A stretch of DNA of 64,000 bases, taken from Acidicapsa dinghuensis (lineage in GTDB: Bacteria > Acidobacteriota > Terriglobia > Terriglobales > Acidobacteriaceae). How positions within the stretch are numbered: position 1 is the stretch's first letter; every line of letters begins with the position of its first letter. Position numbers and translations under genes: made by a program. Below the pieces are notes generated by a model, which saw only the letters and a list, made by a program, of their open reading frames with translations, was not told the DNA's origin and searched no databases. The stretch spans positions 248,001-312,000 of the forward strand of contig NZ_JAGSYH010000006.1 in NCBI RefSeq assembly GCF_025685685.1. Reading direction: 5' to 3'. Below are positions 1-64,000 of this stretch, piece by piece.

Positions 1-2198
1 CCAAGGATCTGGCTGTATCCAGGTACTGAAACAGAAGAGTTGATGGGATTGACTGCAGTTGTACTGAAGGCATAGTCGCCCTGGTTATGCCGCTCTGTTT
101 CGGCTGGCATAATATCCCAGCGAACGCCGAGGTTTAGGGTGAGTTTCGGCGTGATCTTCCAGTCATCTTGCACGAAAGGTGCCCAGTAGTGGCCGGACCA
201 GAAGGTCTTCACGTTGATGGCATCGCTGCCCGAGGTCGGATTACCCAGAAGGAACGATGCAATCGAGTTACCGCTGGCTTGATCCCACGATCCGCAATCG
301 CCACAGTTGGTCTGCGTCCAGGTACGGTCAATCCAGAAGTTGTTACCGCCGCCTACGACATCATTCACGGATTGCATGAAGCGACCGTCGAGCCCAAAAT
401 GCAGCGTGTGCTTGTTCTTAATCCATGTAGCAGAGGGAAAGAGCGATAGCGAGTTACTGATCGTCTGTCCGTTGCTGTTGGTGCCCATGCTGGCAAATTC
501 GCTGATATCGAGGTAGGGAAATTCGGAAGCTGCCGCAGGCCCCATGGCAGCGGTCTGTGCAGCCGTCCAGCCAAGCTGCGTCGGATCGAATGGAGGTCCA
601 TTGTAGCTGTAGTCGGCGCGTACTGAGACGTTGGCGCGGAAGTCGAAAAGCAGGTTAGGCGAGAAGGTGTGTGTCTCCTGTAACGTGAACGTGTTGCTTC
701 GTTCACCGTGGGGCAACTGGCCTTCTTGTTCCGGGCCGGTGAAGCCGTCGTAGCTGCGGTGCTCGATGCGCTCCCAGTATCCGTAGTGGATGCTGAAACG
801 GTCTTTGGACGACCAGTTCTGATCCCACTTGCCGAGCACGTTGCGGTAGTGATCCGTGTCATTGCCGGGAGCCGTATAGTTGCTTGCGAAGGGATTGGAA
901 CCGTTCGCGGTCGCTGTATTCGGCGCAGGGTATAGCTTCATGATGGCCTGAGCCATCGGGTTAATGCGATTCGCTGGAATGACGTTGGCTGGAGTGTTGG
1001 GATTAACGGGATCATTGGGTCCGAACTGCTGGCGCACCCAGGATCCATCGGGTTGCTGGACAATGCTCTCGGGGTCTTTGATTTCAATCGGAGCATAGGC
1101 GGAACCAGTCCAGTAAACGAGATTGCTGAAGTCACCGTTGATCCACTGCGGACTGGGAACCGCTTCTGTGATGACGTTGGGCTCGATCTCGTTGAAGTTC
1201 TCATACTGCATCGTGAAGAAGGATTTGTCGCGGCCGTTGTAGAGCTTTGGAATCCGGACCGGACCATCCAACTCGGCTCCATACTGATCCCATTTCATTT
1301 CCGGAGTCGCATACGGAGTGATGTCTGTTCCGGGCGTCGCATTGGCGATGTCCCACTTGTCCTGCCACGTATTCGCATCGAGCCAGGTACGGCGAGCGTA
1401 CTCGTATACGTCGCCATGCAACTGATTCGTACCGGATTTCAGCGTTACGTCCTCGACGCCGCCAGCCAGCAGACCGTACTGTGCATCGTAAGGATTGGTG
1501 ATGATTTTGAATTCCTGCACCGAGTCGACCGGGGGCACATAGGAAATCTTGGCTTGGCCGGTGTTGTTGATGGTCGAAGCTGTATTGGAGACACCGTCAA
1601 GCATGAGCGCTGTGTTGCCTGCGCCGCCGCCATTGACGGAAAGATTGGCCTGGGTATCGTCAAATGGTCTCTGGTATTGAGGGCTTCCGGTCCAGATGGC
1701 TCCTGCGTTGAGAATGGCCAGCATTCCTGGGTCGCGGCCATTCAGTGGAAGTTCCGTGACACGGGTGTTTTCAACCACCTCGCCGTTGTCGGCTTTGCCG
1801 AAATCAAGCAAGGTATCGGCATTCACCGTAACGGTCTCGGACGCTGTACCAACCTTGAGTGCAAAATTGACCGTCGAGGTCTGCCCCACCTGCAGAACAA
1901 TACCGGTGTGTAGCCCAGTGTCGAAGCCTTTGGCCTCGGCTGAGACGCTATAGTTGCCAGGAATCAGATAGGGAATTGTGTAGTTGCCGGAATCGGTAGT
2001 TGTGGTTTTCGTATCTACGTTCGTATCTAAATTGTGAGCGGTAATCTGAGCTTTAGAGACCACAGCACCGGATGAGTCCGTCACGCGACCTGTGAATTCC
2101 TGTGCGGTTAGCGTGCTTGCTGGGCCAAATATGCACAGCAGCATGATCAAGAAGGCGAACTTGCTCCTCCTCGCTTGAGCGAGAGCAATTTTCTGCAT
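1..2198 (-). CDS. TonB-dependent receptor (Oar-like, carboxypeptidase-like N-terminal domain), 3' end outside window
   Basis: The minus-strand frame is open from an ATG at 2198 to the window edge, giving at least 732 residues. The start has a strong Shine-Dalgarno (AGGAGGAAG) just upstream. Residues 1-33 form a signal peptide ending in TLTAQ. Residues about 35-115 match a carboxypeptidase regulatory-like beta-sandwich (EFTGRVTDSSGAVV at its start). The TonB plug follows at about 130-240, with typical VTELPLNGRDP and LMLDGVSNT stretches. The rest is outer-membrane barrel, rich in aromatic residues and Asn/Gly. This family imports large substrates, often glycans or their products, across the outer membrane using TonB energy. 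The substrate cannot be told from sequence. The C-terminal barrel lies beyond position 1. A TonB C-terminal protein is encoded at 29963 but is not linked to it. Confidence 0.93.
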   Translation of the reverse strand, partial: MQKIALAQARRSKFAFLIMLLCIFGPASTLTAQEFTGRVTDSSGAVVSKAQITAHNLDTNVDTKTTTTDSGNYTIPYLIPGNYSVSAEAKGFDTGLHTGIVLQVGQTSTVNFALKVGTASETVTVNADTLLDFGKADNGEVVENTRVTELPLNGRDPGMLAILNAGAIWTGSPQYQRPFDDTQANLSVNGGGAGNTALMLDGVSNTASTINNTGQAKISYVPPVDSVQEFKIITNPYDAQYGLLAGGVEDVTLKSGTNQLHGDVYEYARRTWLDANTWQDKWDIANATPGTDITPYATPEMKWDQYGAELDGPVRIPKLYNGRDKSFFTMQYENFNEIEPNVITEAVPSPQWINGDFSNLVYWTGSAYAPIEIKDPESIVQQPDGSWVRQQFGPNDPVNPNTPANVIPANRINPMAQAIMKLYPAPNTATANGSNPFASNYTAPGNDTDHYRNVLGKWDQNWSSKDRFSIHYGYWERIEHRSYDGFTGPEQEGQLPHGERSNTFTLQETHTFSPNLLFDFRANVSVRADYSYNGPPFDPTQLGWTAAQTAAMGPAAASEFPYLDISEFASMGTNSNGQTISNSLSLFPSATWIKNKHTLHFGLDGRFMQSVNDVVGGGNNFWIDRTWTQTNCGDCGSWDQASGNSIASFLLGNPTSGSDAINVKTFWSGHYWAPFVQDDWKITPKLTLNLGVRWDIMPAETERHNQGDYAFSTTAVNPINSSVSVPGYSQIL

Positions 2199-2575
2199 CT
2201 ACGGCTTCCTCCTGTAAATTCTGCGAGCCTTTTCTGTAACTGTTTTCTTTCAGAAATTCGAATCGTCATCTCGCCCTTTCGCCTTTTGTTATGCGATTGA
2301 ATTTATTGGATGTAAACGTATTCGAAGACGCCCACAACAATACCGGGAGAAGTTAAAAATTGTCAATGTTCAAATGAAATTTTGAGAAAACGAGGAAACG
2401 TATTCTCTCCATTATGCATATAACCTGCACTGGTGGAATAACATGCGCGACGAACGGAAAACCTGCCGGTCCCGCCCAGAAGACGTCATCGCAGGAGCTT
2501 GCTGCGAATCAAACCGCGCTCACTGGCGGAATCAATAGGGGGCTGCTTCTTTTCACACGAGCGGAAGCTATCTCT
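2199..2575. other. Intergenic leader of the TonB receptor
   Basis: This 377-base spacer lies between the receptor start and the 3' end of the aminotransferase-like gene. It is AT-rich compared with its flanks. It holds the receptor promoter region and two copies of a ten-base CG-centred motif, described separately. I see no open frame with a ribosome binding site and no RNA gene. Confidence 0.6.
2310..2405. promoter_or_regulatory. Duplicated AAACGTATTC motif, candidate LacI-type operators
   Basis: The ten-base string AAACGTATTC occurs at 2314-2323 and again at 2396-2405, 82 bases apart, upstream of the receptor. The first copy reads ATGTAAACGTATTC. That resembles the CG-centred operators of LacI/PurR/CcpA-type regulators, whose half-sites contain AAACG. 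Such regulators commonly control TonB receptors for sugars. The repeat is seen directly; the operator role is inference. A LacI-family gene exists at 44095 but is far away. Confidence 0.4.
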
Positions 2576-3880
2576 TCAGGCTTTGGCTGACGAGGCGAGC
2601 TCACTGACGGCAGCTACAAATCGGTCCAGATCTGGGATTGTCGTGTAGACATGAGGCGTTACGCGTACACAGCTGATGTTTTCCCAGACGATGCCCACGG
2701 TGTGGATCTTGTATTTGTTGAAGAGCGCCGACGACAGATCGCCCGGCGTCATTCCCTTCACGCTGACGCCGCAGATGGCGCATGAATACTTGGGATTTAG
2801 CGACGTGTGCAGTTCGACTCCAGGAATCTCTCGTACCCGGGTCGCCCAGTAGTCCTTCAGATAGCGGATGCGTTCTTCCTTCCGCTTGCTGCCGATAGCT
2901 TCGTGGAAGTTGATCGCTTCGCCAATGCCTTGCTCTAGTGGAAAGCTGCGCGTGCCCAGCGTCTCGAATTTGCGTATATCTGTGCTGTGCGGAACGGAGT
3001 TGCAGGTCAGCGGCCACAGCTTTTCGATCTTGTCTTCCTTCACCCACATCATGCCCGTGCCGATAGGTGCCGAAAGAAACTTGTGCAGGCTGGTTCCGAA
3101 GTAGTCGGCGTGCAGATCAGGCACTTGGAAATCGATCAGCCCGAACGAGTGCGCGCCATCCGCAATGACTTCGATACCGTGCGCGTGCGCCATGTCAGCA
3201 ATCTTCGCCACCGGCATCGTTTGCCCAACCCAGTTCACCATGTGCGTTACGTGAATGATTTTTGTCTTTGGCGTGATCGCCTGCTCATATCCGCGCACGA
3301 TCACGTCATCGTCTTCTATTGGAAAGTCGAAGCTGATTTGCTTATAGACAATGCCATCCCGCTCGGCGCGCTGCTTATAAGCCTGAATCATATTGGGATA
3401 ATCCTGCTTGGTGCCGATCACCTCGTCGCCAGCCTTGAGCGGCAATCCATAGATGACGGTATTCAACGACTCCGTTGCATTGCGATTGATCGCGATCTCT
3501 GCCGGCTTTGCACCGGCCAACTGGGCAAGCTTCTGCCGCAGCGGCTCGCGGCCCTGGTCCAGAATCTGCCACATATAATACGATGGCCCCTCATTGCTGA
3601 GCTGGTTGTAGCGCTCGACAGCCTCCTGCACAACGATCGGAGCCGGCGACACACCTCCGTTGTTCAGATTCATCAGGTTCGGATTGACCGAATATGCCCG
3701 CTGAATTGGCGCCCAGAAGTCCTCGTTCTGCGCAGCCTCAAGCGCATTCAGGTGGCTTACCGAGCGCGTTGCCGCAGCAAAATCGGCAGCATGAGCCTGC
3801 TGAAAGAGTGAGGTCAACGAAAAGGCTCCAGTAAGAGCCGCAGACTGCTTCAGGAAGATGCGCCGGCTGTTCGGAATCAT
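2576..3880 (-). CDS. Tat-exported class V aminotransferase-fold protein (isopenicillin-N epimerase-like)
   Basis: The product is a PLP-dependent fold-type I protein of 434 residues. The N-terminus carries a twin-arginine signal (NSRRIFLKQS, then a hydrophobic stretch to AHA), so it should be exported folded with its cofactor. The putative Schiff-base lysine is K267 in GTSLHK, preceded by the cofactor-binding aspartate in IADGAHS (about 241). LNNGGVSPAP near residue 70 is typical of class V aminotransferases of the cysteine desulfurase/isopenicillin-N epimerase group. I chose the ATG at 3880; an in-frame TTG lies 9 bases upstream. The substrate is unknown, and periplasmic members of this group are mostly uncharacterised. 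Confidence 0.88.
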   Translation of the reverse strand: MIPNSRRIFLKQSAALTGAFSLTSLFQQAHAADFAAATRSVSHLNALEAAQNEDFWAPIQRAYSVNPNLMNLNNGGVSPAPIVVQEAVERYNQLSNEGPSYYMWQILDQGREPLRQKLAQLAGAKPAEIAINRNATESLNTVIYGLPLKAGDEVIGTKQDYPNMIQAYKQRAERDGIVYKQISFDFPIEDDDVIVRGYEQAITPKTKIIHVTHMVNWVGQTMPVAKIADMAHAHGIEVIADGAHSFGLIDFQVPDLHADYFGTSLHKFLSAPIGTGMMWVKEDKIEKLWPLTCNSVPHSTDIRKFETLGTRSFPLEQGIGEAINFHEAIGSKRKEERIRYLKDYWATRVREIPGVELHTSLNPKYSCAICGVSVKGMTPGDLSSALFNKYKIHTVGIVWENISCVRVTPHVYTTIPDLDRFVAAVSELASSAKA

Positions 3881-3987
3881 ACCCAGCAATTTAGGCGTTC
3901 AGCCGCCTGTACGCAACGAAAAATTGCTGCTATCGAAAGCGGGCGTAATCGTGGACTTACGCAAGAGCGCGCGAAAGGCGACTTTGC

Positions 3988-5469
3988 CTAAAAATGAAAG
4001 ATCAGATCACTCGCCGCCGTGAACTGAAACTGTGCGCGGCCGTCATCATAAGCGGCCCGATCCCAGGCGCGGTCAAATCGTATCTCGGGTCGAAGCTGCA
4101 CTGTTGTGCCCCAGGCGTGATTCCACATCAACGTTAGTTCGGAATATCGCGTTGCTGTTCCAGTGCGCTGCCCTTTCTTGTCGTCTAGAAAATCCGCGCG
4201 GGCAGCGAGAAAGTCGTGAGCTGTAAGCTCTTTCTGCAATGAACTTTCCACCGCATATTCGGGCGCGGTGCAGCGAAGCTCGCTTCCATAACAATAGGCA
4301 GGATTCGTACCCTGCTCGGGCTTTATCGGCGTGGTGTCTACCGGATCGGCAGCCGGCACATCGCGCTCATACATATACCAGGCTTCGCTTGCCAGATGTA
4401 CAGTCTTAGAGAAGCGGTGATACCAGGTAGCGTCGTATTGCTGTTCGTTGTTGAAAGCATATTTGGCGTCATTGATTCCATTGGCGCACAGATACAGATT
4501 GTCGTTGACTGAGGCTGTTGTGTAATCGACGCAGACAGTGAGCGATGGCTTTGCGTCGGGTGTCCAAAGGGCAACATCATGACCGCCTGCGACGCCTGCC
4601 TGAACTAGCCACTGATCGTTGAGCTTGGTTGTCAGCAGAATGCCGGTGTCGGTAAAGGGGTCGATCGAGTAGAGCAGCGAGTGGCTGAATACATAATTGT
4701 TTGGGGCAAGTTGAGCCTCAATGCCGGGAACAGAGATGTAGCGGCCAATGCGAAGATCCGATCCGCCTTTGCCTAAATGTGGAAGGTAGAGATCCAGATA
4801 CTCAAGCGCTGGATCAAATCCATACTGGCGGTGCAGATCGATCCATTGATGACTGAAATATCCCTTAGCCGTGGTGAAGCGGTAGTCCGTTCCGTACAGA
4901 CCCGTGATGTGAAAACCCCAATCGATGTGATCCTGTTGCACTGTATCTGGAAGCCGCTCGATGTATAAGACAACCTGGTTCATTTCAAGCCGGTTTGAGT
5001 AGACATCATTCGCCTCGGGAATGTTGGATTGCGAAGAGGTGCTTCCATTGACCGTCGGCTCAAACCATCCGTACCACTTGGTGCGAGGCAGGTTGCCGTT
5101 GGGGTGCAGGGCTGTCATCAGTGGATAACTGGCAGTGTCCGGCTCGCCGATGACAGGTGAGCCGCCATAAGACCAATCGGATGCGGGAAAGGGCGGCGAA
5201 TCGAGCGGTGATGGTAATCCACGGCGTGCCGGTGCAGATGTGGCCGGCCCTGTAGCCGGAGCGGGAAACCAGTCATCGTGATAAAAACGGCTGAGCCGGG
5301 AAAAGAAACCTTCAGTATGTTGCGGCTGAGGCGCATCGATGGAAGCTGGCTGTGAAGATGTTGCGTCAGGAACCGGCTGTTGCGATTGAGCCGGAGAATT
5401 CATAAGAACGAAGGCACACACGACAAGAACCAATAAGCCCAGAGAACGTAAAGCGGATATAACGTGCAT
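3988..5469 (-). CDS. Outer-membrane beta-barrel protein, bbp2/OmpL-like porin
   Basis: The product has 493 residues with a clear signal peptide (hydrophobic core LGLLVLVVCAFVLM, cleavage near AQSQQ). A proline- and serine-rich linker follows to about residue 90, then a long barrel of alternating polar and hydrophobic strands ending in an aromatic residue (DLIFHF), as outer-membrane proteins do. Phrases such as NRLEMNQVVLYIERLPDTV and SYGGSPVIGEPDT match the putative beta-barrel porin-2 family. It probably forms a channel or porin in the outer membrane. No solute can be assigned. It is a stand-alone gene between the aminotransferase-like gene and yceI. Confidence 0.75.
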   Translation of the reverse strand: MHVISALRSLGLLVLVVCAFVLMNSPAQSQQPVPDATSSQPASIDAPQPQHTEGFFSRLSRFYHDDWFPAPATGPATSAPARRGLPSPLDSPPFPASDWSYGGSPVIGEPDTASYPLMTALHPNGNLPRTKWYGWFEPTVNGSTSSQSNIPEANDVYSNRLEMNQVVLYIERLPDTVQQDHIDWGFHITGLYGTDYRFTTAKGYFSHQWIDLHRQYGFDPALEYLDLYLPHLGKGGSDLRIGRYISVPGIEAQLAPNNYVFSHSLLYSIDPFTDTGILLTTKLNDQWLVQAGVAGGHDVALWTPDAKPSLTVCVDYTTASVNDNLYLCANGINDAKYAFNNEQQYDATWYHRFSKTVHLASEAWYMYERDVPAADPVDTTPIKPEQGTNPAYCYGSELRCTAPEYAVESSLQKELTAHDFLAARADFLDDKKGQRTGTATRYSELTLMWNHAWGTTVQLRPEIRFDRAWDRAAYDDGRAQFQFTAASDLIFHF

Positions 5470-5594
5470 CTCCAGAAAAAAGAAGTCAACCGAGTATAGA
5501 TGGTTGACCTCTGGTGGAGATAGGGCAGAGCAGGAATGTGCGCTGATTTAACGTGTAGGCATAGATCGGCTTCAGCAGAACCCGCGTTGCCTGT

Positions 5595-6251
5595 CTAGTG
5601 CTTTGCCACCATCTCATCTGCTTCCACATCAATCTCAATCGCCACATCCGGCTTCATTGGTGATGTTCCAAGCTCCATCAGGTTGTCGCGCACCATGCCG
5701 AAATCTCCGCGCTTCGTTTCCGCGGTTGCGTGAAAGGAGATCCGTTCCGGTTTGCCTGCAGGGGTATCCGGGAATGCGCCCTTGAATGAGAAAACAATCG
5801 GCACTGTCTTCGTTATTCCGCGAATCGTCAGCTCACCGTCCATTACCCATCGTCCTTGCATGTCGTGGTGAATGCCTCGTCCGCGATAAGTCATTGCGGG
5901 ATAATGCTTCGTGTCGAAAAAATCTGCCCCGCGTAGATCCTCGTCACGTTCAGAGTTCTGAGTGTTAATCGTCGCCGTGTCGATGGAGATATCCACAGCA
6001 CATTCGGCCGGATCGCGTCCCACGATGATCGTGCCGGTTGTCTTGTCAAACCGTCCGCGTACCACGCCGACGATGTGGTGCCAGGCGCTGAAGTAAACAA
6101 AACTATGATCCGGATCGATCTTGTAAGTGCCGGAGGAGGGCAGTTCCGGGTGCCTTGCCGCTTGCGCGATACCGGCAAACAACAAAAGGGATGCTCCGAA
6201 GGCCAGGGACGTGAAGCGAATCAAACAAATGCGGCGTGAAAAAGCGGGCAT
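5595..6251 (-). CDS. YceI family periplasmic lipid-binding protein
   Basis: The product has 218 residues with a signal peptide (SLAFGASLLLFAGIAQA) and a YceI lipocalin-like barrel. The family opening YKIDPDHSFVYFSAWHHIVG is present, followed by GRFDKTTGTIIV, TINTQNSERDEDLRGADFFD and GELTIRGITKTV, all conserved YceI blocks. YceI proteins bind isoprenoid or amphiphilic ligands in the periplasm, often quinone-like. It is transcribed divergently from the winged-helix regulator at 6403 across a 151-base region with phased repeats, so that regulator may control it. Confidence 0.93.
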   Translation of the reverse strand: MPAFSRRICLIRFTSLAFGASLLLFAGIAQAARHPELPSSGTYKIDPDHSFVYFSAWHHIVGVVRGRFDKTTGTIIVGRDPAECAVDISIDTATINTQNSERDEDLRGADFFDTKHYPAMTYRGRGIHHDMQGRWVMDGELTIRGITKTVPIVFSFKGAFPDTPAGKPERISFHATAETKRGDFGMVRDNLMELGTSPMKPDVAIEIDVEADEMVAKH

Positions 6252-6325
6252 GGTCTAAACCTCAACTGGATATGCGCGATGGTCCGCGGCAGCTGCTACG
6301 CTATCCATCAAAGGAGTAGAAAGTC

Positions 6326-6362
6326 CTGAATCCGGTCTGAAACACTCTGAAAAAGCTCTGAA
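6326..6362. promoter_or_regulatory. Four helically phased CTGAA repeats, candidate regulator operator
   Basis: CTGAA occurs at 6326, 6337, 6347 and 6358, spaced 11, 10 and 11 bases, so all copies face one side of the helix. The last three are TCTGAAA. A weaker copy (CGGAA) follows at 6371. OmpR/PhoB/CadC-type winged helices bind tandem direct repeats with about one-turn spacing, and such a protein is encoded 41 bases downstream. The site lies in the divergent promoter region with yceI. The repeats are seen directly; autoregulation is inference. Confidence 0.5.
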
Positions 6363-6402
6363 AGATGCTTCGGAAAGCTCGATAGAAAGCCAGATAGATC
6401 GA

Positions 6403-7335
6403 ATGGACCCTGTCAATACAGCAAATCTCCGGATCGGCGAGTGGACTGTAGACCCAGCCGCTAACCAGATCCGCTGCAACGGCAACATCGTTCGCCTCGA
6501 AGAACGGCCGATGCGGCTGCTGCTTGCTCTCGCCGACCATGCAGGCGAAGTTGTCAGCATCGACGATCTGCTTGAAACCGCCTGGGCAGGTGTCGCCGTC
6601 TCCTCCGATTCCGTCTATCAGGCCATAGCATCCCTGCGGCGTGCGCTCGGCGACGACCCCAAACAGCCCGCTTACATTGCGACCGTTCCCCGCCTCGGCT
6701 ACCGCTTGGTTGCCCGTGTCGAACGGTTAGCCGCGTCCGATCAGGATGGTCAACCGACATTCACGGCACCTGAAACCTCAAGCGGAGCCAGACAACCGCA
6801 AACTTCGCGCCGGTTTGATCTCCAGTGGATTCTCGTAGCTGCCATTACCGCCGCTCTCATGACCGCATTTTTCGTCTACGGCCGTCCGACTTCGATCCCA
6901 CAAACCGCTTCAGCCGCAATCACGCCAGCGCCGCCTGAGCGATCCATTGCAGTTCTTCCATTGCTCGATCTCACGCCAGGTATGCAGCAGGAAGAGTTCG
7001 CCGACGGCATGACCGAGGAGCTGATCGACAAGCTCAGCAATATCGCCGGTCTGCGCGTTCCCGCTGCCACCGCATCCTTTTATTTCAAGGGCAAACAGCT
7101 TCCGCTTCCTGAAATTGCCCGCGCGCTCAACGTTACCTATATCCTCGACGGCAGCGTTCGCAAAGATGGCACATGGGTACGCATCGCCGCGCGTCTCGTC
7201 CGAGCCGACACCGGCTATGTCATTTGGACCGATACTTACGATCGCCCTTTCAAAGAACGCATCATGATCCAGGACGATATCGCCAGCGAAGTTGCTAAAG
7301 CATTGCAGGGAACAATCAGTCGCGACGCGCGTTGA
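6403..7335 (+). CDS. CadC-like winged-helix transcriptional regulator with transmembrane segment and TolB-like domain
   Basis: The product has 310 residues. Residues about 8-105 form an OmpR-type Trans_reg_C winged helix, with RLEERPMRLLLALADHAGE, SSDSVYQAIASLRRALGDD and the hairpin IATVPRLGYRLVARV. A single membrane helix follows (WILVAAITAALMTAFFVYG, about 143-161). Residues about 180-305 match the FlgO/TolB N-terminal-like sensor domain (FADGMTEELIDKLSNI, LNVTYILDGSVRKDG, VIWTDTYDRP). This predicts a membrane-bound one-component regulator with an outside sensor domain, as in CadC/ToxR. There is no receiver domain. It is divergent from yceI and sits upstream of a beta-propeller gene. Confidence 0.9.
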   Translation: MDPVNTANLRIGEWTVDPAANQIRCNGNIVRLEERPMRLLLALADHAGEVVSIDDLLETAWAGVAVSSDSVYQAIASLRRALGDDPKQPAYIATVPRLGYRLVARVERLAASDQDGQPTFTAPETSSGARQPQTSRRFDLQWILVAAITAALMTAFFVYGRPTSIPQTASAAITPAPPERSIAVLPLLDLTPGMQQEEFADGMTEELIDKLSNIAGLRVPAATASFYFKGKQLPLPEIARALNVTYILDGSVRKDGTWVRIAARLVRADTGYVIWTDTYDRPFKERIMIQDDIASEVAKALQGTISRDAR

Positions 7336-7471
7336 ACGCAGATTTTGGCCCAACCTTAAGCGTGGCTTAAGGAATCGGAGTGTATGCTCCTTGCGGAGAA
7401 TAAACAAGACCACTTAGTCACTTGAATTGACAGGTTTTGCGGTTTCCAGATCACTTCCAGGAGCGGAATCT

Positions 7472-8542
7472 ATGCTGTCGAAGTCGTTGGTTCTCATCGC
7501 GTTCGCTGCTGCTCTTCCGGTCGTAGTTCCTGCTCACGCGCAGGAGAGCGGCCCATACAAAGTCCTCAAAATCCAGCTCACCGGCGGCGAAGGCGGCTTC
7601 GATTACGTCACTGCTGATCCGGACGGACGCAATCTCTATGTGGCGCGCTCAGGCCCCTCCGGCCACATTGGTGTCTTCAATCTCGACACGTTGGCGCAGG
7701 TTGGTGATATTCCCGGAACCAGCGGTCACGGTGGCGCGGTCGATACAGCAACCGGCCATGGGTTCGCCACGTCAAAACCCGTCACCATGTTTGACGCTAA
7801 GACCTTCGCTGTCATCAAGAAGATCGACGTACAAGGCAATCCTGACGGCTATCTGAACGATACCTACAACCACCACTTTTATGTTCTCAGCCATCAGGCG
7901 CCCAACATTACCGTGCTCGACGACAAGGACGGCTCCATCCTCGGAACCATCGACATTGGCGGTGCCCCCGAGCAGGCAGTCACCGACGGCCACGGCAAAA
8001 TCTACGTCGACATCGAAGACAAAGCCGCTATCGCCGTCATCGACGCCAGCACCATGAAGATGACCGGAAAATATGACGTCTCCAGCAAAGGCTCCGGTTG
8101 CGCTGGCCTCGCTCTTGACGCAAAGAATAATATCCTCTTCGCCGCCTGCCGCGAGAACAAAAACATGGTTATCCTTTCCGCCACGGACGGTCATATCATC
8201 ACCGATCTGCCCATTGGCAATGGCTGCGATGGAGCTACCTTCAATCCCGAGACAATGGAAGCCTTCAGTTCACAAGGCGATGGCACGCTCACCGTCATCA
8301 AAGAGGAATCGCCGACCAGCTTCAGTGTGGAGCAGACCATTCCGACGCCCGCTCGCGCCAAGGTGCTTACGCTCGATACCAAGACCGGTCACATCTTTAC
8401 CATCACCGCTGAATATGGCCCCGTCCCCGCTGCACCGCCAGCCAATGCGCCCCAACCGCCACCCGGTGCGCCAGCGTGGATGCGTGGCCCGCGTGCACCC
8501 ATGATTCCAGGCTCGTTCCAGATTCTTGAAATTGGCAAATAG
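7472..8542 (+). CDS. Exported YVTN-type beta-propeller protein
   Basis: The product has 356 residues with a signal peptide (SLVLIAFAAALPVVVPAHAQ). It has repeated blades: GGFDYVTADPDGRNLYVARS, APNITVLDDKDGSILGTIDIGG and SGCAGLALDAKNNILFAAC. These match the YncE/YVTN beta-propeller repeat. The start at 7472 is preceded by CAGGAGCGG. An upstream in-frame alternative at 7427 would put non-signal residues before the signal peptide. The tail has a Pro/Ala-rich insert (about residues 320-340). Such proteins are periplasmic or secreted binding scaffolds or lactonase-like enzymes; no catalytic assignment is possible. Confidence 0.85.
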   Translation: MLSKSLVLIAFAAALPVVVPAHAQESGPYKVLKIQLTGGEGGFDYVTADPDGRNLYVARSGPSGHIGVFNLDTLAQVGDIPGTSGHGGAVDTATGHGFATSKPVTMFDAKTFAVIKKIDVQGNPDGYLNDTYNHHFYVLSHQAPNITVLDDKDGSILGTIDIGGAPEQAVTDGHGKIYVDIEDKAAIAVIDASTMKMTGKYDVSSKGSGCAGLALDAKNNILFAACRENKNMVILSATDGHIITDLPIGNGCDGATFNPETMEAFSSQGDGTLTVIKEESPTSFSVEQTIPTPARAKVLTLDTKTGHIFTITAEYGPVPAAPPANAPQPPPGAPAWMRGPRAPMIPGSFQILEIGK

Positions 8543-8747
8543 CTGCCGAGGGCTGCGGTTCTCACCCACAGCCCAATTTTTTGTCCAGATAATTCCTGCA
8601 CGAAAACATCCCCAACTCCGCTTGCACCGGGTTAGTCTAAGCAGGAAGTTTCCGCACTTAATTCCCAATCAGCAAGATCGAATTCCAGGCGTGCCAGTGC
8701 ATGTCCCGGCTGGCCCCCATTTCAAAAAGAGGAGTGGACAAGTTAGG

Positions 8748-10406
8748 ATGAAAACTACCCGTCGCGGTGCTATTGCGTGTTTCGTTGGAACTCTATGCGT
8801 TGTTGCGGGCCCCGTTCTGGTCGCACAAAAAGCCGTCAAGCCTGAACTGGTTGCCGCTCCCGACCGTAAGCCCGGCGAAGGAATGGGCCCGTACGACCGT
8901 CTGGTCATCCGCGGCGTAACCGTCATCGATGGCACAGGAGGCGTACCGATCGGCCCCGTTGATGTTGTCGTCGAACACGACCGCATCACAGATGTGCAGA
9001 TCGTCGGCGCCGACAAGGTTCCCATCGATCCCAAGCATCGCCCCGCCAAAGGTACCTATGAGATCGACGGCACCGGCATGTACCTCATGCCCGGCTTCGT
9101 CGATACCCACGTCCACTATGGCGACGCGAAGAAAGCTCCCGAAGCCGAGTACGTTAACAAGCTCTGGCTGGCCCACGGAGTCACTACAGTTCGCGGCGTT
9201 CCCGCCGGTCCGCTCGACTGGTCTCTCCACGAGCGCGAGCGTTCCAATAAAGACGAAACCGTCGCCCCACATATCTTCGTCTATCAGCCCGCGTTTTCTG
9301 GCGACGGTTGGAAGCCGCAATCCGTTCTAACTCCCGAACTTGCTCGTCAGTGGGTCGATTATCTGGCGGATAAAGGTGCAGATGGCGTCAAGATCTTCGG
9401 CGAAGATCCCGAGATCGCCGCCGCTCTGTTCGACGAAGCCAAGAAGAAGCATCTCGGCACCATCGCCCATCTCGGCCAGAACTTCGAGTCACGCCTGAAC
9501 GCACGCGAGGCAGTCGACCTCGGCCTCGGCACCGTCACGCACAACTACGGCCTCTTCGAGTCGCTCCTCGACAACTCCACCGTTCAGGACTATCCCACGG
9601 GTCAGAACTACGGCGATGAACAGATGCGCTTCGCCCAGGTCGCTCGCAACTGGAACAAGATCTATCCGCCAGGCTCGAAGCAGTGGAACGACTTCCTCGA
9701 AGACCTTAAGGCGCACGACACGGTGATGAATCCGACGATGGTCATCTACTCGGCCAATCGCGACCTCATGCGCGCCTACACCGCCGAGTGGCACAACAAA
9801 TACACACTGCCCTCGCTCATGGACTATTACCAACCCAACCGCACCAACCATGGCTCCTATTTCTACTACTGGACCACCGAAGATGAAGTCGCTTTCCGCA
9901 ACTTCTATCGTGTATGGGAAGAGATGATTAAGGACTATAACCAGATGGGCGGCCATGTCACTGTCGGCACTGATGCGGGGTTTATCTTCCAGACCTACGG
10001 CTTCGCGTACGTTGAGGAACTTGAACTGCTGCGCGAAGCAGGTCTAACCCCGCTCGAAGTCATCCGTTCCGCCACGCTTTACGGCGCAGAAGAGCTTTCA
10101 AAGCCCAAAGGCATCGATCCTGACTTCGGCATCATCCGCGCGGGCAAGCGTGCAGATTTAGTGCTCGTCGATCAGAACCCGCTCGCCAACCTCAAAGTCC
10201 TCTACGGCACCGGCTGGATGAAGCTCAACGACCAGACCGGTAAAGTGGAGCGTGTCGGCGGTATCAAGTATGTGGTGAAAGACGGTATTGTGTACGAGCC
10301 TAGCAAGCTCTTAGCCGACGTAGCCGCTATGGTGCAGAAGCAGAAAGGTGAGAGGAAAGGCCAGATGGTAAGCCGTCAAGGTGTGGAGGTCCCTGCGGTG
10401 GAATAA
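8748..10406 (+). CDS. Exported amidohydrolase family protein
   Basis: The product is a 552-residue metal-dependent amidohydrolase with an N-terminal signal (RRGAIACFVGTLCVVAGPVLVAQ). The start is an ATG at 8748. Metal-binding signatures are the HxH in GFVDTHVHYGD (H121, H123), later histidines in IAHLGQNF and VTHNYG, and the catalytic aspartate region VGTDAGF. The C-terminal GIDPDFGIIRAGKRADLVLVD is the usual second beta-sandwich segment of imidazolonepropionase/prolidase-like amidohydrolases. It probably hydrolyses a C-N bond of a periplasmic substrate, perhaps a dipeptide or cyclic amide. The in-frame extension back to 8526 overlaps the propeller gene and is unlikely. Confidence 0.9.
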   Translation: MKTTRRGAIACFVGTLCVVAGPVLVAQKAVKPELVAAPDRKPGEGMGPYDRLVIRGVTVIDGTGGVPIGPVDVVVEHDRITDVQIVGADKVPIDPKHRPAKGTYEIDGTGMYLMPGFVDTHVHYGDAKKAPEAEYVNKLWLAHGVTTVRGVPAGPLDWSLHERERSNKDETVAPHIFVYQPAFSGDGWKPQSVLTPELARQWVDYLADKGADGVKIFGEDPEIAAALFDEAKKKHLGTIAHLGQNFESRLNAREAVDLGLGTVTHNYGLFESLLDNSTVQDYPTGQNYGDEQMRFAQVARNWNKIYPPGSKQWNDFLEDLKAHDTVMNPTMVIYSANRDLMRAYTAEWHNKYTLPSLMDYYQPNRTNHGSYFYYWTTEDEVAFRNFYRVWEEMIKDYNQMGGHVTVGTDAGFIFQTYGFAYVEELELLREAGLTPLEVIRSATLYGAEELSKPKGIDPDFGIIRAGKRADLVLVDQNPLANLKVLYGTGWMKLNDQTGKVERVGGIKYVVKDGIVYEPSKLLADVAAMVQKQKGERKGQMVSRQGVEVPAVE

Positions 10407-10434
10407 ACGTTGGTTATTTGAAATTTACTGAGAT

Positions 10435-10692
10435 TCAGGCTGCTGCGTCTTTGTGAGGATGAGATTGATCTCCGAGCCCTCGCAGCAGCCCATCAATCGA
10501 AATATCTTCATCGAGTGCTTCCCAGTGAAGGCCGCGACGGCTGACACGGAACTCCTCGCGCTGTTCGGCAGATGCAGACAATAGGCGCGGAAACCAGGCT
10601 AACGGCACACCAAGAACACGGCCATCGGCCAGCGTTACCCACATGCTGTCCGCATCAAAGTGAACACCGGTTGCCTCAGCCGAAGTGCTCAT
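10435..10692 (-). CDS. DUF2442 domain protein
   Basis: The product has 85 residues matching the small DUF2442 family (FDADSMWVTLADGRVLGVPLAWFPRL cut in two here: FDADSMWVTLADGR and VPLAWFPRL, then HWEALDEDISIDGLL). The family is commonly paired with DUF4160 in toxin-antitoxin-like modules, but its function is not established. It overlaps the upstream DUF4160 frame by 17 bases. Its own ribosome binding site AAAGGG lies about six bases before the ATG, inside the DUF4160 coding end. It can thus be translated independently of the damaged-looking upstream start. Confidence 0.9.
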   Translation of the reverse strand: MSTSAEATGVHFDADSMWVTLADGRVLGVPLAWFPRLLSASAEQREEFRVSRRGLHWEALDEDISIDGLLRGLGDQSHPHKDAAA

Positions 10693-10918
10693 GCCATGCC
10701 CTTTCTATGCGCTCGCGATTGGCTTCGACGATACTGTGGAGCAGACGAAGCGCCCGCGCGTCGTAGCCATCATTGTATGCGACTCTCACTTCCGGACGAA
10801 GCCAGAATTTTGCCTCACAGCGATCTTTCTCGACGTGAATGTGTACTGGCTCTCGTGGCGATCCTTCGTTTGAATAGAAGAAAAATCGAAATCCGCGCTC
10901 GCGAAAGACTTCAGGTAT
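10676..10918 (-). CDS. DUF4160 domain protein with ATA in place of ATG (possible start loss)
   Basis: An 80-residue minus-strand frame clearly belongs to DUF4160: PEVFRERGFRFFFYSNEG, PVHIHVEKDRCEAKFWL and RERIERAWHEHFG are the family blocks. Where the family has the initiator methionine before PxVxR, the codon here is ATA at 10916-10918. Upstream codons are Ser, Gln, Phe and then an in-frame TAG, with no NTG codon. The first NTG inside is a GTG beyond the middle of the domain. No convincing Shine-Dalgarno precedes the ATA. The body is intact, so this is either a rare non-canonical start or a recent start-codon loss. It is the usual upstream partner of the overlapping DUF2442 gene. Confidence 0.75.
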   Translation of the reverse strand: MPEVFRERGFRFFFYSNEGSPREPVHIHVEKDRCEAKFWLRPEVRVAYNDGYDARALRLLHSIVEANRERIERAWHEHFG

Positions 10919-10966
10919 GAACTGAGACTATCGTATTATCTGGTTGCGATCCTTGATGAAGAACCA

Positions 10967-11917
10967 CTACCAGCTATGCAGCCAAACATCATCCATCCCA
11001 ATCCGGACCTCAGTCTGAAACAACTCACTCAGCACCGGCCCGGTCAATAACTCCGCCCTCGGACCATCCGCGATAATCCGCCCCTGCTTCATCAGCAGCA
11101 CGCGATCGATCTCCGGCGGAATATCCGCCAGATGATGTGTCACCAGAATCAATCCCACGCCATCGCGCATCAGCGTCCGCATCGACTCGCGCAGGTTCCG
11201 CTGCGCTGCCAGATCCAGCGCATTTGAGGGCTCGTCCAGCAGCAATTGCCGTGGCCTGTGTACCAGTGCTCGAGCAATCTGAATCCGTCGTTTCTCTCCA
11301 GCCGACATCTCACCGATCCGCTGCCCAGCTAGCTTCGTCGCATGAATCCGCGCCAGCGCCTCATCGGCCCGCTCACGCATCTCGTCCGTCACATGCAGAT
11401 TCGGCCACAGCGTCGAGGCCGAAAAGAATCCGGCAAGCACGGCGTCACGGCCCGTCGTCTTCGCGGCAGTGCTGCCCGCCGAATCCGGCGCGCGGTTCGA
11501 CACTGCTCCGGCGAGCGAATCAGAAACAATGCCGAAGCGCTTCCGCAGTTCCGTCAGATCCCATCGATTGCGCCCAAAGATCGAGATATGCGGAGCAGGC
11601 TGTGTAGGCTGGCTCAAATCTCCCGACGGCGGAATTAGCGGATACAGCTCGCAGTTCATCGTCCGGATCAGCGTCGATTTGCCGCACCCATTCGGTCCCA
11701 GAATTGCCACATGCTCGCCGGCACGAATGCTGAGATTCAAGTCCTGCAGAACCACGCGGTCGCCCAACGCGACGTATACGTTGCGTATTTCGAGGAAGTG
11801 ATCTTCGCTGCTGGAAGAGGAAGCAGAAGTACCAGAGGGAAAAGGGAACTGATTCGGAGTCACACTCATATCTTTTGTTAGAGTAAACGGGTTGACCATT
11901 GGATCCAGAGTCTCCAT
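10967..11917 (-). CDS. ABC transporter ATP-binding protein
   Basis: The product has 316 residues with a complete ABC ATPase. The Walker A is GPNGCGKST (about 74-82), the signature is MSAGEKRRIQIARAL, the Walker B is LLLDEPSNALD, and the switch histidine is in LVTHHLADIP. The first 40 residues are poorly conserved and Ser-rich. An ATG at 11869 (MSVTPNQ) is an equally plausible start. It resembles stand-alone ModF/YlmA-type ATPases. No permease or substrate-binding gene is adjacent, so the transported substrate, or a non-transport role, is unknown. Confidence 0.9.
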   Translation of the reverse strand: METLDPMVNPFTLTKDMSVTPNQFPFPSGTSASSSSSEDHFLEIRNVYVALGDRVVLQDLNLSIRAGEHVAILGPNGCGKSTLIRTMNCELYPLIPPSGDLSQPTQPAPHISIFGRNRWDLTELRKRFGIVSDSLAGAVSNRAPDSAGSTAAKTTGRDAVLAGFFSASTLWPNLHVTDEMRERADEALARIHATKLAGQRIGEMSAGEKRRIQIARALVHRPRQLLLDEPSNALDLAAQRNLRESMRTLMRDGVGLILVTHHLADIPPEIDRVLLMKQGRIIADGPRAELLTGPVLSELFQTEVRIGMDDVWLHSW

Positions 11918-12024
11918 TCCGACTTGCGGCAGCCCTCGTTACTGCTGAAAGCACATCTCCGCCCGACGTGAAAAACTAAGACGTCTGGCATGAAAAACTA
12001 GAGTTGATTGGTACTTCAACAACC

Positions 12025-13245
12025 ATGAGTGATATTTCACAATTCCTGATTCCAGCGGGCTTCCGCTTCGCAGCCACAACAGCGGGTCTCAAGCCCAGCG
12101 GTCGTCCAGATTTTGCCATGATTGTCGCCGATGAAGCAGCCAGTGCGGCTGCGATGTACACGGCCAACCGTATTACTGCGGCTCCGCTTACAGTGGATAA
12201 AGCAAACATGGCTGCAACCGGCGGCCGCGTGCGCGTCGTCGCCATCAACGCGGGCAATGCCAACTGCGCCGCAGGACAGGCTGGCCTCGACGCCGCATAC
12301 GCCACCTGCAACGCAGCCGCTATCGAGTTCGGCTGCACCCCTGATGAGGTTTTTCCGTCCTCTACCGGCATCATCGGCGTTCCGCTGCCAGCCGAAAAAC
12401 TCATTTCCGCTCTTCCACGCATTAAGGCCGCGCTGGGCGCAGAGTCCGATCACTTCCAGCAGGTAGCACAGGCCATTCTCACTACGGACCTTGTCGAAAA
12501 AACGGCCTTCGCTCGCCTCAGCATTGAGGGTAAGGAAGTGCGTATCGCAGCCGTAGGTAAAGGCTCCGGCATGATTCACCCGCGTCTCGTTACGGCAGTT
12601 CCGCACGCGACGATGCTGGTCTATATTCTCACCGATGCGGAGATCGAGCCTGCAGTTCTTCAAAGCATGCTCGACTCAGCCGTCAACGTCGGTTTCAACC
12701 GCATCTCTGTTGATGGAGATACTTCGACCAACGATACAGTGCTGCTCCTCGCCTCCGGCGCAAGCGGCGTCAAGATTGATGCTGACCATCGCGAATTCGC
12801 GGCCGCGCTCAAGCTGGTGGCCACTTCCCTCGCGCGCCAGATCGTAGCCGACGGGGAAGGTGTCAAGCATGTTGTCGAGCTTCAGATTCAAGGCGCAACC
12901 AGCGACGCCGACGCACTCAAGGTTGCGAAATACATCGCGCATTCGCCGCTGGTAAAGACAGCCTGGGCAGGCTCCGATCCCAACTGGGGACGCCTGATGG
13001 CCGCCATCGGCAACTCCGGCGCGGAAATCGACCCGGAGCGCATCGACATCTGGTTCGGCGATCTGCGTATTTGCCGCGACGGAGGCCGCGCCGTGGAGCT
13101 TGATCAGGCCGCAGCTCACGCGTATCTGCTGCAGTCTGAGTTCTCCATTCGCATCGAATTGAATCAAGGCGACGGTTCCTGCATCTTCTGGACCACAGAC
13201 CTTACGGCGGAATACGTTCGCATCAACGCCGACTACTCCACGTAG
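12025..13245 (+). CDS. argJ: Bifunctional glutamate N-acetyltransferase / amino-acid N-acetyltransferase ArgJ
   Basis: The product has 406 residues and covers the full ArgJ fold. It transfers the acetyl group from N-acetylornithine to glutamate and, in bifunctional forms, can also use acetyl-CoA, in arginine biosynthesis in the cytoplasm. The autoproteolysis site is HATMLV (A195-T196), where T196 becomes the nucleophile of the beta chain. KGSGMIHP just before it and NRISVDGDTSTNDT after it are family signatures, as is SDPNWGRLMAAIGNSGA near the end. I chose the ATG at 12025; a TTG lies in frame at 12004. No other arg gene is nearby. Confidence 0.96.
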   Translation: MSDISQFLIPAGFRFAATTAGLKPSGRPDFAMIVADEAASAAAMYTANRITAAPLTVDKANMAATGGRVRVVAINAGNANCAAGQAGLDAAYATCNAAAIEFGCTPDEVFPSSTGIIGVPLPAEKLISALPRIKAALGAESDHFQQVAQAILTTDLVEKTAFARLSIEGKEVRIAAVGKGSGMIHPRLVTAVPHATMLVYILTDAEIEPAVLQSMLDSAVNVGFNRISVDGDTSTNDTVLLLASGASGVKIDADHREFAAALKLVATSLARQIVADGEGVKHVVELQIQGATSDADALKVAKYIAHSPLVKTAWAGSDPNWGRLMAAIGNSGAEIDPERIDIWFGDLRICRDGGRAVELDQAAAHAYLLQSEFSIRIELNQGDGSCIFWTTDLTAEYVRINADYST

Positions 13246-13811
13246 CCGGGCAGTGCGCATCAGGTCGTATTTGATTCGGAAAAAAGCAGGCAGTCTCATG
13301 GGAGGGAGATGAGACTGCCATCGACAGGAGCATGCGGAAAATGGAGGAGCAATGGTAGCGTGAGATCTGAAATTCCCGCGGCCAGATGGTTTCCTCTGAC
13401 CGCAAGCGTGTTACGTTGCGTTCTTTAAGAATCGGATGAATCGGTATGACAGGGGCCCGTATAAAGCCGGTTGGTGTATGAAGCAAAACAGAGTTAGAAG
13501 AGGTTTCCAACCGGATGCTTATGTATTCGGCAGCCATCCGCCAAATGACGAGATAAGCTTCGCACTCAAAGTAAAAATCTGCGGCTTTTGACGTGACTTT
13601 AGTTTTCCCCAGGCTACATCTCACTTCGGCATGCACGGCGTGGCCGGATAGCTTATGCTTTGCTCAAACGACGATTTGCAATAGAAACATCACTCCACTG
13701 CGCGCAGGAGCACGGAAGACGCCTGCTGAGACGGCTAGATAGGTTTGTCCGGCCATTGGGAGTAGCGAAAAGCATCATACAATCGAGATTGTTTGAAGGG
13801 TTGAGGGGATT
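13246..13811. other. 566-base spacer between argJ and pdhA
   Basis: No convincing gene is present. The stretch contains a perfect 11-base-pair hairpin near its left end (listed separately) and the pdhA promoter region. A 137-codon minus-strand frame crosses it but runs into the argJ 3' end and straight through the hairpin, so I do not accept it. Confidence 0.55.
13280..13319 (-). terminator. Perfect hairpin with a T-tract on the minus strand
   Basis: GGCAGTCTCAT (13289-13299) pairs perfectly with ATGAGACTGCC (13309-13319) around a nine-base G/A loop. On the plus strand no T-run follows. On the minus strand the hairpin is followed by GCTTTTTTCC, the layout of an intrinsic terminator. The only annotated upstream neighbour on that strand is empty spacer, which is odd; it may serve argJ as a hairpin alone. 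Confidence 0.6.
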
Positions 13812-14885
13812 ATGGCAACCAAGGCAAAGGAGCCTGCCGAGGCTCAGGCGGCGAACAGCGGATCGGAAGGCGGCGGCCTCATCAGCAACGACAAGCTGCG
13901 TCAAATGTATGCCACCATGCTCAAATGCCGCACTTTGGAAGAGCGCGCCCGCGTGCTCTTCAAACAGGGCAAGTTCACCGGCAATTACTACGCAGCTGTC
14001 GGCCAGGAGGCAACAGTCGTGGCCACTGCCGTCGATCTGCGCGCCGAAGACACCATCGGTCCCTCGCATCGCGATTTCATCACTGGTTTCGTCAAGGGCG
14101 CGCCGCTGGACAAGATGTTCTGCCATCTCTTCGCACGCGCCAACTCACCCGACAAAGGCCGCAGTTCCCCAGCGCATTTCGGCTACGCTCCACTCAACAT
14201 CATCACTCCGTCCTCGACCATCGCGGCGCAGCTCAACATCGCCACCGGCGTTGCTCTGGCCAACAAAATGAAGAAGAACGACAACATCGCCGTGGCCTAC
14301 TTCGGCGATGGATCGACCTCGCTCGGCTTCTGGCACGAGGCGCTGAACTTCGCGGGAGTGCATGATCTTCCCATCATTTTCGTCTGCCAGAACAATCTCT
14401 GGGCGGAGTCGGTCAACCTCAAGTTCCAAACTAGAGTGGAAGACCTCAGCGTCAAGGCGCATTCCTACGGGTTCCCCGGCATCACGGTCGACGGCAACGA
14501 CGTCGTGGCCGTTTATCGCGTTGCTCAGGAAGCCATCAATCGCGCCCGCCGCGGCCATGGTCCTACTCTGATTGAGTGCAAGACCTATCGCTGGTATGGC
14601 CACTCGGAGATTGATCCGGCCAAATATCGCGATCCGGAAGAAGTGGAACACTGGAAGGCCAAGGACCCCATTGCGAACATGGAAAAGTATCTGACGGCCA
14701 AGAAGCTTTTCACGCCTGAGTGGAAGCAGGAGATACTCGACAGTTTCAATAGCGAGCTCGACGCCGCAATAGAAACAGCCGACAAGTCCGCGCCACCCGA
14801 GGGAGTCGAAGCGCTCGATCACGTCTATTCCTTCGAAGTGCGCGATCGCTGGCTCAACCCAAAGACTTATTCTCCGTCTTATTGA
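13812..14885 (+). CDS. pdhA: Pyruvate/2-oxoacid dehydrogenase E1 component, alpha subunit
   Basis: The product has 357 residues. It is the thiamine-diphosphate-binding alpha chain of the E1 component that decarboxylates pyruvate (or a branched-chain 2-oxoacid) and passes the acyl group to the lipoylated E2. The ThDP/Mg motif begins at YFGDGSTSLGFWHEAL and ends at FVCQNNLWAES. The regulatory-loop region IECKTYRWYGHSEIDPAKYR follows the family pattern. Residues 1-30 are an Ala/Glu-rich extension. Its partner pdhB begins 59 bases downstream. No E2 or E3 gene lies next to them, so the exact 2-oxoacid is not proven. Confidence 0.92.
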   Translation: MATKAKEPAEAQAANSGSEGGGLISNDKLRQMYATMLKCRTLEERARVLFKQGKFTGNYYAAVGQEATVVATAVDLRAEDTIGPSHRDFITGFVKGAPLDKMFCHLFARANSPDKGRSSPAHFGYAPLNIITPSSTIAAQLNIATGVALANKMKKNDNIAVAYFGDGSTSLGFWHEALNFAGVHDLPIIFVCQNNLWAESVNLKFQTRVEDLSVKAHSYGFPGITVDGNDVVAVYRVAQEAINRARRGHGPTLIECKTYRWYGHSEIDPAKYRDPEEVEHWKAKDPIANMEKYLTAKKLFTPEWKQEILDSFNSELDAAIETADKSAPPEGVEALDHVYSFEVRDRWLNPKTYSPSY

Positions 14886-14944
14886 CCTGCCGCCTCTTGT
14901 TATTGCATGTAACGCTCTTGATTTGAATTCAGACAGGGAATGTC

Positions 14945-15934
14945 ATGGCACTTGTAACCTACATCGGTGCAATCACCGAAGCGCTCCAGGAAGAGATGCG
15001 GCGCGATGAGCGTGTTTTCATCATCGGCGAAGATGTCGGCGTCGAAGGCGGCGTCTTCAGAGCCACCAAGGGACTCTACGAAGAGTTCGGCGCCGCTCGC
15101 GTCATCGATTCGCCTTTAGCCGAGGGCATCATCGTTTCTTCAGCAATTGGCGCGGCTCTTGGTGGCTTGCGCCCTGTGCCTGAGATTCAGTTTTCTGACT
15201 TCATCACGCCCGCCATGGACGCTCTCACGCAGCAGGCTGCCAAGCTGCGCTATCGCTCCGGCGGCTCGCAGACCTGCCCTCTCACTCTGCGCGTCTGCTA
15301 CGGTGGCGGCGTAGGCGGTGGTCTGTATCACTCGCAGACCAACACCACCTGGTTCGCGCATGAGCCTGGTCTCATCGTGGTAGCGCCCGGCACGGTCGCC
15401 GATGCGAAAAGCATGCTCAAAGCCGCTATCCGTCAGGACGATCCTGTCGTCTACTTCGAACACAAAAAACTCTATCGCTCTATCAAGGAAGAGTTGCCCG
15501 ACGAGGGCGATTTCGTCACCGATCTCTTCCATGCTGCAGTGCGCCGCCCCGGCAAAGACATGACACTCGTCACCTACGGCTGGACACTGCAACTCTCCCT
15601 GCAGGTCGCAGAAAAGATCCACGCTGAAACCGGTGCGGAGATCGAGGTCATCGACCTGCGCATTCTCAATCCTCTCGATCACGACACGTATCTGGAATCG
15701 CTCTCAAAAACAGGCCGCCTGTTAATCGTCCATGAAGATCACAAGACCCTCGGCATCGGCGCTGAGATTGCCGCAACGGCAGCTGAACAGGCATTCGACT
15801 GCCTGGCCGCGCCTATCGTACGCGTCACCGCGCCCGATGTGCCTTCGATTCCATTCTCCTCATCGCTTGAGAAGTTCTATCTTCCATCAGTGGACAAGAT
15901 CGTTGATTCAGCTACCAAACTGCTGAATTATTAA
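14945..15934 (+). CDS. pdhB: Pyruvate/2-oxoacid dehydrogenase E1 component, beta subunit
   Basis: The product has 329 residues and is the beta chain that forms the alpha2beta2 E1 with the upstream gene. Conserved blocks are FIIGEDVGVEGGVFRATKGL, RVIDSPLAEGIIVSSAIGAA and PEIQFSDFITPAMDAL. The C-terminal transketolase-like domain carries TLVTYGW and IEVIDLRILNPLD. Acetoin and branched-chain dehydrogenase beta subunits share these features. Pyruvate is the default reading because no specialised pathway genes are adjacent. It is co-directional with pdhA and probably co-transcribed. Confidence 0.92.
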   Translation: MALVTYIGAITEALQEEMRRDERVFIIGEDVGVEGGVFRATKGLYEEFGAARVIDSPLAEGIIVSSAIGAALGGLRPVPEIQFSDFITPAMDALTQQAAKLRYRSGGSQTCPLTLRVCYGGGVGGGLYHSQTNTTWFAHEPGLIVVAPGTVADAKSMLKAAIRQDDPVVYFEHKKLYRSIKEELPDEGDFVTDLFHAAVRRPGKDMTLVTYGWTLQLSLQVAEKIHAETGAEIEVIDLRILNPLDHDTYLESLSKTGRLLIVHEDHKTLGIGAEIAATAAEQAFDCLAAPIVRVTAPDVPSIPFSSSLEKFYLPSVDKIVDSATKLLNY

Positions 15935-16025
15935 TCGGTTACGAATGAGTTCACTAATGCTCACTCAGGGCTAAAGCGTGCCTGTTTCGTTGACCCTCCT
16001 CTACTTTCTTCAGTAAAGTTAGTTT

Positions 16026-17792
16026 ATGAGTCGAGCCGCACGCCTTAGGCGCGCCCCCTTGTTTCGCTCTTTGGTCGTATCAGCATTTGCTTCCATAGCT
16101 TTTCAGGGATATTCCCTTGCAGCGCCTCCTGCGGAGGGAGCTGCGCAGGCCGCTTCACCCGTGGCTCCGTGCCAGTCGGCAGCCCTGGGTTCGCCATACA
16201 TCCCGATGGATAGCTGGATGTATGTGTCGCTCTCCCGTCTTTACTCCCTGGGCTATCTTGACCTTTCTTTTCAGGGCATGCGTCCGTGGACCAGATCCAA
16301 TGTGATCCACATGCTTGAGGAGACTGACGCGCAACTGGAAGATGCGCCCGACAGTGATGCAACAAATGAAGCGCGCGAATTATATGAGGCGCTCTGGAAC
16401 GAATTGAATGTCGATGCGCAGGGCCCATGTTTCCAGCATCGCGGCCAGTTCCGTGTCGAGTCGGCTTACGAAACGGCGCGCGGCATCAGTGGTACTCCGT
16501 TGCACGACAGCTATCACCTTGGCGAGACCATCACCAACGATTACGGTCGCCCGGTTGAGAATGGATTCAACAACTATGGCGGCACGAGCGGCTATGCAAC
16601 TGCGGGCATCTTCACGCTCTACGCGCGCGCCGAGTTTCAGTATGCTCCGTCGGCTGCAGGCTACTCGCAGTCGCTCTTCGATGAGCTTTCGGCAATCGAT
16701 ACTATCCCCGTTGCAACCAATCCCATTCAGGAAACAATACCTCTCGGACCAATAGGAACAGCAACGAATGGCCGCTTGGTCGAGGGCTATCTCTCGGCGC
16801 ATCTCTGGGGTCATGATGTCTCCTTCGGTAAGAATGACCAATGGCTTGGCCCCGCTTATGGCGGAGCGTACGCCTATTCCACCAATGCGGAAAATATCTA
16901 TTCGTTTGAAATCAACCGTACCGAGCCGTTACATGTTCCGGGGCTCTCCCGGATTACAGGCCCCTTCCGTTATGAATTCCTGGTTGGCTCGCTGAAGGGA
17001 CATACTTTGTGGAATGATCCCTGGGTTCACGCAGAGAAGATCAGCTTCAAACCAACCCGCAATCTTGAAATCGGTTTTGAAAGAACTGTCATCTGGGGCG
17101 GTAAAGGGCACGTTCCCATCACTATCCACTCCTTCCTCAAGAGCTTCTTCAGCTTCCAGAACGTAAGTAGCGCCGAGAAAACATCGCGCTATGACCCAGG
17201 TGCTCGCTTCGGTGCATTCGATATCAGCTACCGCTTGCCTTACCTGCGCAACTGGCTCACCTTCTACACCGATTCAGAAGCGCACGACGACGTATCGCCT
17301 ATCTCGGCGCCGCGCCGCGCAGACTTTCGCACCGGGCTCTATCTTTCGCATGTCCCCGGCGTGCCTAAACTCGATCTCAGAGTCGAAGCTGCGATGGACG
17401 ATCAATCAACCTCCCGTAGCAATGGAGGCCAGTTTACGTATTTCGAGGGAGAACAACCGCAAGGCTACACCAACGCAGGCCAGATCTTCGGCGACTGGAT
17501 GGGCCGCGAGGCCAAGGGCGGACAGGCCTGGCTTACATGGCATCTGAGTGGCAACGAATGGATCCAGGTAAACTGGCGCGGTCAGAAGGCGGCGAAAGAC
17601 TTCATTCCCGGTGGAACCACCATCAATGACTTCGGCGTGCAGGTCGTTAAGCGTCTGGGCGACGAGTTCGAAGTCAAGGGCAACTACACGCACGAGGGTT
17701 ATCTGATACCGACCTATCTCACAGGCAAACACTCGGTGAATAACACCACCATTCAGCTCACCTGGTATCCGCTCAATAAAACAAGCTACTAG
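16026..17792 (+). CDS. Wzi-like capsule assembly outer-membrane protein
   Basis: The product has 588 residues with a signal peptide (LVVSAFASIAFQGYSLAAPPA). The motifs SPYIPMDSWMYVSLSRL, GYLDLSFQGMRPWTRSNV, HDVSFGKNDQWLGP and ITIHSFLKSFF are typical of Wzi-family proteins of Acidobacteria. The protein ends as a beta-barrel with alternating strands. Wzi is an outer-membrane lectin-like barrel that anchors or organises capsular polysaccharide. No capsule cluster surrounds it here, though flippase-like genes lie near the right end of the window. Confidence 0.83.
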   Translation: MSRAARLRRAPLFRSLVVSAFASIAFQGYSLAAPPAEGAAQAASPVAPCQSAALGSPYIPMDSWMYVSLSRLYSLGYLDLSFQGMRPWTRSNVIHMLEETDAQLEDAPDSDATNEARELYEALWNELNVDAQGPCFQHRGQFRVESAYETARGISGTPLHDSYHLGETITNDYGRPVENGFNNYGGTSGYATAGIFTLYARAEFQYAPSAAGYSQSLFDELSAIDTIPVATNPIQETIPLGPIGTATNGRLVEGYLSAHLWGHDVSFGKNDQWLGPAYGGAYAYSTNAENIYSFEINRTEPLHVPGLSRITGPFRYEFLVGSLKGHTLWNDPWVHAEKISFKPTRNLEIGFERTVIWGGKGHVPITIHSFLKSFFSFQNVSSAEKTSRYDPGARFGAFDISYRLPYLRNWLTFYTDSEAHDDVSPISAPRRADFRTGLYLSHVPGVPKLDLRVEAAMDDQSTSRSNGGQFTYFEGEQPQGYTNAGQIFGDWMGREAKGGQAWLTWHLSGNEWIQVNWRGQKAAKDFIPGGTTINDFGVQVVKRLGDEFEVKGNYTHEGYLIPTYLTGKHSVNNTTIQLTWYPLNKTSY

Positions 17793-17825
17793 TATTCCGA
17801 GTCTCTAATTCGCAGCAAATGTTTG

Positions 17826-17918
17826 TCGTCCTGAACGAAGCGGGGTTCCCGCGGACAGGTCTTCGTCCGTGGGGTGGAGAAGTGAAGAATCTGCTTTTCC
17901 TACGATTTGCGCAGATTC
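17826..17918. repeat. Palindromic intergenic repeat between convergent genes
   Basis: The stretch contains CCCGCGGAC (17848-17856) pairing with GTCCGTGGG (17865-17873) and GAATCTGC (17887-17894) pairing perfectly with GCAGATTC (17911-17918). The phrases TCCTGAACGAAGCG and GTGAAGAATCTGC resemble dispersed hairpin repeats I know from many soil bacterial genomes, including Acidobacteria. It lies between the convergent wzi-like and Gfo/Idh genes, where it could stop transcription from either side, but no clear T-tract follows. Confidence 0.5.
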
Positions 17919-17948
17919 ACGGCGGCTCGGGATAGAGCAGATGCGCCT

Positions 17949-19085
17949 CTATCCCGTGTACCCCTTGTTCATCGTGATTCCCGCCGAGCGATAGATTTCC
18001 CTGATGTACGTCATATCGCGCAACCCTTCTTCGCCTGGGGAAGTGGATTCTTTATTCTGCAAAATACATTCCGAGAAGTGATTCGCCTCACGCGTGAAGT
18101 GAATCGCGCCCGTATCCGTGCTTGGTTCATCGAGTATCTGCGGCTTCTCACCTGGCTTGAAGATGCCCGCCGTCAGGTGCAGCCCGTCGTAGTTGAATGC
18201 CGGCTTCATCTCGACCCATCCATGAGAGCCAACCACGTGATAATACCCATCCATCATGCCACCGTAGGTCGTGTTGCAACTCGCCAGAACTCCCGATGGG
18301 AATTTCATCACCCAGTTCAGATTCTCCTCCACGGTCTTGAACCGCGGATCGTCAGGGTCGCTGTACGCATATGCTGAAAACTCCACAGGCTCCTCGCCAG
18401 TCAGGTAACGGGTAGCGTTCAAGCTGTAGATGCCAACATCCATCAGCGGACCGCCGCCAGCCATTGCCTTGTCCAATCGCCATTCGCCAGCCTTGCAATT
18501 GAACCCATAAGTGCTCTGAATCGACTGAATCCTGCCGATGGAGCTATCGCGTATCAATTGCACAGCGCGCAGATTGCTTGGCTCGTAATGCAGACGATAC
18601 GCAATCATCAGCTTCACATTCGCTTCCTTGCACGCCGCAATCATTGCTTCGCATTCGGATACGCTCACGGCCATCGGTTTTTCGCACAACACGTTCTTGC
18701 CTATCTTCGCCGAACGAATCGTGTACTCCGCGTGCATTGAGTTCGGCAGTCCGATATAAACCGCCTGCACCTCCTTGTTATGCTTCAACTCATCCATGTT
18801 CTCGTAGTTGTAAATAGACGATTTAGGAATGCCATATTGCTCGGCGTACATCTCCGCCTTTGCAGGATGCCCGCTCACCAGGGCAGTAATCTTTGAATTG
18901 CTGCTGTTCTGCACCCCGGCCATAAACAGCTTCGAGATGCGCCCGAGCCCAATTGCTGCGTACCCAATCTTGCCCTCCGATGATGCGGAGGCTTGTGCAT
19001 GCAAACGAGGCAGAAAACTTCCAGAGAGTTGTGCGGCAACACCAAGCGCGCTGAGCCGGGAAAATTCGCGGCGAGACAGGTTCAT
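17949..19085 (-). CDS. Tat-exported Gfo/Idh/MocA family oxidoreductase (glucose-fructose oxidoreductase-like)
   Basis: The product has 378 residues and starts with a twin-arginine signal (NLSRREFSRLSALGVAA to HAQA). The Rossmann domain follows (GYAAIGLGRISKLFMAG). The family EKP motif with its lysine is NVLCEKPMAVS, and the C-terminal alpha/beta domain begins near IAYRLHYEPSN. Periplasmic, Tat-exported members such as glucose-fructose oxidoreductase carry tightly bound NADP and oxidise sugars. The substrate here is unproven. It is a single gene, convergent with the wzi-like gene. Confidence 0.9.
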   Translation of the reverse strand: MNLSRREFSRLSALGVAAQLSGSFLPRLHAQASASSEGKIGYAAIGLGRISKLFMAGVQNSSNSKITALVSGHPAKAEMYAEQYGIPKSSIYNYENMDELKHNKEVQAVYIGLPNSMHAEYTIRSAKIGKNVLCEKPMAVSVSECEAMIAACKEANVKLMIAYRLHYEPSNLRAVQLIRDSSIGRIQSIQSTYGFNCKAGEWRLDKAMAGGGPLMDVGIYSLNATRYLTGEEPVEFSAYAYSDPDDPRFKTVEENLNWVMKFPSGVLASCNTTYGGMMDGYYHVVGSHGWVEMKPAFNYDGLHLTAGIFKPGEKPQILDEPSTDTGAIHFTREANHFSECILQNKESTSPGEEGLRDMTYIREIYRSAGITMNKGYTG

Positions 19086-19348
19086 GATGCAATGCTCCTG
19101 TAAATCGATTTTTCAGGGACTTATGAGGTCTGGCAGGAAGTGCGCTTCGAGTATAAGCTCTCTATCGCAGGTGAGGGAAGCAACAGGTGAATCTCTGGTT
19201 CAGCGAAGCGATAAAAGTCAGCAGGGATGAGGATCTGTCTGTTAAAGGCAGGTTGCATCGTCGGCCATCAAAGCCATCTCACTCTCAGACAAGCTTCATC
19301 GTGTGAAATTACCTGTCTATTGCAGGCCGTGCGTTACACTCTGGGGTG

Positions 19349-19858
19349 ATGCGGGTTTTAGGAATCGACTGCGGAACGGAGATTACGGGCTATGGCATCG
19401 TGGATGCAGACGAAACGAGCCGTATTCCGCAGCTTATTTGCATAGGCTTTGGAGCCATTCGTCTCCCAAAGCATAAAACCCTGCCCGAGCGCCTGCTGCA
19501 GGTCCGCGAAGAACTGCATGCCGCGCTGGAAGCCTGGCATCCCGACGTCGTTGCGATCGAAGAGGTCTTCTATTCGGTCAATGCTAAGTCTGCTCTCAAG
19601 CTTGGGCAGGTGCGCGGCGTGGCGCTGCTTGCAGTCGCTGAAATGGGTTTGCCCGTTGCCGAGTATGCTCCGCTCAAAATCAAGTCTTCCGTCGTTGGCT
19701 ATGGCCTTGCAGCAAAGGAGCAGGTGCAGTTCATGGTTGCTCGCCTGCTCGGCCTCGCCGATCCGCCGCAGCCTGCCGATGCCGCCGATGCCCTCGCCAT
19801 CTCCATCTGCCATATCCACACAGCGCAGACATTGTCGATTCAGGAGCGGGGAAGATGA
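19349..19858 (+). CDS. ruvC: Crossover junction endodeoxyribonuclease RuvC
   Basis: The product has 169 residues and is the Holliday-junction resolvase that cuts recombination intermediates bound by RuvAB. Catalytic acidic residues are visible: D7 in LGIDCG, the glutamate of VAIEEVFYS, and the aspartates of ADAADALAIS near the C-terminus. SALKLGQVRGVAL is the conserved central block. A GTG lies directly before the chosen ATG. The stop overlaps the next gene start by four bases (ATGA), so the two are translationally coupled. ruvA and ruvB are not in this window. Confidence 0.96.
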   Translation: MRVLGIDCGTEITGYGIVDADETSRIPQLICIGFGAIRLPKHKTLPERLLQVREELHAALEAWHPDVVAIEEVFYSVNAKSALKLGQVRGVALLAVAEMGLPVAEYAPLKIKSSVVGYGLAAKEQVQFMVARLLGLADPPQPADAADALAISICHIHTAQTLSIQERGR

Positions 19859-20544
19859 AATCAGTTCTCCGGGCTCTTTCTGGCAAGTTTCAAAAGTTCA
19901 CGACAATCGCATGTATATCGTTAGTTTTTTCCGCCGGACATGTATCCGCGCAACAGCAGCCTGAGTTCCAGGTAGATTTCACTGATGCGGGCCTCGTGCC
20001 TTCGCATTGGAGTCTGCGTGTATCCCCGGATGGAAGCGGCCACTTCGACTCCGACGGGGGCAACGTCACCGCACAACAGACCGGCCACATGACCGTCAGC
20101 GAACTCCACCGGAATATCCAGCTCAGCTCATCGCTCGCCAACCAGATATTTTCTGTTGCGCATTCCCGTCATTTCTTCAATGTCCCCTGCGAAAGCCATA
20201 TGAAGGTGGCATTTCAGGGCACCAAGCGCTTCACTTACACCGGCCCTGACGGTAGCGGAAGCTGTACATTTAACTATTCCAAAGACAAGCAGATTCAGGA
20301 GCTTGGCAGCACTCTCATGGGGGTTGAATATACCATCCTGACCGGCGGCAGACTGGAGATGCTGCTTCTCCACGACAGGCTGGGTCTTGACCAGGAGTTG
20401 GAGAGTTTTGCCGACGCTCTGCATAACGGCAATGCTGCTGATCCTGAGGTCATTCGCGATACGCTCATGCGCATTGCCGATGACGACCAGGTGATGGATC
20501 GTGCCCGAAAGCGCGCACACGCGCTTCTTGCCGAGCCTCGCTAG
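19855..20544 (+). CDS. Secreted protein of unknown function, coupled to ruvC
   Basis: The product has 229 residues with a signal peptide (FTTIACISLVFSAGHVSAQQ). I recognise no domain. The middle part has a DGSGHFDSDGG stretch and two cysteines that could form a disulfide (NVPCESH and GSCTFNY). The C-terminal third is helical (MLLLHDRLGLDQELESFADAL and a run of Asp/Arg-rich helices). It overlaps ruvC by four bases, so it shares its transcript, though an exported protein has no obvious link to recombination. Confidence 0.8.
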   Translation: MKSVLRALSGKFQKFTTIACISLVFSAGHVSAQQQPEFQVDFTDAGLVPSHWSLRVSPDGSGHFDSDGGNVTAQQTGHMTVSELHRNIQLSSSLANQIFSVAHSRHFFNVPCESHMKVAFQGTKRFTYTGPDGSGSCTFNYSKDKQIQELGSTLMGVEYTILTGGRLEMLLLHDRLGLDQELESFADALHNGNAADPEVIRDTLMRIADDDQVMDRARKRAHALLAEPR

Positions 20545-20930
20545 CCGAATAAGTTAGCCGGATCACGATAGTCCAACTTCGCGACAGATTTCTGTCACCC
20601 TTCTGTAAGTTGCCTGTAATGTATGCAATGTGGTGATTTGCATGCAACCGAAATAAGTAGATTTTCTGCGTCTTTTGTGTAAATTATGGGTCTATAGCTG
20701 CAGGAAAGTCGGCCGCCGCCTTCGGTATACGAAAGCGGTGGTGCAGCATCCAGTGAGTTAGTCGTATATCGGGCTGCATTTGCAGTCAAAATCGGCATAT
20801 CATGAGACAGCCTCAGGTTATGCCGGTAGGTTGCTTTCCGAATTGAGACCCGGCCTCAGGCAAGTGTGCTGAGACAGGGCCTGTATGAAGGTTGCAGGCG
20901 GTCAGGGCTGAAGTAGGAAAGGGGGCTCTC
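20545..20930 (+). promoter_or_regulatory. Long structured leader of the FecR-domain gene
   Basis: This 386-base spacer contains a strong hairpin at 20697-20747: an outer GCTGCA/TGCAGC stem, an asymmetric bulge, then CCGCCGC pairing with GCGGTGG (one G-U) and a further TTCG/CGAA helix. Downstream, TGAGAC is repeated at 20803, 20844 and 20870, each followed within a few bases by a GCCT or CCT. The palindrome TTGCATGCAA lies near 20639. I do not recognise a known riboswitch core. The ribosome binding site AAAGGGGG precedes the ATG at 20931. Confidence 0.5.
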
Positions 20931-22565
20931 ATGCGATGTATTCAACACATTGAAGATCCGGGGTTTAGAAAGAGAACGTTCCGTTCCATTTCTCGTTGGA
21001 CTTGTGCAAGCGCGCTTGCTGCTGTGGCTGGCGTATTTTTGATGTCGTCTTCTACGATGTCTCTTGCAGGTTCGCTCTCTGACGACGCACCTTCCAAACC
21101 ACAGGTGAATCCCGACGCCCGTGCCGTCCGATTGAGCAGCGTCGATGGCAAAGTCAGGGTAGTGCAGGACGGTCAGGTGGTTGCCGATCCAGCCTATGCA
21201 AACATGCCGATCTTTGAAGGGTCGCAGATTTCAACCGCCGATGATGGCAATGCCGAGATCCAGTTCGAAGACGGCAGTGTTGTTCGTCTGTCACCGAACT
21301 CATCCATCACATTGCCCGTTCTGCAGAAGCAGGGAAGCGGAACCCGCTCTGAGATTACCGTCAATGGCGGTCTCTGCTACTTTGAACTGCAGCCCTCCAA
21401 CGACACCAACGGCATACTTGTGCGGCTCGGTCCTGCCTCATTCTCTCCAAGCAGCTTTTCCGTGATTCGCGTAACGCTCGATCAACCTCCGGGCAACATC
21501 GCTGTCTTCTCCGGCAATGTTCATGTCGAACAGGGCAACGCCGTGCAGGTCGAAGTACATGGCGGCGAAAGCCTTGCTCTCAATGCTTCGGATCCATCCA
21601 ACTATAAGCTCGACGAGACAATCGCCTCCGATTCCTGGGATAGCTGGAATGCCGATCGCGATCAGGCGCTGAATGCGCAGGCCAGCGAGAAAACGGCCGC
21701 CTCCAGCAAGTACGGCAACTCCGCCGCGGGCTTCAGCGATCTCGACGCCAACGGCAACTGGTATGACGTTCCCGGCCAGGGATACGTCTGGTCTCCGTAT
21801 GACGCGCAGGCCACCGGCTCAGCTTGGGATCCCTATGGTTACGGCAACTGGGTCAACTATCCCGGTTATGGGTATCTCTTCGTCTCCGGGTACGACTGGG
21901 GTTATGCGCCCTTTGCCTGTGGCGCGTGGAATTTCTACGACGGCCTCGGCTGGGGATGGTATCCCGGCGCCGCTTGCAATCCGTGGTGGGGCAACTACGG
22001 CTATGGACCGTATGGCGGCTGGGGCTACAACGTTGGGCGTCCCCCGCACGGCTATCTGCCGCCGCGCCGTCCGGGGCGTGGTCCGGGTACTCCGCATCCA
22101 GTCGGCGGTGGCATGCATCCTGTAGTGGCTGGCAGAAGCAACGTGATTCACGTGGATCATCGCCCTGCCGGTGACGGAGAACTCTCTCTCAACGGCGGAA
22201 CACATCCGGTAACAATTGACGGCCATACCATTGAGCCAATGCATCCGATTGTGCCGCGACAGGCGTATAGCAGCACTGCTGCTGGCTTTGCGAATCGTCC
22301 CGAAGGTCCCGGTGGCATGCATCCCGGCACGACCTATGGGTACGGCGCAGGCGGATCAAACACCTTCCGCCCATCAGCTCCTGGTTACGTTCCCCGTGCT
22401 CCGAGCTACGCTCCGCCACGCAGCTCCAGCTTTTCACCTAGTTCTGGCAGCCACTTCAGCGCTCCGGCTCCGGCGCCGCATTTCTCTGCTCCCTCAGGTG
22501 GCGGAATGTCCGGTGGCGGCGGAGGTGGACATCCATCCGGCGGCGGTGGTGGATCGCATCATTGA
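20931..22565 (+). CDS. FecR-domain protein with Trp/Tyr/Gly-rich DUF6600-like region
   Basis: The product has 544 residues. A membrane or signal segment (ASALAAVAGVFLMSSST) is followed by a FecR/LysM-like domain at about 70-220 (VRLSSVDGKVRVVQDGQVV, FEDGSVVRLSPNSSITLP). A region at about 270-370 is rich in Trp, Tyr, Pro and Gly (NWYDVPGQGYVWSPY, GLGWGWYPGAACNPWWG), like the DUF6600 region of many acidobacterial proteins. The last 150 residues are low-complexity Pro/His/Gly/Ser. It is probably exported and cell-surface associated. Without a FecA or sigma partner it is unlikely to be a classical iron regulator. The start at 20931 is supported by AAAGGGGG. Confidence 0.85.
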   Translation: MRCIQHIEDPGFRKRTFRSISRWTCASALAAVAGVFLMSSSTMSLAGSLSDDAPSKPQVNPDARAVRLSSVDGKVRVVQDGQVVADPAYANMPIFEGSQISTADDGNAEIQFEDGSVVRLSPNSSITLPVLQKQGSGTRSEITVNGGLCYFELQPSNDTNGILVRLGPASFSPSSFSVIRVTLDQPPGNIAVFSGNVHVEQGNAVQVEVHGGESLALNASDPSNYKLDETIASDSWDSWNADRDQALNAQASEKTAASSKYGNSAAGFSDLDANGNWYDVPGQGYVWSPYDAQATGSAWDPYGYGNWVNYPGYGYLFVSGYDWGYAPFACGAWNFYDGLGWGWYPGAACNPWWGNYGYGPYGGWGYNVGRPPHGYLPPRRPGRGPGTPHPVGGGMHPVVAGRSNVIHVDHRPAGDGELSLNGGTHPVTIDGHTIEPMHPIVPRQAYSSTAAGFANRPEGPGGMHPGTTYGYGAGGSNTFRPSAPGYVPRAPSYAPPRSSSFSPSSGSHFSAPAPAPHFSAPSGGGMSGGGGGGHPSGGGGGSHH

Positions 22566-22591
22566 TCTCTCTGTAACCACAAACCTCAAAG

Positions 22592-22623
22592 CGGCGTCAT
22601 CTCATTGCGGATGACGCCGTTTC
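22592..22623. terminator. Bidirectional hairpin between the FecR gene and rsmA
   Basis: CGGCGTCATC (22592-22601) pairs perfectly with GATGACGCCG (22610-22619) around an eight-base loop, followed by TTTCT. It lies between the 3' ends of two convergent genes and can serve both. Confidence 0.8.
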
Positions 22624-23435
22624 TATCTGGGGCTTTCAGCACTGATTTCGCGGAACAGGCTTGCCAGTGTCTCCAATCGAAGCTCCTCCGCACGCGCCAT
22701 CGCCTTAATCCCCGCTCGCTCCATTGTCGCGGCAGCGTCGCCCGTCGCATATCCAGCAGCGCGCAGATTATTCGCAAGAGTCTTTCGCTTTTGCGCGAAT
22801 ACCTGCTTCAGGAAGCCAATAAATGAGCCTTTGTCCACTTCCAGCTCAACGAAGCGCGGTGCAAAACGCCATCGAAAGACGGTTGAGTGCACCTGAGGCG
22901 GCGGCACGAATGCTCCAGGCGGCAGAGTAAACAGTGGCTCGGTCGAGCCATACAGTTGCATCGTTACCGTCAGCAGCCCATAATCACGGCTTCCCGGTTC
23001 TGCCGTTACCCGATCCGCCACCTCGCGCTGCACCATGAGCACCGCAGCTTCCAACGCTTCAGCATGCTCGGCCAGATGCAGCAGAATCGGCGAAGTGATG
23101 TAGTACGGCAGATTGCCGACAACCACCAGCCGCTGTCCGGCTTTCTGAGCAAGCGCCGAGAAGTCGAACTCCAGTACATCCTGATGCACGACTTCGACGC
23201 GTCCTTCCGCGATCTGCCCGCGAAATCTCTCCTGCAACTCCACAACGAGCCGAGGATCGAACTCCAGCGCCACCAGCTTGGTCGCGCTGGCCGCTAAACC
23301 CTCCGTAATCGCTCCGGCTCCCGGCCCAATCTCGACAACCGTCCTGCCTTCCAACGGGCTAGCCGCGCGAATGATCTGTTGTACCGCGGCCTGATCTCGC
23401 AAGAAGTTTTGTCCCAGTCTCGATTTAGCCGTCAT
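22623..23435 (-). CDS. rsmA: 16S rRNA dimethyladenosine transferase RsmA (KsgA)
   Basis: The product has 270 residues and dimethylates the two adjacent adenosines in the 3'-terminal hairpin of 16S rRNA, a late step of 30S assembly. The N-terminal GQNFLRD motif, the SAM-binding VEIGPGAGAIT (about 34-44) and the catalytic NLPY in VVGNLPYYITSP (about 108) are all present. The C-terminal helical domain includes FAQKRKTLANNLRAAGY. The length is normal for the family. It is transcribed away from glgA. Confidence 0.96.
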   Translation of the reverse strand: MTAKSRLGQNFLRDQAAVQQIIRAASPLEGRTVVEIGPGAGAITEGLAASATKLVALEFDPRLVVELQERFRGQIAEGRVEVVHQDVLEFDFSALAQKAGQRLVVVGNLPYYITSPILLHLAEHAEALEAAVLMVQREVADRVTAEPGSRDYGLLTVTMQLYGSTEPLFTLPPGAFVPPPQVHSTVFRWRFAPRFVELEVDKGSFIGFLKQVFAQKRKTLANNLRAAGYATGDAAATMERAGIKAMARAEELRLETLASLFREISAESPR

Positions 23436-23590
23436 GAAAGGTCTTTCCGTGCAGGAATTGCAACTGTAAGCCGTAGTAGACTTGGCGGGTTAGCTGTTTT
23501 TTGAGCCTCTTCGGCAAGCTGTTTCCCATCCAATGATTGTCCCGCAACGCTGTGCTCTCAGGCCGGCACATAGCAAAGGAGAGTTTCCGA

Positions 23591-25054
23591 ATGCATATTG
23601 TATTTGCTGCCTCAGAGTGCGTGCCGTTTGCCAAGACCGGCGGCCTCGCCGATGTCGTCGGCGCGCTGCCGCCTGAGCTCGTCAAGCTCGGCCATCAGGT
23701 CACCGTTTATCTGCCGCTCTATAAGGTTGTCCGTCCGCATCTGCCAGAGGAACTTACCTTCGCCATCCGCTCCATCACCATTCCATTCACGTACTACAAC
23801 CGCTTCGCCGGAATCGTCGATGGCGGCATCCGCGATGGCGTGCAGTTCTACTTTGTCGATTGCCCGGAGCTCTTCGACCGCGACGGCATCTATGGCCCCA
23901 AAACCTCCGCCGGCGACTTCGGTGACAATGCCGAGCGCTTCGGCCTCTTCAACCGCGTCGTCCTCGAAGCTACCAAGCAGCTTGGCGTGCCCGACATCTT
24001 TCATGTTCACGACTGGCAGACTGCGCTGCTGGCTGTTTATCTGCACACCATCTACTTCTTCGATCCCGCGCTGCGCAAGGCTGGAATTGTTCTCTCTATC
24101 CACAACGCCGGCTACCAGGGCTGGTTCCCGCCCAACACCGTGCCGCAATTGCTCTTTCCATGGGATATCTTCACCGTCGAAAAAGTCGAGCAGAACGACA
24201 CTTTCAATTTTCTAAAGGGCGGCATCGTTTACTCCGACTACATGACGACCGTCAGCCCTACCTACGCCCGCGAGATTCAGACACCGGAATTCGGTTCCGG
24301 CCTCGAAGGACTGCTCAGCCGCCGCCATTGGGATCTGCGCGGCATCCTTAACGGCGTCGACTACTCCCAGTGGGACCCCTCGCGCGATCCCAATCTTGCG
24401 GCCCACTACACGCCTGCGAAGCTCGACGGCAAAGTCGAGTGTCGCCGCGACCTGCTCCACGCCTTTGGCCTTGAGGCAGTTGCGGATGCCACGCCCGTCA
24501 TCGGCATCGTCTCCCGTTTCGCCACGCAAAAGGGCCTCGACTTCGTCGCCCAGATCGCCGACCGCATGATGGAGCGCGATCTTGCCATGGTCGTCCTCGG
24601 TTCCGGTGAGCTCTATTATGAAAATCTCTTCCGCAACCTCGCTGCCCGTTATCCCCACAAGATCTCTGTCCAGATCAAATACGACGACGCCCTCGCGCAC
24701 AAGATCGAAGCCGGCTCCGACATGTTCCTCATGCCCTCGCGCTACGAGCCCTCAGGCCTGAACCAGATGTATTCGCTCAAGTACGGCACTGTCCCGATCG
24801 CACGCGCCACCGGCGGCCTCGAAGATACCGTCGAGGAGTGGAATGCTGAAACAGGCACCGGCACTGGCTTCAAGTTCTACGGCTACAATCCCTCGGATCT
24901 GCTCACCGCCATCGACCGCGCCCTCGCAGCCTTCCAGGACAAGATTGGCTGGAAAAAGCTGATGCTGAACGGCATGGCCAAGGACTATTCCTGGCAACAT
25001 CCCGCCCGCGAATATATCGAAGTCTATGAAGAAGTACTGCGGCGTCGAGGATGA
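23591..25054 (+). CDS. glgA: Glycogen synthase GlgA (ADP-glucose type)
   Basis: The product has 487 residues and is a GT5 glycogen synthase that extends alpha-1,4-glucan from ADP-glucose in the cytoplasm. KTGGLADV with the substrate-binding K15 is at the N-terminus. FHVHDWQTALLAVY, SIHNAGYQGWFPP and the C-terminal PSRYEPSGLNQMYSLKYGT are diagnostic. I chose the ATG at 23591, preceded by AAAGGAGAG. The last 20 residues (WQHPAREYIEVYEEVLRRRG) have a second, diverged copy about 780 bases downstream, beyond the DUF695 gene. No other glg gene is adjacent. Confidence 0.96.
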   Translation: MHIVFAASECVPFAKTGGLADVVGALPPELVKLGHQVTVYLPLYKVVRPHLPEELTFAIRSITIPFTYYNRFAGIVDGGIRDGVQFYFVDCPELFDRDGIYGPKTSAGDFGDNAERFGLFNRVVLEATKQLGVPDIFHVHDWQTALLAVYLHTIYFFDPALRKAGIVLSIHNAGYQGWFPPNTVPQLLFPWDIFTVEKVEQNDTFNFLKGGIVYSDYMTTVSPTYAREIQTPEFGSGLEGLLSRRHWDLRGILNGVDYSQWDPSRDPNLAAHYTPAKLDGKVECRRDLLHAFGLEAVADATPVIGIVSRFATQKGLDFVAQIADRMMERDLAMVVLGSGELYYENLFRNLAARYPHKISVQIKYDDALAHKIEAGSDMFLMPSRYEPSGLNQMYSLKYGTVPIARATGGLEDTVEEWNAETGTGTGFKFYGYNPSDLLTAIDRALAAFQDKIGWKKLMLNGMAKDYSWQHPAREYIEVYEEVLRRRG

Positions 25055-25061
25055 GGAAATA

Positions 25062-25808
25062 GTGGCTGATCAATGGAACTTCTATTTTTGCACTGTCAAC
25101 GACTTGCTGGCGTCGATCTTCCTGAACCTCGGGCTCAGAGACCAGGTGCCAATAGCGGCAAAACCTTGGCTTCTATGGGTTTGGGTTTATTTTCTATCGC
25201 CGAGAGAAGATGGGCTGTCGAGCTCTGAAGAGAGTCCGGTTCTATCGAAGATCGAAGATTTACTGTCTCCTGAGCTCACCGAGGCTTGTGGTGCAATCTT
25301 GAGTGGCAGGATTACCACTGCGGGGCGCCGCGAGTTCTACTTCTACGGCGAAAGCAGCAATCGTTTTGAATCTACTGTTCGCAAGTGCCTCGCTGTGTTT
25401 CCGGAATATAAATTCGACCTGCAAGCTGATCCAGATCCTGAGTGGAAGCAGTACTTGGACGTTCTTTACCCCAACCTTCGACAGTTTGAATCCATGGCGA
25501 ATCGAGATGTCCTTGACGCGCTTGAACGCAACGGCGACCGCCACGAGTTAGAAAGGGAAGTTGATTATTTCCTGTATTTTTCTAGCGATACTGGGCGATC
25601 CCTGTTCTGCGATGCAGCGGAAAAGTTAGGCTATCGTGTTGAACTACTAGGTAAATCAGAAGGAGAAAGACCGTTCGGGGTGCAACTTCACCGTTTCCAA
25701 TCGGTCGATCAAAACACAATTGATTCCATCGTGTTCGAATTGATGACCTTAGGGGAGAAGTATGGCGGCGACTACGACGGATGGGGGACCGAAGCCACAG
25801 CCGAATAG
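25062..25808 (+). CDS. DUF695 and RraB domain protein
   Basis: The product has 248 residues from a GTG at 25062. AGGAAA precedes it and glgA stops 8 bases upstream. An ATG at 25026 would overlap glgA. The N-terminal 150 residues match DUF695 (REFYFYGESSNRF, FPEYKFDLQADPDPEWKQYL). The C-terminal 90 match RraB, the regulator of RNase E activity (VDYFLYFSSDTGRSLFCDAA, GEKYGGDYDGWG). RraB inhibits RNase E by protein contact in Escherichia coli. Stand-alone DUF695-RraB proteins are found across bacteria, often near other accessory genes, and their role is not known. Codon use is more AT-rich than in glgA, which suggests recent arrival. Confidence 0.85.
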   Translation: MADQWNFYFCTVNDLLASIFLNLGLRDQVPIAAKPWLLWVWVYFLSPREDGLSSSEESPVLSKIEDLLSPELTEACGAILSGRITTAGRREFYFYGESSNRFESTVRKCLAVFPEYKFDLQADPDPEWKQYLDVLYPNLRQFESMANRDVLDALERNGDRHELEREVDYFLYFSSDTGRSLFCDAAEKLGYRVELLGKSEGERPFGVQLHRFQSVDQNTIDSIVFELMTLGEKYGGDYDGWGTEATAE

Positions 25809-25877
25809 ATGCAGTATCGCCACACAGTTCACGAATATGTGGAAGTTTACGAAGATCTCCTCCTCCGCAGAGCGTAA
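25809..25877 (+). pseudogene. Relic second copy of the glgA 3' end
   Basis: Directly after the DUF695-RraB stop codon, in the same frame, 22 codons encode MQYRHTVHEYVEVYEDLLLR plus RA and a stop. This aligns without gaps to the last 20 residues of glgA (HPAREYIEVYEEVLRRRG against HTVHEYVEVYEDLLLRRA). The DNA is clearly diverged, so this is not a recent duplication. It looks like the old 3' end of a glycogen synthase left behind when a foreign gene and a replacement 3' end were put in front of it. Confidence 0.65.
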
Positions 25878-25905
25878 TTGACGATGAACCTGGGCAGGGA
25901 GTTCC

Positions 25906-26103
25906 ATGACGATGGACGAAAAAGTGGCAAGTTTCTCCGAATCTCAGGACACCGACGGAAGTGGCGTACACCGAAAGCACTTGCAAACGATTCTGGAATT
26001 GCGTCTGATTGGCAAAGAGTTGGCGGATGGTGTCGACCCCGATGAGTATGTTCGCCGGCTTCGCGAGGGCTGGGACGACCAAGACGATCAACTCGAACGA
26101 TAG
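25906..26103 (+). CDS. Small acidic protein of unknown function
   Basis: The product has 65 residues and is rich in Asp, Glu and Arg, probably helical (LQTILELRLIGKELADGVDP, then EYVRRLREGWDDQDDQ). GGGAG precedes the ATG by a good distance. It has no recognised domain. It sits just after the relic glgA tail, so it may belong to the same accessory insert as the DUF695-RraB gene. Confidence 0.5.
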   Translation: MTMDEKVASFSESQDTDGSGVHRKHLQTILELRLIGKELADGVDPDEYVRRLREGWDDQDDQLER

Positions 26104-26232
26104 CGGCGCGGCGAAGTCTAGACTGGCAATCCGGGCCGCTCCACGCGCGGTTGGGGCGGTGGGTGGGGAGCTAGACCTGATTTGTGGGAGTCAATAGAAG
26201 ACTCATGACCATTTCCGGTTCATAATAGACAT

Positions 26233-26643
26233 ATGAAGCGATTTGACCGCGCCGTGTACGCAATGTTTCTGCTGGTTCTGCTGGCAGACCTGGCGCGCGC
26301 TCACGCTTCGGTTCCGGTGGCTGGCGATCCGGCCGGCAGCCTGATTCTCACGACGGTTCAGCAGCTTCGCGCCGGCACGTCTGGAAATGCGGTTCTGGCT
26401 ATACGGCGATCCGACGGCTCGCTTGCCCCTGTCGTGCACTTACGCAGCTCCGAACAGGCCTTATCTGCCTGGACGCATTACCTTTCCGGCCGCGCCAATC
26501 CGGCAACCTCGCCGCACCTGGTGTTGCTTTCAGCGGCGAAGCTCGGCGTAGCTGCCGATTCCGTCACATTTTTTATTCCCCAGCGGCAAACATCCGCCGC
26601 GTCTTCTGCGGTCTTCGACCACACCTGCAGCCCCGCTCCCTAG
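26233..26643 (+). CDS. Small secreted protein upstream of secA
   Basis: The product has 136 residues with a signal peptide (YAMFLLVLLADLARAHA) and no recognised domain. The C-terminus ends in HTCSPAP. In several phyla the gene just upstream of secA encodes a secreted translation-arrest peptide (SecM, VemP) that senses secretion and lifts secA expression. The position, signal sequence, size and proline-containing end fit that layout, but there is no SecM arrest motif, so the parallel is only positional. secA starts 141 bases after its stop. Confidence 0.7.
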   Translation: MKRFDRAVYAMFLLVLLADLARAHASVPVAGDPAGSLILTTVQQLRAGTSGNAVLAIRRSDGSLAPVVHLRSSEQALSAWTHYLSGRANPATSPHLVLLSAAKLGVAADSVTFFIPQRQTSAASSAVFDHTCSPAP

Positions 26644-26784
26644 TCGTTCTGGCCAAACCCCGCGAGCTTTCCGCTTGACGTTTCGCTCCGGGGCAATGAA
26701 TGAAGGATGGCCGGCAGCACCCGCCCGGCCGCGCGTGACGACAAGCAGGCAAGAGCCCGCACCTACCGAGATGGAGAAACCACC

Positions 26785-29811
<3,027 letters not shown>

Positions 29812-29843
29812 CGCCGCATCGGTGTAACGGCTTTGCTCGACTC

Positions 29844-29883
29844 AAAAAAAGCGGGCGGGAAGATGACCTTCCCGCCCGTTTCT
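29844..29883. terminator. Bidirectional terminator after secA
   Basis: CGGGCGGGAAG (29852-29862) pairs perfectly with CTTCCCGCCCG (29868-29878) around a five-base loop. A seven-A run on the left and TTTCT on the right make it an intrinsic terminator for both secA and the minus-strand tonB-like gene. Confidence 0.85.
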
Positions 29884-29962
29884 GCTTCGCCGCAGAGGGA
29901 AAACCGATTTTCGCAAGATCCGGGAAAAGGAAACCTGGTGGATGTCTTTGCTTTTTCTACGG

Positions 29963-30322
29963 CTAATCGGTTGTTTTGAAATCAATCGCGACTTCGACGG
30001 TGCTCTCTTCACTCCCGGGAACAAACTTCCATTTGTGAACCGCATCCTCGGCGGCTCCTGAGAGCATGTGATTACCGCTCAATGTCTTGGTTGCCGACAC
30101 GCTGCCGTCCGGCGCAACCGTGGCCTCGATCCGCACCACGCCGCCAATGTGCATGCGTCTCGCCAGCTCGGGGTAAACGGGGGAAACTCGCTGTTTGACC
30201 GCGCGGTCTTCGGCATGAAGCAGCGCGGCGCATGAAACGATACCTGCGACAACCGCAACCTGGAGCAGCCGCATTGCTGCGCGACTCACCCCGGAGAGAG
30301 ATTGCCGTTTGTCCTGAATCAT
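29963..30322 (-). CDS. TonB C-terminal domain protein
   Basis: The product has 119 residues with a signal or anchor segment (AAMRLLQVAVVAGIVSCAALLHAE) and a TonB C-terminal domain: PVYPELARRMHIGGVVRIEA, APDGSVSATKTLSGNHML, EDAVHKWKFVPG. It lacks the long Pro-rich linker of true TonB, so it is more like the small TonB-like secreted proteins of Acidobacteria than an energy transducer. I chose the ATG at 30322 with AGGTG upstream. A longer frame reaches 30436 but adds an unlikely N-terminus. Confidence 0.8.
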   Translation of the reverse strand: MIQDKRQSLSGVSRAAMRLLQVAVVAGIVSCAALLHAEDRAVKQRVSPVYPELARRMHIGGVVRIEATVAPDGSVSATKTLSGNHMLSGAAEDAVHKWKFVPGSEESTVEVAIDFKTTD

Positions 30323-30454
30323 TGGAATCACCTGAGGCGAAGCGTCGCCTGTGAGACCTATCGGCGAACATGCCGCCAACATTAGCTTGATTCCATGAAG
30401 AATTTTTAAGGATGCAGCGGTCCGCTTCGTGTGCACCCCGCGTCTCGTCTTGAC

Positions 30455-31042
30455 TTAGATGAGCGCCTCGGCGCCTGTAACCGCCGCAAACGTAAGACTC
30501 TCAGCAGTGCTGCCTGTCTCCAGACGCCACGCCTCAAAGAGCCGCCCGTAACTCATCGTCGTGCGATCCCGCTGCGCCACGTCTAATAAACCGGCCACGC
30601 GCTCAATCCACTCCGGTGAGCCTTCGAGTTCGGCGTAGAGGCCAATCGGCGTCTCGTCGACCACACAGTGCCCCACGCCATCGGACCACTCCGCACGCCA
30701 TTTTTCATAGCGAAAGGCGGGCGCCAAGCCGATTGCTTTGAAGACGTCAGCCAGCGCTTCGCCGTCGGCTATCTCTGTTTCTGTCTCCACGCGATGCTTG
30801 TGCACATCTTCGCCAATGCCTGAGTCGGGCACGCGTTTGTGCGTCAGCACCCAGCGTCCGTTGTACTGGCGAATCCGCACCAGCTCACGCTTCTGCCGCA
30901 GTTGCCGGTCTGGCGTGTCATACAAGACATTTGCCTCGAAACTGCGCGGTGTTTCCAGATGAAAACCAATCGAGGCCAGCTTTCGTTCCAGCCCGGGGCC
31001 ATCCGTCACGCGAAACTTGATCTCCGTCTCAATCGCCTTCAT
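30455..31042 (-). CDS. CYTH domain protein (class IV adenylate cyclase / triphosphatase-like)
   Basis: The product has 195 residues. The CYTH signature ExExK is ETEIKF at the N-terminus, followed by RRE/KRE-type basic residues (QKRELVRIRQ), TKHR-like tracts (LTHKR, EDVHKHRVETETEI) and EKWRAEW, VVDETPIGLYAELEG. The tunnel fold binds Mg and polyphosphate groups. Members are class IV adenylate cyclases, thiamine triphosphatases or inorganic triphosphatases. The CyaB-like pattern suggests a cyclase or triphosphatase, but the activity cannot be chosen from sequence. I took the ATG at 31042, which begins right at the domain. Confidence 0.85.
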   Translation of the reverse strand: MKAIETEIKFRVTDGPGLERKLASIGFHLETPRSFEANVLYDTPDRQLRQKRELVRIRQYNGRWVLTHKRVPDSGIGEDVHKHRVETETEIADGEALADVFKAIGLAPAFRYEKWRAEWSDGVGHCVVDETPIGLYAELEGSPEWIERVAGLLDVAQRDRTTMSYGRLFEAWRLETGSTAESLTFAAVTGAEALI

Positions 31043-31091
31043 GGCCCAAGTGTAAAACACCACACATTGTCGGCGACAACCCGGCATTAAA

Positions 31092-31198
31092 GCAGTTCTC
31101 CTTCAGATATGCGGCGAGCAATTGCTGTTTTCGCGGTTTTCCCCCAAGAAAAACCGCATATCGTTGAATTAACAGGTGCACGATTGAAGGAGAACTGC
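31092..31198. repeat. Nested inverted repeat in the divergent promoter of the CYTH and Sua5 genes
   Basis: GCAGTTCTCCTTCA (31092-31105) is perfectly inverted at 31185-31198. Directly inside on the left, GATATGCGG (31106-31114) is inverted at 31154-31162, so the left arm is a continuous 23 bases while the right arm is split by a 22-base insert (31163-31184). A third hairpin GCGGTTTT/AAAACCGC (31133-31140 with 31150-31157) competes with the second. This could be a small palindromic element or a structured RNA in the CYTH leader. Confidence 0.65.
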
Positions 31199-31235
31199 CT
31201 TAGCCATTCCGCGCGCGTTCTTGGATAATGGAACG

Positions 31236-32321
31236 ATGCAAACCCAGCGGCTGCGCGTTGATCCTGACCATCTTGATCTTCCCGAGTCGATCAAAGCGCT
31301 CAACTGTGCGGCCGGTATTCTTCGCAATGGCGGCACCGTTGCTCTTCCCACGGAGACCGTATACGGTCTTGGCGCCAATGCACTCAATGACAACGCCGTT
31401 GCTAGGATATTTTCCGCGAAGCAACGCCCCTCCTGGGATCCCCTCATAGTCCATATCTCCAGCAAGGCGATGCTCGACACAGTCACATTGCCTAGATCGC
31501 AAACTGCACAGGCCCTTATCGACACCTTCTGGCCAGGCCCGCTGACGCTCCTGGTTCCACGCACCGCGGCCGTTCCCGATGCCGTGACCGCGGGCCGCCC
31601 GCTCGTAGGCGTTCGCATGCCTGCGCATTCTGTCGCTCGTGAGCTCATCCGCCGCGCCGGTGTTCCCATCGCCGCGCCAAGCGCCAACAGGTTCGGACAC
31701 GTCAGCCCGACAACCGCCGATCACGTGCTTGCCGATCTCGATGGCCGCATCGACGCTGTCATCGACGCCGGGCCCACAAAGGTTGGTCTTGAGTCCACCG
31801 TACTCGATACCACAACGCTGCCGATGCTCATTTACCGGCCAGGAGCCGTTACGCTCGCGCAGATACGCGCCGTGGTGGGCCAGGCCGAGCTTTATCGAGA
31901 AAGCAAGCTCACCAGCCGCCACACTCCTGAAGCTCTCCCATCTCCCGGTGTAGGTCTCCGCCACTATGCCCCGCGCGCAAGACTCATTCTCGTGGAGCTC
32001 AGCGGCTGCGAGGAGCGATGGAATACGCGATGCGCCAGGGCTCTGCTCGCATATAGCAGCAGCTTTCCCGGCCAGCGTATCGGCGTTCTGATGCCAGACG
32101 CTTCGGGCCTTACGTTGGTCCCACCCGCTGAGTTAGAGATTTTTCCCTGGGGAAACTGGGAGCAGCTGGACACCTTGGCTCAAAGACTCTTCGCCGGTCT
32201 TCGCGCCCTCGACGCCGCGGGTTGTGATGTCATCCTCTGTCCGCTTCCGCCCGCCAGCGGCGTAGGCCTCGCCTTGCGCGACCGCCTGCACAAGGCAGCC
32301 GTTAGTACGGATGCGGAATAG
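31236..32321 (+). CDS. L-threonylcarbamoyladenylate synthase (Sua5/YwlC type)
   Basis: The product has 361 residues. The YrdC domain (ILRNGGTVALPTETVYGLG, KQRPSWDPLIVHI, VGVRMPAHSVARELI, PIAAPSANRFGHVSPTTADH) makes threonylcarbamoyl-AMP from threonine, bicarbonate and ATP for t6A37 tRNA modification. A linker (SPGVGLRHYAPRA) leads to the C-terminal Sua5 domain, so this is the long two-domain form and not the TsaC-only form. I chose the ATG at 31236 rather than an upstream TTG. It is convergent with hfq with an 11-base gap. Confidence 0.94.
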   Translation: MQTQRLRVDPDHLDLPESIKALNCAAGILRNGGTVALPTETVYGLGANALNDNAVARIFSAKQRPSWDPLIVHISSKAMLDTVTLPRSQTAQALIDTFWPGPLTLLVPRTAAVPDAVTAGRPLVGVRMPAHSVARELIRRAGVPIAAPSANRFGHVSPTTADHVLADLDGRIDAVIDAGPTKVGLESTVLDTTTLPMLIYRPGAVTLAQIRAVVGQAELYRESKLTSRHTPEALPSPGVGLRHYAPRARLILVELSGCEERWNTRCARALLAYSSSFPGQRIGVLMPDASGLTLVPPAELEIFPWGNWEQLDTLAQRLFAGLRALDAAGCDVILCPLPPASGVGLALRDRLHKAAVSTDAE

Positions 32322-32332
32322 CGCGCGTCCTG

Positions 32333-32734
32333 CTACTCCGACGGAGCCATACCCACTTCGCCGGCCTTATACAGATATTTGATTGCCGACTTGAAAATCA
32401 GCGTGCGCGACCGTCCGCGTACCTTGATGGAGTGCCGGTCATACCACTCGACTACACCCTGTATGCGCGAGCCATCCTCAAGCACAAACACCATCTGCGT
32501 CTGCTGTTGAATCTGCTTCTGTAAATAAAACTGCTCTGCCTGCCGGTTTGGCCCTGGATCTTCCATAGGAGATGCGGCGAAGTGACGAACGGTCATTGAT
32601 CTGCCTCGCCGCGGAGCATTGCGAATCGATCGCGTGGGCTTCGTTTCAGCCGCTTCCGCTGGTGGATCCAACACACCTGTAACCGCGTCCGAAGCCAATC
32701 TCATGTTCTTATCGCTCAGATCTCGCTCTTTCAT
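32333..32734 (-). CDS. hfq: Hfq-like RNA-binding protein with N-terminal extension
   Basis: The product has 133 residues from the ATG at 32734 (AGGAA upstream). The last 75 form an Sm/Hfq domain: RQAEQFYLQKQIQQQTQMVF, then EDGSRIQGVVEWYDRHSIKV and SRTLIFKSAIKYLY. Hfq is a ring-shaped RNA chaperone that pairs small RNAs with mRNAs. Two oddities stand out. There are about 58 basic and Pro/Ala-rich residues before the domain. The Sm2 motif reads FKSA where classical Hfq has YKHA, losing the usual tyrosine and histidine. It lies downstream of holB, not with miaA. Confidence 0.85.
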   Translation of the reverse strand: MKERDLSDKNMRLASDAVTGVLDPPAEAAETKPTRSIRNAPRRGRSMTVRHFAASPMEDPGPNRQAEQFYLQKQIQQQTQMVFVLEDGSRIQGVVEWYDRHSIKVRGRSRTLIFKSAIKYLYKAGEVGMAPSE

Positions 32735-33103
32735 ATCTCTATTCCTCACATGCAATAAAACCACCACGCAAGAGCCGTATCCCGCCTTCTGTTGGTGAAT
32801 AAAAGGCCGCCGGACTGAGCTTCCAGTTCGTGAGGCACGCAGAAGAAGACGATGAAACAAGGCGAACCGATACAGGGCGGAACGCTAGACCTCTCTCGCA
32901 AGCGTCCGCTTCAGAAATCGCGTGGAACGGAATGACTTAATTCTAAAGATGCCGGAGGTGAGTAGCTGGTTGCATTCGCATCAGATCACGTTCCATTGGT
33001 AACGCAACTGCGCTATTCAGACTGTGCTCTTTCGGCCCTTCTTCCCATTGACTCGATTTCCTCATGCCACCCCGGCATAGCAAGCGTCCCGTCGGTTTGT
33101 CTC
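32735..33103. other. 369-base spacer between holB and hfq
   Basis: The spacer holds the hfq leader. I find no open frame with a ribosome binding site and no strong hairpin or repeat. A promoter is likely but I could not pick one with confidence. Confidence 0.4.
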
Positions 33104-34228
33104 TCAACCCCGTTCCATCGCCAACGCCATCGCATCCAGCGAAACATTACGCAACAGATTGCGCCGCATACCCCGTTCCACTTCATTTAGCGCGTAAGCT
33201 GCATTTTCAATCCACTCTAGCGCCTGCCGCAGCTCATGATTCTGACGAATTCCTGACGCAAGCTGTGCAAGTTCCGTAGTTATATCTACGTTGCGCACCA
33301 GCTGCGGAGTTCCCGAAACGATCATCAGCAGATCTTCGAGCAACCGATTCGCTGCGTGCAGCAGATTCAGAGTCTTCTCCTGGCCATCGGCGCCCCCTCG
33401 ATATGTCTCCGTCGTGCGAAACAGCGACGAATAATCCGGCTCGCGCAGCGCTGAGCGAATCATCATCAGCGCATCCTGCCGGCTTGCTACATACGCCTCC
33501 ACATCGAACCCCAGCGCGCGTCCCACAGCGCCCTCGGATAATCGAGCTACCAGCGTCCTTCGGTTGCCCTTCAAATCCGGCCTTCGTTCAGCCAGCAACT
33601 GCTCAAGCTCCTCCGTCGGCACCGCACCTAGCTGGTACAGCATCGCACGCGAACGAATCGTCGGCAGCATCTCCGCCGGATTCTCCGAAAGCAGAATCAG
33701 CGTGCACCGCCGCGGCGGCTCTTCCAGCACCTTCAGCAGGCTGTTCGCGGCTTCTTTCATGAATGCCGACGAAGTAAACAGGAAAATCGCTCGTTTCGCA
33801 TCCACCGGCGGCCGGTAATACGCGTTATGAATCACCTGCCGCACCTGGCCGATCTTGATCAGGTTCTGCGGTGGATCGGGCGGCACAATCAGCACATCCG
33901 GATGCGGCTGGATAAAGATGCGCGTCTCTTTCTTATCCACCTCGCGTAATCCCTCGCGCGCCTCCACTGCCTCGGCTACCTTTGCATCGAGTACTTCCGC
34001 CTCGCCAATGCGCTCGCAGTTGCGGCAAACGCCGCAGTAATCCGGCAACCCGTCGCGCTCCACGGGAGCAAGGCAGTTCACTAGCCTGGCAAACTTCAGC
34101 GCCAGTGTGTACTTGCCCGCGCCTTTCGGCCCGGCTAGGATCACAGCCTGGGGTACGCGCTCATGCAACACGCTCTCGCGCAGCCGGTCCGCCGTCGCCC
34201 GATTCCCCAGAAAATCCCGGAAGCTCAT
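33104..34228 (-). CDS. holB: DNA polymerase III delta prime subunit
   Basis: The product has 374 residues and belongs to the clamp-loader AAA+ group that opens the beta clamp during replication. The P-loop-like GPKGAGKYTLALKFARLV, the zinc-binding cysteine cluster (CLAP, then CGVCRNC) and the sensor region LKVLEEPPRRCTLILLSENP with SRA just after it (IRSRAMLY) are all visible. The arginine-finger SRC of delta prime appears as SRA. The family length is 330-380. It is divergent from the carboxypeptidase-regulatory gene at 34328. Confidence 0.9.
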   Translation of the reverse strand: MSFRDFLGNRATADRLRESVLHERVPQAVILAGPKGAGKYTLALKFARLVNCLAPVERDGLPDYCGVCRNCERIGEAEVLDAKVAEAVEAREGLREVDKKETRIFIQPHPDVLIVPPDPPQNLIKIGQVRQVIHNAYYRPPVDAKRAIFLFTSSAFMKEAANSLLKVLEEPPRRCTLILLSENPAEMLPTIRSRAMLYQLGAVPTEELEQLLAERRPDLKGNRRTLVARLSEGAVGRALGFDVEAYVASRQDALMMIRSALREPDYSSLFRTTETYRGGADGQEKTLNLLHAANRLLEDLLMIVSGTPQLVRNVDITTELAQLASGIRQNHELRQALEWIENAAYALNEVERGMRRNLLRNVSLDAMALAMERG

Positions 34229-34327
34229 GCTTCGAGGCTAGCAGGTTGTTCTTTTACGCCGCAGTTGATCCGTGACGGCCACTGTGGAAATTGCTACACT
34301 CGCTCCAGACTTTCCGAGGGCCCCTGC

Positions 34328-35062
34328 ATGAGCCAGAAAAAACTGCTGGCAAGCCTGACCGTCTCCAACCCATGCACGGAATCGTGGGATGCCATGCAGG
34401 GCGACGCACGATCACGTCATTGCGCCCATTGTGACAAGGATGTGCATAACCTCGCCACGATGAGTCCAAAGGCCATTGAAGACCTCGTGATTCAAACGGG
34501 CGGCAAATTCTGCGGACGCGTTACTCGCCGCTTCGATGAGTCACTTGTCACACTGGAAGGTATCCATCCCAAAACTGAGAAGACCGCAAAGTTGGCGGGA
34601 TTCGCAGCGTCACTCTTAATCGCTGTTGGTTCCACCACTGCGTTGGCGAAAACAGCCGAAGAGGGAAATCAAACAAATCAGGCGATTCTCACCGGTACCG
34701 TTCTTGCACCGAATGGATCTGTGCCAGTTGGCAAAGCACAGGTTATGCTTACTACCAATTCGGGCGTCGTCGTAACCACGACCGCGGACGAAAACGGGGC
34801 ATTTCGTCTGTCTGCGAATCCGGGAACATACACCATTGCCATTCGTCAGAATTTAGTCGTAGGGCGCAGAATTCTCGCTGTGACGTTGCACGAAGGATTG
34901 CAGATCCTACAGCCAACACGAACGCATGTTGGAGAGATGGTTGGGTCGAATGGTGAGACTTACGCTCTCATGGGAATCATGGACGCCAAGATAGGCTTCA
35001 GTTTTCGTGGAGCAATCCGCCACCCCGTGAGCTACCTCAAGTACCTAGCCCGCAAGATTTAG
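34328..35062 (+). CDS. Cys-rich N-terminal and carboxypeptidase regulatory-like domain protein
   Basis: The product has 244 residues from the ATG at 34328. The first 75 residues hold a cysteine-rich motif (NPCTESWDAM, RSRHCAHCDKDVHNLATM) known as an N-terminal element of many Bacteroidetes and Acidobacteria proteins. A membrane segment follows (AGFAASLLIAVGSTTALA). A carboxypeptidase regulatory-like beta-sandwich (ILTGTVLAPNGSVPVGKAQV, DENGAFRLSANPGTYTIAI) lies at about 120-200. Function is unknown; the layout suggests an inside cysteine cluster and an outside beta-domain. Confidence 0.8.
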   Translation: MSQKKLLASLTVSNPCTESWDAMQGDARSRHCAHCDKDVHNLATMSPKAIEDLVIQTGGKFCGRVTRRFDESLVTLEGIHPKTEKTAKLAGFAASLLIAVGSTTALAKTAEEGNQTNQAILTGTVLAPNGSVPVGKAQVMLTTNSGVVVTTTADENGAFRLSANPGTYTIAIRQNLVVGRRILAVTLHEGLQILQPTRTHVGEMVGSNGETYALMGIMDAKIGFSFRGAIRHPVSYLKYLARKI

Positions 35063-35064
35063 TC

Positions 35065-36408
35065 TTACGCCCCAATCACATTCCGATTCACAAACTCATT
35101 CCGGAATTTCCCCTGCGGATCATGCTTCTCAGCAAGCTCGCGAAACGCCGCCATCTTCGGATACCGCGCCGCCAGTTCTGCATGCGGCACAGTGAACAGC
35201 TTCGCCCAGTGCGGACGTGCTCCAAATGGAGCCAGCTTCGCCTCGATCTTCGGCAATAGCCCCATCACCTCCGGGGTCTGCATCTTCCATGTAAAGTGAA
35301 TCGCCATCGACTTGCGCTCATACGCCATGCTCATCCACAGATCGTCGGCGGCAATCGCGCGTAGTTCAGTAATGAAGAGATGCGGCGTAATCTCATTCTT
35401 CAGCGACTCCACCGCGCGAATCGCCTCATAACCCCTCGCGCGCGGCACAAAATATTCCGTCTGCAACTCTGCACCATTCGAAGGTGTGAAGTTCATCTTA
35501 AAGTGCGGCATCCGCTCATACCACGGCCCCGGAACTCCCATCTGTTCCGTGCAGTTCTCCGCTGAGTTCGCCTCAATCGGATGCATGTTGCGATCCGCAG
35601 GTTTCGCACCATAAAAGTCCGGCAATATCGCAGCCTTCTCGCCATCCTTCACACGGCTCTTCACCCAAACCTGCGCAATGCGGTTGTTCTGCCAGTCGGT
35701 GAACATGCTCACGCTGTAACCGGCACTAAAGACCGCTTCAAGATGGTGCTCCAACTGATCCATCGACAGATTGCGGTACACCACCTGCGCCATGTCGAAT
35801 CGCGGCTGCACCGCCAGCGTCACTTTCGTGACGATGCCCATCATGCCCAGCCCAACGACAGCCGCTTTCAGGTGCTCATCGTCAAGCCCAAGATGCACCA
35901 CGTTTCCATCGGCGGTCACAATCTCCAGCCCACGCACTGCGGTTGAGAGATTGCCGTTCTTTACGCCCGACCCGTGCGTAGCCGTCGCAATCGCCCCAGC
36001 AATCGTGATGTGCGGAAGGGAAGCGAGATTGTGCAGCGCAAATCCCTTCGCATCCAGCCACGGAGCCACCGTGCCATAACGCACGCCGGCACCCACCGTA
36101 AGAGTCTTTGCCGCTGCATCCACTTCCATTGAATCCAGATGCACCAGCGAGATCTGGTTCGCCATGCTGTCGGCAATGGTATTGAACGAGTGCCGCGAGC
36201 CAAGCGCACGGAGGCTCTTGCACTCCTTCACCACTTTCTGCACTTCCTCAACGCTGTGCGGAGCATACAGATGATCGGCATGATAACGCAGGTTGCCGGA
36301 CCAGTTGGTCTGATGCGGCGCAGGTTCATCCGCACGCGCAAAGCGAGACAGCAGCGCCGTCGTTACCACTGCACCTGATTTCTTCAAGAAATCCCTCTTG
36401 TCCATCAT
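35065..36408 (-). CDS. FAD-linked oxidase, alditol/xylitol oxidase-like
   Basis: The product has 447 residues with an N-terminal signal (KKSGAVVTTALLSRFARA). The FAD_binding_4 domain begins near NWSGNLRYHADHLYAPHSV. The covalent-FAD histidine is in LGSRHSFNTIA, as in alditol oxidase (AldO). HITIAGAIATATHGSGVKNG is the second FAD loop, and the C-terminal D-arabinono-1,4-lactone oxidase domain includes ELRAIAADDLWMS. AldO-type enzymes oxidise polyols such as xylitol or sorbitol to aldoses with O2. It is convergent with the gene at 34328 across two bases. Confidence 0.85.
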   Translation of the reverse strand: MMDKRDFLKKSGAVVTTALLSRFARADEPAPHQTNWSGNLRYHADHLYAPHSVEEVQKVVKECKSLRALGSRHSFNTIADSMANQISLVHLDSMEVDAAAKTLTVGAGVRYGTVAPWLDAKGFALHNLASLPHITIAGAIATATHGSGVKNGNLSTAVRGLEIVTADGNVVHLGLDDEHLKAAVVGLGMMGIVTKVTLAVQPRFDMAQVVYRNLSMDQLEHHLEAVFSAGYSVSMFTDWQNNRIAQVWVKSRVKDGEKAAILPDFYGAKPADRNMHPIEANSAENCTEQMGVPGPWYERMPHFKMNFTPSNGAELQTEYFVPRARGYEAIRAVESLKNEITPHLFITELRAIAADDLWMSMAYERKSMAIHFTWKMQTPEVMGLLPKIEAKLAPFGARPHWAKLFTVPHAELAARYPKMAAFRELAEKHDPQGKFRNEFVNRNVIGA

Positions 36409-36581
36409 CCTAAAGCCACCGTCTCCTCAAGCATTTCGCATGGAAACATCGCCAAAGCGCTCACCGAGTGTAGCGATTGCGGCGGACATCGAGCAAGAGA
36501 AGATGCTGGGTGCGCAGATTTCAGCGCCTGCGTGAGGGCTGAAGAATGGACATAGCAGAGGAAAGTAGCTCCGAAGCGAGA

Positions 36582-36611
36582 AAGGCGGCTGCTCTATCGA
36601 ACAGCCGCCTT
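36582..36611 (-). terminator. Terminator after the stress-protein-like gene
   Basis: AAGGCGGCTG (36582-36591) pairs perfectly with CAGCCGCCTT (36602-36611) around a ten-base loop, and on the minus strand the stem is followed by TCTCG. It lies 58 bases after the minus-strand gene that stops at 36670. Confidence 0.7.
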
Positions 36612-36669
36612 CAGGATACAAGCCAATGCACCCTGACCAAGATCATCTGGAAATAAGAGCGAGACGAAT

Positions 36670-37233
36670 CTAAAGCGATTGCAACTCCCGTTGCTGCGTG
36701 CTGACGTAAGGTTCTTTCTCCATGGATTGCCATCGCACAGGGGCCTCACTCAACACCGCAACCTCGTCGCCGTGGGACGCTATTAATATCATCTCTGCCC
36801 GGCGCGCTTCGGCCTGACTTGCGCAGCGCAGGCTTAGGAATACATCGCCCTCTTTCAGGCGACCCTCATAGTGCTGTGCATCGGACTCCGACATTCCCAT
36901 GCTTGCCAGCGCGTCCGTGATGCTACTCGCATCATTGAGTTCAAGCAGCTTCATCATGCGGCCCGCCGCAATTACAGGTCCCGCATCAGGTATCACCACG
37001 GAACCGATTCCATCCAGCGAACCCAGCGTGCCGCCGATCATGCTGCTTGTTATTGCGTCATACCGGTGTCGCATACTCGCATTCGTTGCCGCTTGGCGTG
37101 TCGAATACGCGTCCATCATCAACAGCGATACTTCGTCGCATGTGTATCCTGCCGAAATCAGCCGATTCAGGGCAATTTCGGCGCCGGTGGCAGTTGCGTA
37201 CAGGCCAATAACCTCCAACCCGGTCTTCCCCAT
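36670..37233 (-). CDS. General-stress-protein-like protein with Gly-rich hydrophobic hairpin
   Basis: The product has 187 residues. GGAGG sits just upstream of the ATG at 37233, which decides the start over a GTG at 37254. The N-terminus (TGLEVIGLYATATGAEIALNR) resembles the GSP17M/YflT-like stress domain. The middle has a long Gly-rich hydrophobic stretch (ITSSMIGGTLGSLDGIGSV), as in membrane-touching stress proteins. The C-terminus repeats an ASQAEARRAEMILI helix. The role is unknown, perhaps stress-related. Confidence 0.65.
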   Translation of the reverse strand: MGKTGLEVIGLYATATGAEIALNRLISAGYTCDEVSLLMMDAYSTRQAATNASMRHRYDAITSSMIGGTLGSLDGIGSVVIPDAGPVIAAGRMMKLLELNDASSITDALASMGMSESDAQHYEGRLKEGDVFLSLRCASQAEARRAEMILIASHGDEVAVLSEAPVRWQSMEKEPYVSTQQRELQSL

Positions 37234-37466
37234 AGATCCTCCACTCTTGCTCACTTTTAAGCGTATCCAGCGAGCAGTCTGCTTTCAATAAAGTGGATGC
37301 TGCATTAAATCAACGGGTTGGTCTGCCGTAGTGTAAGCAGTTGCGCAGAATTCGCCAGTCGTAGTCGGCGCAATAGATCTGAGCAATTGAATGCAGGGTC
37401 AGTTTAGGCATCGTTTTTCGCGTGCACAATTTTCGATGCACTCGCAACTCAAAGATCAACAAGAGA

Positions 37467-38918
37467 TTATTTCTGCCTCATGTGCGGAATCACTCGAATT
37501 CCATGCTTCGGCCGGAGCGTAATCTTCGGCTGCAGCGCGATCTTCTGCTCTTTCACAACATCAAGCTGCCATCGCTGCGCCAGCGTTGCCAGCACCAGCA
37601 CACCTTCCATCCATGCGAACGATTCACCGATGCACTGCCTGCCCCCGCCCCCAAAAGGGAAGTAAGCAAACCGCGGCCGCTGCGCCTTCGCCTCCGGCGT
37701 AAACCGCTCCGTACGAAACTCCAGCGGCTCGTCGTAAAACCGCTGATCCCGATGCACAATGTACTGGCTGAAGAAGAGAAACGTCCCCTTGGGAAAGTGA
37801 TACGGTCCAATCTCCACATCGCATATTGCCTGTCGTCCCATGGCCCATGCCGGCGGATACAGCCGCATCGCCTCGGCAAACACCATCTCCGTATACGTCA
37901 GCTTCGCAACGTCGTCCAGCGTCGGCAGCCGGCCGCCCAGCACACGCCGCAGCTCCGCAATGAGCTCTGCTTCCACTTCAGGATTTTGCCCCAGCAGCAA
38001 CCACGTCCACGCCAGCGCATTCGCTACCGTCTCGTAGCCCGCGAGAAAAATCGTCATCACTTCATCGCGCAGTTCCAGGTCAGATAAGCCACCACTACGT
38101 GCTTCTTCATCACGTGCCGCGATCAGCATCGACAGCAGATCGGTTCGCGCCGATTCCGCTTCGCGTCCCACTCGCACCATCTCCTCTCGTTTGCGGGCGA
38201 TCATGCGGTCTACTACAGAATCGAGCCGATCTTTCGACCTCTGAAATCTCTTGAGCACTGGAATCGGCACACGCCACCGCAGCAGATCCTCCGCGCGAGG
38301 CATCGCAATCAGGTCGTTGTAAATATCCATCACCGCATTGGCTTCGTCGTTGATCGCGTGAATCTCCTCTGTCACTTCGGTGTCGAAGAGCGTGCGGGCG
38401 GTAATACGCAGCGCCAGCCGCATCATTTCGGCAGCAACATCCATCTGCTTGCCAGGCTTCCATTCATCCGCCATTGCCGCTGCATATTCCACGATGGTCG
38501 AGGCATATGCCTGAATGCGTTGCCGATGAAACGCCGGTGCCGCAATTCGTCGATGGCGCTTGTGTACCTCGCCGTCCGCGGTAATCAGCCCATCGCCCAG
38601 CAGAATCTTCATGCGCTTCTGCGTGCGCTCTTTAATGAAGCACTGCGCCTTGTCGACCAGCACTTCACGAATGTCCGATGGATCGTTGAGCAGCACAATG
38701 TGATGCCACAGCAGCCGGTAATGCGCCGCGCGTCCATAGCGCTGCAGATACTCGAAGAGCAGTATCGGGTTTGTGCGATCGAAAAAGCTGCGCCCGGTAT
38801 ACAGCGGCAGATTCAATCGCAATCCAGGCGGAAAGCGATATTTCCCTTTGTGAATGATTGGGTCGGAAGCTACGGCAGCTTCTCCATTTACGCGGACGTT
38901 TTGTGCTGTGACTGCCAT
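37467..38918 (-). CDS. Cytochrome P450
   Basis: The product has 483 residues. The heme-ligating cysteine is C429 in FGGGGRQCIGES. The I-helix oxygen-binding region is IFLAGYETVANALAW, and the K-helix ExxR is EAMRLYP. P450s insert one oxygen atom using electrons from a redox partner; no ferredoxin or reductase is adjacent. The fold resembles the CYP102/CYP3-like class with a fatty-acid or terpene-like substrate range, but no substrate can be set. Its start overlaps the end of tmk by 31 bases, so it is translated from the tmk transcript. Confidence 0.93.
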   Translation of the reverse strand: MAVTAQNVRVNGEAAVASDPIIHKGKYRFPPGLRLNLPLYTGRSFFDRTNPILLFEYLQRYGRAAHYRLLWHHIVLLNDPSDIREVLVDKAQCFIKERTQKRMKILLGDGLITADGEVHKRHRRIAAPAFHRQRIQAYASTIVEYAAAMADEWKPGKQMDVAAEMMRLALRITARTLFDTEVTEEIHAINDEANAVMDIYNDLIAMPRAEDLLRWRVPIPVLKRFQRSKDRLDSVVDRMIARKREEMVRVGREAESARTDLLSMLIAARDEEARSGGLSDLELRDEVMTIFLAGYETVANALAWTWLLLGQNPEVEAELIAELRRVLGGRLPTLDDVAKLTYTEMVFAEAMRLYPPAWAMGRQAICDVEIGPYHFPKGTFLFFSQYIVHRDQRFYDEPLEFRTERFTPEAKAQRPRFAYFPFGGGGRQCIGESFAWMEGVLVLATLAQRWQLDVVKEQKIALQPKITLRPKHGIRVIPHMRQK

Positions 38919-39592
38919 GCTTCGAGCCGAGCCGATACTGCAGTTATAACCCGCTCATGCACCGCCTCGATATCGAGATCGCCATCAACTACAATCACAC
39001 GCAAGGGCTCCCGCACAGCAATCTCCTCATACTTTGCATGCACCCGCTCAAAGAAAGCGTCCTGTTCGCGCTCGAACCGGCTCTCATCCGTACCCGTCTT
39101 GGCGGTGTGTTTGTCATTGCGCCGTCGTGCCCGCTTGAGCGATGCCGCAAGATCGGGTAACAGCAGCAGCGTGAGATCCGGTATCAAATCACCGCAGATC
39201 AGCCGGTGCAACTCCAGCACCAGATCCGATCCCAGCTCACGCCCACCGCCCTGATACGCCTCCGTTGAATCGGTAAACCGGTCACAGACCACAACCTTGC
39301 CTGCTTCAAGCGCCGGTTCAATCACTTCACGGATCGCCTGTGCGCGGTCGGCAAACATCATCGCGAGCTCTGCCCGCGGCGCAAGACCCACCGATTTCGA
39401 ATCCAGCAGCAGCTTGCGAATGCGATCACCCGTCTCGGTCCCGCCGGGCTGCCGGGTCACCACGAACTCCACGCCTCGCTGCTCCAGCCACGCACTCAGC
39501 TTGCGGATCTGCGTCGTCTTTCCCGATCCATCCAGCCCCTCAAACGTGACAAACAACCCGCGTTTCTGCCCAGCCAAACCGTCCACAGCCAT
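38888..39592 (-). CDS. tmk: Thymidylate kinase
   Basis: The product has 234 residues and phosphorylates dTMP to dTDP with ATP. The P-loop is FEGLDGSGKTTQIRKL, the substrate loop is VCDRFTDSTEAYQGGGRELG, and the lid region is RRRNDKHTAKTG, which resembles the long-lid class. The length is slightly above the usual 205-215. It is followed on the same strand by the overlapping P450 gene. Confidence 0.95.
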   Translation of the reverse strand: MAVDGLAGQKRGLFVTFEGLDGSGKTTQIRKLSAWLEQRGVEFVVTRQPGGTETGDRIRKLLLDSKSVGLAPRAELAMMFADRAQAIREVIEPALEAGKVVVCDRFTDSTEAYQGGGRELGSDLVLELHRLICGDLIPDLTLLLLPDLAASLKRARRRNDKHTAKTGTDESRFEREQDAFFERVHAKYEEIAVREPLRVIVVDGDLDIEAVHERVITAVSARLEAWQSQHKTSA

Positions 39593-39715
39593 TGCTGGAG
39601 TCTACCATCCGGTCCTTATCTTCAAGCTCAGACCAGAAGCGTGAAACGTTACAGCAATTTGACAAACTATCCCTCAGTCAAGGCAAAATCCTTGGGTTCG
39701 TCAGGAGTATCTGTA

Positions 39716-40648
39716 GTGAACAAACAACCCTCCCCCATCCTTTTCTCAGCGATGTTCGTTTTCGCATCTGCTTTCACAGTCCACAACGCACGGGCTCAAA
39801 ACCTCACCCTGGAAGGTCAGACCGGCGGCTTCATCACGCCCACCGCCTATGTCGTCCAGTCCAATAAGGGACAAGTCTTCTCTCATCCCGCCGTCGGTTT
39901 CCACTACGTACACGCTGGCAGCGTCATCGGCGACATCATGACTGGCAGCGTCACCGAGGGCATCGCCAACCGTGTCGAGTTCGGTTACACCCGCAGCGCT
40001 CACACCAACGGAGATAACCCCTATTTCAGCAGCCTCTGGGAATACCCCGGCATGAACGTCTTCCACGGTAAAGCCGTCGTGCTCAAGGAAGACGCCTTCG
40101 GCAGTAACTGGACGCCCGGCGTCGCCGCTGGCTTCGTCGTCCGCACCGGAGACCACTTCGTTTCAGGCTCCATTGCAGACACCAGTTACACCAACGGCGA
40201 TATCTACGTTGCCGTCACCAAGACGGCTCTGAATATCCGTCCGCCACTGCTCGTCAACATCGGCTGGAAGGCGACCAACGCCTCCATTTACGGTATCGGC
40301 GGCCAGGCCACACGCTTCGGAGGCCGCTTCTTCGGCGGCGTCGGCATCCCGCTGCCCGGCCCATGGCATACCGCCATTGTTCCCGCCGCTGGATTCACGC
40401 AGGAGCCTTACCACGTCAAGAATCTCGCCGCAGTCGTTCCCGGCGGAGGAAACATCCCCACCACGCTGGACTACGCAGTCCGCATCACCCAGCGTGAGAA
40501 CCCGCGCTTCTCCTTCGATATTGGCGCGGGCCAGGTAGCAGGCCAGATCGGCTACACCGAATTGCCCACACCGGCGGGTCTTGCGATCGTGCCGGTCAAT
40601 CTAGAAGCCCGCGATGTCTTCGGCATTGGACTCAGCTACAAGTTCTAG
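39716..40648 (+). CDS. DUF3034-like outer-membrane protein
   Basis: The product has 310 residues from a GTG at 39716 with AGGAG eight bases upstream. Starts further up add an unlikely N-terminus. The signal peptide ends at NARAQ. The body is made of Gly- and aromatic-rich strands (GGFITPTAYVVQSNKGQV, GDIYVAVTKTALNIRPP, GGRFFGGVGIPLPGPW) and ends in a strand terminating in F (SYKF), as outer-membrane barrels do. It resembles the DUF3034 family of unknown role. The two ends are confident, the family only moderate. Confidence 0.75.
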   Translation: MNKQPSPILFSAMFVFASAFTVHNARAQNLTLEGQTGGFITPTAYVVQSNKGQVFSHPAVGFHYVHAGSVIGDIMTGSVTEGIANRVEFGYTRSAHTNGDNPYFSSLWEYPGMNVFHGKAVVLKEDAFGSNWTPGVAAGFVVRTGDHFVSGSIADTSYTNGDIYVAVTKTALNIRPPLLVNIGWKATNASIYGIGGQATRFGGRFFGGVGIPLPGPWHTAIVPAAGFTQEPYHVKNLAAVVPGGGNIPTTLDYAVRITQRENPRFSFDIGAGQVAGQIGYTELPTPAGLAIVPVNLEARDVFGIGLSYKF

Positions 40649-40972
40649 TGCGGATCGGCAGGCATCATATGTAGTGCTCGCGCAAACATGTGTTCGCGAG
40701 ATGCACGTCATGCCTGTCTTCGACTGTTGCATCTTCCGGATCAAAAGCTCACCATCACGCGATGGACCATAGATCAAGTCATCGATCGAGCATAGTACAA
40801 CCTGTATCCTGACATAGCGGCCTATGCGCCTGTCCCAACGTAATCCGTCAAGTTGAAACTTTTCCCCAGGTTGCAACATCCTACTCGACGGTCTTCGCAA
40901 TCATTAGATCCGAAAACCTCACGCAAATGCGCCCTGCAGGGCCCTTGTCCTCAATCCGATATGGAGAACTCA
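40649..40972. other. 324-base spacer with nested hairpin
   Basis: A nested inverted repeat at 40659-40716 (CAGGCAT with ATGCCTG, inside it CTCGCG at 40677-40682 with CGCGAG at 40695-40700) follows the outer-membrane gene and could end its transcript. A smaller hairpin lies at the left of the reductase leader (GCCCTGCAGGGC near 40931). No gene is visible. Confidence 0.5.
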
Positions 40973-42448
40973 ATGTCAGCATCCGCTAGCAATACCGCTT
41001 CGTCCTCTCACACTATTGAAGACTATGATCTCGTCGTTCTCGGCTGCGGCGAAGGCACCAAATACCTGGCCTGGACGCTCGCGCGTCAGGGCAAACGCGT
41101 CGCTGTTATTGAGCGCAAGTGGATCGGCGGAGCCTGCCCCAACATGGCCTGTCTGCCGAGCAAGAACATCATCCACAGCGCCAAAGTCGCCTCATATTTC
41201 CGCCGTGGTAATGAATTCGGCATGCATCTGGAGGCAGAGGACGATGTAGTCGGCGCGGAATTGCGAGTCGACATGCGCACGGTTCAGGGTCGTAAACGCC
41301 GCATGGTCGAGGGACTGGTGCAGATGCACCTCGACAACTTCAGCTCGAGTGGAGCGGAACTCATCATGGGGACAGGCACCTTCATCGCCCCACGCACCAT
41401 TCGCGTCGATCTAAACGAGGGCGGAACGCGGATCTTGCGCGGCACAGATGTGGTGATCGGAACTGGCACGCGCGCATCGATTCCTGACGTAGAAGGTTTG
41501 GCAGCAGCGCGTCCACTCACGCACATCGAGGCTCTCGATCTCGACGAGCTTCCAGAACACCTCATCATTCTTGGCGCCGGATACATTGGTCTGGAACTGG
41601 CCCAAGCCATGCGGCGGCTTGGCAGTGAAGTCACCCTTATCGAACGATTCGCGCGGCTACTGCCTTCCGTTGATGAAGACGTCTCCGCCGGAATCGCAGA
41701 GCTTTTTTCGGAAGAAAAGATCGCCGTCCTGACCGACGCCTACCCACTCAGCGTAAGCGGAGAATCCGGCAAGTCGGTCACGGTCGAAGTCTGCGCATAT
41801 GAACGGGAGAAAGGCGTCGATCACATATTCAAGCTTGAAGGAACTCATATCCTGGTTGCTGCCGGACGCGCACCAAACACCAACGGTCTTGGCCTTGACT
41901 TAGCAGGCGTGGAACTATCCGGCGGCTATGTCCGCGTCAACGAGCGGCTTGAAACCACTGCGCCGCACACCTGGGCCATCGGCGATGTTGCTGGCAGTCC
42001 CAAGTTCACCCACATCAGCTTTGACGACTTTCGCATAGTCCGCGACAACATCGCTGGAGGCAATCGCGTCACGACTGGACGCCAGGTTCCATCGTGTCTC
42101 TTCACCGATCCCGAGCTTGCCTCCATCGGTCTAACCGAATCAGAAGCGAAGCGAAACGGTATTCCGTATCGTCTGGCAAAGATTCCGATGGCCGCCGATC
42201 TTCGTACCCGCACGCTCTCCGAAACGCGGGGCTTTCTCAAGGCGCTCGTCGAAGCTGACGGCGACCGCATTCTCGGCTTCACCGGCTTCGGTGTCGGTGC
42301 CGGAGAAATCATGGCAGCGGTACAAGTAGCCATGCTCGGCAATCTTCCATACACCGCCCTGCGCGACGCCATAATCACCCACCCCACGCTTTGCGAAGGC
42401 CTGGTCGCGCTCTTTTCCAAAGTTCCGCCCATCGGCAAAAATGGATAA
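40973..42448 (+). CDS. FAD-dependent pyridine nucleotide-disulfide oxidoreductase (mercuric reductase/lipoamide dehydrogenase-like)
   Basis: The product has 491 residues with a first FAD site (DYDLVVLGCGEGTKYLAW), a redox pair in GGACPNMACLPSKN, a second NAD(P) site (HLIILGAGYIGLELAQAM) and the C-terminal dimer domain ending in THPTLCEGLVAL with the catalytic histidine and glutamate. CPNMAC has four residues between the cysteines, as in lipoamide dehydrogenase and mercuric reductase. No MerA N-terminal metal domain is present. I chose the ATG at 40973 with TGGAG upstream. The protoglobin gene starts two bases after its stop, so this may be its reductase. Confidence 0.88.
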   Translation: MSASASNTASSSHTIEDYDLVVLGCGEGTKYLAWTLARQGKRVAVIERKWIGGACPNMACLPSKNIIHSAKVASYFRRGNEFGMHLEAEDDVVGAELRVDMRTVQGRKRRMVEGLVQMHLDNFSSSGAELIMGTGTFIAPRTIRVDLNEGGTRILRGTDVVIGTGTRASIPDVEGLAAARPLTHIEALDLDELPEHLIILGAGYIGLELAQAMRRLGSEVTLIERFARLLPSVDEDVSAGIAELFSEEKIAVLTDAYPLSVSGESGKSVTVEVCAYEREKGVDHIFKLEGTHILVAAGRAPNTNGLGLDLAGVELSGGYVRVNERLETTAPHTWAIGDVAGSPKFTHISFDDFRIVRDNIAGGNRVTTGRQVPSCLFTDPELASIGLTESEAKRNGIPYRLAKIPMAADLRTRTLSETRGFLKALVEADGDRILGFTGFGVGAGEIMAAVQVAMLGNLPYTALRDAIITHPTLCEGLVALFSKVPPIGKNG

Positions 42449-42450
42449 GC

Positions 42451-43062
42451 ATGGAGAACGGAGAGCACGACATTCACGGATATGACTACGGCAAAGCCGG
42501 CGTTCCGTCGTCGCCAGTAACACTTGAAGAGCTGCAACACTTCAAGATCAGCGCAGGCTTCACCGACGATACGGAGCGGTATCTGCGTATGGCGGGCGTA
42601 GTGCTCGCTCCGCAGGCTCCTGCCATCGTGCAGAAGTGGCGCAGCGGCATCATCGCCGGCATCCCACATCTTGCGCGCCACTCACGTGCAGTCAATGGCG
42701 ATCCACGGCCCGGTTATCTTGCGGCCACTAACCTCCGCTTCGTGCAGTGGATTGAAGACACCTGCCTCCGTACATACGATCAGTCGTGGCTCAATTACCA
42801 GCATGAGATAGCCCTTCGCCACACCAGCCTCAAAAAGAATCAGACCGACGGAGTCGAATCCACTCCATTCGTTCCGCTTCATGACGCTGTCGCCTTCGTC
42901 GCCGTCATGAACCAGACCATCCGTCCTTATCTGGCCACACAGGGGCACAGCGAGGCCGAAGTCGAAGCGATGCATGCAGCCTGGTGCGCCTCGCTGCAAC
43001 TGCAGGTGGCCCTCTGGCTGCGCAGCTACGCAACGCTAGCCAATCCCACCCCGGAGTTGTGA
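42451..43062 (+). CDS. Protoglobin
   Basis: The product has 203 residues. The single-domain protoglobin fold is recognised from LEELQHFKISAGFTDDTERY, LAPQAPAIVQKWRSGI and the proximal-histidine helix WLNYQHEIALRHTS. The next block is FVPLHDAVAFVAVMNQTIRPYL. There is no C-terminal signalling domain, unlike globin-coupled sensors. Protoglobins bind O2, CO and NO at heme through two tunnels and may detoxify or sense NO. It starts two bases after the reductase and 52 bases before a quinone-oxidoreductase-like gene. Confidence 0.9.
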   Translation: MENGEHDIHGYDYGKAGVPSSPVTLEELQHFKISAGFTDDTERYLRMAGVVLAPQAPAIVQKWRSGIIAGIPHLARHSRAVNGDPRPGYLAATNLRFVQWIEDTCLRTYDQSWLNYQHEIALRHTSLKKNQTDGVESTPFVPLHDAVAFVAVMNQTIRPYLATQGHSEAEVEAMHAAWCASLQLQVALWLRSYATLANPTPEL

Positions 43063-43114
43063 AGACCCGGAAGTAGTGAAGACACGCCGCATCCACCATC
43101 CAATGGAGCATCCG

Positions 43115-44098
43115 ATGCAAACACGAGCCTGGATCATCGAAGAGTCAAACGGTCCATTCCGAGAAACCGAAATAGCTCTCCCCACTCCCACAGCAGATCA
43201 GGTTCTGGTCCGCATCGAGGCCAGCGGTGTCAATCCGCTCGATACTAAGATCCGCGCAGGCAACGCCGGCCACGCACAGCAACCACTGCCCGCAGTTCTA
43301 GGTCTCGATATGGCGGGCACCGTCGTTGAAACAGGCTCCGCCGTTACTGCCTTCAAACCCGGCGATGAAGTCTTCGGCATGGTTGGCGGCGTCGGCGGTC
43401 ATCAGGGCACCCTTGCAGAGCACATCCTCGCCGACGCAGCTCTTCTCGCCCACAAACCCAGGTCGCTTTCCATGCGTGAAGCAGCCGCACTGCCATTAGT
43501 CACCATCACCGCGTGGGAAGGCCTCGTCGATCGCGCCAGGGTCGGCTCCGGCCAATCTGTTCTCATCCATGCTGGAGCAGGCGGGGTCGGCCATGTCGGC
43601 GTCCAGATCGCACGCGCATTCGGTGCAAAGGTCTTCGCTACCGTCTCTGCGAACAAGAAACATGTCGTGGAATCGTACGGCGCTACGCCGATCGATTACC
43701 GCGCGCTGACAGTCGAGCAGTATATCGCCGAACACACCGCAGGTGATGGCTTCGACATCGTCTACGACACCGTCGGCGGCTCAACGCTCGACGCATCATT
43801 CCTCGCCGTCAGGCGTTACACCGGCCATGCGCTCAGCTGCCTCGGCTGGGGAACTCATGCGCTCGCTCCACTCTCTTTTCGAGGCGCAACGTACTCCGGC
43901 GTCTTCACGCTTATGCCGCTATTGACTGGATTTGGCCGCGCTCATCACGGAGAGATACTCGCCAGATGCGCAAGCATGGCCGATGCTGGCAGGCTTCACC
44001 CCTTGCTCAATCAGCAGCGTTTCACCACTGCAGATATTGCTGCCGCACATGCCGCCGTGGAAGCAGGCTCGCTGGGAAAAGTTGTCGTAGAGATTTAG
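43115..44098 (+). CDS. NADP-dependent quinone oxidoreductase/zinc-type alcohol dehydrogenase-like protein
   Basis: The product has 327 residues and is an MDR-family enzyme. The N-terminus (TRAWIIEESNGPFRETEIAL) and the GroES-like block GVNPLDTKIRAGNAGHAQ lack the catalytic zinc ligands of alcohol dehydrogenase, as in quinone oxidoreductases. The Rossmann motif is HAGAGGVGHVGVQIARAFGA. I chose the ATG at 43115 with GGAG upstream; another ATG lies at 43103. It is likely the third gene of the reductase-protoglobin operon and ends four bases into the convergent LacI gene. Confidence 0.88.
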   Translation: MQTRAWIIEESNGPFRETEIALPTPTADQVLVRIEASGVNPLDTKIRAGNAGHAQQPLPAVLGLDMAGTVVETGSAVTAFKPGDEVFGMVGGVGGHQGTLAEHILADAALLAHKPRSLSMREAAALPLVTITAWEGLVDRARVGSGQSVLIHAGAGGVGHVGVQIARAFGAKVFATVSANKKHVVESYGATPIDYRALTVEQYIAEHTAGDGFDIVYDTVGGSTLDASFLAVRRYTGHALSCLGWGTHALAPLSFRGATYSGVFTLMPLLTGFGRAHHGEILARCASMADAGRLHPLLNQQRFTTADIAAAHAAVEAGSLGKVVVEI

Positions 44099-45195
44099 TC
44101 GCGCAGGGAAGTCTTGGATTTTGAGGCAGACTTTTCAGCCGCCGGAGCAGCGGTCGATCCCCGTACCACCAGGCTTGTCGAAACCAGAAACTCACGCTGA
44201 ATCATGCTTTCAGCCGACGATGACTTTTCTGCCTGTAAACGCAGTGCGTCGAATGCGGCCTTTGCCAGCTCATGGCGAGACAGCCGGATCGTCGTCAGCG
44301 GCGGTAGCGTGAACTCGGCAAAGTCGATATCGTCGAGCCCGATTACCGACAAGTCCTCAGGCACGCGCAGATTCGCCATATACGCCGCGCGCAGTACGCC
44401 AATCGCCGTCATATCGTTCGAGCAGATCAGCGCCGTTGGCCGTGACGGCAAAGCCATCAGCTTTTCAAAACCCGTCACGCCGCCCTTCAGCGTGTGATCG
44501 CATTCGATGATCCAGTTCTTGTGCACGCGCAGATCCACCTCATGCATCGTCTGCTCAAACGCCTCGCGCCGCGTCAGTGCCGAATGCAGCACATGCGGAC
44601 CGGCAAGAAATCCAATGCGCGTATGCCCCAGTTCCACCAGGTGCCGCACCGCTTCGTGAATACCCGCCGAGTAATCCAGCAGAATTGTGCTCACCGAAGG
44701 GTCGTCGAGGTGAAACTCCGCCAGCACAATCGGCATGTTGTGAATCGCCAGCTGATCCAGCACCGGTTCCTCACCGCCAAACGTCAGCACCGCCACGCCC
44801 TCAACCTTGCGCTCCAGCATGCGGCGCACACAGTTGGTCAAAAGCTGCGCATCGTTGTTCGTCGAGCTCACCAGAATCTCGTATCCATGCGCCACCGCGA
44901 TCTCTTCAAAGCTCGCGATCAACTCAGGAAAGAAGGGATTGGTAATGTTTTCAACAATGATGCCAAGAATGCGGCTACGCCCTGAAACCAGGCTCCGCGC
45001 ATGCGTGTTGGGAAAGTAATTGAGCTGCTCAATCGCCTGCCACACCCGCTGCGCCAGCTTCTCACTTACGGCAGGCGAGGCATTGATCGTCCGCGAAACC
45101 GTCGCAATGGAAACCTTGGCAAGTGCCGCTACGGTTCGAATATCTGGTTTACTGGCAACTGTGGTCCGGCTTCCTTTACGCTTCACAGCATTCAT
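44095..45195 (-). CDS. LacI-family transcriptional regulator
   Basis: The product has 366 residues. The helix-turn-helix is TVAALAKVSIATVSRTINAS, followed by the hinge helix YFPNTHARSLVSGRS and a PBP1-type sugar-binding domain (LGIIVENITNPFFPELI, ICSNDMTAIGVLRAAY, VIGLDDIDFAEF). It probably represses a sugar operon and releases on ligand binding. The convergent layout and the nearby GH3 glycosidase at 46398 make a glycan locus the simplest guess. I chose the ATG at 45195. Confidence 0.94.
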   Translation of the reverse strand: MNAVKRKGSRTTVASKPDIRTVAALAKVSIATVSRTINASPAVSEKLAQRVWQAIEQLNYFPNTHARSLVSGRSRILGIIVENITNPFFPELIASFEEIAVAHGYEILVSSTNNDAQLLTNCVRRMLERKVEGVAVLTFGGEEPVLDQLAIHNMPIVLAEFHLDDPSVSTILLDYSAGIHEAVRHLVELGHTRIGFLAGPHVLHSALTRREAFEQTMHEVDLRVHKNWIIECDHTLKGGVTGFEKLMALPSRPTALICSNDMTAIGVLRAAYMANLRVPEDLSVIGLDDIDFAEFTLPPLTTIRLSRHELAKAAFDALRLQAEKSSSAESMIQREFLVSTSLVVRGSTAAPAAEKSASKSKTSLRD

Positions 45196-45336
45196 GGTAC
45201 TTGGTTTTATAGGCCTCGCCAATAAGAAGGATGAATAACCGTACTGTTATTGGCTTTGGTGACAGGATCAGGCCTGTAAACCACCCTTCCGGCGCGGATG
45301 ACTCCGCCCGGCGTCAACAGTCAAAGCTATCGGAGG

Positions 45337-46368
45337 ATGTACTTGGAGGAGATCCGCGGCAACGCGCTTGTATTGCTTCGCACAGTGCTGGTTTTCATTG
45401 CCGCAGCCGTGTTGCGCGCCCCGATATGGGCGCAAGCCGCTCCCGCGTCGCTGCCGCTGATTGGTGCGTCCAGCAACCTCGTACTAACGCCGGTACTGGT
45501 GCGATCGGCATCAGGAGATATGGTGTCTGGGCTGAGCGCAGGCGATTTTCGAGTTACTGACAACGGACAGCCACAAAAGATACAAGCCGACCATGTCGAT
45601 ATGGATCGCGTGGCATTGGTTGTCGTAATGCAGGTAGGCAGCCGCGTTCCCATGCAGCTTCAGAGCTATCAAACGCTGACTGGGCTTGTCAGTGCGATGT
45701 TTGGCTCCTCTATTCCTCATGTAGCTCTCGTGACCTTCGACAGCCATATAGAAGAAACCTGGAATTTCCCGGATCGTTTCGATGGTCTTAAATATGCTTT
45801 CCGAAATCCGGGAAGCGGCGATGCTGGTGCTGCCGTTATAGACGCACTCAACGGTGCTGCTGGCCTTTTGAAAGCGCAGCCGATAGGTTTGCGACGCGTC
45901 ATTCTTCTGCTAAGTCAACCACAGGATGAGCATAGCTTGATCACTCCTGCAGCTGTGGCGCGGCAGCTTGGTGAGAATAATATCACCGTCTACAGCATGG
46001 CATTTAAGCCGCGTACATCAAACAGGATTCACAAGCAGAAACGGCCAAAGAAAGAGAAGATGAGCCCGGCATCTGACGAAGCAACTTATGCCAAGGCTGA
46101 GTTCGATCGCATCGTATCGAGATTGCAGACAGACACCTCAGCGGAGTCTGCCGATCTTACCGGCGGAGAACACATCTGGCTCGATGATGCAGACCTACTG
46201 CAAAACGTGTTAGCGACACTGCGAACCGATTTTGCCAACACCTATCTGCTCAGCTTTTATCCGGACTCCAGCCAGCCGGGCTTCCACTCAATCCATGTGC
46301 AGCTAAAAAAGAAACTGTCCGAAAACACACTGGTAGCACGGCAGGCCTATTGGCGTGACAGCAATTGA
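45337..46368 (+). CDS. VWFA-related exported protein with degenerate MIDAS
   Basis: The product has 343 residues with a signal peptide (VLLRTVLVFIAAAVLRAPIWAQA). It fits the VWFA-related acidobacterial family: SGLSAGDFRVTDNGQPQKIQ, then a von Willebrand A-like domain (DRVALVVVMQVGSRVPMQL). The usual DxSxS metal site reads MQVGS, so the first Asp and Ser are missing. GENNITVYSMAFKP and TYLLSFYPDSSQPGFHSIHV are conserved later blocks. It probably mediates surface protein contacts, possibly without metal. Confidence 0.8.
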   Translation: MYLEEIRGNALVLLRTVLVFIAAAVLRAPIWAQAAPASLPLIGASSNLVLTPVLVRSASGDMVSGLSAGDFRVTDNGQPQKIQADHVDMDRVALVVVMQVGSRVPMQLQSYQTLTGLVSAMFGSSIPHVALVTFDSHIEETWNFPDRFDGLKYAFRNPGSGDAGAAVIDALNGAAGLLKAQPIGLRRVILLLSQPQDEHSLITPAAVARQLGENNITVYSMAFKPRTSNRIHKQKRPKKEKMSPASDEATYAKAEFDRIVSRLQTDTSAESADLTGGEHIWLDDADLLQNVLATLRTDFANTYLLSFYPDSSQPGFHSIHVQLKKKLSENTLVARQAYWRDSN

Positions 46369-46397
46369 TTCAAGGCCATTTGAGGCTACAATCGCGT

Positions 46398-49151
46398 TCA
46401 ATGCGGTAACGGTTGCGTTCCGCTGATCGTAAAACTCGCCTCCGACTTAGTCTCCGTCTCCAGCGGCTGCGTGCTCGCCAGCGTCAGCTCATATTTGCCC
46501 GGCAGAATGCTGCGCTCGCCTTTCTCATCCACGCTCGAAAGCTGCCGCGGCTCGATCTTCAGCTCCACGTCGCGCGTTTCGCCGGCCTGCAGATGCACCC
46601 GCTCAAAACCCACCAGCGAGTGGGTCGGCCCTCCTGCTTGCGGAGTCTTCAGATACGCCTCTACTACTTCATCCCCGGCAATCTGGCTCACATTCTTTAC
46701 CGTCACTTTCGCCACCAGCGGCGCCGCCGCAGCCTCAGTCGCCTCCAGCTTGCTTGACGACAAAGTCACCGGCCCATAAGTGAACTTCGCATAACTCAAC
46801 CCGAACCCAAATCCCCACTCGGGCTTGCCCGTGTAGTAGCGATAGGTGCGGTTCTTCATGCTGTATTCGGTAAATGGAGGCAGATCGTCTACCGAGTGAT
46901 AAAACGTCACCGGCAGCCGTCCAGCCGGATTGTTTTCTCCCGCCAGCGTCTTCGCAATCGCCGTCCCGCCTTCAACACCCGGATACCATGCCTCGATGAT
47001 CGCCCCCGCATGATCCTTCGCCCACGGCAGAGAAACCGCAGAGCCACTCATCAGCACCACCACCAGCGGCTTGCCGGTTGCAGCCACGGCTTCGAGCAAG
47101 TCTTGTTGTGCTTTCGGCAGCACAATCTTCGTCCGGTCGCCGCCTGCAAAGCCGTCAATCTTGATCGGCATCTCCTCGCCCTCAAGCTGCGGAGAAAGCC
47201 CCACAAACGCCACCGTCACATCCGAAGCCTTCGCTGCGGCCACAGCCTCATCTAACTGTGCCTGCGCCGGAGCTTCCCACTTCAGATAAATCCCTCCTCC
47301 CGCCTGATCGCCCGAATGACTGTACTCCAGCCGGAACTCATGCGCATTCGTGTCCGTAAAATCCACCGAAACCGTAGCCGGCTGGCCGCCATTCATAATC
47401 GGCGGAGCCGTCGGCGAAGCTCCCTTGGCAAAATGAAAATTCCCCATCGCCGCCGCATCGATGTGATGCCGTAATTCGCCTTCGCCTACCACCTTGCCAT
47501 CCAGCGTCAGCCGGTAGCTGTCCTTTGGCGACCACGGAAAAGCGTCCGCGGGTTCAATTGAAAACGTGTAATGCCCCGGCGCCGGAACCGTCAGCGTCCC
47601 TTTCCACCGCACCGAGTAGTCATGCGTGCGGAGTTCCGGCACCGGCAGCGAGTCGCCCCACTCTGCCTGAATGTCATGATCCGCACGAGCCGCAACCGGT
47701 CGCCCCGTCCAATCTGTCGTTGCAAAGAACTCCGTCTTCAGCCCCTCGCTAAACGCCGTACGCGGCACTGGCACCTTCGCGCCCTCAGCCAGTGTCGAGC
47801 CCTGCGCATAGTGAATGCGCGAGGCAGGGAACTCGGCCTCAATCCCATCCGCCGGTTCCACCGGATGATGCGGGACACCGTTGTAGTTGCCCTCAAGCGA
47901 AAAGATCAGGTCTGCCGTCGGTCCCACTACTGCAATGTTCGCCGGAGCTTTTGACTTTCCAGAAGCAAGCGGCAGCGTACCATCGTTCTTCAGCAGCACC
48001 ATCGCCTCTTCCGCAGCCTTCAGCGATACCGCCCGGTTCGCTGCTGAGTCATTCGCGCTGAATGGAATCTTGTCCAGCGCGCTCGATCCCGGCGGATCGA
48101 ACAAGCCAAGTTCAAACCGTGCCGTATACAGCCGCTCCGCAGCTTTCGTCAGCAGATCCTCCGACACCAGGTGCTGCCGCACCGCATCCGCCAGCGTGTT
48201 AAATCCGGGAGCCCAGATTGAGCACGATAAATCCGTTCCCGCCTCCAGCGAAATCACCGACGCATGCGTGATATCCGGAGCGTTCTTGTGCCCATTCGTC
48301 ACATCCTGAATCGCTCCGCAATCGGAAACCACAAATCCCTTGAATCCCCACGCCCCGCGCAGATGATCCACCAGCAGGTTCTTGTTCGCGCATGCTGACC
48401 ATGTATCGATCGCGTTGTAAGCACACATCACCGATTTCACATGACCATCCACCACCGTCGCGCGAAACGCCGGCAGATAGGTCTCCTCCAGATCGCGCGG
48501 ACTCGGATGAACGTCGAACGTATGCCGCTCCGACTCCGGTCCTGAATGCACCGCAAAATGCTTGCTCGTAGCAACGGCCTTCGGATGATCCGGATCGTCT
48601 CCCTGCACGCCGGTGATGAACCCAACCGCAAGCTTTCCCGTCAGGAACGGGTCTTCACCGTACGTCTCCTGCCCGCGTCCCCAGCGCGGATCGCGAAAGA
48701 TATTGATATTTGGCGACCAGAACGTCAGCCCATAAAAGATGCGATGATTCCCCTCCCGCTGCGCCTCGTTGTACTTCGCCCGAGCCTCGGTTGAGATGAT
48801 GTCGCCCATCGCATGCACCATCTTCGGGTCCCACGTCGCCGCCATGCCGATCGCCTGCGGAAACACCGTCGCATACCCTGCGCGCGCCACGCCATGCAGC
48901 GCTTCATTCCAGGTCTGATAATCGGGCACGCCCAGCCGCGGAATCGCTGTCGCCCAGTCCTCAAGCTGCTGCGCCTTCTCATCCAGTGTCATCCGCGACA
49001 CCAGATCATGCGCACGCGCTTCTGGCGTCAACTGCGTGTTCAGATAATCCGGCTGCTGCGCCAGCAGCCCAGCGCTGTATCCAAACGCAAGAGCTATCAC
49101 AGGCACAAAACGGCGGCAAAAACGAAACGCATCGATCATAGTTTTCCGCAT
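46398..49151 (-). CDS. GH3 family beta-glycosidase with PA14 domain
   Basis: The product has 917 residues with a signal peptide (FVPVIALAFGYSAGLLAQQ). The GH3 N-terminal barrel starts near LVSRMTLDEKAQQLEDWA, and the nucleophile is D277 in GFVVSDCGAIQDV. A PA14 carbohydrate-binding insert lies at about 470-610 (SVRWKGTLTVPAPGHYTFSI). The second GH3 domain follows, with a fibronectin III-like C-terminus (VTVKNVSQIAGDEVVEAYL). Such enzymes cleave beta-glucosides or beta-xylosides in the periplasm. The acid/base residue cannot be placed with confidence. Confidence 0.94.
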   Translation of the reverse strand: MRKTMIDAFRFCRRFVPVIALAFGYSAGLLAQQPDYLNTQLTPEARAHDLVSRMTLDEKAQQLEDWATAIPRLGVPDYQTWNEALHGVARAGYATVFPQAIGMAATWDPKMVHAMGDIISTEARAKYNEAQREGNHRIFYGLTFWSPNINIFRDPRWGRGQETYGEDPFLTGKLAVGFITGVQGDDPDHPKAVATSKHFAVHSGPESERHTFDVHPSPRDLEETYLPAFRATVVDGHVKSVMCAYNAIDTWSACANKNLLVDHLRGAWGFKGFVVSDCGAIQDVTNGHKNAPDITHASVISLEAGTDLSCSIWAPGFNTLADAVRQHLVSEDLLTKAAERLYTARFELGLFDPPGSSALDKIPFSANDSAANRAVSLKAAEEAMVLLKNDGTLPLASGKSKAPANIAVVGPTADLIFSLEGNYNGVPHHPVEPADGIEAEFPASRIHYAQGSTLAEGAKVPVPRTAFSEGLKTEFFATTDWTGRPVAARADHDIQAEWGDSLPVPELRTHDYSVRWKGTLTVPAPGHYTFSIEPADAFPWSPKDSYRLTLDGKVVGEGELRHHIDAAAMGNFHFAKGASPTAPPIMNGGQPATVSVDFTDTNAHEFRLEYSHSGDQAGGGIYLKWEAPAQAQLDEAVAAAKASDVTVAFVGLSPQLEGEEMPIKIDGFAGGDRTKIVLPKAQQDLLEAVAATGKPLVVVLMSGSAVSLPWAKDHAGAIIEAWYPGVEGGTAIAKTLAGENNPAGRLPVTFYHSVDDLPPFTEYSMKNRTYRYYTGKPEWGFGFGLSYAKFTYGPVTLSSSKLEATEAAAAPLVAKVTVKNVSQIAGDEVVEAYLKTPQAGGPTHSLVGFERVHLQAGETRDVELKIEPRQLSSVDEKGERSILPGKYELTLASTQPLETETKSEASFTISGTQPLPH

Positions 49152-49498
49152 GGGTTCTCGATCTCCCAGTCAGGCAATCGCGAGAGGAATGCTTTCTCAT
49201 GTCGGAATCTGCGCGCCACACTGGCATCGCCCGATCCCGTCATAACACCCCTCAAAAAGATCGCCTGGACATTCCCGAAGACTCTACATCGCCCAACCAT
49301 CATTTGGCTAGATATATCGCTTTACTTGGGGCATTTTTCTTTTCCTGCGCTCAACACAGCTCTCCGATTCCTCCTGGGCTGCCAGGCGCGTCCAGCCGCG
49401 GTCTTCACGGAAACCGGAAACACCCCTGTGCTATCCTCAGCGCAAAACGCGCGGCGAACGCCCATAGAAATCACCGCTCTTCAGCATCGGAGACACCT
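49152..49498. other. 347-base spacer before the GT39-like gene
   Basis: This stretch contains the reading frame of a poor N-terminal extension of the next gene (ATG at 49199), which I do not believe is translated. It also holds the upstream region of the GH3 gene on the minus strand. I see no RNA gene or strong hairpin. Confidence 0.45.
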
Positions 49499-51454
49499 TT
49501 GCTTGCCATCCTGCCAGTCCTGGTTCTCATCGCAGTAGCCGCTGGCTTCTATCGCAGAAGCTTCGGTCTCCGAGACTCATTCCTCTACGCAACCATCCCG
49601 CTCGGCCTGTTCATGGTCTTCATGACCGAATCGCTAAGCGCCTTCCGAGCCATCGACCGTCTCACGTTCTCGATCTGCTGGTTCATCAGCTTTCTCGCGG
49701 CGTTGTTCTGGAGCAGCCGTCAGCACTCCACCGAACCCATGCTCAAACGCCTGCACGCATCATGGCGCACTCTCAACCGAGTCGAGCAGGTCATGGTCTG
49801 CGCCGTCGCTCTTGTCGCCGCACTCATCGCACTCACCGCTATCCTCAGCGCCCCAAATACCTGGGACGCCATGGAATATCACATGCCCCGCGTCGTCGAG
49901 TGGATCGGCAATCGCAGCGTCCGCCCCTACCCCACCATCGACCGCCAGCAGATCGCCATGCCGCCCTTCTCGGAGTACTGGATTCTGCACCTCCAGCTGC
50001 TCAGCGCATCCGATCGCTTCGCCAATCTCGTTCAGTGGTTCTCATACATCGGCAGCGCAATCGCAGCGTCACTCATCGCGCGTGAACTTGGAGGCAGCCG
50101 CCGCGCTCAGGTTCTCGCCTTCGTCATCGCCGCAACCATTGAGACCGGCATCCTCGCGGCCTCCGGCACCAAGAACGACTACGCGCTCTCGTATTGGATC
50201 GCAGTCCTCGTCTTCCTCATGTTGCGCTGGCGTCATAGCCAAAGCCGTCTTCTTGCCTTCGCCATGGCATGCGCGCTCGCACTCGCAGTCTTCTCCAAAG
50301 GCACTGCCTACCTATTCATTCCGCCATTAGTCGTCGCCTGTTTCTTCGTCTGGAATGCACAGGCGCGCAAGCGATTTCTCTTTGCAGTCCCACTCCTGAT
50401 AGTCGTCTTCGCCGCAGTCAACGGCCCGCTCTGGGCTCGCAACTATGCCTTCAGTGGCTCGGTACTCGGTCCACCTTATTTCGATGGAGCAGGCCCCAAC
50501 GAACATCGCCTGTACGCCAACGGCCACATCACGCCTGCCCGTTCGCTCGCCAACATTCTTCGCAATGTCGCGTTGAATCTCTCTGTGCCCAGCGAAAAAA
50601 TCAACGCCGTTACCACCAAAGTCTTCTCCCGCGCCATGCTCACTCTCGGCGTCGACCCCAACGATCCCGAGCAGCTCATCTTCTCGCAGAGCGGCTCGCT
50701 GCCACCCTTCGATTTGCAATGGCGACCAGCTAGCGAAACACAATCAGCCAACCAGGGGCACTTCGCGCTCATGTTGCTCGCAACGATACTGTTTCTTTGG
50801 CGCTTTCGCAGCTTCGATAAATCGCTCGCTATTTTTGCCGCAGGCATCCTATGCAGCTTCCTGCTCTTCGCCATTATGATCCGCTGGTCCCCGTGGAACG
50901 CCCGCTGGCAATTACCCGACTTCATCCTCGGTGCGGCCTTCGCTGCCATCGTCTTCGCACGCGCGTTGCCGCGATCCACTGGAGTCATCGCGGCTCTACT
51001 TCTCTTGCTGGCGATCCCGTTGTCCATGCTCAACAACGCTCGCCCGCTCGTCGGATACAAATACAGTGTCCTTCGCAACCCCCGCAACGAAACTTACTTC
51101 TTCGACCATCACCGCGAAGTTGCTGACAACTTCATCCAGGCCTCAATCGCCGCGCGCAACAATAGTTGCCGATCCGTCGGCATCGATGCCACGCAGCTCC
51201 GTTTCGAATATCCCGTCATGGCCATCATGAATGAAGACCACCAACCTCGCCGCTTCAGCTACATGGCCGTGCAGAACTCCACCACTGCCTTCGCCGATCC
51301 CACCGCGCCCCCCGTGTGCCTCGTCGTCTGTCTCGGTTGCATACACGCGCCCGACGAAGCAAAGCCATACGTGCCGCAGTACAACAGTGTTCAGACCTTC
51401 GGCGACATTGTCGTCTTCAGCGATCCCAAATCAGCCGCAGCCACTCATCCATAG
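49499..51454 (+). CDS. GT39-like integral-membrane glycosyltransferase
   Basis: The product has 651 residues from a TTG at 49499 with GGAG six bases upstream. The frame also reaches an ATG at 49199 (751 residues), but that extension has no membrane or family character. About ten membrane helices are visible (LLAILPVLVLIAVAAGFY, LGLFMVFMTE, ALALAVFSKGTAYLFIPPL, and others). The first loop carries APNTWDAMEYHMPRVVEWIG, a candidate catalytic Asp region like that of ArnT/PMT enzymes. It probably moves a sugar from a lipid carrier to an acceptor outside the inner membrane. Confidence 0.8.
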   Translation: MLAILPVLVLIAVAAGFYRRSFGLRDSFLYATIPLGLFMVFMTESLSAFRAIDRLTFSICWFISFLAALFWSSRQHSTEPMLKRLHASWRTLNRVEQVMVCAVALVAALIALTAILSAPNTWDAMEYHMPRVVEWIGNRSVRPYPTIDRQQIAMPPFSEYWILHLQLLSASDRFANLVQWFSYIGSAIAASLIARELGGSRRAQVLAFVIAATIETGILAASGTKNDYALSYWIAVLVFLMLRWRHSQSRLLAFAMACALALAVFSKGTAYLFIPPLVVACFFVWNAQARKRFLFAVPLLIVVFAAVNGPLWARNYAFSGSVLGPPYFDGAGPNEHRLYANGHITPARSLANILRNVALNLSVPSEKINAVTTKVFSRAMLTLGVDPNDPEQLIFSQSGSLPPFDLQWRPASETQSANQGHFALMLLATILFLWRFRSFDKSLAIFAAGILCSFLLFAIMIRWSPWNARWQLPDFILGAAFAAIVFARALPRSTGVIAALLLLLAIPLSMLNNARPLVGYKYSVLRNPRNETYFFDHHREVADNFIQASIAARNNSCRSVGIDATQLRFEYPVMAIMNEDHQPRRFSYMAVQNSTTAFADPTAPPVCLVVCLGCIHAPDEAKPYVPQYNSVQTFGDIVVFSDPKSAAATHP

Positions 51455-51475
51455 CAACTACTGACTCAAAAACAA

Positions 51476-51508
51476 ACGGCGCGGTCTCGATAGAGATCGC
51501 GCCGTCTT
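51476..51508. terminator. Bidirectional terminator between GT39-like and DUF481 genes
   Basis: CGGCGCGGTCTC (51477-51488) pairs with GAGATCGCGCCG (51493-51504) with one G-U, around the loop GATA, followed by TCTT. Runs of A on the left allow it to serve the minus-strand gene too. Confidence 0.75.
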
Positions 51509-51525
51509 CGCCCAAGCCACCGAAG

Positions 51526-52731
51526 CTATTTCCGCGTAAACGTGAACCCAAGTCCCGTAGTCAGAATGAAGTCGTTATCCTTCGTACCCGCCGGCGGGTC
51601 GGTGACGTACACATCACTGACCGTCGTCTGCCAGCTCAGGAACGACTTGATCTTGGTCGTTATTCCAGAGTTGAGCGTGAACCGGTACTGGCTCGTATCC
51701 TGCAAATCCGGGAAAATGTACGCCTGCTCCGTAAAGATACTGTTCGCACCGACCTTTGCGTTGTACGTCTCGCCAAAGTCAAGCGCGGCGAAGCTATTCG
51801 TTACAGGCGGAACTGCAGGAGTAATCGGAGTTGTCGAGTCGTTTTCAGGAACAGTGCTGTAGTTTTCATGTGTCCACACCAGGCCGCCCAGCACATCCAT
51901 CTGCTGCTTCGGCCTCTTAAACGCATGCCATCCGAAACCACCACCCACCACAGACCGCAGATCCAGATACTGCAGCTGGTCTTCAAAGAAGTCGGTGGTG
52001 CCAAAGACAAATGTCTTGGGATTGACATTGTGGTCGTAGCGAAGACCGGCGCCGATGTTGTCAGCGGTAGTGCTGGTGTCGCTGATGCCGTTCGTTACGA
52101 CCGTTGTGTGGGCGTAGATGTCATTGAAGTAAATCGACGTCTTATCCGTTGGTGTAGGCCGTTGCGCCGTAATGCCGGTGCCCAGCGTTGTCGTGTTGCT
52201 GTTGCCGCGCGCCAGTGCAAAGCTCACATTGGCTGTGGTCGTCCAGCCATGCAGTATGCCTGGATGCTGCGATTGTTCCCACGCAGTCTGTGCCGCAGGC
52301 GTGCGCACTGTTGTCAGGCCTGCCTTCGCGACGGTTTCCGGGCCTTCTTTGGTTACAACGGTAAATCCGTCGGTCGTACGATTGATCTCCGTAATCTCGA
52401 CCTTTCGCGTAACGGTCTTCTTGCCTTCTTTCGAGTTAAGCGAAAGCACGACAGGTTTTTCGGTTTTAACGCTAACCACCTGATCGAACGCGATGGCAAT
52501 GTCGCCGGCGTAATCGGTATGCAGCGTAAGCTTGCCGCCATCCACTTGCGTAACGGAGCCGGTTAGGTGATCGCCGTTCTTCAGAACAACAGTGTCGGCG
52601 AGGGCCGCCGTAGCGAGCGCAGTGATGCCCAGAAGCAGAAATGCGTTAGAAAAAAAGGCGCGCGTACGAAGGTGGGAAAAAGACCGAAGACGCAGGGGAG
52701 CAACATAGGAGAGGCTGAATGCAGCTTTCAC
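51526..52731 (-). CDS. DUF481 outer-membrane barrel protein
   Basis: The product has 401 residues from a GTG at 52731 with an AAAGG-like site upstream; frames further up start poorly. A signal segment (NAFLLLGITALATAALA) precedes a short beta-domain that resembles bacterial SH3-like wall proteins (VVLKNGDHLTGSVTQVDGGK). The DUF481 barrel follows (TANVSFALARGNSNTTTLG to the terminal LGFTFTRK). The family forms a salt-stress-related outer-membrane barrel of unclear function. Confidence 0.88.
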   Translation of the reverse strand: MKAAFSLSYVAPLRLRSFSHLRTRAFFSNAFLLLGITALATAALADTVVLKNGDHLTGSVTQVDGGKLTLHTDYAGDIAIAFDQVVSVKTEKPVVLSLNSKEGKKTVTRKVEITEINRTTDGFTVVTKEGPETVAKAGLTTVRTPAAQTAWEQSQHPGILHGWTTTANVSFALARGNSNTTTLGTGITAQRPTPTDKTSIYFNDIYAHTTVVTNGISDTSTTADNIGAGLRYDHNVNPKTFVFGTTDFFEDQLQYLDLRSVVGGGFGWHAFKRPKQQMDVLGGLVWTHENYSTVPENDSTTPITPAVPPVTNSFAALDFGETYNAKVGANSIFTEQAYIFPDLQDTSQYRFTLNSGITTKIKSFLSWQTTVSDVYVTDPPAGTKDNDFILTTGLGFTFTRK

Positions 52732-52996
52732 GGATGTTGGATCCTTTCGGGGGCTGATGAAGCATTGAAGCTGATCGGACCGGACAGAACCTAGTCCTCC
52801 AAGTTCCGCGTTTGCAAGCATTCTAACGGCATCGGTTCCGGAACTCTGCCCCGAATTGAAGACATACGCAGAGTGGTATCGTTTCCATTACAATCATTCG
52901 GCGGGCATTGCAGCCCCAGACACGCAGCCATCCTGGTGCTTTCTCAAAGCTGTATGATGGCCGTTGTCTCCGAACCAATCCTGAACGGGGCTGAGA

Positions 52997-54325
52997 ATGA
53001 AACCCAATTTTTACCTGATGAAGGCCACGGTAAGCGGCGCCCTCGGCGGCCTGCTCTTTGGCTTCGATACCGCTGTCATTGCCGGCGCCATCGACTCGGT
53101 GACTCGCTTGTACGGCCTCACCGACACCACCAAGGGCGTCACCGTCTTCAGCGCTGTTCTCGGCACCGTCATCGGAGCGCTTTTCGCCGGTGTCATCGGA
53201 GAAAAATTAGGAGGCCGCGAAACCCTCCGCATCACCGCCGTCCTCTACGTCATCTCCGCCATTGGCTGCTGCTTCGCATGGGACTGGCACTCGCTGCTCC
53301 TCTTCCGCTTCATTGGTGGCCTCGGCATCGGGGCATCGTCTGTCCTCGGCCCCGTCTATATCACTGAGCTTGCCCCGGCCAAGTGGCGCGGACGCATGGT
53401 CGGCACCTTCCAGATCAACGTCGTCATTGGCATTCTGCTCGCCTACGCTTCCAATTTCGCCGTCCGCGAAATGCACCTCGGCGCATGGGAGTGGCGCACC
53501 CAGCTCGGCGTCGCCGCCATCCCTGCCGTTCTCTTCCTGATCATGCTCTTCGGCATTCCTCGCAGCCCCCGCTGGTCCGTCTCCAAATCCCGCATCGACG
53601 AAGCCCTCGCCGTCCTCAAGCTCATGGGCGACCCCAACCCCGAAGGCGAATTGGCCGATATTCAACTCGCCCTCAAAGAGAGCCACGCCGTCGCCAACGA
53701 GCCCGTCTTCCGCTGGAAATACCGCTATCCGCTCTTCCTCGCCATCACCATTGGAGCCTTCAACCAGCTCGCCGGCATCAACGCTATTCTCTATTACCTC
53801 AACAGCATCTTTTCCTCTGCGGGCTTCAGCCAGCTCTCAGGCGACCTGCAATCCATCGCCATCGGCGCGACAAACCTCATCTTCACCCTGGTCGGCATGA
53901 CCCTCATCGACCGCCTTGGCCGCAAGACCCTCCTGCTCATCGGCGCAGCCGGTGATGCCGTCTGCCTCGCCGGAGTCGCCTACGTCTTCCTCACTAATTC
54001 TCACCACTCCGCGCTGCTGCCGCTGCTCATCGTCTACATTGCCTTCTTCGCCGTCTCTCAAGGCGCGGTCATCTGGGTCTACATCGGCGAAGTCTTCCCC
54101 AATGTCGTCCGCAACAAGGGCCAGAGCGTCGGCAACAGCTCTCACTGGATCATGAACGCCGCCATCGCCTTGGTCTTCCCGATCCTGGCGGCAAAATCCG
54201 GGGGCGTGCCGTTCGTCTTCTTCGCCATCATGACTGTCATCCAGTTCATCGTCGTCCTTCTTGTCTACCCCGAAACCAAGGGCCAGACCCTCGAATCGCT
54301 CCAGCGGCGTCTCGTACGCGGCTGA
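52997..54325 (+). CDS. MFS sugar transporter (sugar porter family)
   Basis: The product has 442 residues with 12 predicted membrane helices. The signatures GALGGLLFGFDTAVIAGA, GEKLGGRETLRITA, RFIGGLGIGASSVLGPVYI and the second-half FNQLAGINAILYYLNSIF, DRLGRKTLLLIGA are those of glucose/xylose-proton symporters. YPETKGQTLESL ends the family. It probably imports a hexose or pentose with protons. It is followed by a strong terminator, so it is a single-gene transcript. Confidence 0.93.
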   Translation: MKPNFYLMKATVSGALGGLLFGFDTAVIAGAIDSVTRLYGLTDTTKGVTVFSAVLGTVIGALFAGVIGEKLGGRETLRITAVLYVISAIGCCFAWDWHSLLLFRFIGGLGIGASSVLGPVYITELAPAKWRGRMVGTFQINVVIGILLAYASNFAVREMHLGAWEWRTQLGVAAIPAVLFLIMLFGIPRSPRWSVSKSRIDEALAVLKLMGDPNPEGELADIQLALKESHAVANEPVFRWKYRYPLFLAITIGAFNQLAGINAILYYLNSIFSSAGFSQLSGDLQSIAIGATNLIFTLVGMTLIDRLGRKTLLLIGAAGDAVCLAGVAYVFLTNSHHSALLPLLIVYIAFFAVSQGAVIWVYIGEVFPNVVRNKGQSVGNSSHWIMNAAIALVFPILAAKSGGVPFVFFAIMTVIQFIVVLLVYPETKGQTLESLQRRLVRG

Positions 54326-54344
54326 CACACCGGGAAACTCACTC

Positions 54345-54379
54345 AAACGGCTGACGTTTTCTAAAGACGTCAGCCGTTT
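54345..54379 (+). terminator. Terminator after the MFS transporter
   Basis: AAACGGCTGACGT (54345-54357) pairs perfectly with ACGTCAGCCGTTT (54367-54379) around a nine-base loop, with T at the end of the stem. This is a strong intrinsic terminator. Confidence 0.85.
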
Positions 54380-54392
54380 CGTGTTTCACAAT

Positions 54393-54500
54393 CCAAGACA
54401 AACCGCTCAATCGTTTGCGCAAAGCCTCCAGATTGCCCCATCCCCTGTGCAGTTCTTTCCCTGAAAAGGCGAATCGTTTTACTTCCCAAGACAAAACGCT
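54393..54500. repeat. Fifteen-base direct repeat in the cyclase leader
   Basis: CCAAGACAAACCGCT (54393-54407) recurs as CCAAGACAAAACGCT (54486-54500), one mismatch, 93 bases apart, upstream of the diguanylate cyclase promoter. It may be an operator pair. No regulator is assigned. Confidence 0.45.
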
Positions 54501-54550
54501 TTACTAAAATTTTCTATTTAACTTCCTAGAAAACCTTTTCTTTTCAATAG

Positions 54551-54606
54551 TTTACAGTTTGCACGAAATTTGCTTATGATTTGCCCTTCGATGGAGGGCA
54601 TTTCAT
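54551..54606 (+). promoter_or_regulatory. Promoter and ribosome binding site of the diguanylate cyclase
   Basis: TTTACA (54551-54556) and TATGAT (54575-54580) are separated by 18 bases, a good match to housekeeping sigma sites. A ribosome binding site GGAGGG lies at 54593-54598, eight bases before the ATG. Confidence 0.6.
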
Positions 54607-56124
54607 ATGAACAAGCTGCAGACCTCTCCCGACTCCCAGGACCCAGACTCAACGGAACCATCCATCCTCAGCACCGCCGTCAGCTTTCTCTTCCCCGACA
54701 ACTTCTGGAACTACTCCAGCATTCTCTTTCTTTGCTTTCTCGCCTGCTGGGGAGGCATCGCATTAGGTCAGACACCCGCCGAAGCCGACATCCTCTGGCC
54801 TGCCAACGGATTGCTTCTCGGTTTTCTTCTCCAACTACCCCGCCGCTACTGGTTCAGCTACCTGGTCAGCAGCGTACTGGCGAACATCGCCGCTCACGGA
54901 TTCTTTCCCTTTTCCCTGCGCATGTCGCTGATCTTCTCGATCGCCAACACGGTGGAGATTCTCTTCGCAGCATATTTCCTCGCGAGAGAAAATAGCGAGC
55001 GCCTCGACCTCACTACCGTCTCGGATCTCAGGCGTTTCGCTGTCTTCGGAGTCATCCTCGCCCCTCTCGCGTCTACACTGACGGTCGCCACCCTCGATAT
55101 CCTCTTTTCTTACCCAAGAGACCTGCGCGCTCTCTCCAATTGGTGCTTTGGCGAAATGCTCGGCATAGCGATCATGACCCCGCTCGTTCTCGCCATGGAT
55201 AAGCACGAGATAGCCATCCTTTTCCACAAGGGCAAAAGAGGAGAAACCGTCGCCATCCTGGCCTCGTTTACCGCGCTCTCCGTGGCTATCTTCGCGCAGA
55301 GTGGTTTCCCAATCGTCTTCGTCCTGCTTCCAGCGCTGCTTCTCGCTATCTTTCGCCTCGGCTGCTCAGGCTCTGCCATTGGAGTGTCCCTCATGGCTGT
55401 TCCGGCGGCTTACTTCACCTCCAGACAGAGTGGTCCATTCGCGCCGGTTCATCCATCGCAGCTCAACTACAGCATCTTTTACCTGCAAAGCTTCATCGGC
55501 ATATCGCTCATCATGGTCTACGCCGTCTCAGCCGCCTTGGCTGACCGTGACCGCATTCATCAGGAGCTCACCGAAGCCTACCGCGAAGCCGATGCCATCG
55601 CCGCCCTCGATCACCTGACCAATCTGGCCAACCGACGTTCCTTCGACGAACATCTTGCACGCGAGTGGAAGCGCGCCACACGTGAAAGAGTAAGCCTGTC
55701 TGTCGTCCTCATTGATGTCGATCACTTCAAGCTCTACAACGACCGTTATGGTCATCTCGCCGGTGACGATTGCCTTAGAGAAGTCGGCACAATCCTCGCT
55801 GCAGCTCCCTTGCGCAATACCGATCTTGCCGCCCGCTTCGGAGGCGAAGAATTTGCTATTCTCCTGCCGCGTGCCGACTCCGAAGGAGCCGTATTGATTG
55901 CCGAACGCATCCGTCTCGCCATCTCCGATAAGCACATCCCACACATCTCGCATCCCGCTGGCATCGTCACCGTCAGCGCGGGAGTGGCGACCATACGTCC
56001 TACAGCGGATGTGGACCCGTCTTTGCTAATCCATCACGCGGACGAAGCCCTTTATTACGCCAAGAAAAACGGTCGCAATCAGGTGCAGTCCCGAAATTCG
56101 CTACCACTCGGTCTGTCCTTTTGA
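54607..56124 (+). CDS. MASE1-GGDEF diguanylate cyclase
   Basis: The product has 505 residues. The first 300 form a MASE1-type membrane sensor with about eight helices (ILFLCFLACWGGIALGQTPA, DILWPANGLLLGFLLQLP). The GGDEF domain follows a short coiled linker (DRDRIHQELTEAYREADAIA). The active site is GGEEF (412-416). An inhibitory RxxD site (RNTD, 403-406) lies five residues before it, so product inhibition is expected. VVLIDVDHFKLYNDRYGH supplies the metal-binding part. It makes c-di-GMP from GTP. Confidence 0.95.
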   Translation: MNKLQTSPDSQDPDSTEPSILSTAVSFLFPDNFWNYSSILFLCFLACWGGIALGQTPAEADILWPANGLLLGFLLQLPRRYWFSYLVSSVLANIAAHGFFPFSLRMSLIFSIANTVEILFAAYFLARENSERLDLTTVSDLRRFAVFGVILAPLASTLTVATLDILFSYPRDLRALSNWCFGEMLGIAIMTPLVLAMDKHEIAILFHKGKRGETVAILASFTALSVAIFAQSGFPIVFVLLPALLLAIFRLGCSGSAIGVSLMAVPAAYFTSRQSGPFAPVHPSQLNYSIFYLQSFIGISLIMVYAVSAALADRDRIHQELTEAYREADAIAALDHLTNLANRRSFDEHLAREWKRATRERVSLSVVLIDVDHFKLYNDRYGHLAGDDCLREVGTILAAAPLRNTDLAARFGGEEFAILLPRADSEGAVLIAERIRLAISDKHIPHISHPAGIVTVSAGVATIRPTADVDPSLLIHHADEALYYAKKNGRNQVQSRNSLPLGLSF

Positions 56125-56288
56125 TGGGCTCGAAAAAGAGGAATGCACCGGTACAATCGATTGCCCGGCTCCAGCCCCAGGAGTATCGTGAAAGCGTCTG
56201 TGGAAGGCGAAATATTTCCTGCAAGTTCCTTCCGCTCATCCGTTCTGGTCAAGAGCCACTCCGTAAGTGAGCAGTCCAGGAGGTCGTC

Positions 56289-56903
56289 ATGAAGCGGTTC
56301 ACGTGGTTAATCGCAATCACTTTCTCCGCATCCCTCGCATCCAACCCCGTCGCGGCGCAATCCACATCTGCTGCGCAACAGCCGGACAAGCTGGCGCCGC
56401 AACCAATGAACCTCACTGTTTGGAACACCCCATCTGATCAGGCCTCCGGTTGCCCTGTCTCCATGCACGCCAGCCAGATCGGCGGTGGCACGACCGTTAC
56501 GGTCGACAATGACGGCCATCGCCATTCCATCTCTCGCGGACTCCATCTCTCACTTACCGACCCCCTACACTCGGCAAATATTGTTAGCGCAAACCTCACC
56601 GTTCACGGGCTCAACGGCAAACCCCACACCGTTCAGAGCGGCTCCGTCTTCCAGTTCAACGGCGCGGGAAAAAGCAATCCTTGGGAGATAACTCGCAATC
56701 TGACCGTCCAGTTCGGTCCGACTACATCCGCTCTGAGCAACGATCACAGCGCTGAAACCGAACTCTCCACCGCCGGCTTCGCCTCCGTCACCTGGATTCG
56801 CCTTGACTCACTAACTCTTTCCGACGGCACCATCTGGGTTCCAAACTCCGCCGTCGCCTGCCGCGCCGTCCCGGACCCATTCATGCTGGTCAACGCAAAG
56901 TAG
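56289..56903 (+). CDS. Small secreted protein of unknown function
   Basis: The product has 204 residues with AGGAGG upstream and a signal peptide (FTWLIAITFSASLASNPVAAQ). No domain is recognised. There are two cysteines, in SGCPVSMHASQIGGG and AVACRAVPDP, that could form a disulfide, and a beta-rich middle (IVSANLTVHGLNGKPHTVQS). It is a single gene between the cyclase and a small cytoplasmic protein gene. Confidence 0.8.
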   Translation: MKRFTWLIAITFSASLASNPVAAQSTSAAQQPDKLAPQPMNLTVWNTPSDQASGCPVSMHASQIGGGTTVTVDNDGHRHSISRGLHLSLTDPLHSANIVSANLTVHGLNGKPHTVQSGSVFQFNGAGKSNPWEITRNLTVQFGPTTSALSNDHSAETELSTAGFASVTWIRLDSLTLSDGTIWVPNSAVACRAVPDPFMLVNAK

Positions 56904-56930
56904 CAGGGAACCGAGAGGCGCACATTTGAA

Positions 56931-57206
56931 ATGAAGCATGCGACTGCTGTAGCGCTACAGCAAATCTCAGACTTGATTGCCAGAATTCGGATGCGCGAGG
57001 GGTTACAGGAGAAACGTCCCGGCGTTTTCTACCGTAAGTCCAAAGCTTTCCTACACTTCCACGAAGACCCCATGGGAATCTTTGCAGATCTGCGCACAGG
57101 CGAGGAGTTTGAAAGAGTTCCCGTAAACACGGAAAAAGAACATTCTGAGTTGCTATCGCAAATCGATCGAATTCTTGCCTCCGCGACGCGATCGTTGAAG
57201 CGCTGA
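56931..57206 (+). CDS. Conserved hypothetical protein (GVFYRKSKAFLHFHED type)
   Basis: The product has 91 residues. The phrase KRPGVFYRKSKAFLHFHEDP with FADLRTGEEFERVPV is typical of a small conserved family found in many Acidobacteria, with no known role. It has no signal or membrane segment. It starts 27 bases after the preceding secreted-protein gene and may be transcribed with it. Confidence 0.72.
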   Translation: MKHATAVALQQISDLIARIRMREGLQEKRPGVFYRKSKAFLHFHEDPMGIFADLRTGEEFERVPVNTEKEHSELLSQIDRILASATRSLKR

Positions 57207-57559
57207 TTTCATTGACTCCCCATAAAAATTCGGTTATTCTGAAGTCCTTGTGCGGTGTTGCGTTTGCCGGTCTGTGCGTCATTCCCTCCGGATCGTATTG
57301 AAGCTGGAATAGAAGTATAGGCACAACGCAAGCCCACCTCCTGGATTCCGGTTCTGTCGGTCGTATTTTGCCGGTCCAGCGATGGTCAAGAAGCCCCTAT
57401 AGGGCTCTCACGCGAACAAGTGTTGTTTGGTCGTGGGCATTCAATTTCGCCTGAGCCGTTTGGCATGGGCAAATTGCGCAGGTTTTGAGAAGTTTCCCCG
57501 GACGGTTCCGGCCGTTCCGTGGGGTCTGCAGTTTGAAGGGTTTTGAAAGCGGGAGCGAG
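57207..57559 (+). promoter_or_regulatory. Leader of the rplM-rpsI operon
   Basis: This 353-base spacer contains an imperfect hairpin at 57496-57524, with CCCCGGA at the left base and TCCGTGGGG at the right base, close to the rplM start. It also holds a short stem AGCCCC/GGGCT near 57393. L13 genes are autoregulated through leader RNA in several phyla, so the hairpin is a candidate target. No gene is seen. Confidence 0.4.
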
Positions 57560-57994
57560 ATGTCGACTTATATTCCGAGCGCCAAAGAGATCGAGCGCAA
57601 GTGGTACGTGGTGGATGCGACGGGCAAGACCCTCGGACGCCTGGCCACCCAGGCCGCCAACATTCTGAGCGGCAAGAACAACCCCAAGTATGTGCCCTAT
57701 ATTGATACGGGCGATCACGTCATCGTGATCAACGCTGAGAAGGTTCGCCTCACCGGCCTCAAGTCGCAGGCTAAGGTCTATCGCCGCTACACCGGTTTCC
57801 CCGGCGGTCTGCGCGAAGAGTCCTTCACCCGCCTGCTTGAGCGCCGTCCCGACAAGATCATCGAAGAGGCTGTCAAGGGCATGCTGCCCAAGAACAAGAT
57901 GGGCCGCCAGATGGGCACCAAGCTCAAGGTTTACCGCGGAGACAAGCATCCGCACCAGGCGCAGATGCCGGAAGTTTTGGAAATTCAGGCGTAA
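57560..57994 (+). CDS. rplM: 50S ribosomal protein L13
   Basis: The product has 144 residues. [43 protein letters not shown] and [11 protein letters not shown] are all L13 signatures. It binds 23S rRNA domain II early in 50S assembly. The ATG at 57560 is preceded by GCGGGAGCGAG. rpsI follows after a 105-base spacer that folds into a long hairpin. Confidence 0.98.
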
Positions 57995-57997
57995 TAG

Positions 57998-58091
57998 AGC
58001 CGCTAGCCGCTAGCTTCTAGCCGCTGGCTTAAGACAAATTTTGAAGGGCGCAGGCTTTTAGCTAGAGGCTAGGAGCTGGAAGCTAGGAGCT
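57998..58091 (+). repeat. Long imperfect hairpin between rplM and rpsI
   Basis: A CTAG/GCTG-rich arm at 57998-58033 pairs with another at 58055-58091, with about 28 matches over 36 positions and a loop of about 21 bases. The right arm ends a few bases before the rpsI ribosome binding site (AAGGA). Short sub-repeats such as AGCCGCT and GCTAGGAGC recur within it. It looks like a dispersed palindromic repeat lodged in the operon. Confidence 0.7.
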
Positions 58092-58099
58092 AATAAGGA

Positions 58100-58495
58100 A
58101 TGGCAGAGCAGGTTCAGTACTACGGAACGGGACGCCGCAAGTCGGCGATCGCCCGCGTCTTTCTGCGCCCCGGTACGGGCGAGTTCAAGGTCAACGGCAA
58201 GGGCTATGAAGAGTATTTCGTGACCGCCGAGCAGCGCGCGGCCGCCAAACGCTCCCTCGCTCTTACCGAGACCCTCTCGACCTTCGACGTTATCACCACC
58301 GTCAGCGGTGGCGGCGTCTCGGCCCAGGCCGACGCAGTCAAGATGGGCGCGGCCCGCGCTCTCGTCATCTTCAACCCCGAGCTGCGCAAGCTGCTCAAGA
58401 GCGAAAACCTTCTGACCCGCGACGCTCGTCAGAAGGAGCGCAAGAAGTACGGACAGCGCGGCGCACGTGCCCGCTTCCAGTTCAGCAAGCGCTAG
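58100..58495 (+). CDS. rpsI: 30S ribosomal protein S9
   Basis: The product has 131 residues. [19 protein letters not shown] is the N-terminal S9 block, [21 protein letters not shown] the middle, and the tail [17 protein letters not shown] reaches the P-site tRNA. It is in the conserved rplM-rpsI order. Confidence 0.98.
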
Positions 58496-58650
58496 TACCT
58501 TCCGAGCGTGGGGTGGGAGTCTTTTCACACTCGCACTTCACACTCACACTAGCCGCTTAGGAATCAAATCTCCTGCCACTCCAACTGGGGTGGCGGGCAT
58601 CAATCCGGACCAGGCGAACGCCAGCCCGGATGCAACGCAAAGGAGCCCCA

Positions 58651-59523
58651 TTGGCCACCATCACCATGAAGGAGCTGCTCGAAGCTGGAGTTCACTTCGG
58701 GCATCAAACCAAGCGCTGGAATCCTCGCATGAAAGAGTACATCTTCGGCGAGCGCAATGGCATTTACATCATCGACCTGCAGAAGACGCTCAAGATGTTC
58801 AAGGACGCGTCCAAGTACGTCACCGATCTCTGCGCCTCAGGCAAGACCATCCTTTTCGTTGGCACCAAGCGCCAGGCTCAGGATGCAGTCGCCGAAGAAG
58901 CCAACCGCGCAGGCATGCCGTATATCAACCAGCGCTGGCTGGGCGGTCTGCTCACCAACTGGGTCACGGTGCAGAAATCGGTCAAGCGCCTCCAGGAACT
59001 CGATGACATGGCCACCGATGGCCGCTACGAACTGTTGACCAAGAAGGAAGTTATCCGCCTCGAGCGCGAGCGCAAGCACCTTCAGGCTAACCTCGCCGGC
59101 ATCAAGACCATGAAGCGTCTTCCCGATGCGATCTTCGTCATCGACTCCAACAACGAAGCCATCGCCGTCAAGGAAGCCCGCAAGCTCGGCATTCCGGTCG
59201 TAGCTGTCGTTGACACCAACTGTGACCCGACCGTTGTCGACTATGTGATCCCCGGCAACGACGATGCCCTCCGCGCCATCCGCCTCTTCACATCGAAGAT
59301 CGCTGACTCGGCAGTCGAAGGTGTCAACCTCGTCGGCGACAAACAGTTTGAAGCAGAGCCAGAAGCAGAGCCGGAAGTTCAGCTCTCCACCATCGACGTC
59401 GGCAGCGAAGAAGGCGCCGAAGAGGTAGATCTCGAAGCGGCTCTTGGCGGCGGCATTCGCAAGGCTCCTGGCGTTGTCTCGGCACTCGACGAAGAACGCG
59501 AGACGGCTGAAACGGCACTGTAA
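58651..59523 (+). CDS. rpsB: 30S ribosomal protein S2
   Basis: The product has 290 residues from a TTG at 58651, set by AAAGGAG five bases upstream. An ATG at 58630 would put the ribosome binding site inside the gene. [33 protein letters not shown] and [11 protein letters not shown] are S2 signatures. The C-terminal 60 residues are acidic ([13 protein letters not shown]). It precedes tsf, the usual rpsB-tsf order. Confidence 0.96.
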
Positions 59524-59556
59524 TCTTCGGCGCGCAATGTGCGCGCACAATAGAAG

Positions 59557-59595
59557 AAGCGTGGCCGGTCACATCAGACGCGCCACGCTTTTCTT
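59557..59595 (+). terminator. Terminator after rpsB
   Basis: AAGCGTGGC (59557-59565) pairs perfectly with GCCACGCTT (59582-59590) around a 16-base loop and is followed by TTCTT. It may attenuate read-through from rpsB into tsf. Confidence 0.7.
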
Positions 59596-59687
59596 GTGTG
59601 CGGTCAAAGCGGACGAGGGTTGACAGTTGGCAGGCCGGGTTAGGTAGGCCAATGCTTTAGCCTTGACTTCTTGGCGGAAAACGAATC

Positions 59688-59701
59688 GGGGCTTCAGCCC
59701 C
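59688..59701. repeat. GGGGC-TTCA-GCCCC palindrome
   Basis: GGGGC (59688-59692) pairs with GCCCC (59697-59701) around TTCA. Such short palindromes are dispersed in acidobacterial intergenic regions. It lies upstream of tsf. Confidence 0.4.
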
Positions 59702-59756
59702 TAAGGCGAACTTTGTGGTCGCCTCGTACAATGGAACAAGACACAACGGAGTGGAG

Positions 59757-60413
59757 ATGACAACGGTGAGTGCAAAAATTGACGCGAGTCTGGTAAAAGA
59801 GCTGCGCGAGAAGTCCGGCGCGCCTATGGGCGACTGCCTCAAGGCCCTGCAGGAGTCAAACGGCGATATTGAAGCGGCTTTCGTCGTGCTGCGCAAGCGC
59901 GGCATGGCTTCGGCCCAGAAGAAGGCCTCGCGTTCCACTAACGAGGGCGCGGTGGGCACCTACATTCACGCCGGCGGCAAAATCGGCGTCCTGCTCGAGC
60001 TCAACTGCGAGTCCGACTTCGTCGCCCGCACCGATGACTTCCAGGACCTCCTGAAGGACATCGCCATGCACATCGCCGCCAGCGATCCCCGCTACGTCCG
60101 TCCCGAAGACGTGACCCCCGAGGATCTCGAGCGCGAGAAGGAAATCTACAAGGCCCAGGCTCTCGCCTCCGGTAAGCCGGCCAACATCGTCGAGAAGATC
60201 GCCGAGGGCAAGATGGCCAAGTTCTATGAAGAGGTCTGCCTCCTCGATCAGCCCTTCATCAAGGAGCAGTCCATCTCCATCAAGGAGCTGATCGCCCAGA
60301 AGGTAGGCAAGCTCGGTGAAAACATCACCGTCCGCCGCTTCGCCCGCTTCAAGGTAGGCGACCCCAACTGGACCGTAGCCTCCACCAAGGTCGTTGAATC
60401 CGCAGCCGAATAA
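59757..60413 (+). CDS. tsf: Elongation factor Ts
   Basis: The product has 218 residues and exchanges GDP for GTP on EF-Tu. The N-terminal UBA-like part LVKELREKSGAPMGDCLKAL and the exchange motif LLELNCESDFVARTDDF are present. The core is the short form without the long coiled-coil dimerisation insert of E. coli. I chose the ATG at 59757. Confidence 0.96.
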   Translation: MTTVSAKIDASLVKELREKSGAPMGDCLKALQESNGDIEAAFVVLRKRGMASAQKKASRSTNEGAVGTYIHAGGKIGVLLELNCESDFVARTDDFQDLLKDIAMHIAASDPRYVRPEDVTPEDLEREKEIYKAQALASGKPANIVEKIAEGKMAKFYEEVCLLDQPFIKEQSISIKELIAQKVGKLGENITVRRFARFKVGDPNWTVASTKVVESAAE

Positions 60414-60444
60414 TTACGGCAGCAAATAAAGCAAGGTTGAGGGC

Positions 60445-60477
60445 GCACCCAGAGGGAGTTATCTCTGGGTGCATTTT
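60445..60477 (+). terminator. Terminator after tsf
   Basis: GCACCCAGAG (60445-60454, plus strand) pairs with CTCTGGGTGC (60463-60472) around an eight-base loop and is followed by ATTTTCGTTTTT. It ends the rpsB-tsf transcript. Confidence 0.85.
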
Positions 60478-60503
60478 CGTTTTTGGGCTACTATACGTCG
60501 AGT

Positions 60504-61235
60504 ATGCCTAAAGAACGGAAATCGCCGCAGGAGAAGAAGGCCCTCGAATACACGAAGGATCACTTTACGTTTGGATTCAATTCTTCGCGTGCCTTTCCGA
60601 GGGTCTGGAAGCAGAAGAAAACGCACATTAATCGCGAATATCGCCGTAAGAGCGGCGTACTCATAGCGCAGGCCAAGCCCGGAGTCGATTTAGAAAATGC
60701 AAAAACCGTTGCAGGCGAAATTACCACCGCTCATCTAAAGAACTCCGTCTTGCGTAAACAGCTCCATAAGGCAGGTACCGTCTCTGTTGGCGAGAAGATA
60801 AAGCTGAAGCTTACTCGGCGTAAGGAGACTGTTGGCCGACGCGCAAATAGTCATAAGCATTACGATCAGGAAGCCGCTCACGCAGTCCGCGTATTAACTG
60901 CACTTGAAGGTGAGAGATTAGCGGGTGTGATCCGGCAAGCAAGCCTGCTCTGCCAACCGGGAAATCATGAGGAGAGGTTTCGTCTAAGCCGGTCGAATGC
61001 TGATTTGAACCGCGCTCTCACGTTTCTGGTGAATGCTTGTTGGGGCAGCGCTCGCGAACGCGATGCTTTGCGACGCAATCAGCAGATCTGCGAAGCATTT
61101 GAAAGTTTGGTCGACAAAGCAAACCGTCTACTTAACCAGCCCAAACTCGATGCCCGACAGAAGATCGACGAGCAGAAGTTGTTCAAAAATAAATTAAGAG
61201 GATTGCGAAAGGATCGCGATGCACCGGCATCCTAA
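60504..61235 (+). CDS. Basic protein of unknown function
   Basis: The product has 243 residues and is rich in Lys and Arg (KERKSPQEKKALEYTKDH, SRAFPRVWKQKKTHINREY). It has no signal, membrane segment or recognised domain. The middle has IRQASLLCQPGNHEERF and a helix-rich C-terminus (RDALRRNQQICEAFESL). It sits after the tsf terminator and five bases before the convergent flippase gene. Its AT-rich codon use differs from the ribosomal block, which hints at acquisition. Confidence 0.7.
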   Translation: MPKERKSPQEKKALEYTKDHFTFGFNSSRAFPRVWKQKKTHINREYRRKSGVLIAQAKPGVDLENAKTVAGEITTAHLKNSVLRKQLHKAGTVSVGEKIKLKLTRRKETVGRRANSHKHYDQEAAHAVRVLTALEGERLAGVIRQASLLCQPGNHEERFRLSRSNADLNRALTFLVNACWGSARERDALRRNQQICEAFESLVDKANRLLNQPKLDARQKIDEQKLFKNKLRGLRKDRDAPAS

Positions 61236-61239
61236 GCAT

Positions 61240-62790
61240 TTAGGAATCAGCTCCTCGCATAGGCGTAACGGGCCATCCCGGCAGGCGTGACAGCTTACCT
61301 CGAAACGTGCTTCTCTCCTCACCCGTCAACCCCACAAACCACGCTATGCCCAGGCTCGCGGCAGCCCCCAAAATCATCCACGGAATCCCCACCGGAAGCA
61401 TCTCAAACTTCTTCCACATCGGAATCAGCAGAACCGCTGGCACAACGCACAGCAACGGACGAAAAATCCCCTGCATTAGAAATTTCCAGCGTGACATTGA
61501 AATCGACGGCTGCGTCAATCGCATGCTGAGTGCCACATGCAGGCCCACGCTGACAAACGCTCCTGTGAAAGTTCCAATCGCAACTCCAGCCGCTCCAATT
61601 CTCTGCACCAGCCAGATGCTGACCGTCACATTGACCAATGCTTCCGATACAGCAGCAATCGTCGCCAGATGTTGCTTTCCGACAGCAACAACTACCAGAG
61701 AGTAGGGATTCCCAAGCTGCCGGATCGCGTTACCAACCACCAGAAGCTGCAGGAACAACGCGCTGTGCATTGCGTAGTCCGAACCCACCCATAATTTCAG
61801 CAACGGATAGGCACCAAAGACCAGCAGCGTGCCAACCAGGCCAAGTAGCAACCCGCAATAACGTGTTGCCCGTATTGTCAAATTTCCAATTTGTTTTGCA
61901 GTCCATCCCGCCTGTAGTGAAGAGATGGCTGGCACAATTGGACCAAACATTCCACCAATGACTACTAGCATGAAATTTGTGGCGCTTGTTGCAATGCCGT
62001 AATAGCCGGTGTTTTTGTAGTCGTAATGCCCGACGATCAGGATATCCAGCCCGCTGACAAAGAGCGTCGCCACCATCCATACCGACAGCACTCCGCTGTA
62101 TCGAGCCAGCTGCATTGCCATTTTGCGCTCTGCCTGCAATAGATGGAAGTCGACTCGGTCACTGGCATATTTCTTCCATCCCCAGAACTGCGCAAGTGCT
62201 GTCAGCACGTTAAATGCGCCTAGCGTCAGCGCCAGTTGTACCAGCGATCCATGCATAAGGATAAGTACGACCAAAGATGCGGAAGAGAGCCCCCTGCTGA
62301 GTAACGCCAACACAGTGGGAAACCCATACTGTTGCAGCCCCGTAAAGACCGCCAGAAATGCGCCGAAGGGTAATGCGAATACCGTTGACAGTCCCACCGC
62401 GAGAATACCGACGCGAACTTCTCCAATCAGCGATGCCGGCATCTGATGAAAGATCAGCGGCACTTGCCATGCCACCACCGCGATCGTGATCGCGCCAAGG
62501 GTCGCACTCATGCACAAAATCGCAAACGAACTACTCAACACTCGATTGCTTGAAATACGATCCCCGGCTGCATCGTATTCGGCGACAAACTTGCCGATCG
62601 CCGTCTGTAAGCCAAGTTCTAGTAGATTGATGTAGCTGCTGCATTGCAGTATCAGCACCCATGCGCTGTATTCCGATGGCGGCATGCGGTGCACAAGCAG
62701 CGGTGGCAGCACCAAAGCGACCAGCATCGAGAGCATCACTCTCGCCAAATTGGAAGCTGATCCCTTTAGAACCTTACGAGTGTGAGACAC
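61240..62790 (-). CDS. Polysaccharide flippase-like membrane protein (MATE/Wzx superfamily)
   Basis: The product has 516 residues from a GTG at 62790 with AAGGTG upstream. About 12 membrane helices fit the oligosaccharide flippase/MATE-like fold (VMLSMLVALVLPPLLVHRM, ILCMSATLGAITIAVVAW, VIGGMFGPIVPAISSL). NLLELGLQTAIGKFVAEYDA is the typical early segment. It probably flips lipid-linked glycans across the inner membrane. A second such gene is partly present at the right edge. Confidence 0.82.
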   Translation of the reverse strand: MSHTRKVLKGSASNLARVMLSMLVALVLPPLLVHRMPPSEYSAWVLILQCSSYINLLELGLQTAIGKFVAEYDAAGDRISSNRVLSSSFAILCMSATLGAITIAVVAWQVPLIFHQMPASLIGEVRVGILAVGLSTVFALPFGAFLAVFTGLQQYGFPTVLALLSRGLSSASLVVLILMHGSLVQLALTLGAFNVLTALAQFWGWKKYASDRVDFHLLQAERKMAMQLARYSGVLSVWMVATLFVSGLDILIVGHYDYKNTGYYGIATSATNFMLVVIGGMFGPIVPAISSLQAGWTAKQIGNLTIRATRYCGLLLGLVGTLLVFGAYPLLKLWVGSDYAMHSALFLQLLVVGNAIRQLGNPYSLVVVAVGKQHLATIAAVSEALVNVTVSIWLVQRIGAAGVAIGTFTGAFVSVGLHVALSMRLTQPSISMSRWKFLMQGIFRPLLCVVPAVLLIPMWKKFEMLPVGIPWMILGAAASLGIAWFVGLTGEERSTFRGKLSRLPGWPVTPMRGADS

Positions 62791-62938
62791 ATGACACCTT
62801 ATACCGAGGTTAACAGTGCATCGGAGAAGATCTGGATATAGAAGTTCAGACGAGAAATCCGCGCGGGACAAAAACACTACTTATCCCATACGCGGAATCT
62901 CCCGGCATTCGCGCGTTTCGGTGCAATATGATCCAGGT

Positions 62939-63520
62939 ATGTCCGACATCGCTCTTGCCTCCCTCGCAACTCCTGACGTCCTAGCCCGTGCCCGCAAGAT
63001 CAAGCTCTTCCTCATGGACATCGACGGCACTCTAACGGATGGCGGTGTCTGCCTCATCTCCTCTACAGCTTCCGATGGTACTGAGCCTGTCGTCACAGAA
63101 ATGAAGGTCTTCAACGCCCAGGACGGTCAGGGTCTCTCACTCGCTCACACCATGGGTATTCAAACTGGCTTCATCACCGGCCGAAAATCTCCCGCTGTAG
63201 CCCAGCGCGCCAAAGAGCTTCGCGTCCCTTACGTATATCTGGGCCAGGCCAAGAAAACCCAGGCCTTCGAAGAATGCATGCGCCTCGCCGGAGTAACGGA
63301 AGAAGAAGTAGCCTATCTCGGCGATGACCTCCCCGACATTCCACTCGCCCAGCGCTCCGGCCTCGCCGTCTGCGTCGCCGACGGAGCACCCGAGCTCGCC
63401 GCCATCTGTCACTTCGTCACCCGCCGCGGTGGCGGCAAAGGCGCAGCCCGTGAAGTAGTCGAGCTCATTCTCAAAGCTCAGGGCCGCTGGGAAGAAGCCG
63501 TCCCTTATGCCTTGGCCTGA
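62939..63520 (+). CDS. KdsC-like 3-deoxy-D-manno-octulosonate 8-phosphate phosphatase
   Basis: The product has 193 residues and is a HAD phosphatase with nucleophile DxD in LFLMDIDGTLTDGG, second motif TGRKS and the metal-binding GDDLPDIPLA. It matches KdsC in length and motif order. KdsC frees Kdo for lipopolysaccharide core synthesis. Two flippase-like genes flank it, on the other strand, which fits an envelope-glycan region. The kdsA and kdsB genes are not in this window. Confidence 0.85.
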   Translation: MSDIALASLATPDVLARARKIKLFLMDIDGTLTDGGVCLISSTASDGTEPVVTEMKVFNAQDGQGLSLAHTMGIQTGFITGRKSPAVAQRAKELRVPYVYLGQAKKTQAFEECMRLAGVTEEEVAYLGDDLPDIPLAQRSGLAVCVADGAPELAAICHFVTRRGGGKGAAREVVELILKAQGRWEEAVPYALA

Positions 63521-63536
63521 ATAGCTACAATCTAAC

Positions 63537-64000
63537 TCAGATTGCTCGCAGCTGCGTGGTTTCAACGTTTATGTCGGATTTGAAAAATCCAAGTAGCCCA
63601 ACGTACCCGTGAGCAACGATGTAGCAGAAGCTGGATATCAGATTGAACATCACCGCTTCATGTGTCGTGCGAACGCCCACAATAAACAGAAATGAGATCT
63701 GAGCTGCCAGAAGGAGTCCGATCTCCACAGCCGTGCCGCTCCAAAACACCCACTTGCGTGATCTGTTCATAATCCAGATCAATCCTGCCAGATGAGAGAT
63801 GCAAGCCGACATAACCACCCAGCCGATTTCGCCGGTGAGGCTCATGTACTTATTGCCTAGCAACCATAAAAAGGGCATTGGAAAGCGGAAAGCGATAAGA
63901 ACCAATGGAATACAAATAACTACTGTGGCCGCAATAAAGCCAAGGTAGGCCGGTAGCACTTGAGCTTTTTCGCGACGAGCCATGTACGGTTCTATCACCA
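63537..64000 (-). CDS. Polysaccharide biosynthesis membrane protein, 5' end outside window
   Basis: The 154 visible C-terminal residues hold at least four membrane helices (YLGFIAATVVICIPLVLIAF, FWSGTAVEIGLLLAAQISFLF). The frame remains open toward the right edge; the visible GTG at 63998 need not be the real start. The pattern resembles the last third of an oligosaccharide flippase. It may be a paralogue of the gene at 61240. Confidence 0.6.
   Translation of the reverse strand, partial: VIEPYMARREKAQVLPAYLGFIAATVVICIPLVLIAFRFPMPFLWLLGNKYMSLTGEIGWVVMSACISHLAGLIWIMNRSRKWVFWSGTAVEIGLLLAAQISFLFIVGVRTTHEAVMFNLISSFCYIVAHGYVGLLGFFKSDINVETTQLRAI

Follow-up and report, generated by a model that had tools for sequence, protein, structure and literature searches.

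A gene for a disulfide-reductase-type flavoprotein recurs beside the gene for a distinct type of protoglobin well beyond the close relatives of Acidicapsa dinghuensis. The three-gene cluster that holds this pair in A. dinghuensis may be an rcl-like module for oxidant/electrophile stress in Acidobacteriota, with the protoglobin added as an accessory haem scavenger; we favour this reading tentatively, at a little short of an even chance. The window, that is, the whole 64,000-nucleotide stretch of DNA that was analysed, covers positions 248001-312000 of contig C14 in a 6.17 Mb Acidobacteriaceae genome. The original prediction described three consecutive genes on one strand, and the open reading frames, all on the + strand, are confirmed where it placed them. 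The globin ATG at 42451 indeed lies two bases past the reductase stop codon (42446-42448).

The reductase has two candidate start codons, ATG 40961 and ATG 40973, and the latter is favoured because a GGAG lies six bases upstream of it. The frame of the third gene spans 43076-44098 and is open from GTG 43076, but the N-termini of homologues suggest a start near ATG 43118. No sigma-70-like site was found at the cluster, and an Rfam search gave no match. Terminator-like sites number five against 2.3 in shuffled sequences, and all five lie within genes; one of them, where the reductase gene ends (42392-42409), counts against the rcl-like reading. The ORFs adjoining the cluster on either side, 39641-40648 (335 aa) and 45298-46368 (356 aa), have no Pfam match.

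The first gene (40973..42448, + strand) encodes an FAD disulfide reductase of the RclA/MerA superfamily, as indicated by Pfam, NCBIfam, the nearest solved structure and trees. The protein has Pyr_redox_2 (E 6e-51) and Pyr_redox_dim (E 2e-24) domains, and like RclA-type enzymes it carries a CxxxxC pair (GGACPNMAC) and a C-terminal His-Glu (HPTLCE). Its best solved relative is 6kgy, whose sequence is identical to that of E. coli RclA, and its identity to RclA is 34%. A small tree places RclA and one paralogue from the window genome with the reductase family (99/99) and leaves Lpd, Gor and SthA outside, a grouping that carries a long-branch warning. Among the few E. coli flavoproteins tested, RclA is the nearest. 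Judged by NCBIfam, the reductase is not an RclA orthologue: it reaches 333 of the 740 bits of the equivalog cut-off of NF040477 (RclA), and its best model is PRK06370 (366.6 of 629 bits). RclA itself is described as reducing HOSCN and Cu(II) (PMC12096828, PMC7527725). Flavohaemoglobin and the Legionella GlbN-ferredoxin reductase pair resemble the cluster in that a globin adjoins or is fused to a flavoprotein, but their reductases are described as FNR-like (PMC3820574), whereas that of the window is a CxxxxC disulfide reductase, and the Pfam scan found no FNR-type domain in the three proteins of the cluster. The window reductase also has an extra cysteine in HPTLCEGL (42392-42394), beside the His-Glu, that is absent from the other ten family rows compared.

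The second gene (42451..43062, + strand) encodes a single-domain protoglobin of 203 aa. It matches PF11563 (Protoglobin) with 66.7 bits against a cut-off of 25, has no other Pfam domain, and aligns with the Methanosarcina acetivorans protoglobin across residues 7-194 (E 8e-45 to 2veb). A predicted structure (AlphaFold, pLDDT 78) supports the protoglobin fold, its best PDB matches being protoglobins (TM-score 0.81 to 3zji). In both the alignment to the M. acetivorans protein and that of the clade, His124, Trp63 and Phe97 align with His120, Trp60 and Phe93, and the proximal His F8, Trp B9 and Phe E11 are all retained. The two proteins (2veb and the 3zj- series for M. acetivorans) are also alike in their single domain and N-terminal extension, and differ in the distal pocket and in the redox gene cluster in which the window globin is set. 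The distal stretch of the window globin is Trp63-Arg64-Ser65, and Trp B9 is followed by R-S-G instead of Y-G, so that Tyr B10 is replaced by Arg and one residue is inserted. In the M. acetivorans protein, Tyr B10 and Trp B9 are described as hydrogen-bonding bound cyanide (PMC3680402).

The loss of Tyr B10 extends to the whole clade of related globins, which has W-R-[SAN] at 22 of 22 loci. The clade is defined by the motif W-R-[SAN]-x-I-I-A, which 22 distinct loci of those fetched share; 18 of these form one branch in the globin tree (97/94), and four more (L182-L185) were assigned by motif, not by the tree. The family sample contributed 14 of the loci, and the rest came from a named-genome scan and a class search. 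Since the patterns of the named-genome scan included the W-R-S-G-I-I-A stretch itself, the 22-locus set is uneven, and the family sample is even. Loci L019, L021 and L022 are the same as L047, L048 and L051 and were each counted once, and a 36-residue globin fragment in genome G520 was left out.

The third gene (43118..44098, + strand) encodes a quinone-oxidoreductase-like protein of the MDR superfamily with ADH_N and ADH_zinc_N_2 domains in Pfam, and homologues 67-71% identical to it occur next to the reductase gene at three other globin loci. It shares the superfamily with the PIG3-type quinone oxidoreductases (TIGR02824), but it scores below the curated cut-off of that model (171 against 296.8 bits). 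An MDR gene follows the reductase-globin pair at four of the 11 linked loci: the window, L043, L051 and L050, where a HAD gene precedes it.

The adjacency of reductase and globin, the starting point of the original prediction, is kept past close relatives, with a reductase relative within 2 kb at 11 of the 22 clade loci including the window, and at 10 of the 21 gathered without it. The linked reductases are about 56-66% identical to that of the window, and the loci span Acidobacteriaceae, a Bryobacterales MAG and Paraburkholderia; in a search of 299 genomes of the family of Paraburkholderia polaris (L018), the globin was found in P. polaris only. The order is reductase-globin at four loci (the window, L043, L045 and L018) and globin-reductase at seven (L016, L017, L050, L051, L052, L182 and L185). 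The reductase of L185 seems to be frameshifted, and only remnants of a reductase are present at L049. Judged by title and abstract, none of the literature matches listed for protoglobin with reductase, operon or neighbourhood reports this pairing. At three of the globin loci, the next gene after the reductase encodes a HAD-like protein whose N-terminus is Tat-like (L050:5468-6241, L016:8048-8839 and L185:4100-4939, the last identified by similarity and the others by Pfam).

Of the 300 genomes in the family sample, 13 have the clade globin, seven have only other protoglobin types, and 50 have the reductase (E up to 1e-120). With the window left out, 5/13 clade loci have the reductase within 1.5 kb against 0.03 expected (rough binomial p 2e-10, kinship ignored), which rules out chance adjacency; with the window the count is 6/14. 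The two genes also co-occur, the reductase being found in 11/12 genomes with a clade globin and in 38/287 others when the window genome is left out (p 9e-9), though both this test and that of adjacency ignore kinship and genome size. The pairing is not universal among protoglobins. The reductase is present in one of the seven genomes with other globin types only, and a search around those types, over 41 stretches from 32 places, turned up no reductase relative at E up to 1e-20; 13 of the places were covered for only about 1.5 kb per side, and others lie on short contigs. An initial search of the phylum matched 8/297 genomes, and none of the seven matches outside the window genome had a reductase within 1.5 kb, one of the seven being a fragment at a contig end. 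Within the clade, 11 of the 22 globin loci have no adjacent reductase, and 38 of the 50 sampled reductase genomes lack a clade-type globin, which weakens the case for a strictly dedicated donor-acceptor pair.

Neighbours of the rcl type are found at some related loci. The architecture of E. coli RclR (Cupin_6 plus HTH_18) is present in AraC proteins of L051, L112, L073, L075 and the window genome. RclR-like genes lie at two globin loci: at L051 the gene lies between globin and reductase, divergent from the latter, and at L185 a similar gene, identified by similarity, is divergent from the globin-reductase pair. In the window genome the gene is away from the window, on contig C13 (L181:8341-9915), where it is divergent from a DUF417 gene; this AraC protein is 54% identical to that of L051, and the DUF417 protein 22% identical to RclC. 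E. coli RclR is described as responding to HOCl via Cys21 and Cys89, and as not induced by NO or by electrophiles such as methylglyoxal and NEM (PMC7464077). Cys89 is aligned in these acidobacterial AraC proteins, and Cys21 is aligned in two alignments and shifted by three residues in a third; none of three control AraC proteins has equivalents of both.

DUF417, the family of RclC, occurs (E up to 0.001) in 32/50 reductase genomes against 14/250 others, 11 of these 14 matches exceeding the family cut-off. A DUF417 gene lies within 1.5 kb of 9 of the 67 reductase genes. None of the nine is a globin-linked copy, and the association falls mostly on globin-free branches, which weakens the rcl-like reading. 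The DUF417 locus nearest the globin-linked copies in the tree, L121, has 3.8 kb between its reductase and DUF417 genes, which are on opposite strands. An Acidisarcina plasmid carries a reductase relative in the array AraC-cupin-DUF302-reductase-DUF417, with a DUF417 protein 55% identical to RclC. A literature search tying DUF302 to chlorine stress found no tie, only one incidental paper. The Pfam scan shows no AraC, DUF417 or DUF302 gene next to the window operon, so the reductase there is not flanked by RclR and RclC counterparts. The likeness to the E. coli rclABC-rclR system of hypochlorite/hypothiocyanite resistance consists in RclA being the nearest flavoprotein tested and in an RclR-type AraC or DUF417 gene at some related loci. 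The differences are the modest identity to RclA, below the family cut-off, the presence of the globin and the MDR protein, and the location of AraC and DUF417 elsewhere in the genome. The neighbours across the clade are moreover mixed (SDR, DUF1348, ferritin, carbonic anhydrase), which also argues against an rcl-like module.

If the module is rcl-like, an RclR-like AraC activator would sense thiol-attacking oxidants through its cysteines, presumably of the hypohalous or hypothiocyanous type and perhaps quinones or enals, and the window operon may respond to such an activator encoded elsewhere in the genome. Using NAD(P)H, FAD and the Cys pair, the flavoprotein would reduce either the oxidant itself or the thiol products of its attack, and the MDR protein would reduce quinones or unsaturated carbonyls, any electron transfer being putative. 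The globin would bind haem via His124 and, with Trp-Arg in place of Trp-Tyr in the distal pocket, might decompose or capture a small reactive oxidant. It probably acts in the ferric state and so would not strictly depend on the reductase. A role without a steady reductant is chemically reasonable, since ferric M. acetivorans protoglobin is described as isomerising peroxynitrite (PMC4020757). By analogy, the protoglobin clade could itself be a haem enzyme of a new kind that acts on reactive chlorine or peroxide species, with the distal Trp-Arg activating the oxidant under RclR-type control and an RclA-like reductase coupled to it, but this is very doubtful. Peroxidases have a catalytic distal Arg. 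Chlorite dismutases are also described as having one (PMC7931450).

Other readings of the cluster give the reductase and the MDR protein different roles. In reactive-carbonyl or quinone detoxification with no special halogen-oxidant role, flavoprotein and MDR protein would reduce quinones and enals, and the globin would be an O2 or radical buffer. This would fit the MDR gene being beside the reductase both with the globin and without it (L112, L114 and L149), the SDR genes near some clade globins, and the old-yellow-enzyme and dienelactone hydrolase genes near another protoglobin type. The reductase family's links to DUF417 and to RclR-type AraC genes instead suggest RCS/HOSCN-type stress, and we consider the detoxification reading unlikely. 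The original prediction had proposed a reactive-carbonyl system or an NO dioxygenase, and its carbonyl half stays plausible for the MDR protein. The other half would be a split NO dioxygenase, in which the flavoprotein uses NAD(P)H to reduce the ferric globin again, the oxy-globin converts NO to nitrate and the MDR protein clears by-products. The recurrence of the adjacency in both gene orders is consistent with it, some other globin NO dioxygenases are described as having fused or operon-linked flavin reductases (PMC3820574), and a protoglobin of the W-Y-G type lies near Hmp and an Rrf2 regulator on a Hymenobacter plasmid. However, the reductase is of the disulfide type and groups with RclA, most of the sampled reductase genomes lack this type of globin, and one globin genome (G570) has a best reductase match of at most 32% identity. 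In addition, Tyr B10, which is described as hydrogen-bonding haem ligands in M. acetivorans protoglobin (PMC3680402), is replaced by Arg, and NO is described as not triggering E. coli RclR (PMC7464077). An NO-dioxygenase mechanism is therefore not supported for the cluster, nor is the dedicated haem reductase that was proposed for it, and we regard the split enzyme as quite improbable.

It is also conceivable that globin and reductase both belong to variable stress islands and often end up side by side with no reaction in common. At L018, in Paraburkholderia polaris, the globin copy is flanked by transposase genes (DDE_3 and IS110). At the Edaphobacter locus L017 the globin lies beside a reductase from another branch, and in genomes G155 and G233 the corresponding region, 85-91% identical at the nucleotide level, has the reductase but no globin. 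On the reductase tree, which has 54 rows after removal of the duplicates L136 and L138 and does not include some reductase matches, the globin-linked label needs seven changes, at least five of them with good branch support (gains not being told from losses), and it is no more clustered than in shuffles (as clustered in 45 of 500). On the globin tree the linked label needs five changes and is as low in 5 of 500 shuffles. Against such hitch-hiking, the linkage is seen with either gene first and on two reductase branches far from each other, and the match ends are 6-72 bases apart at five of the six adjacent loci of the family sample. We therefore consider it distinctly unlikely, and prefer the rcl-like reading.

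What M. acetivorans protoglobin does biologically has been called unknown (PMC3680402), and a recurring gene partner suggests specific inducers and substrates to test, along with a partner enzyme, and so gives a testable hint to the function of bacterial protoglobins. RclR, RclB and RclC have been described as mainly limited to Enterobacteriaceae (PMC7527725). If the rcl-like reading is true, rcl-type oxidant defence extends to Acidobacteriota; if the globin is a haem enzyme for chlorine or peroxide species, a bacterial protoglobin gains a physiological role.

The other acidobacterial protoglobins are of the W-Y-G type, or have W-R without the insertion. A plasmid search with the globin gave seven records at 37-45% identity, and all three fetched are of the W-Y-G type. 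The Hymenobacter plasmid (L077:1-10549) has its W-Y-G protoglobin near Hmp, the Rrf2 regulator, a catalase and a hexameric tyrosine-coordinated haem protein, which is an NO/peroxide-type setting. A divergent HxlR-family regulator gene (PF01638, G-C-K-W motif) lies directly upstream of the globin in three of 21 W-Y-G places (L011:7227-7616, L014:7701-8015 and L189:7126-7470), and none was found in the other 18. A further protoglobin type, with KWRSVIAA, is present at L186, L187 and L188. At L187:3473-7896, the only one of these scanned for both, it is accompanied by genes for a dienelactone hydrolase and an old-yellow-enzyme-type protein.
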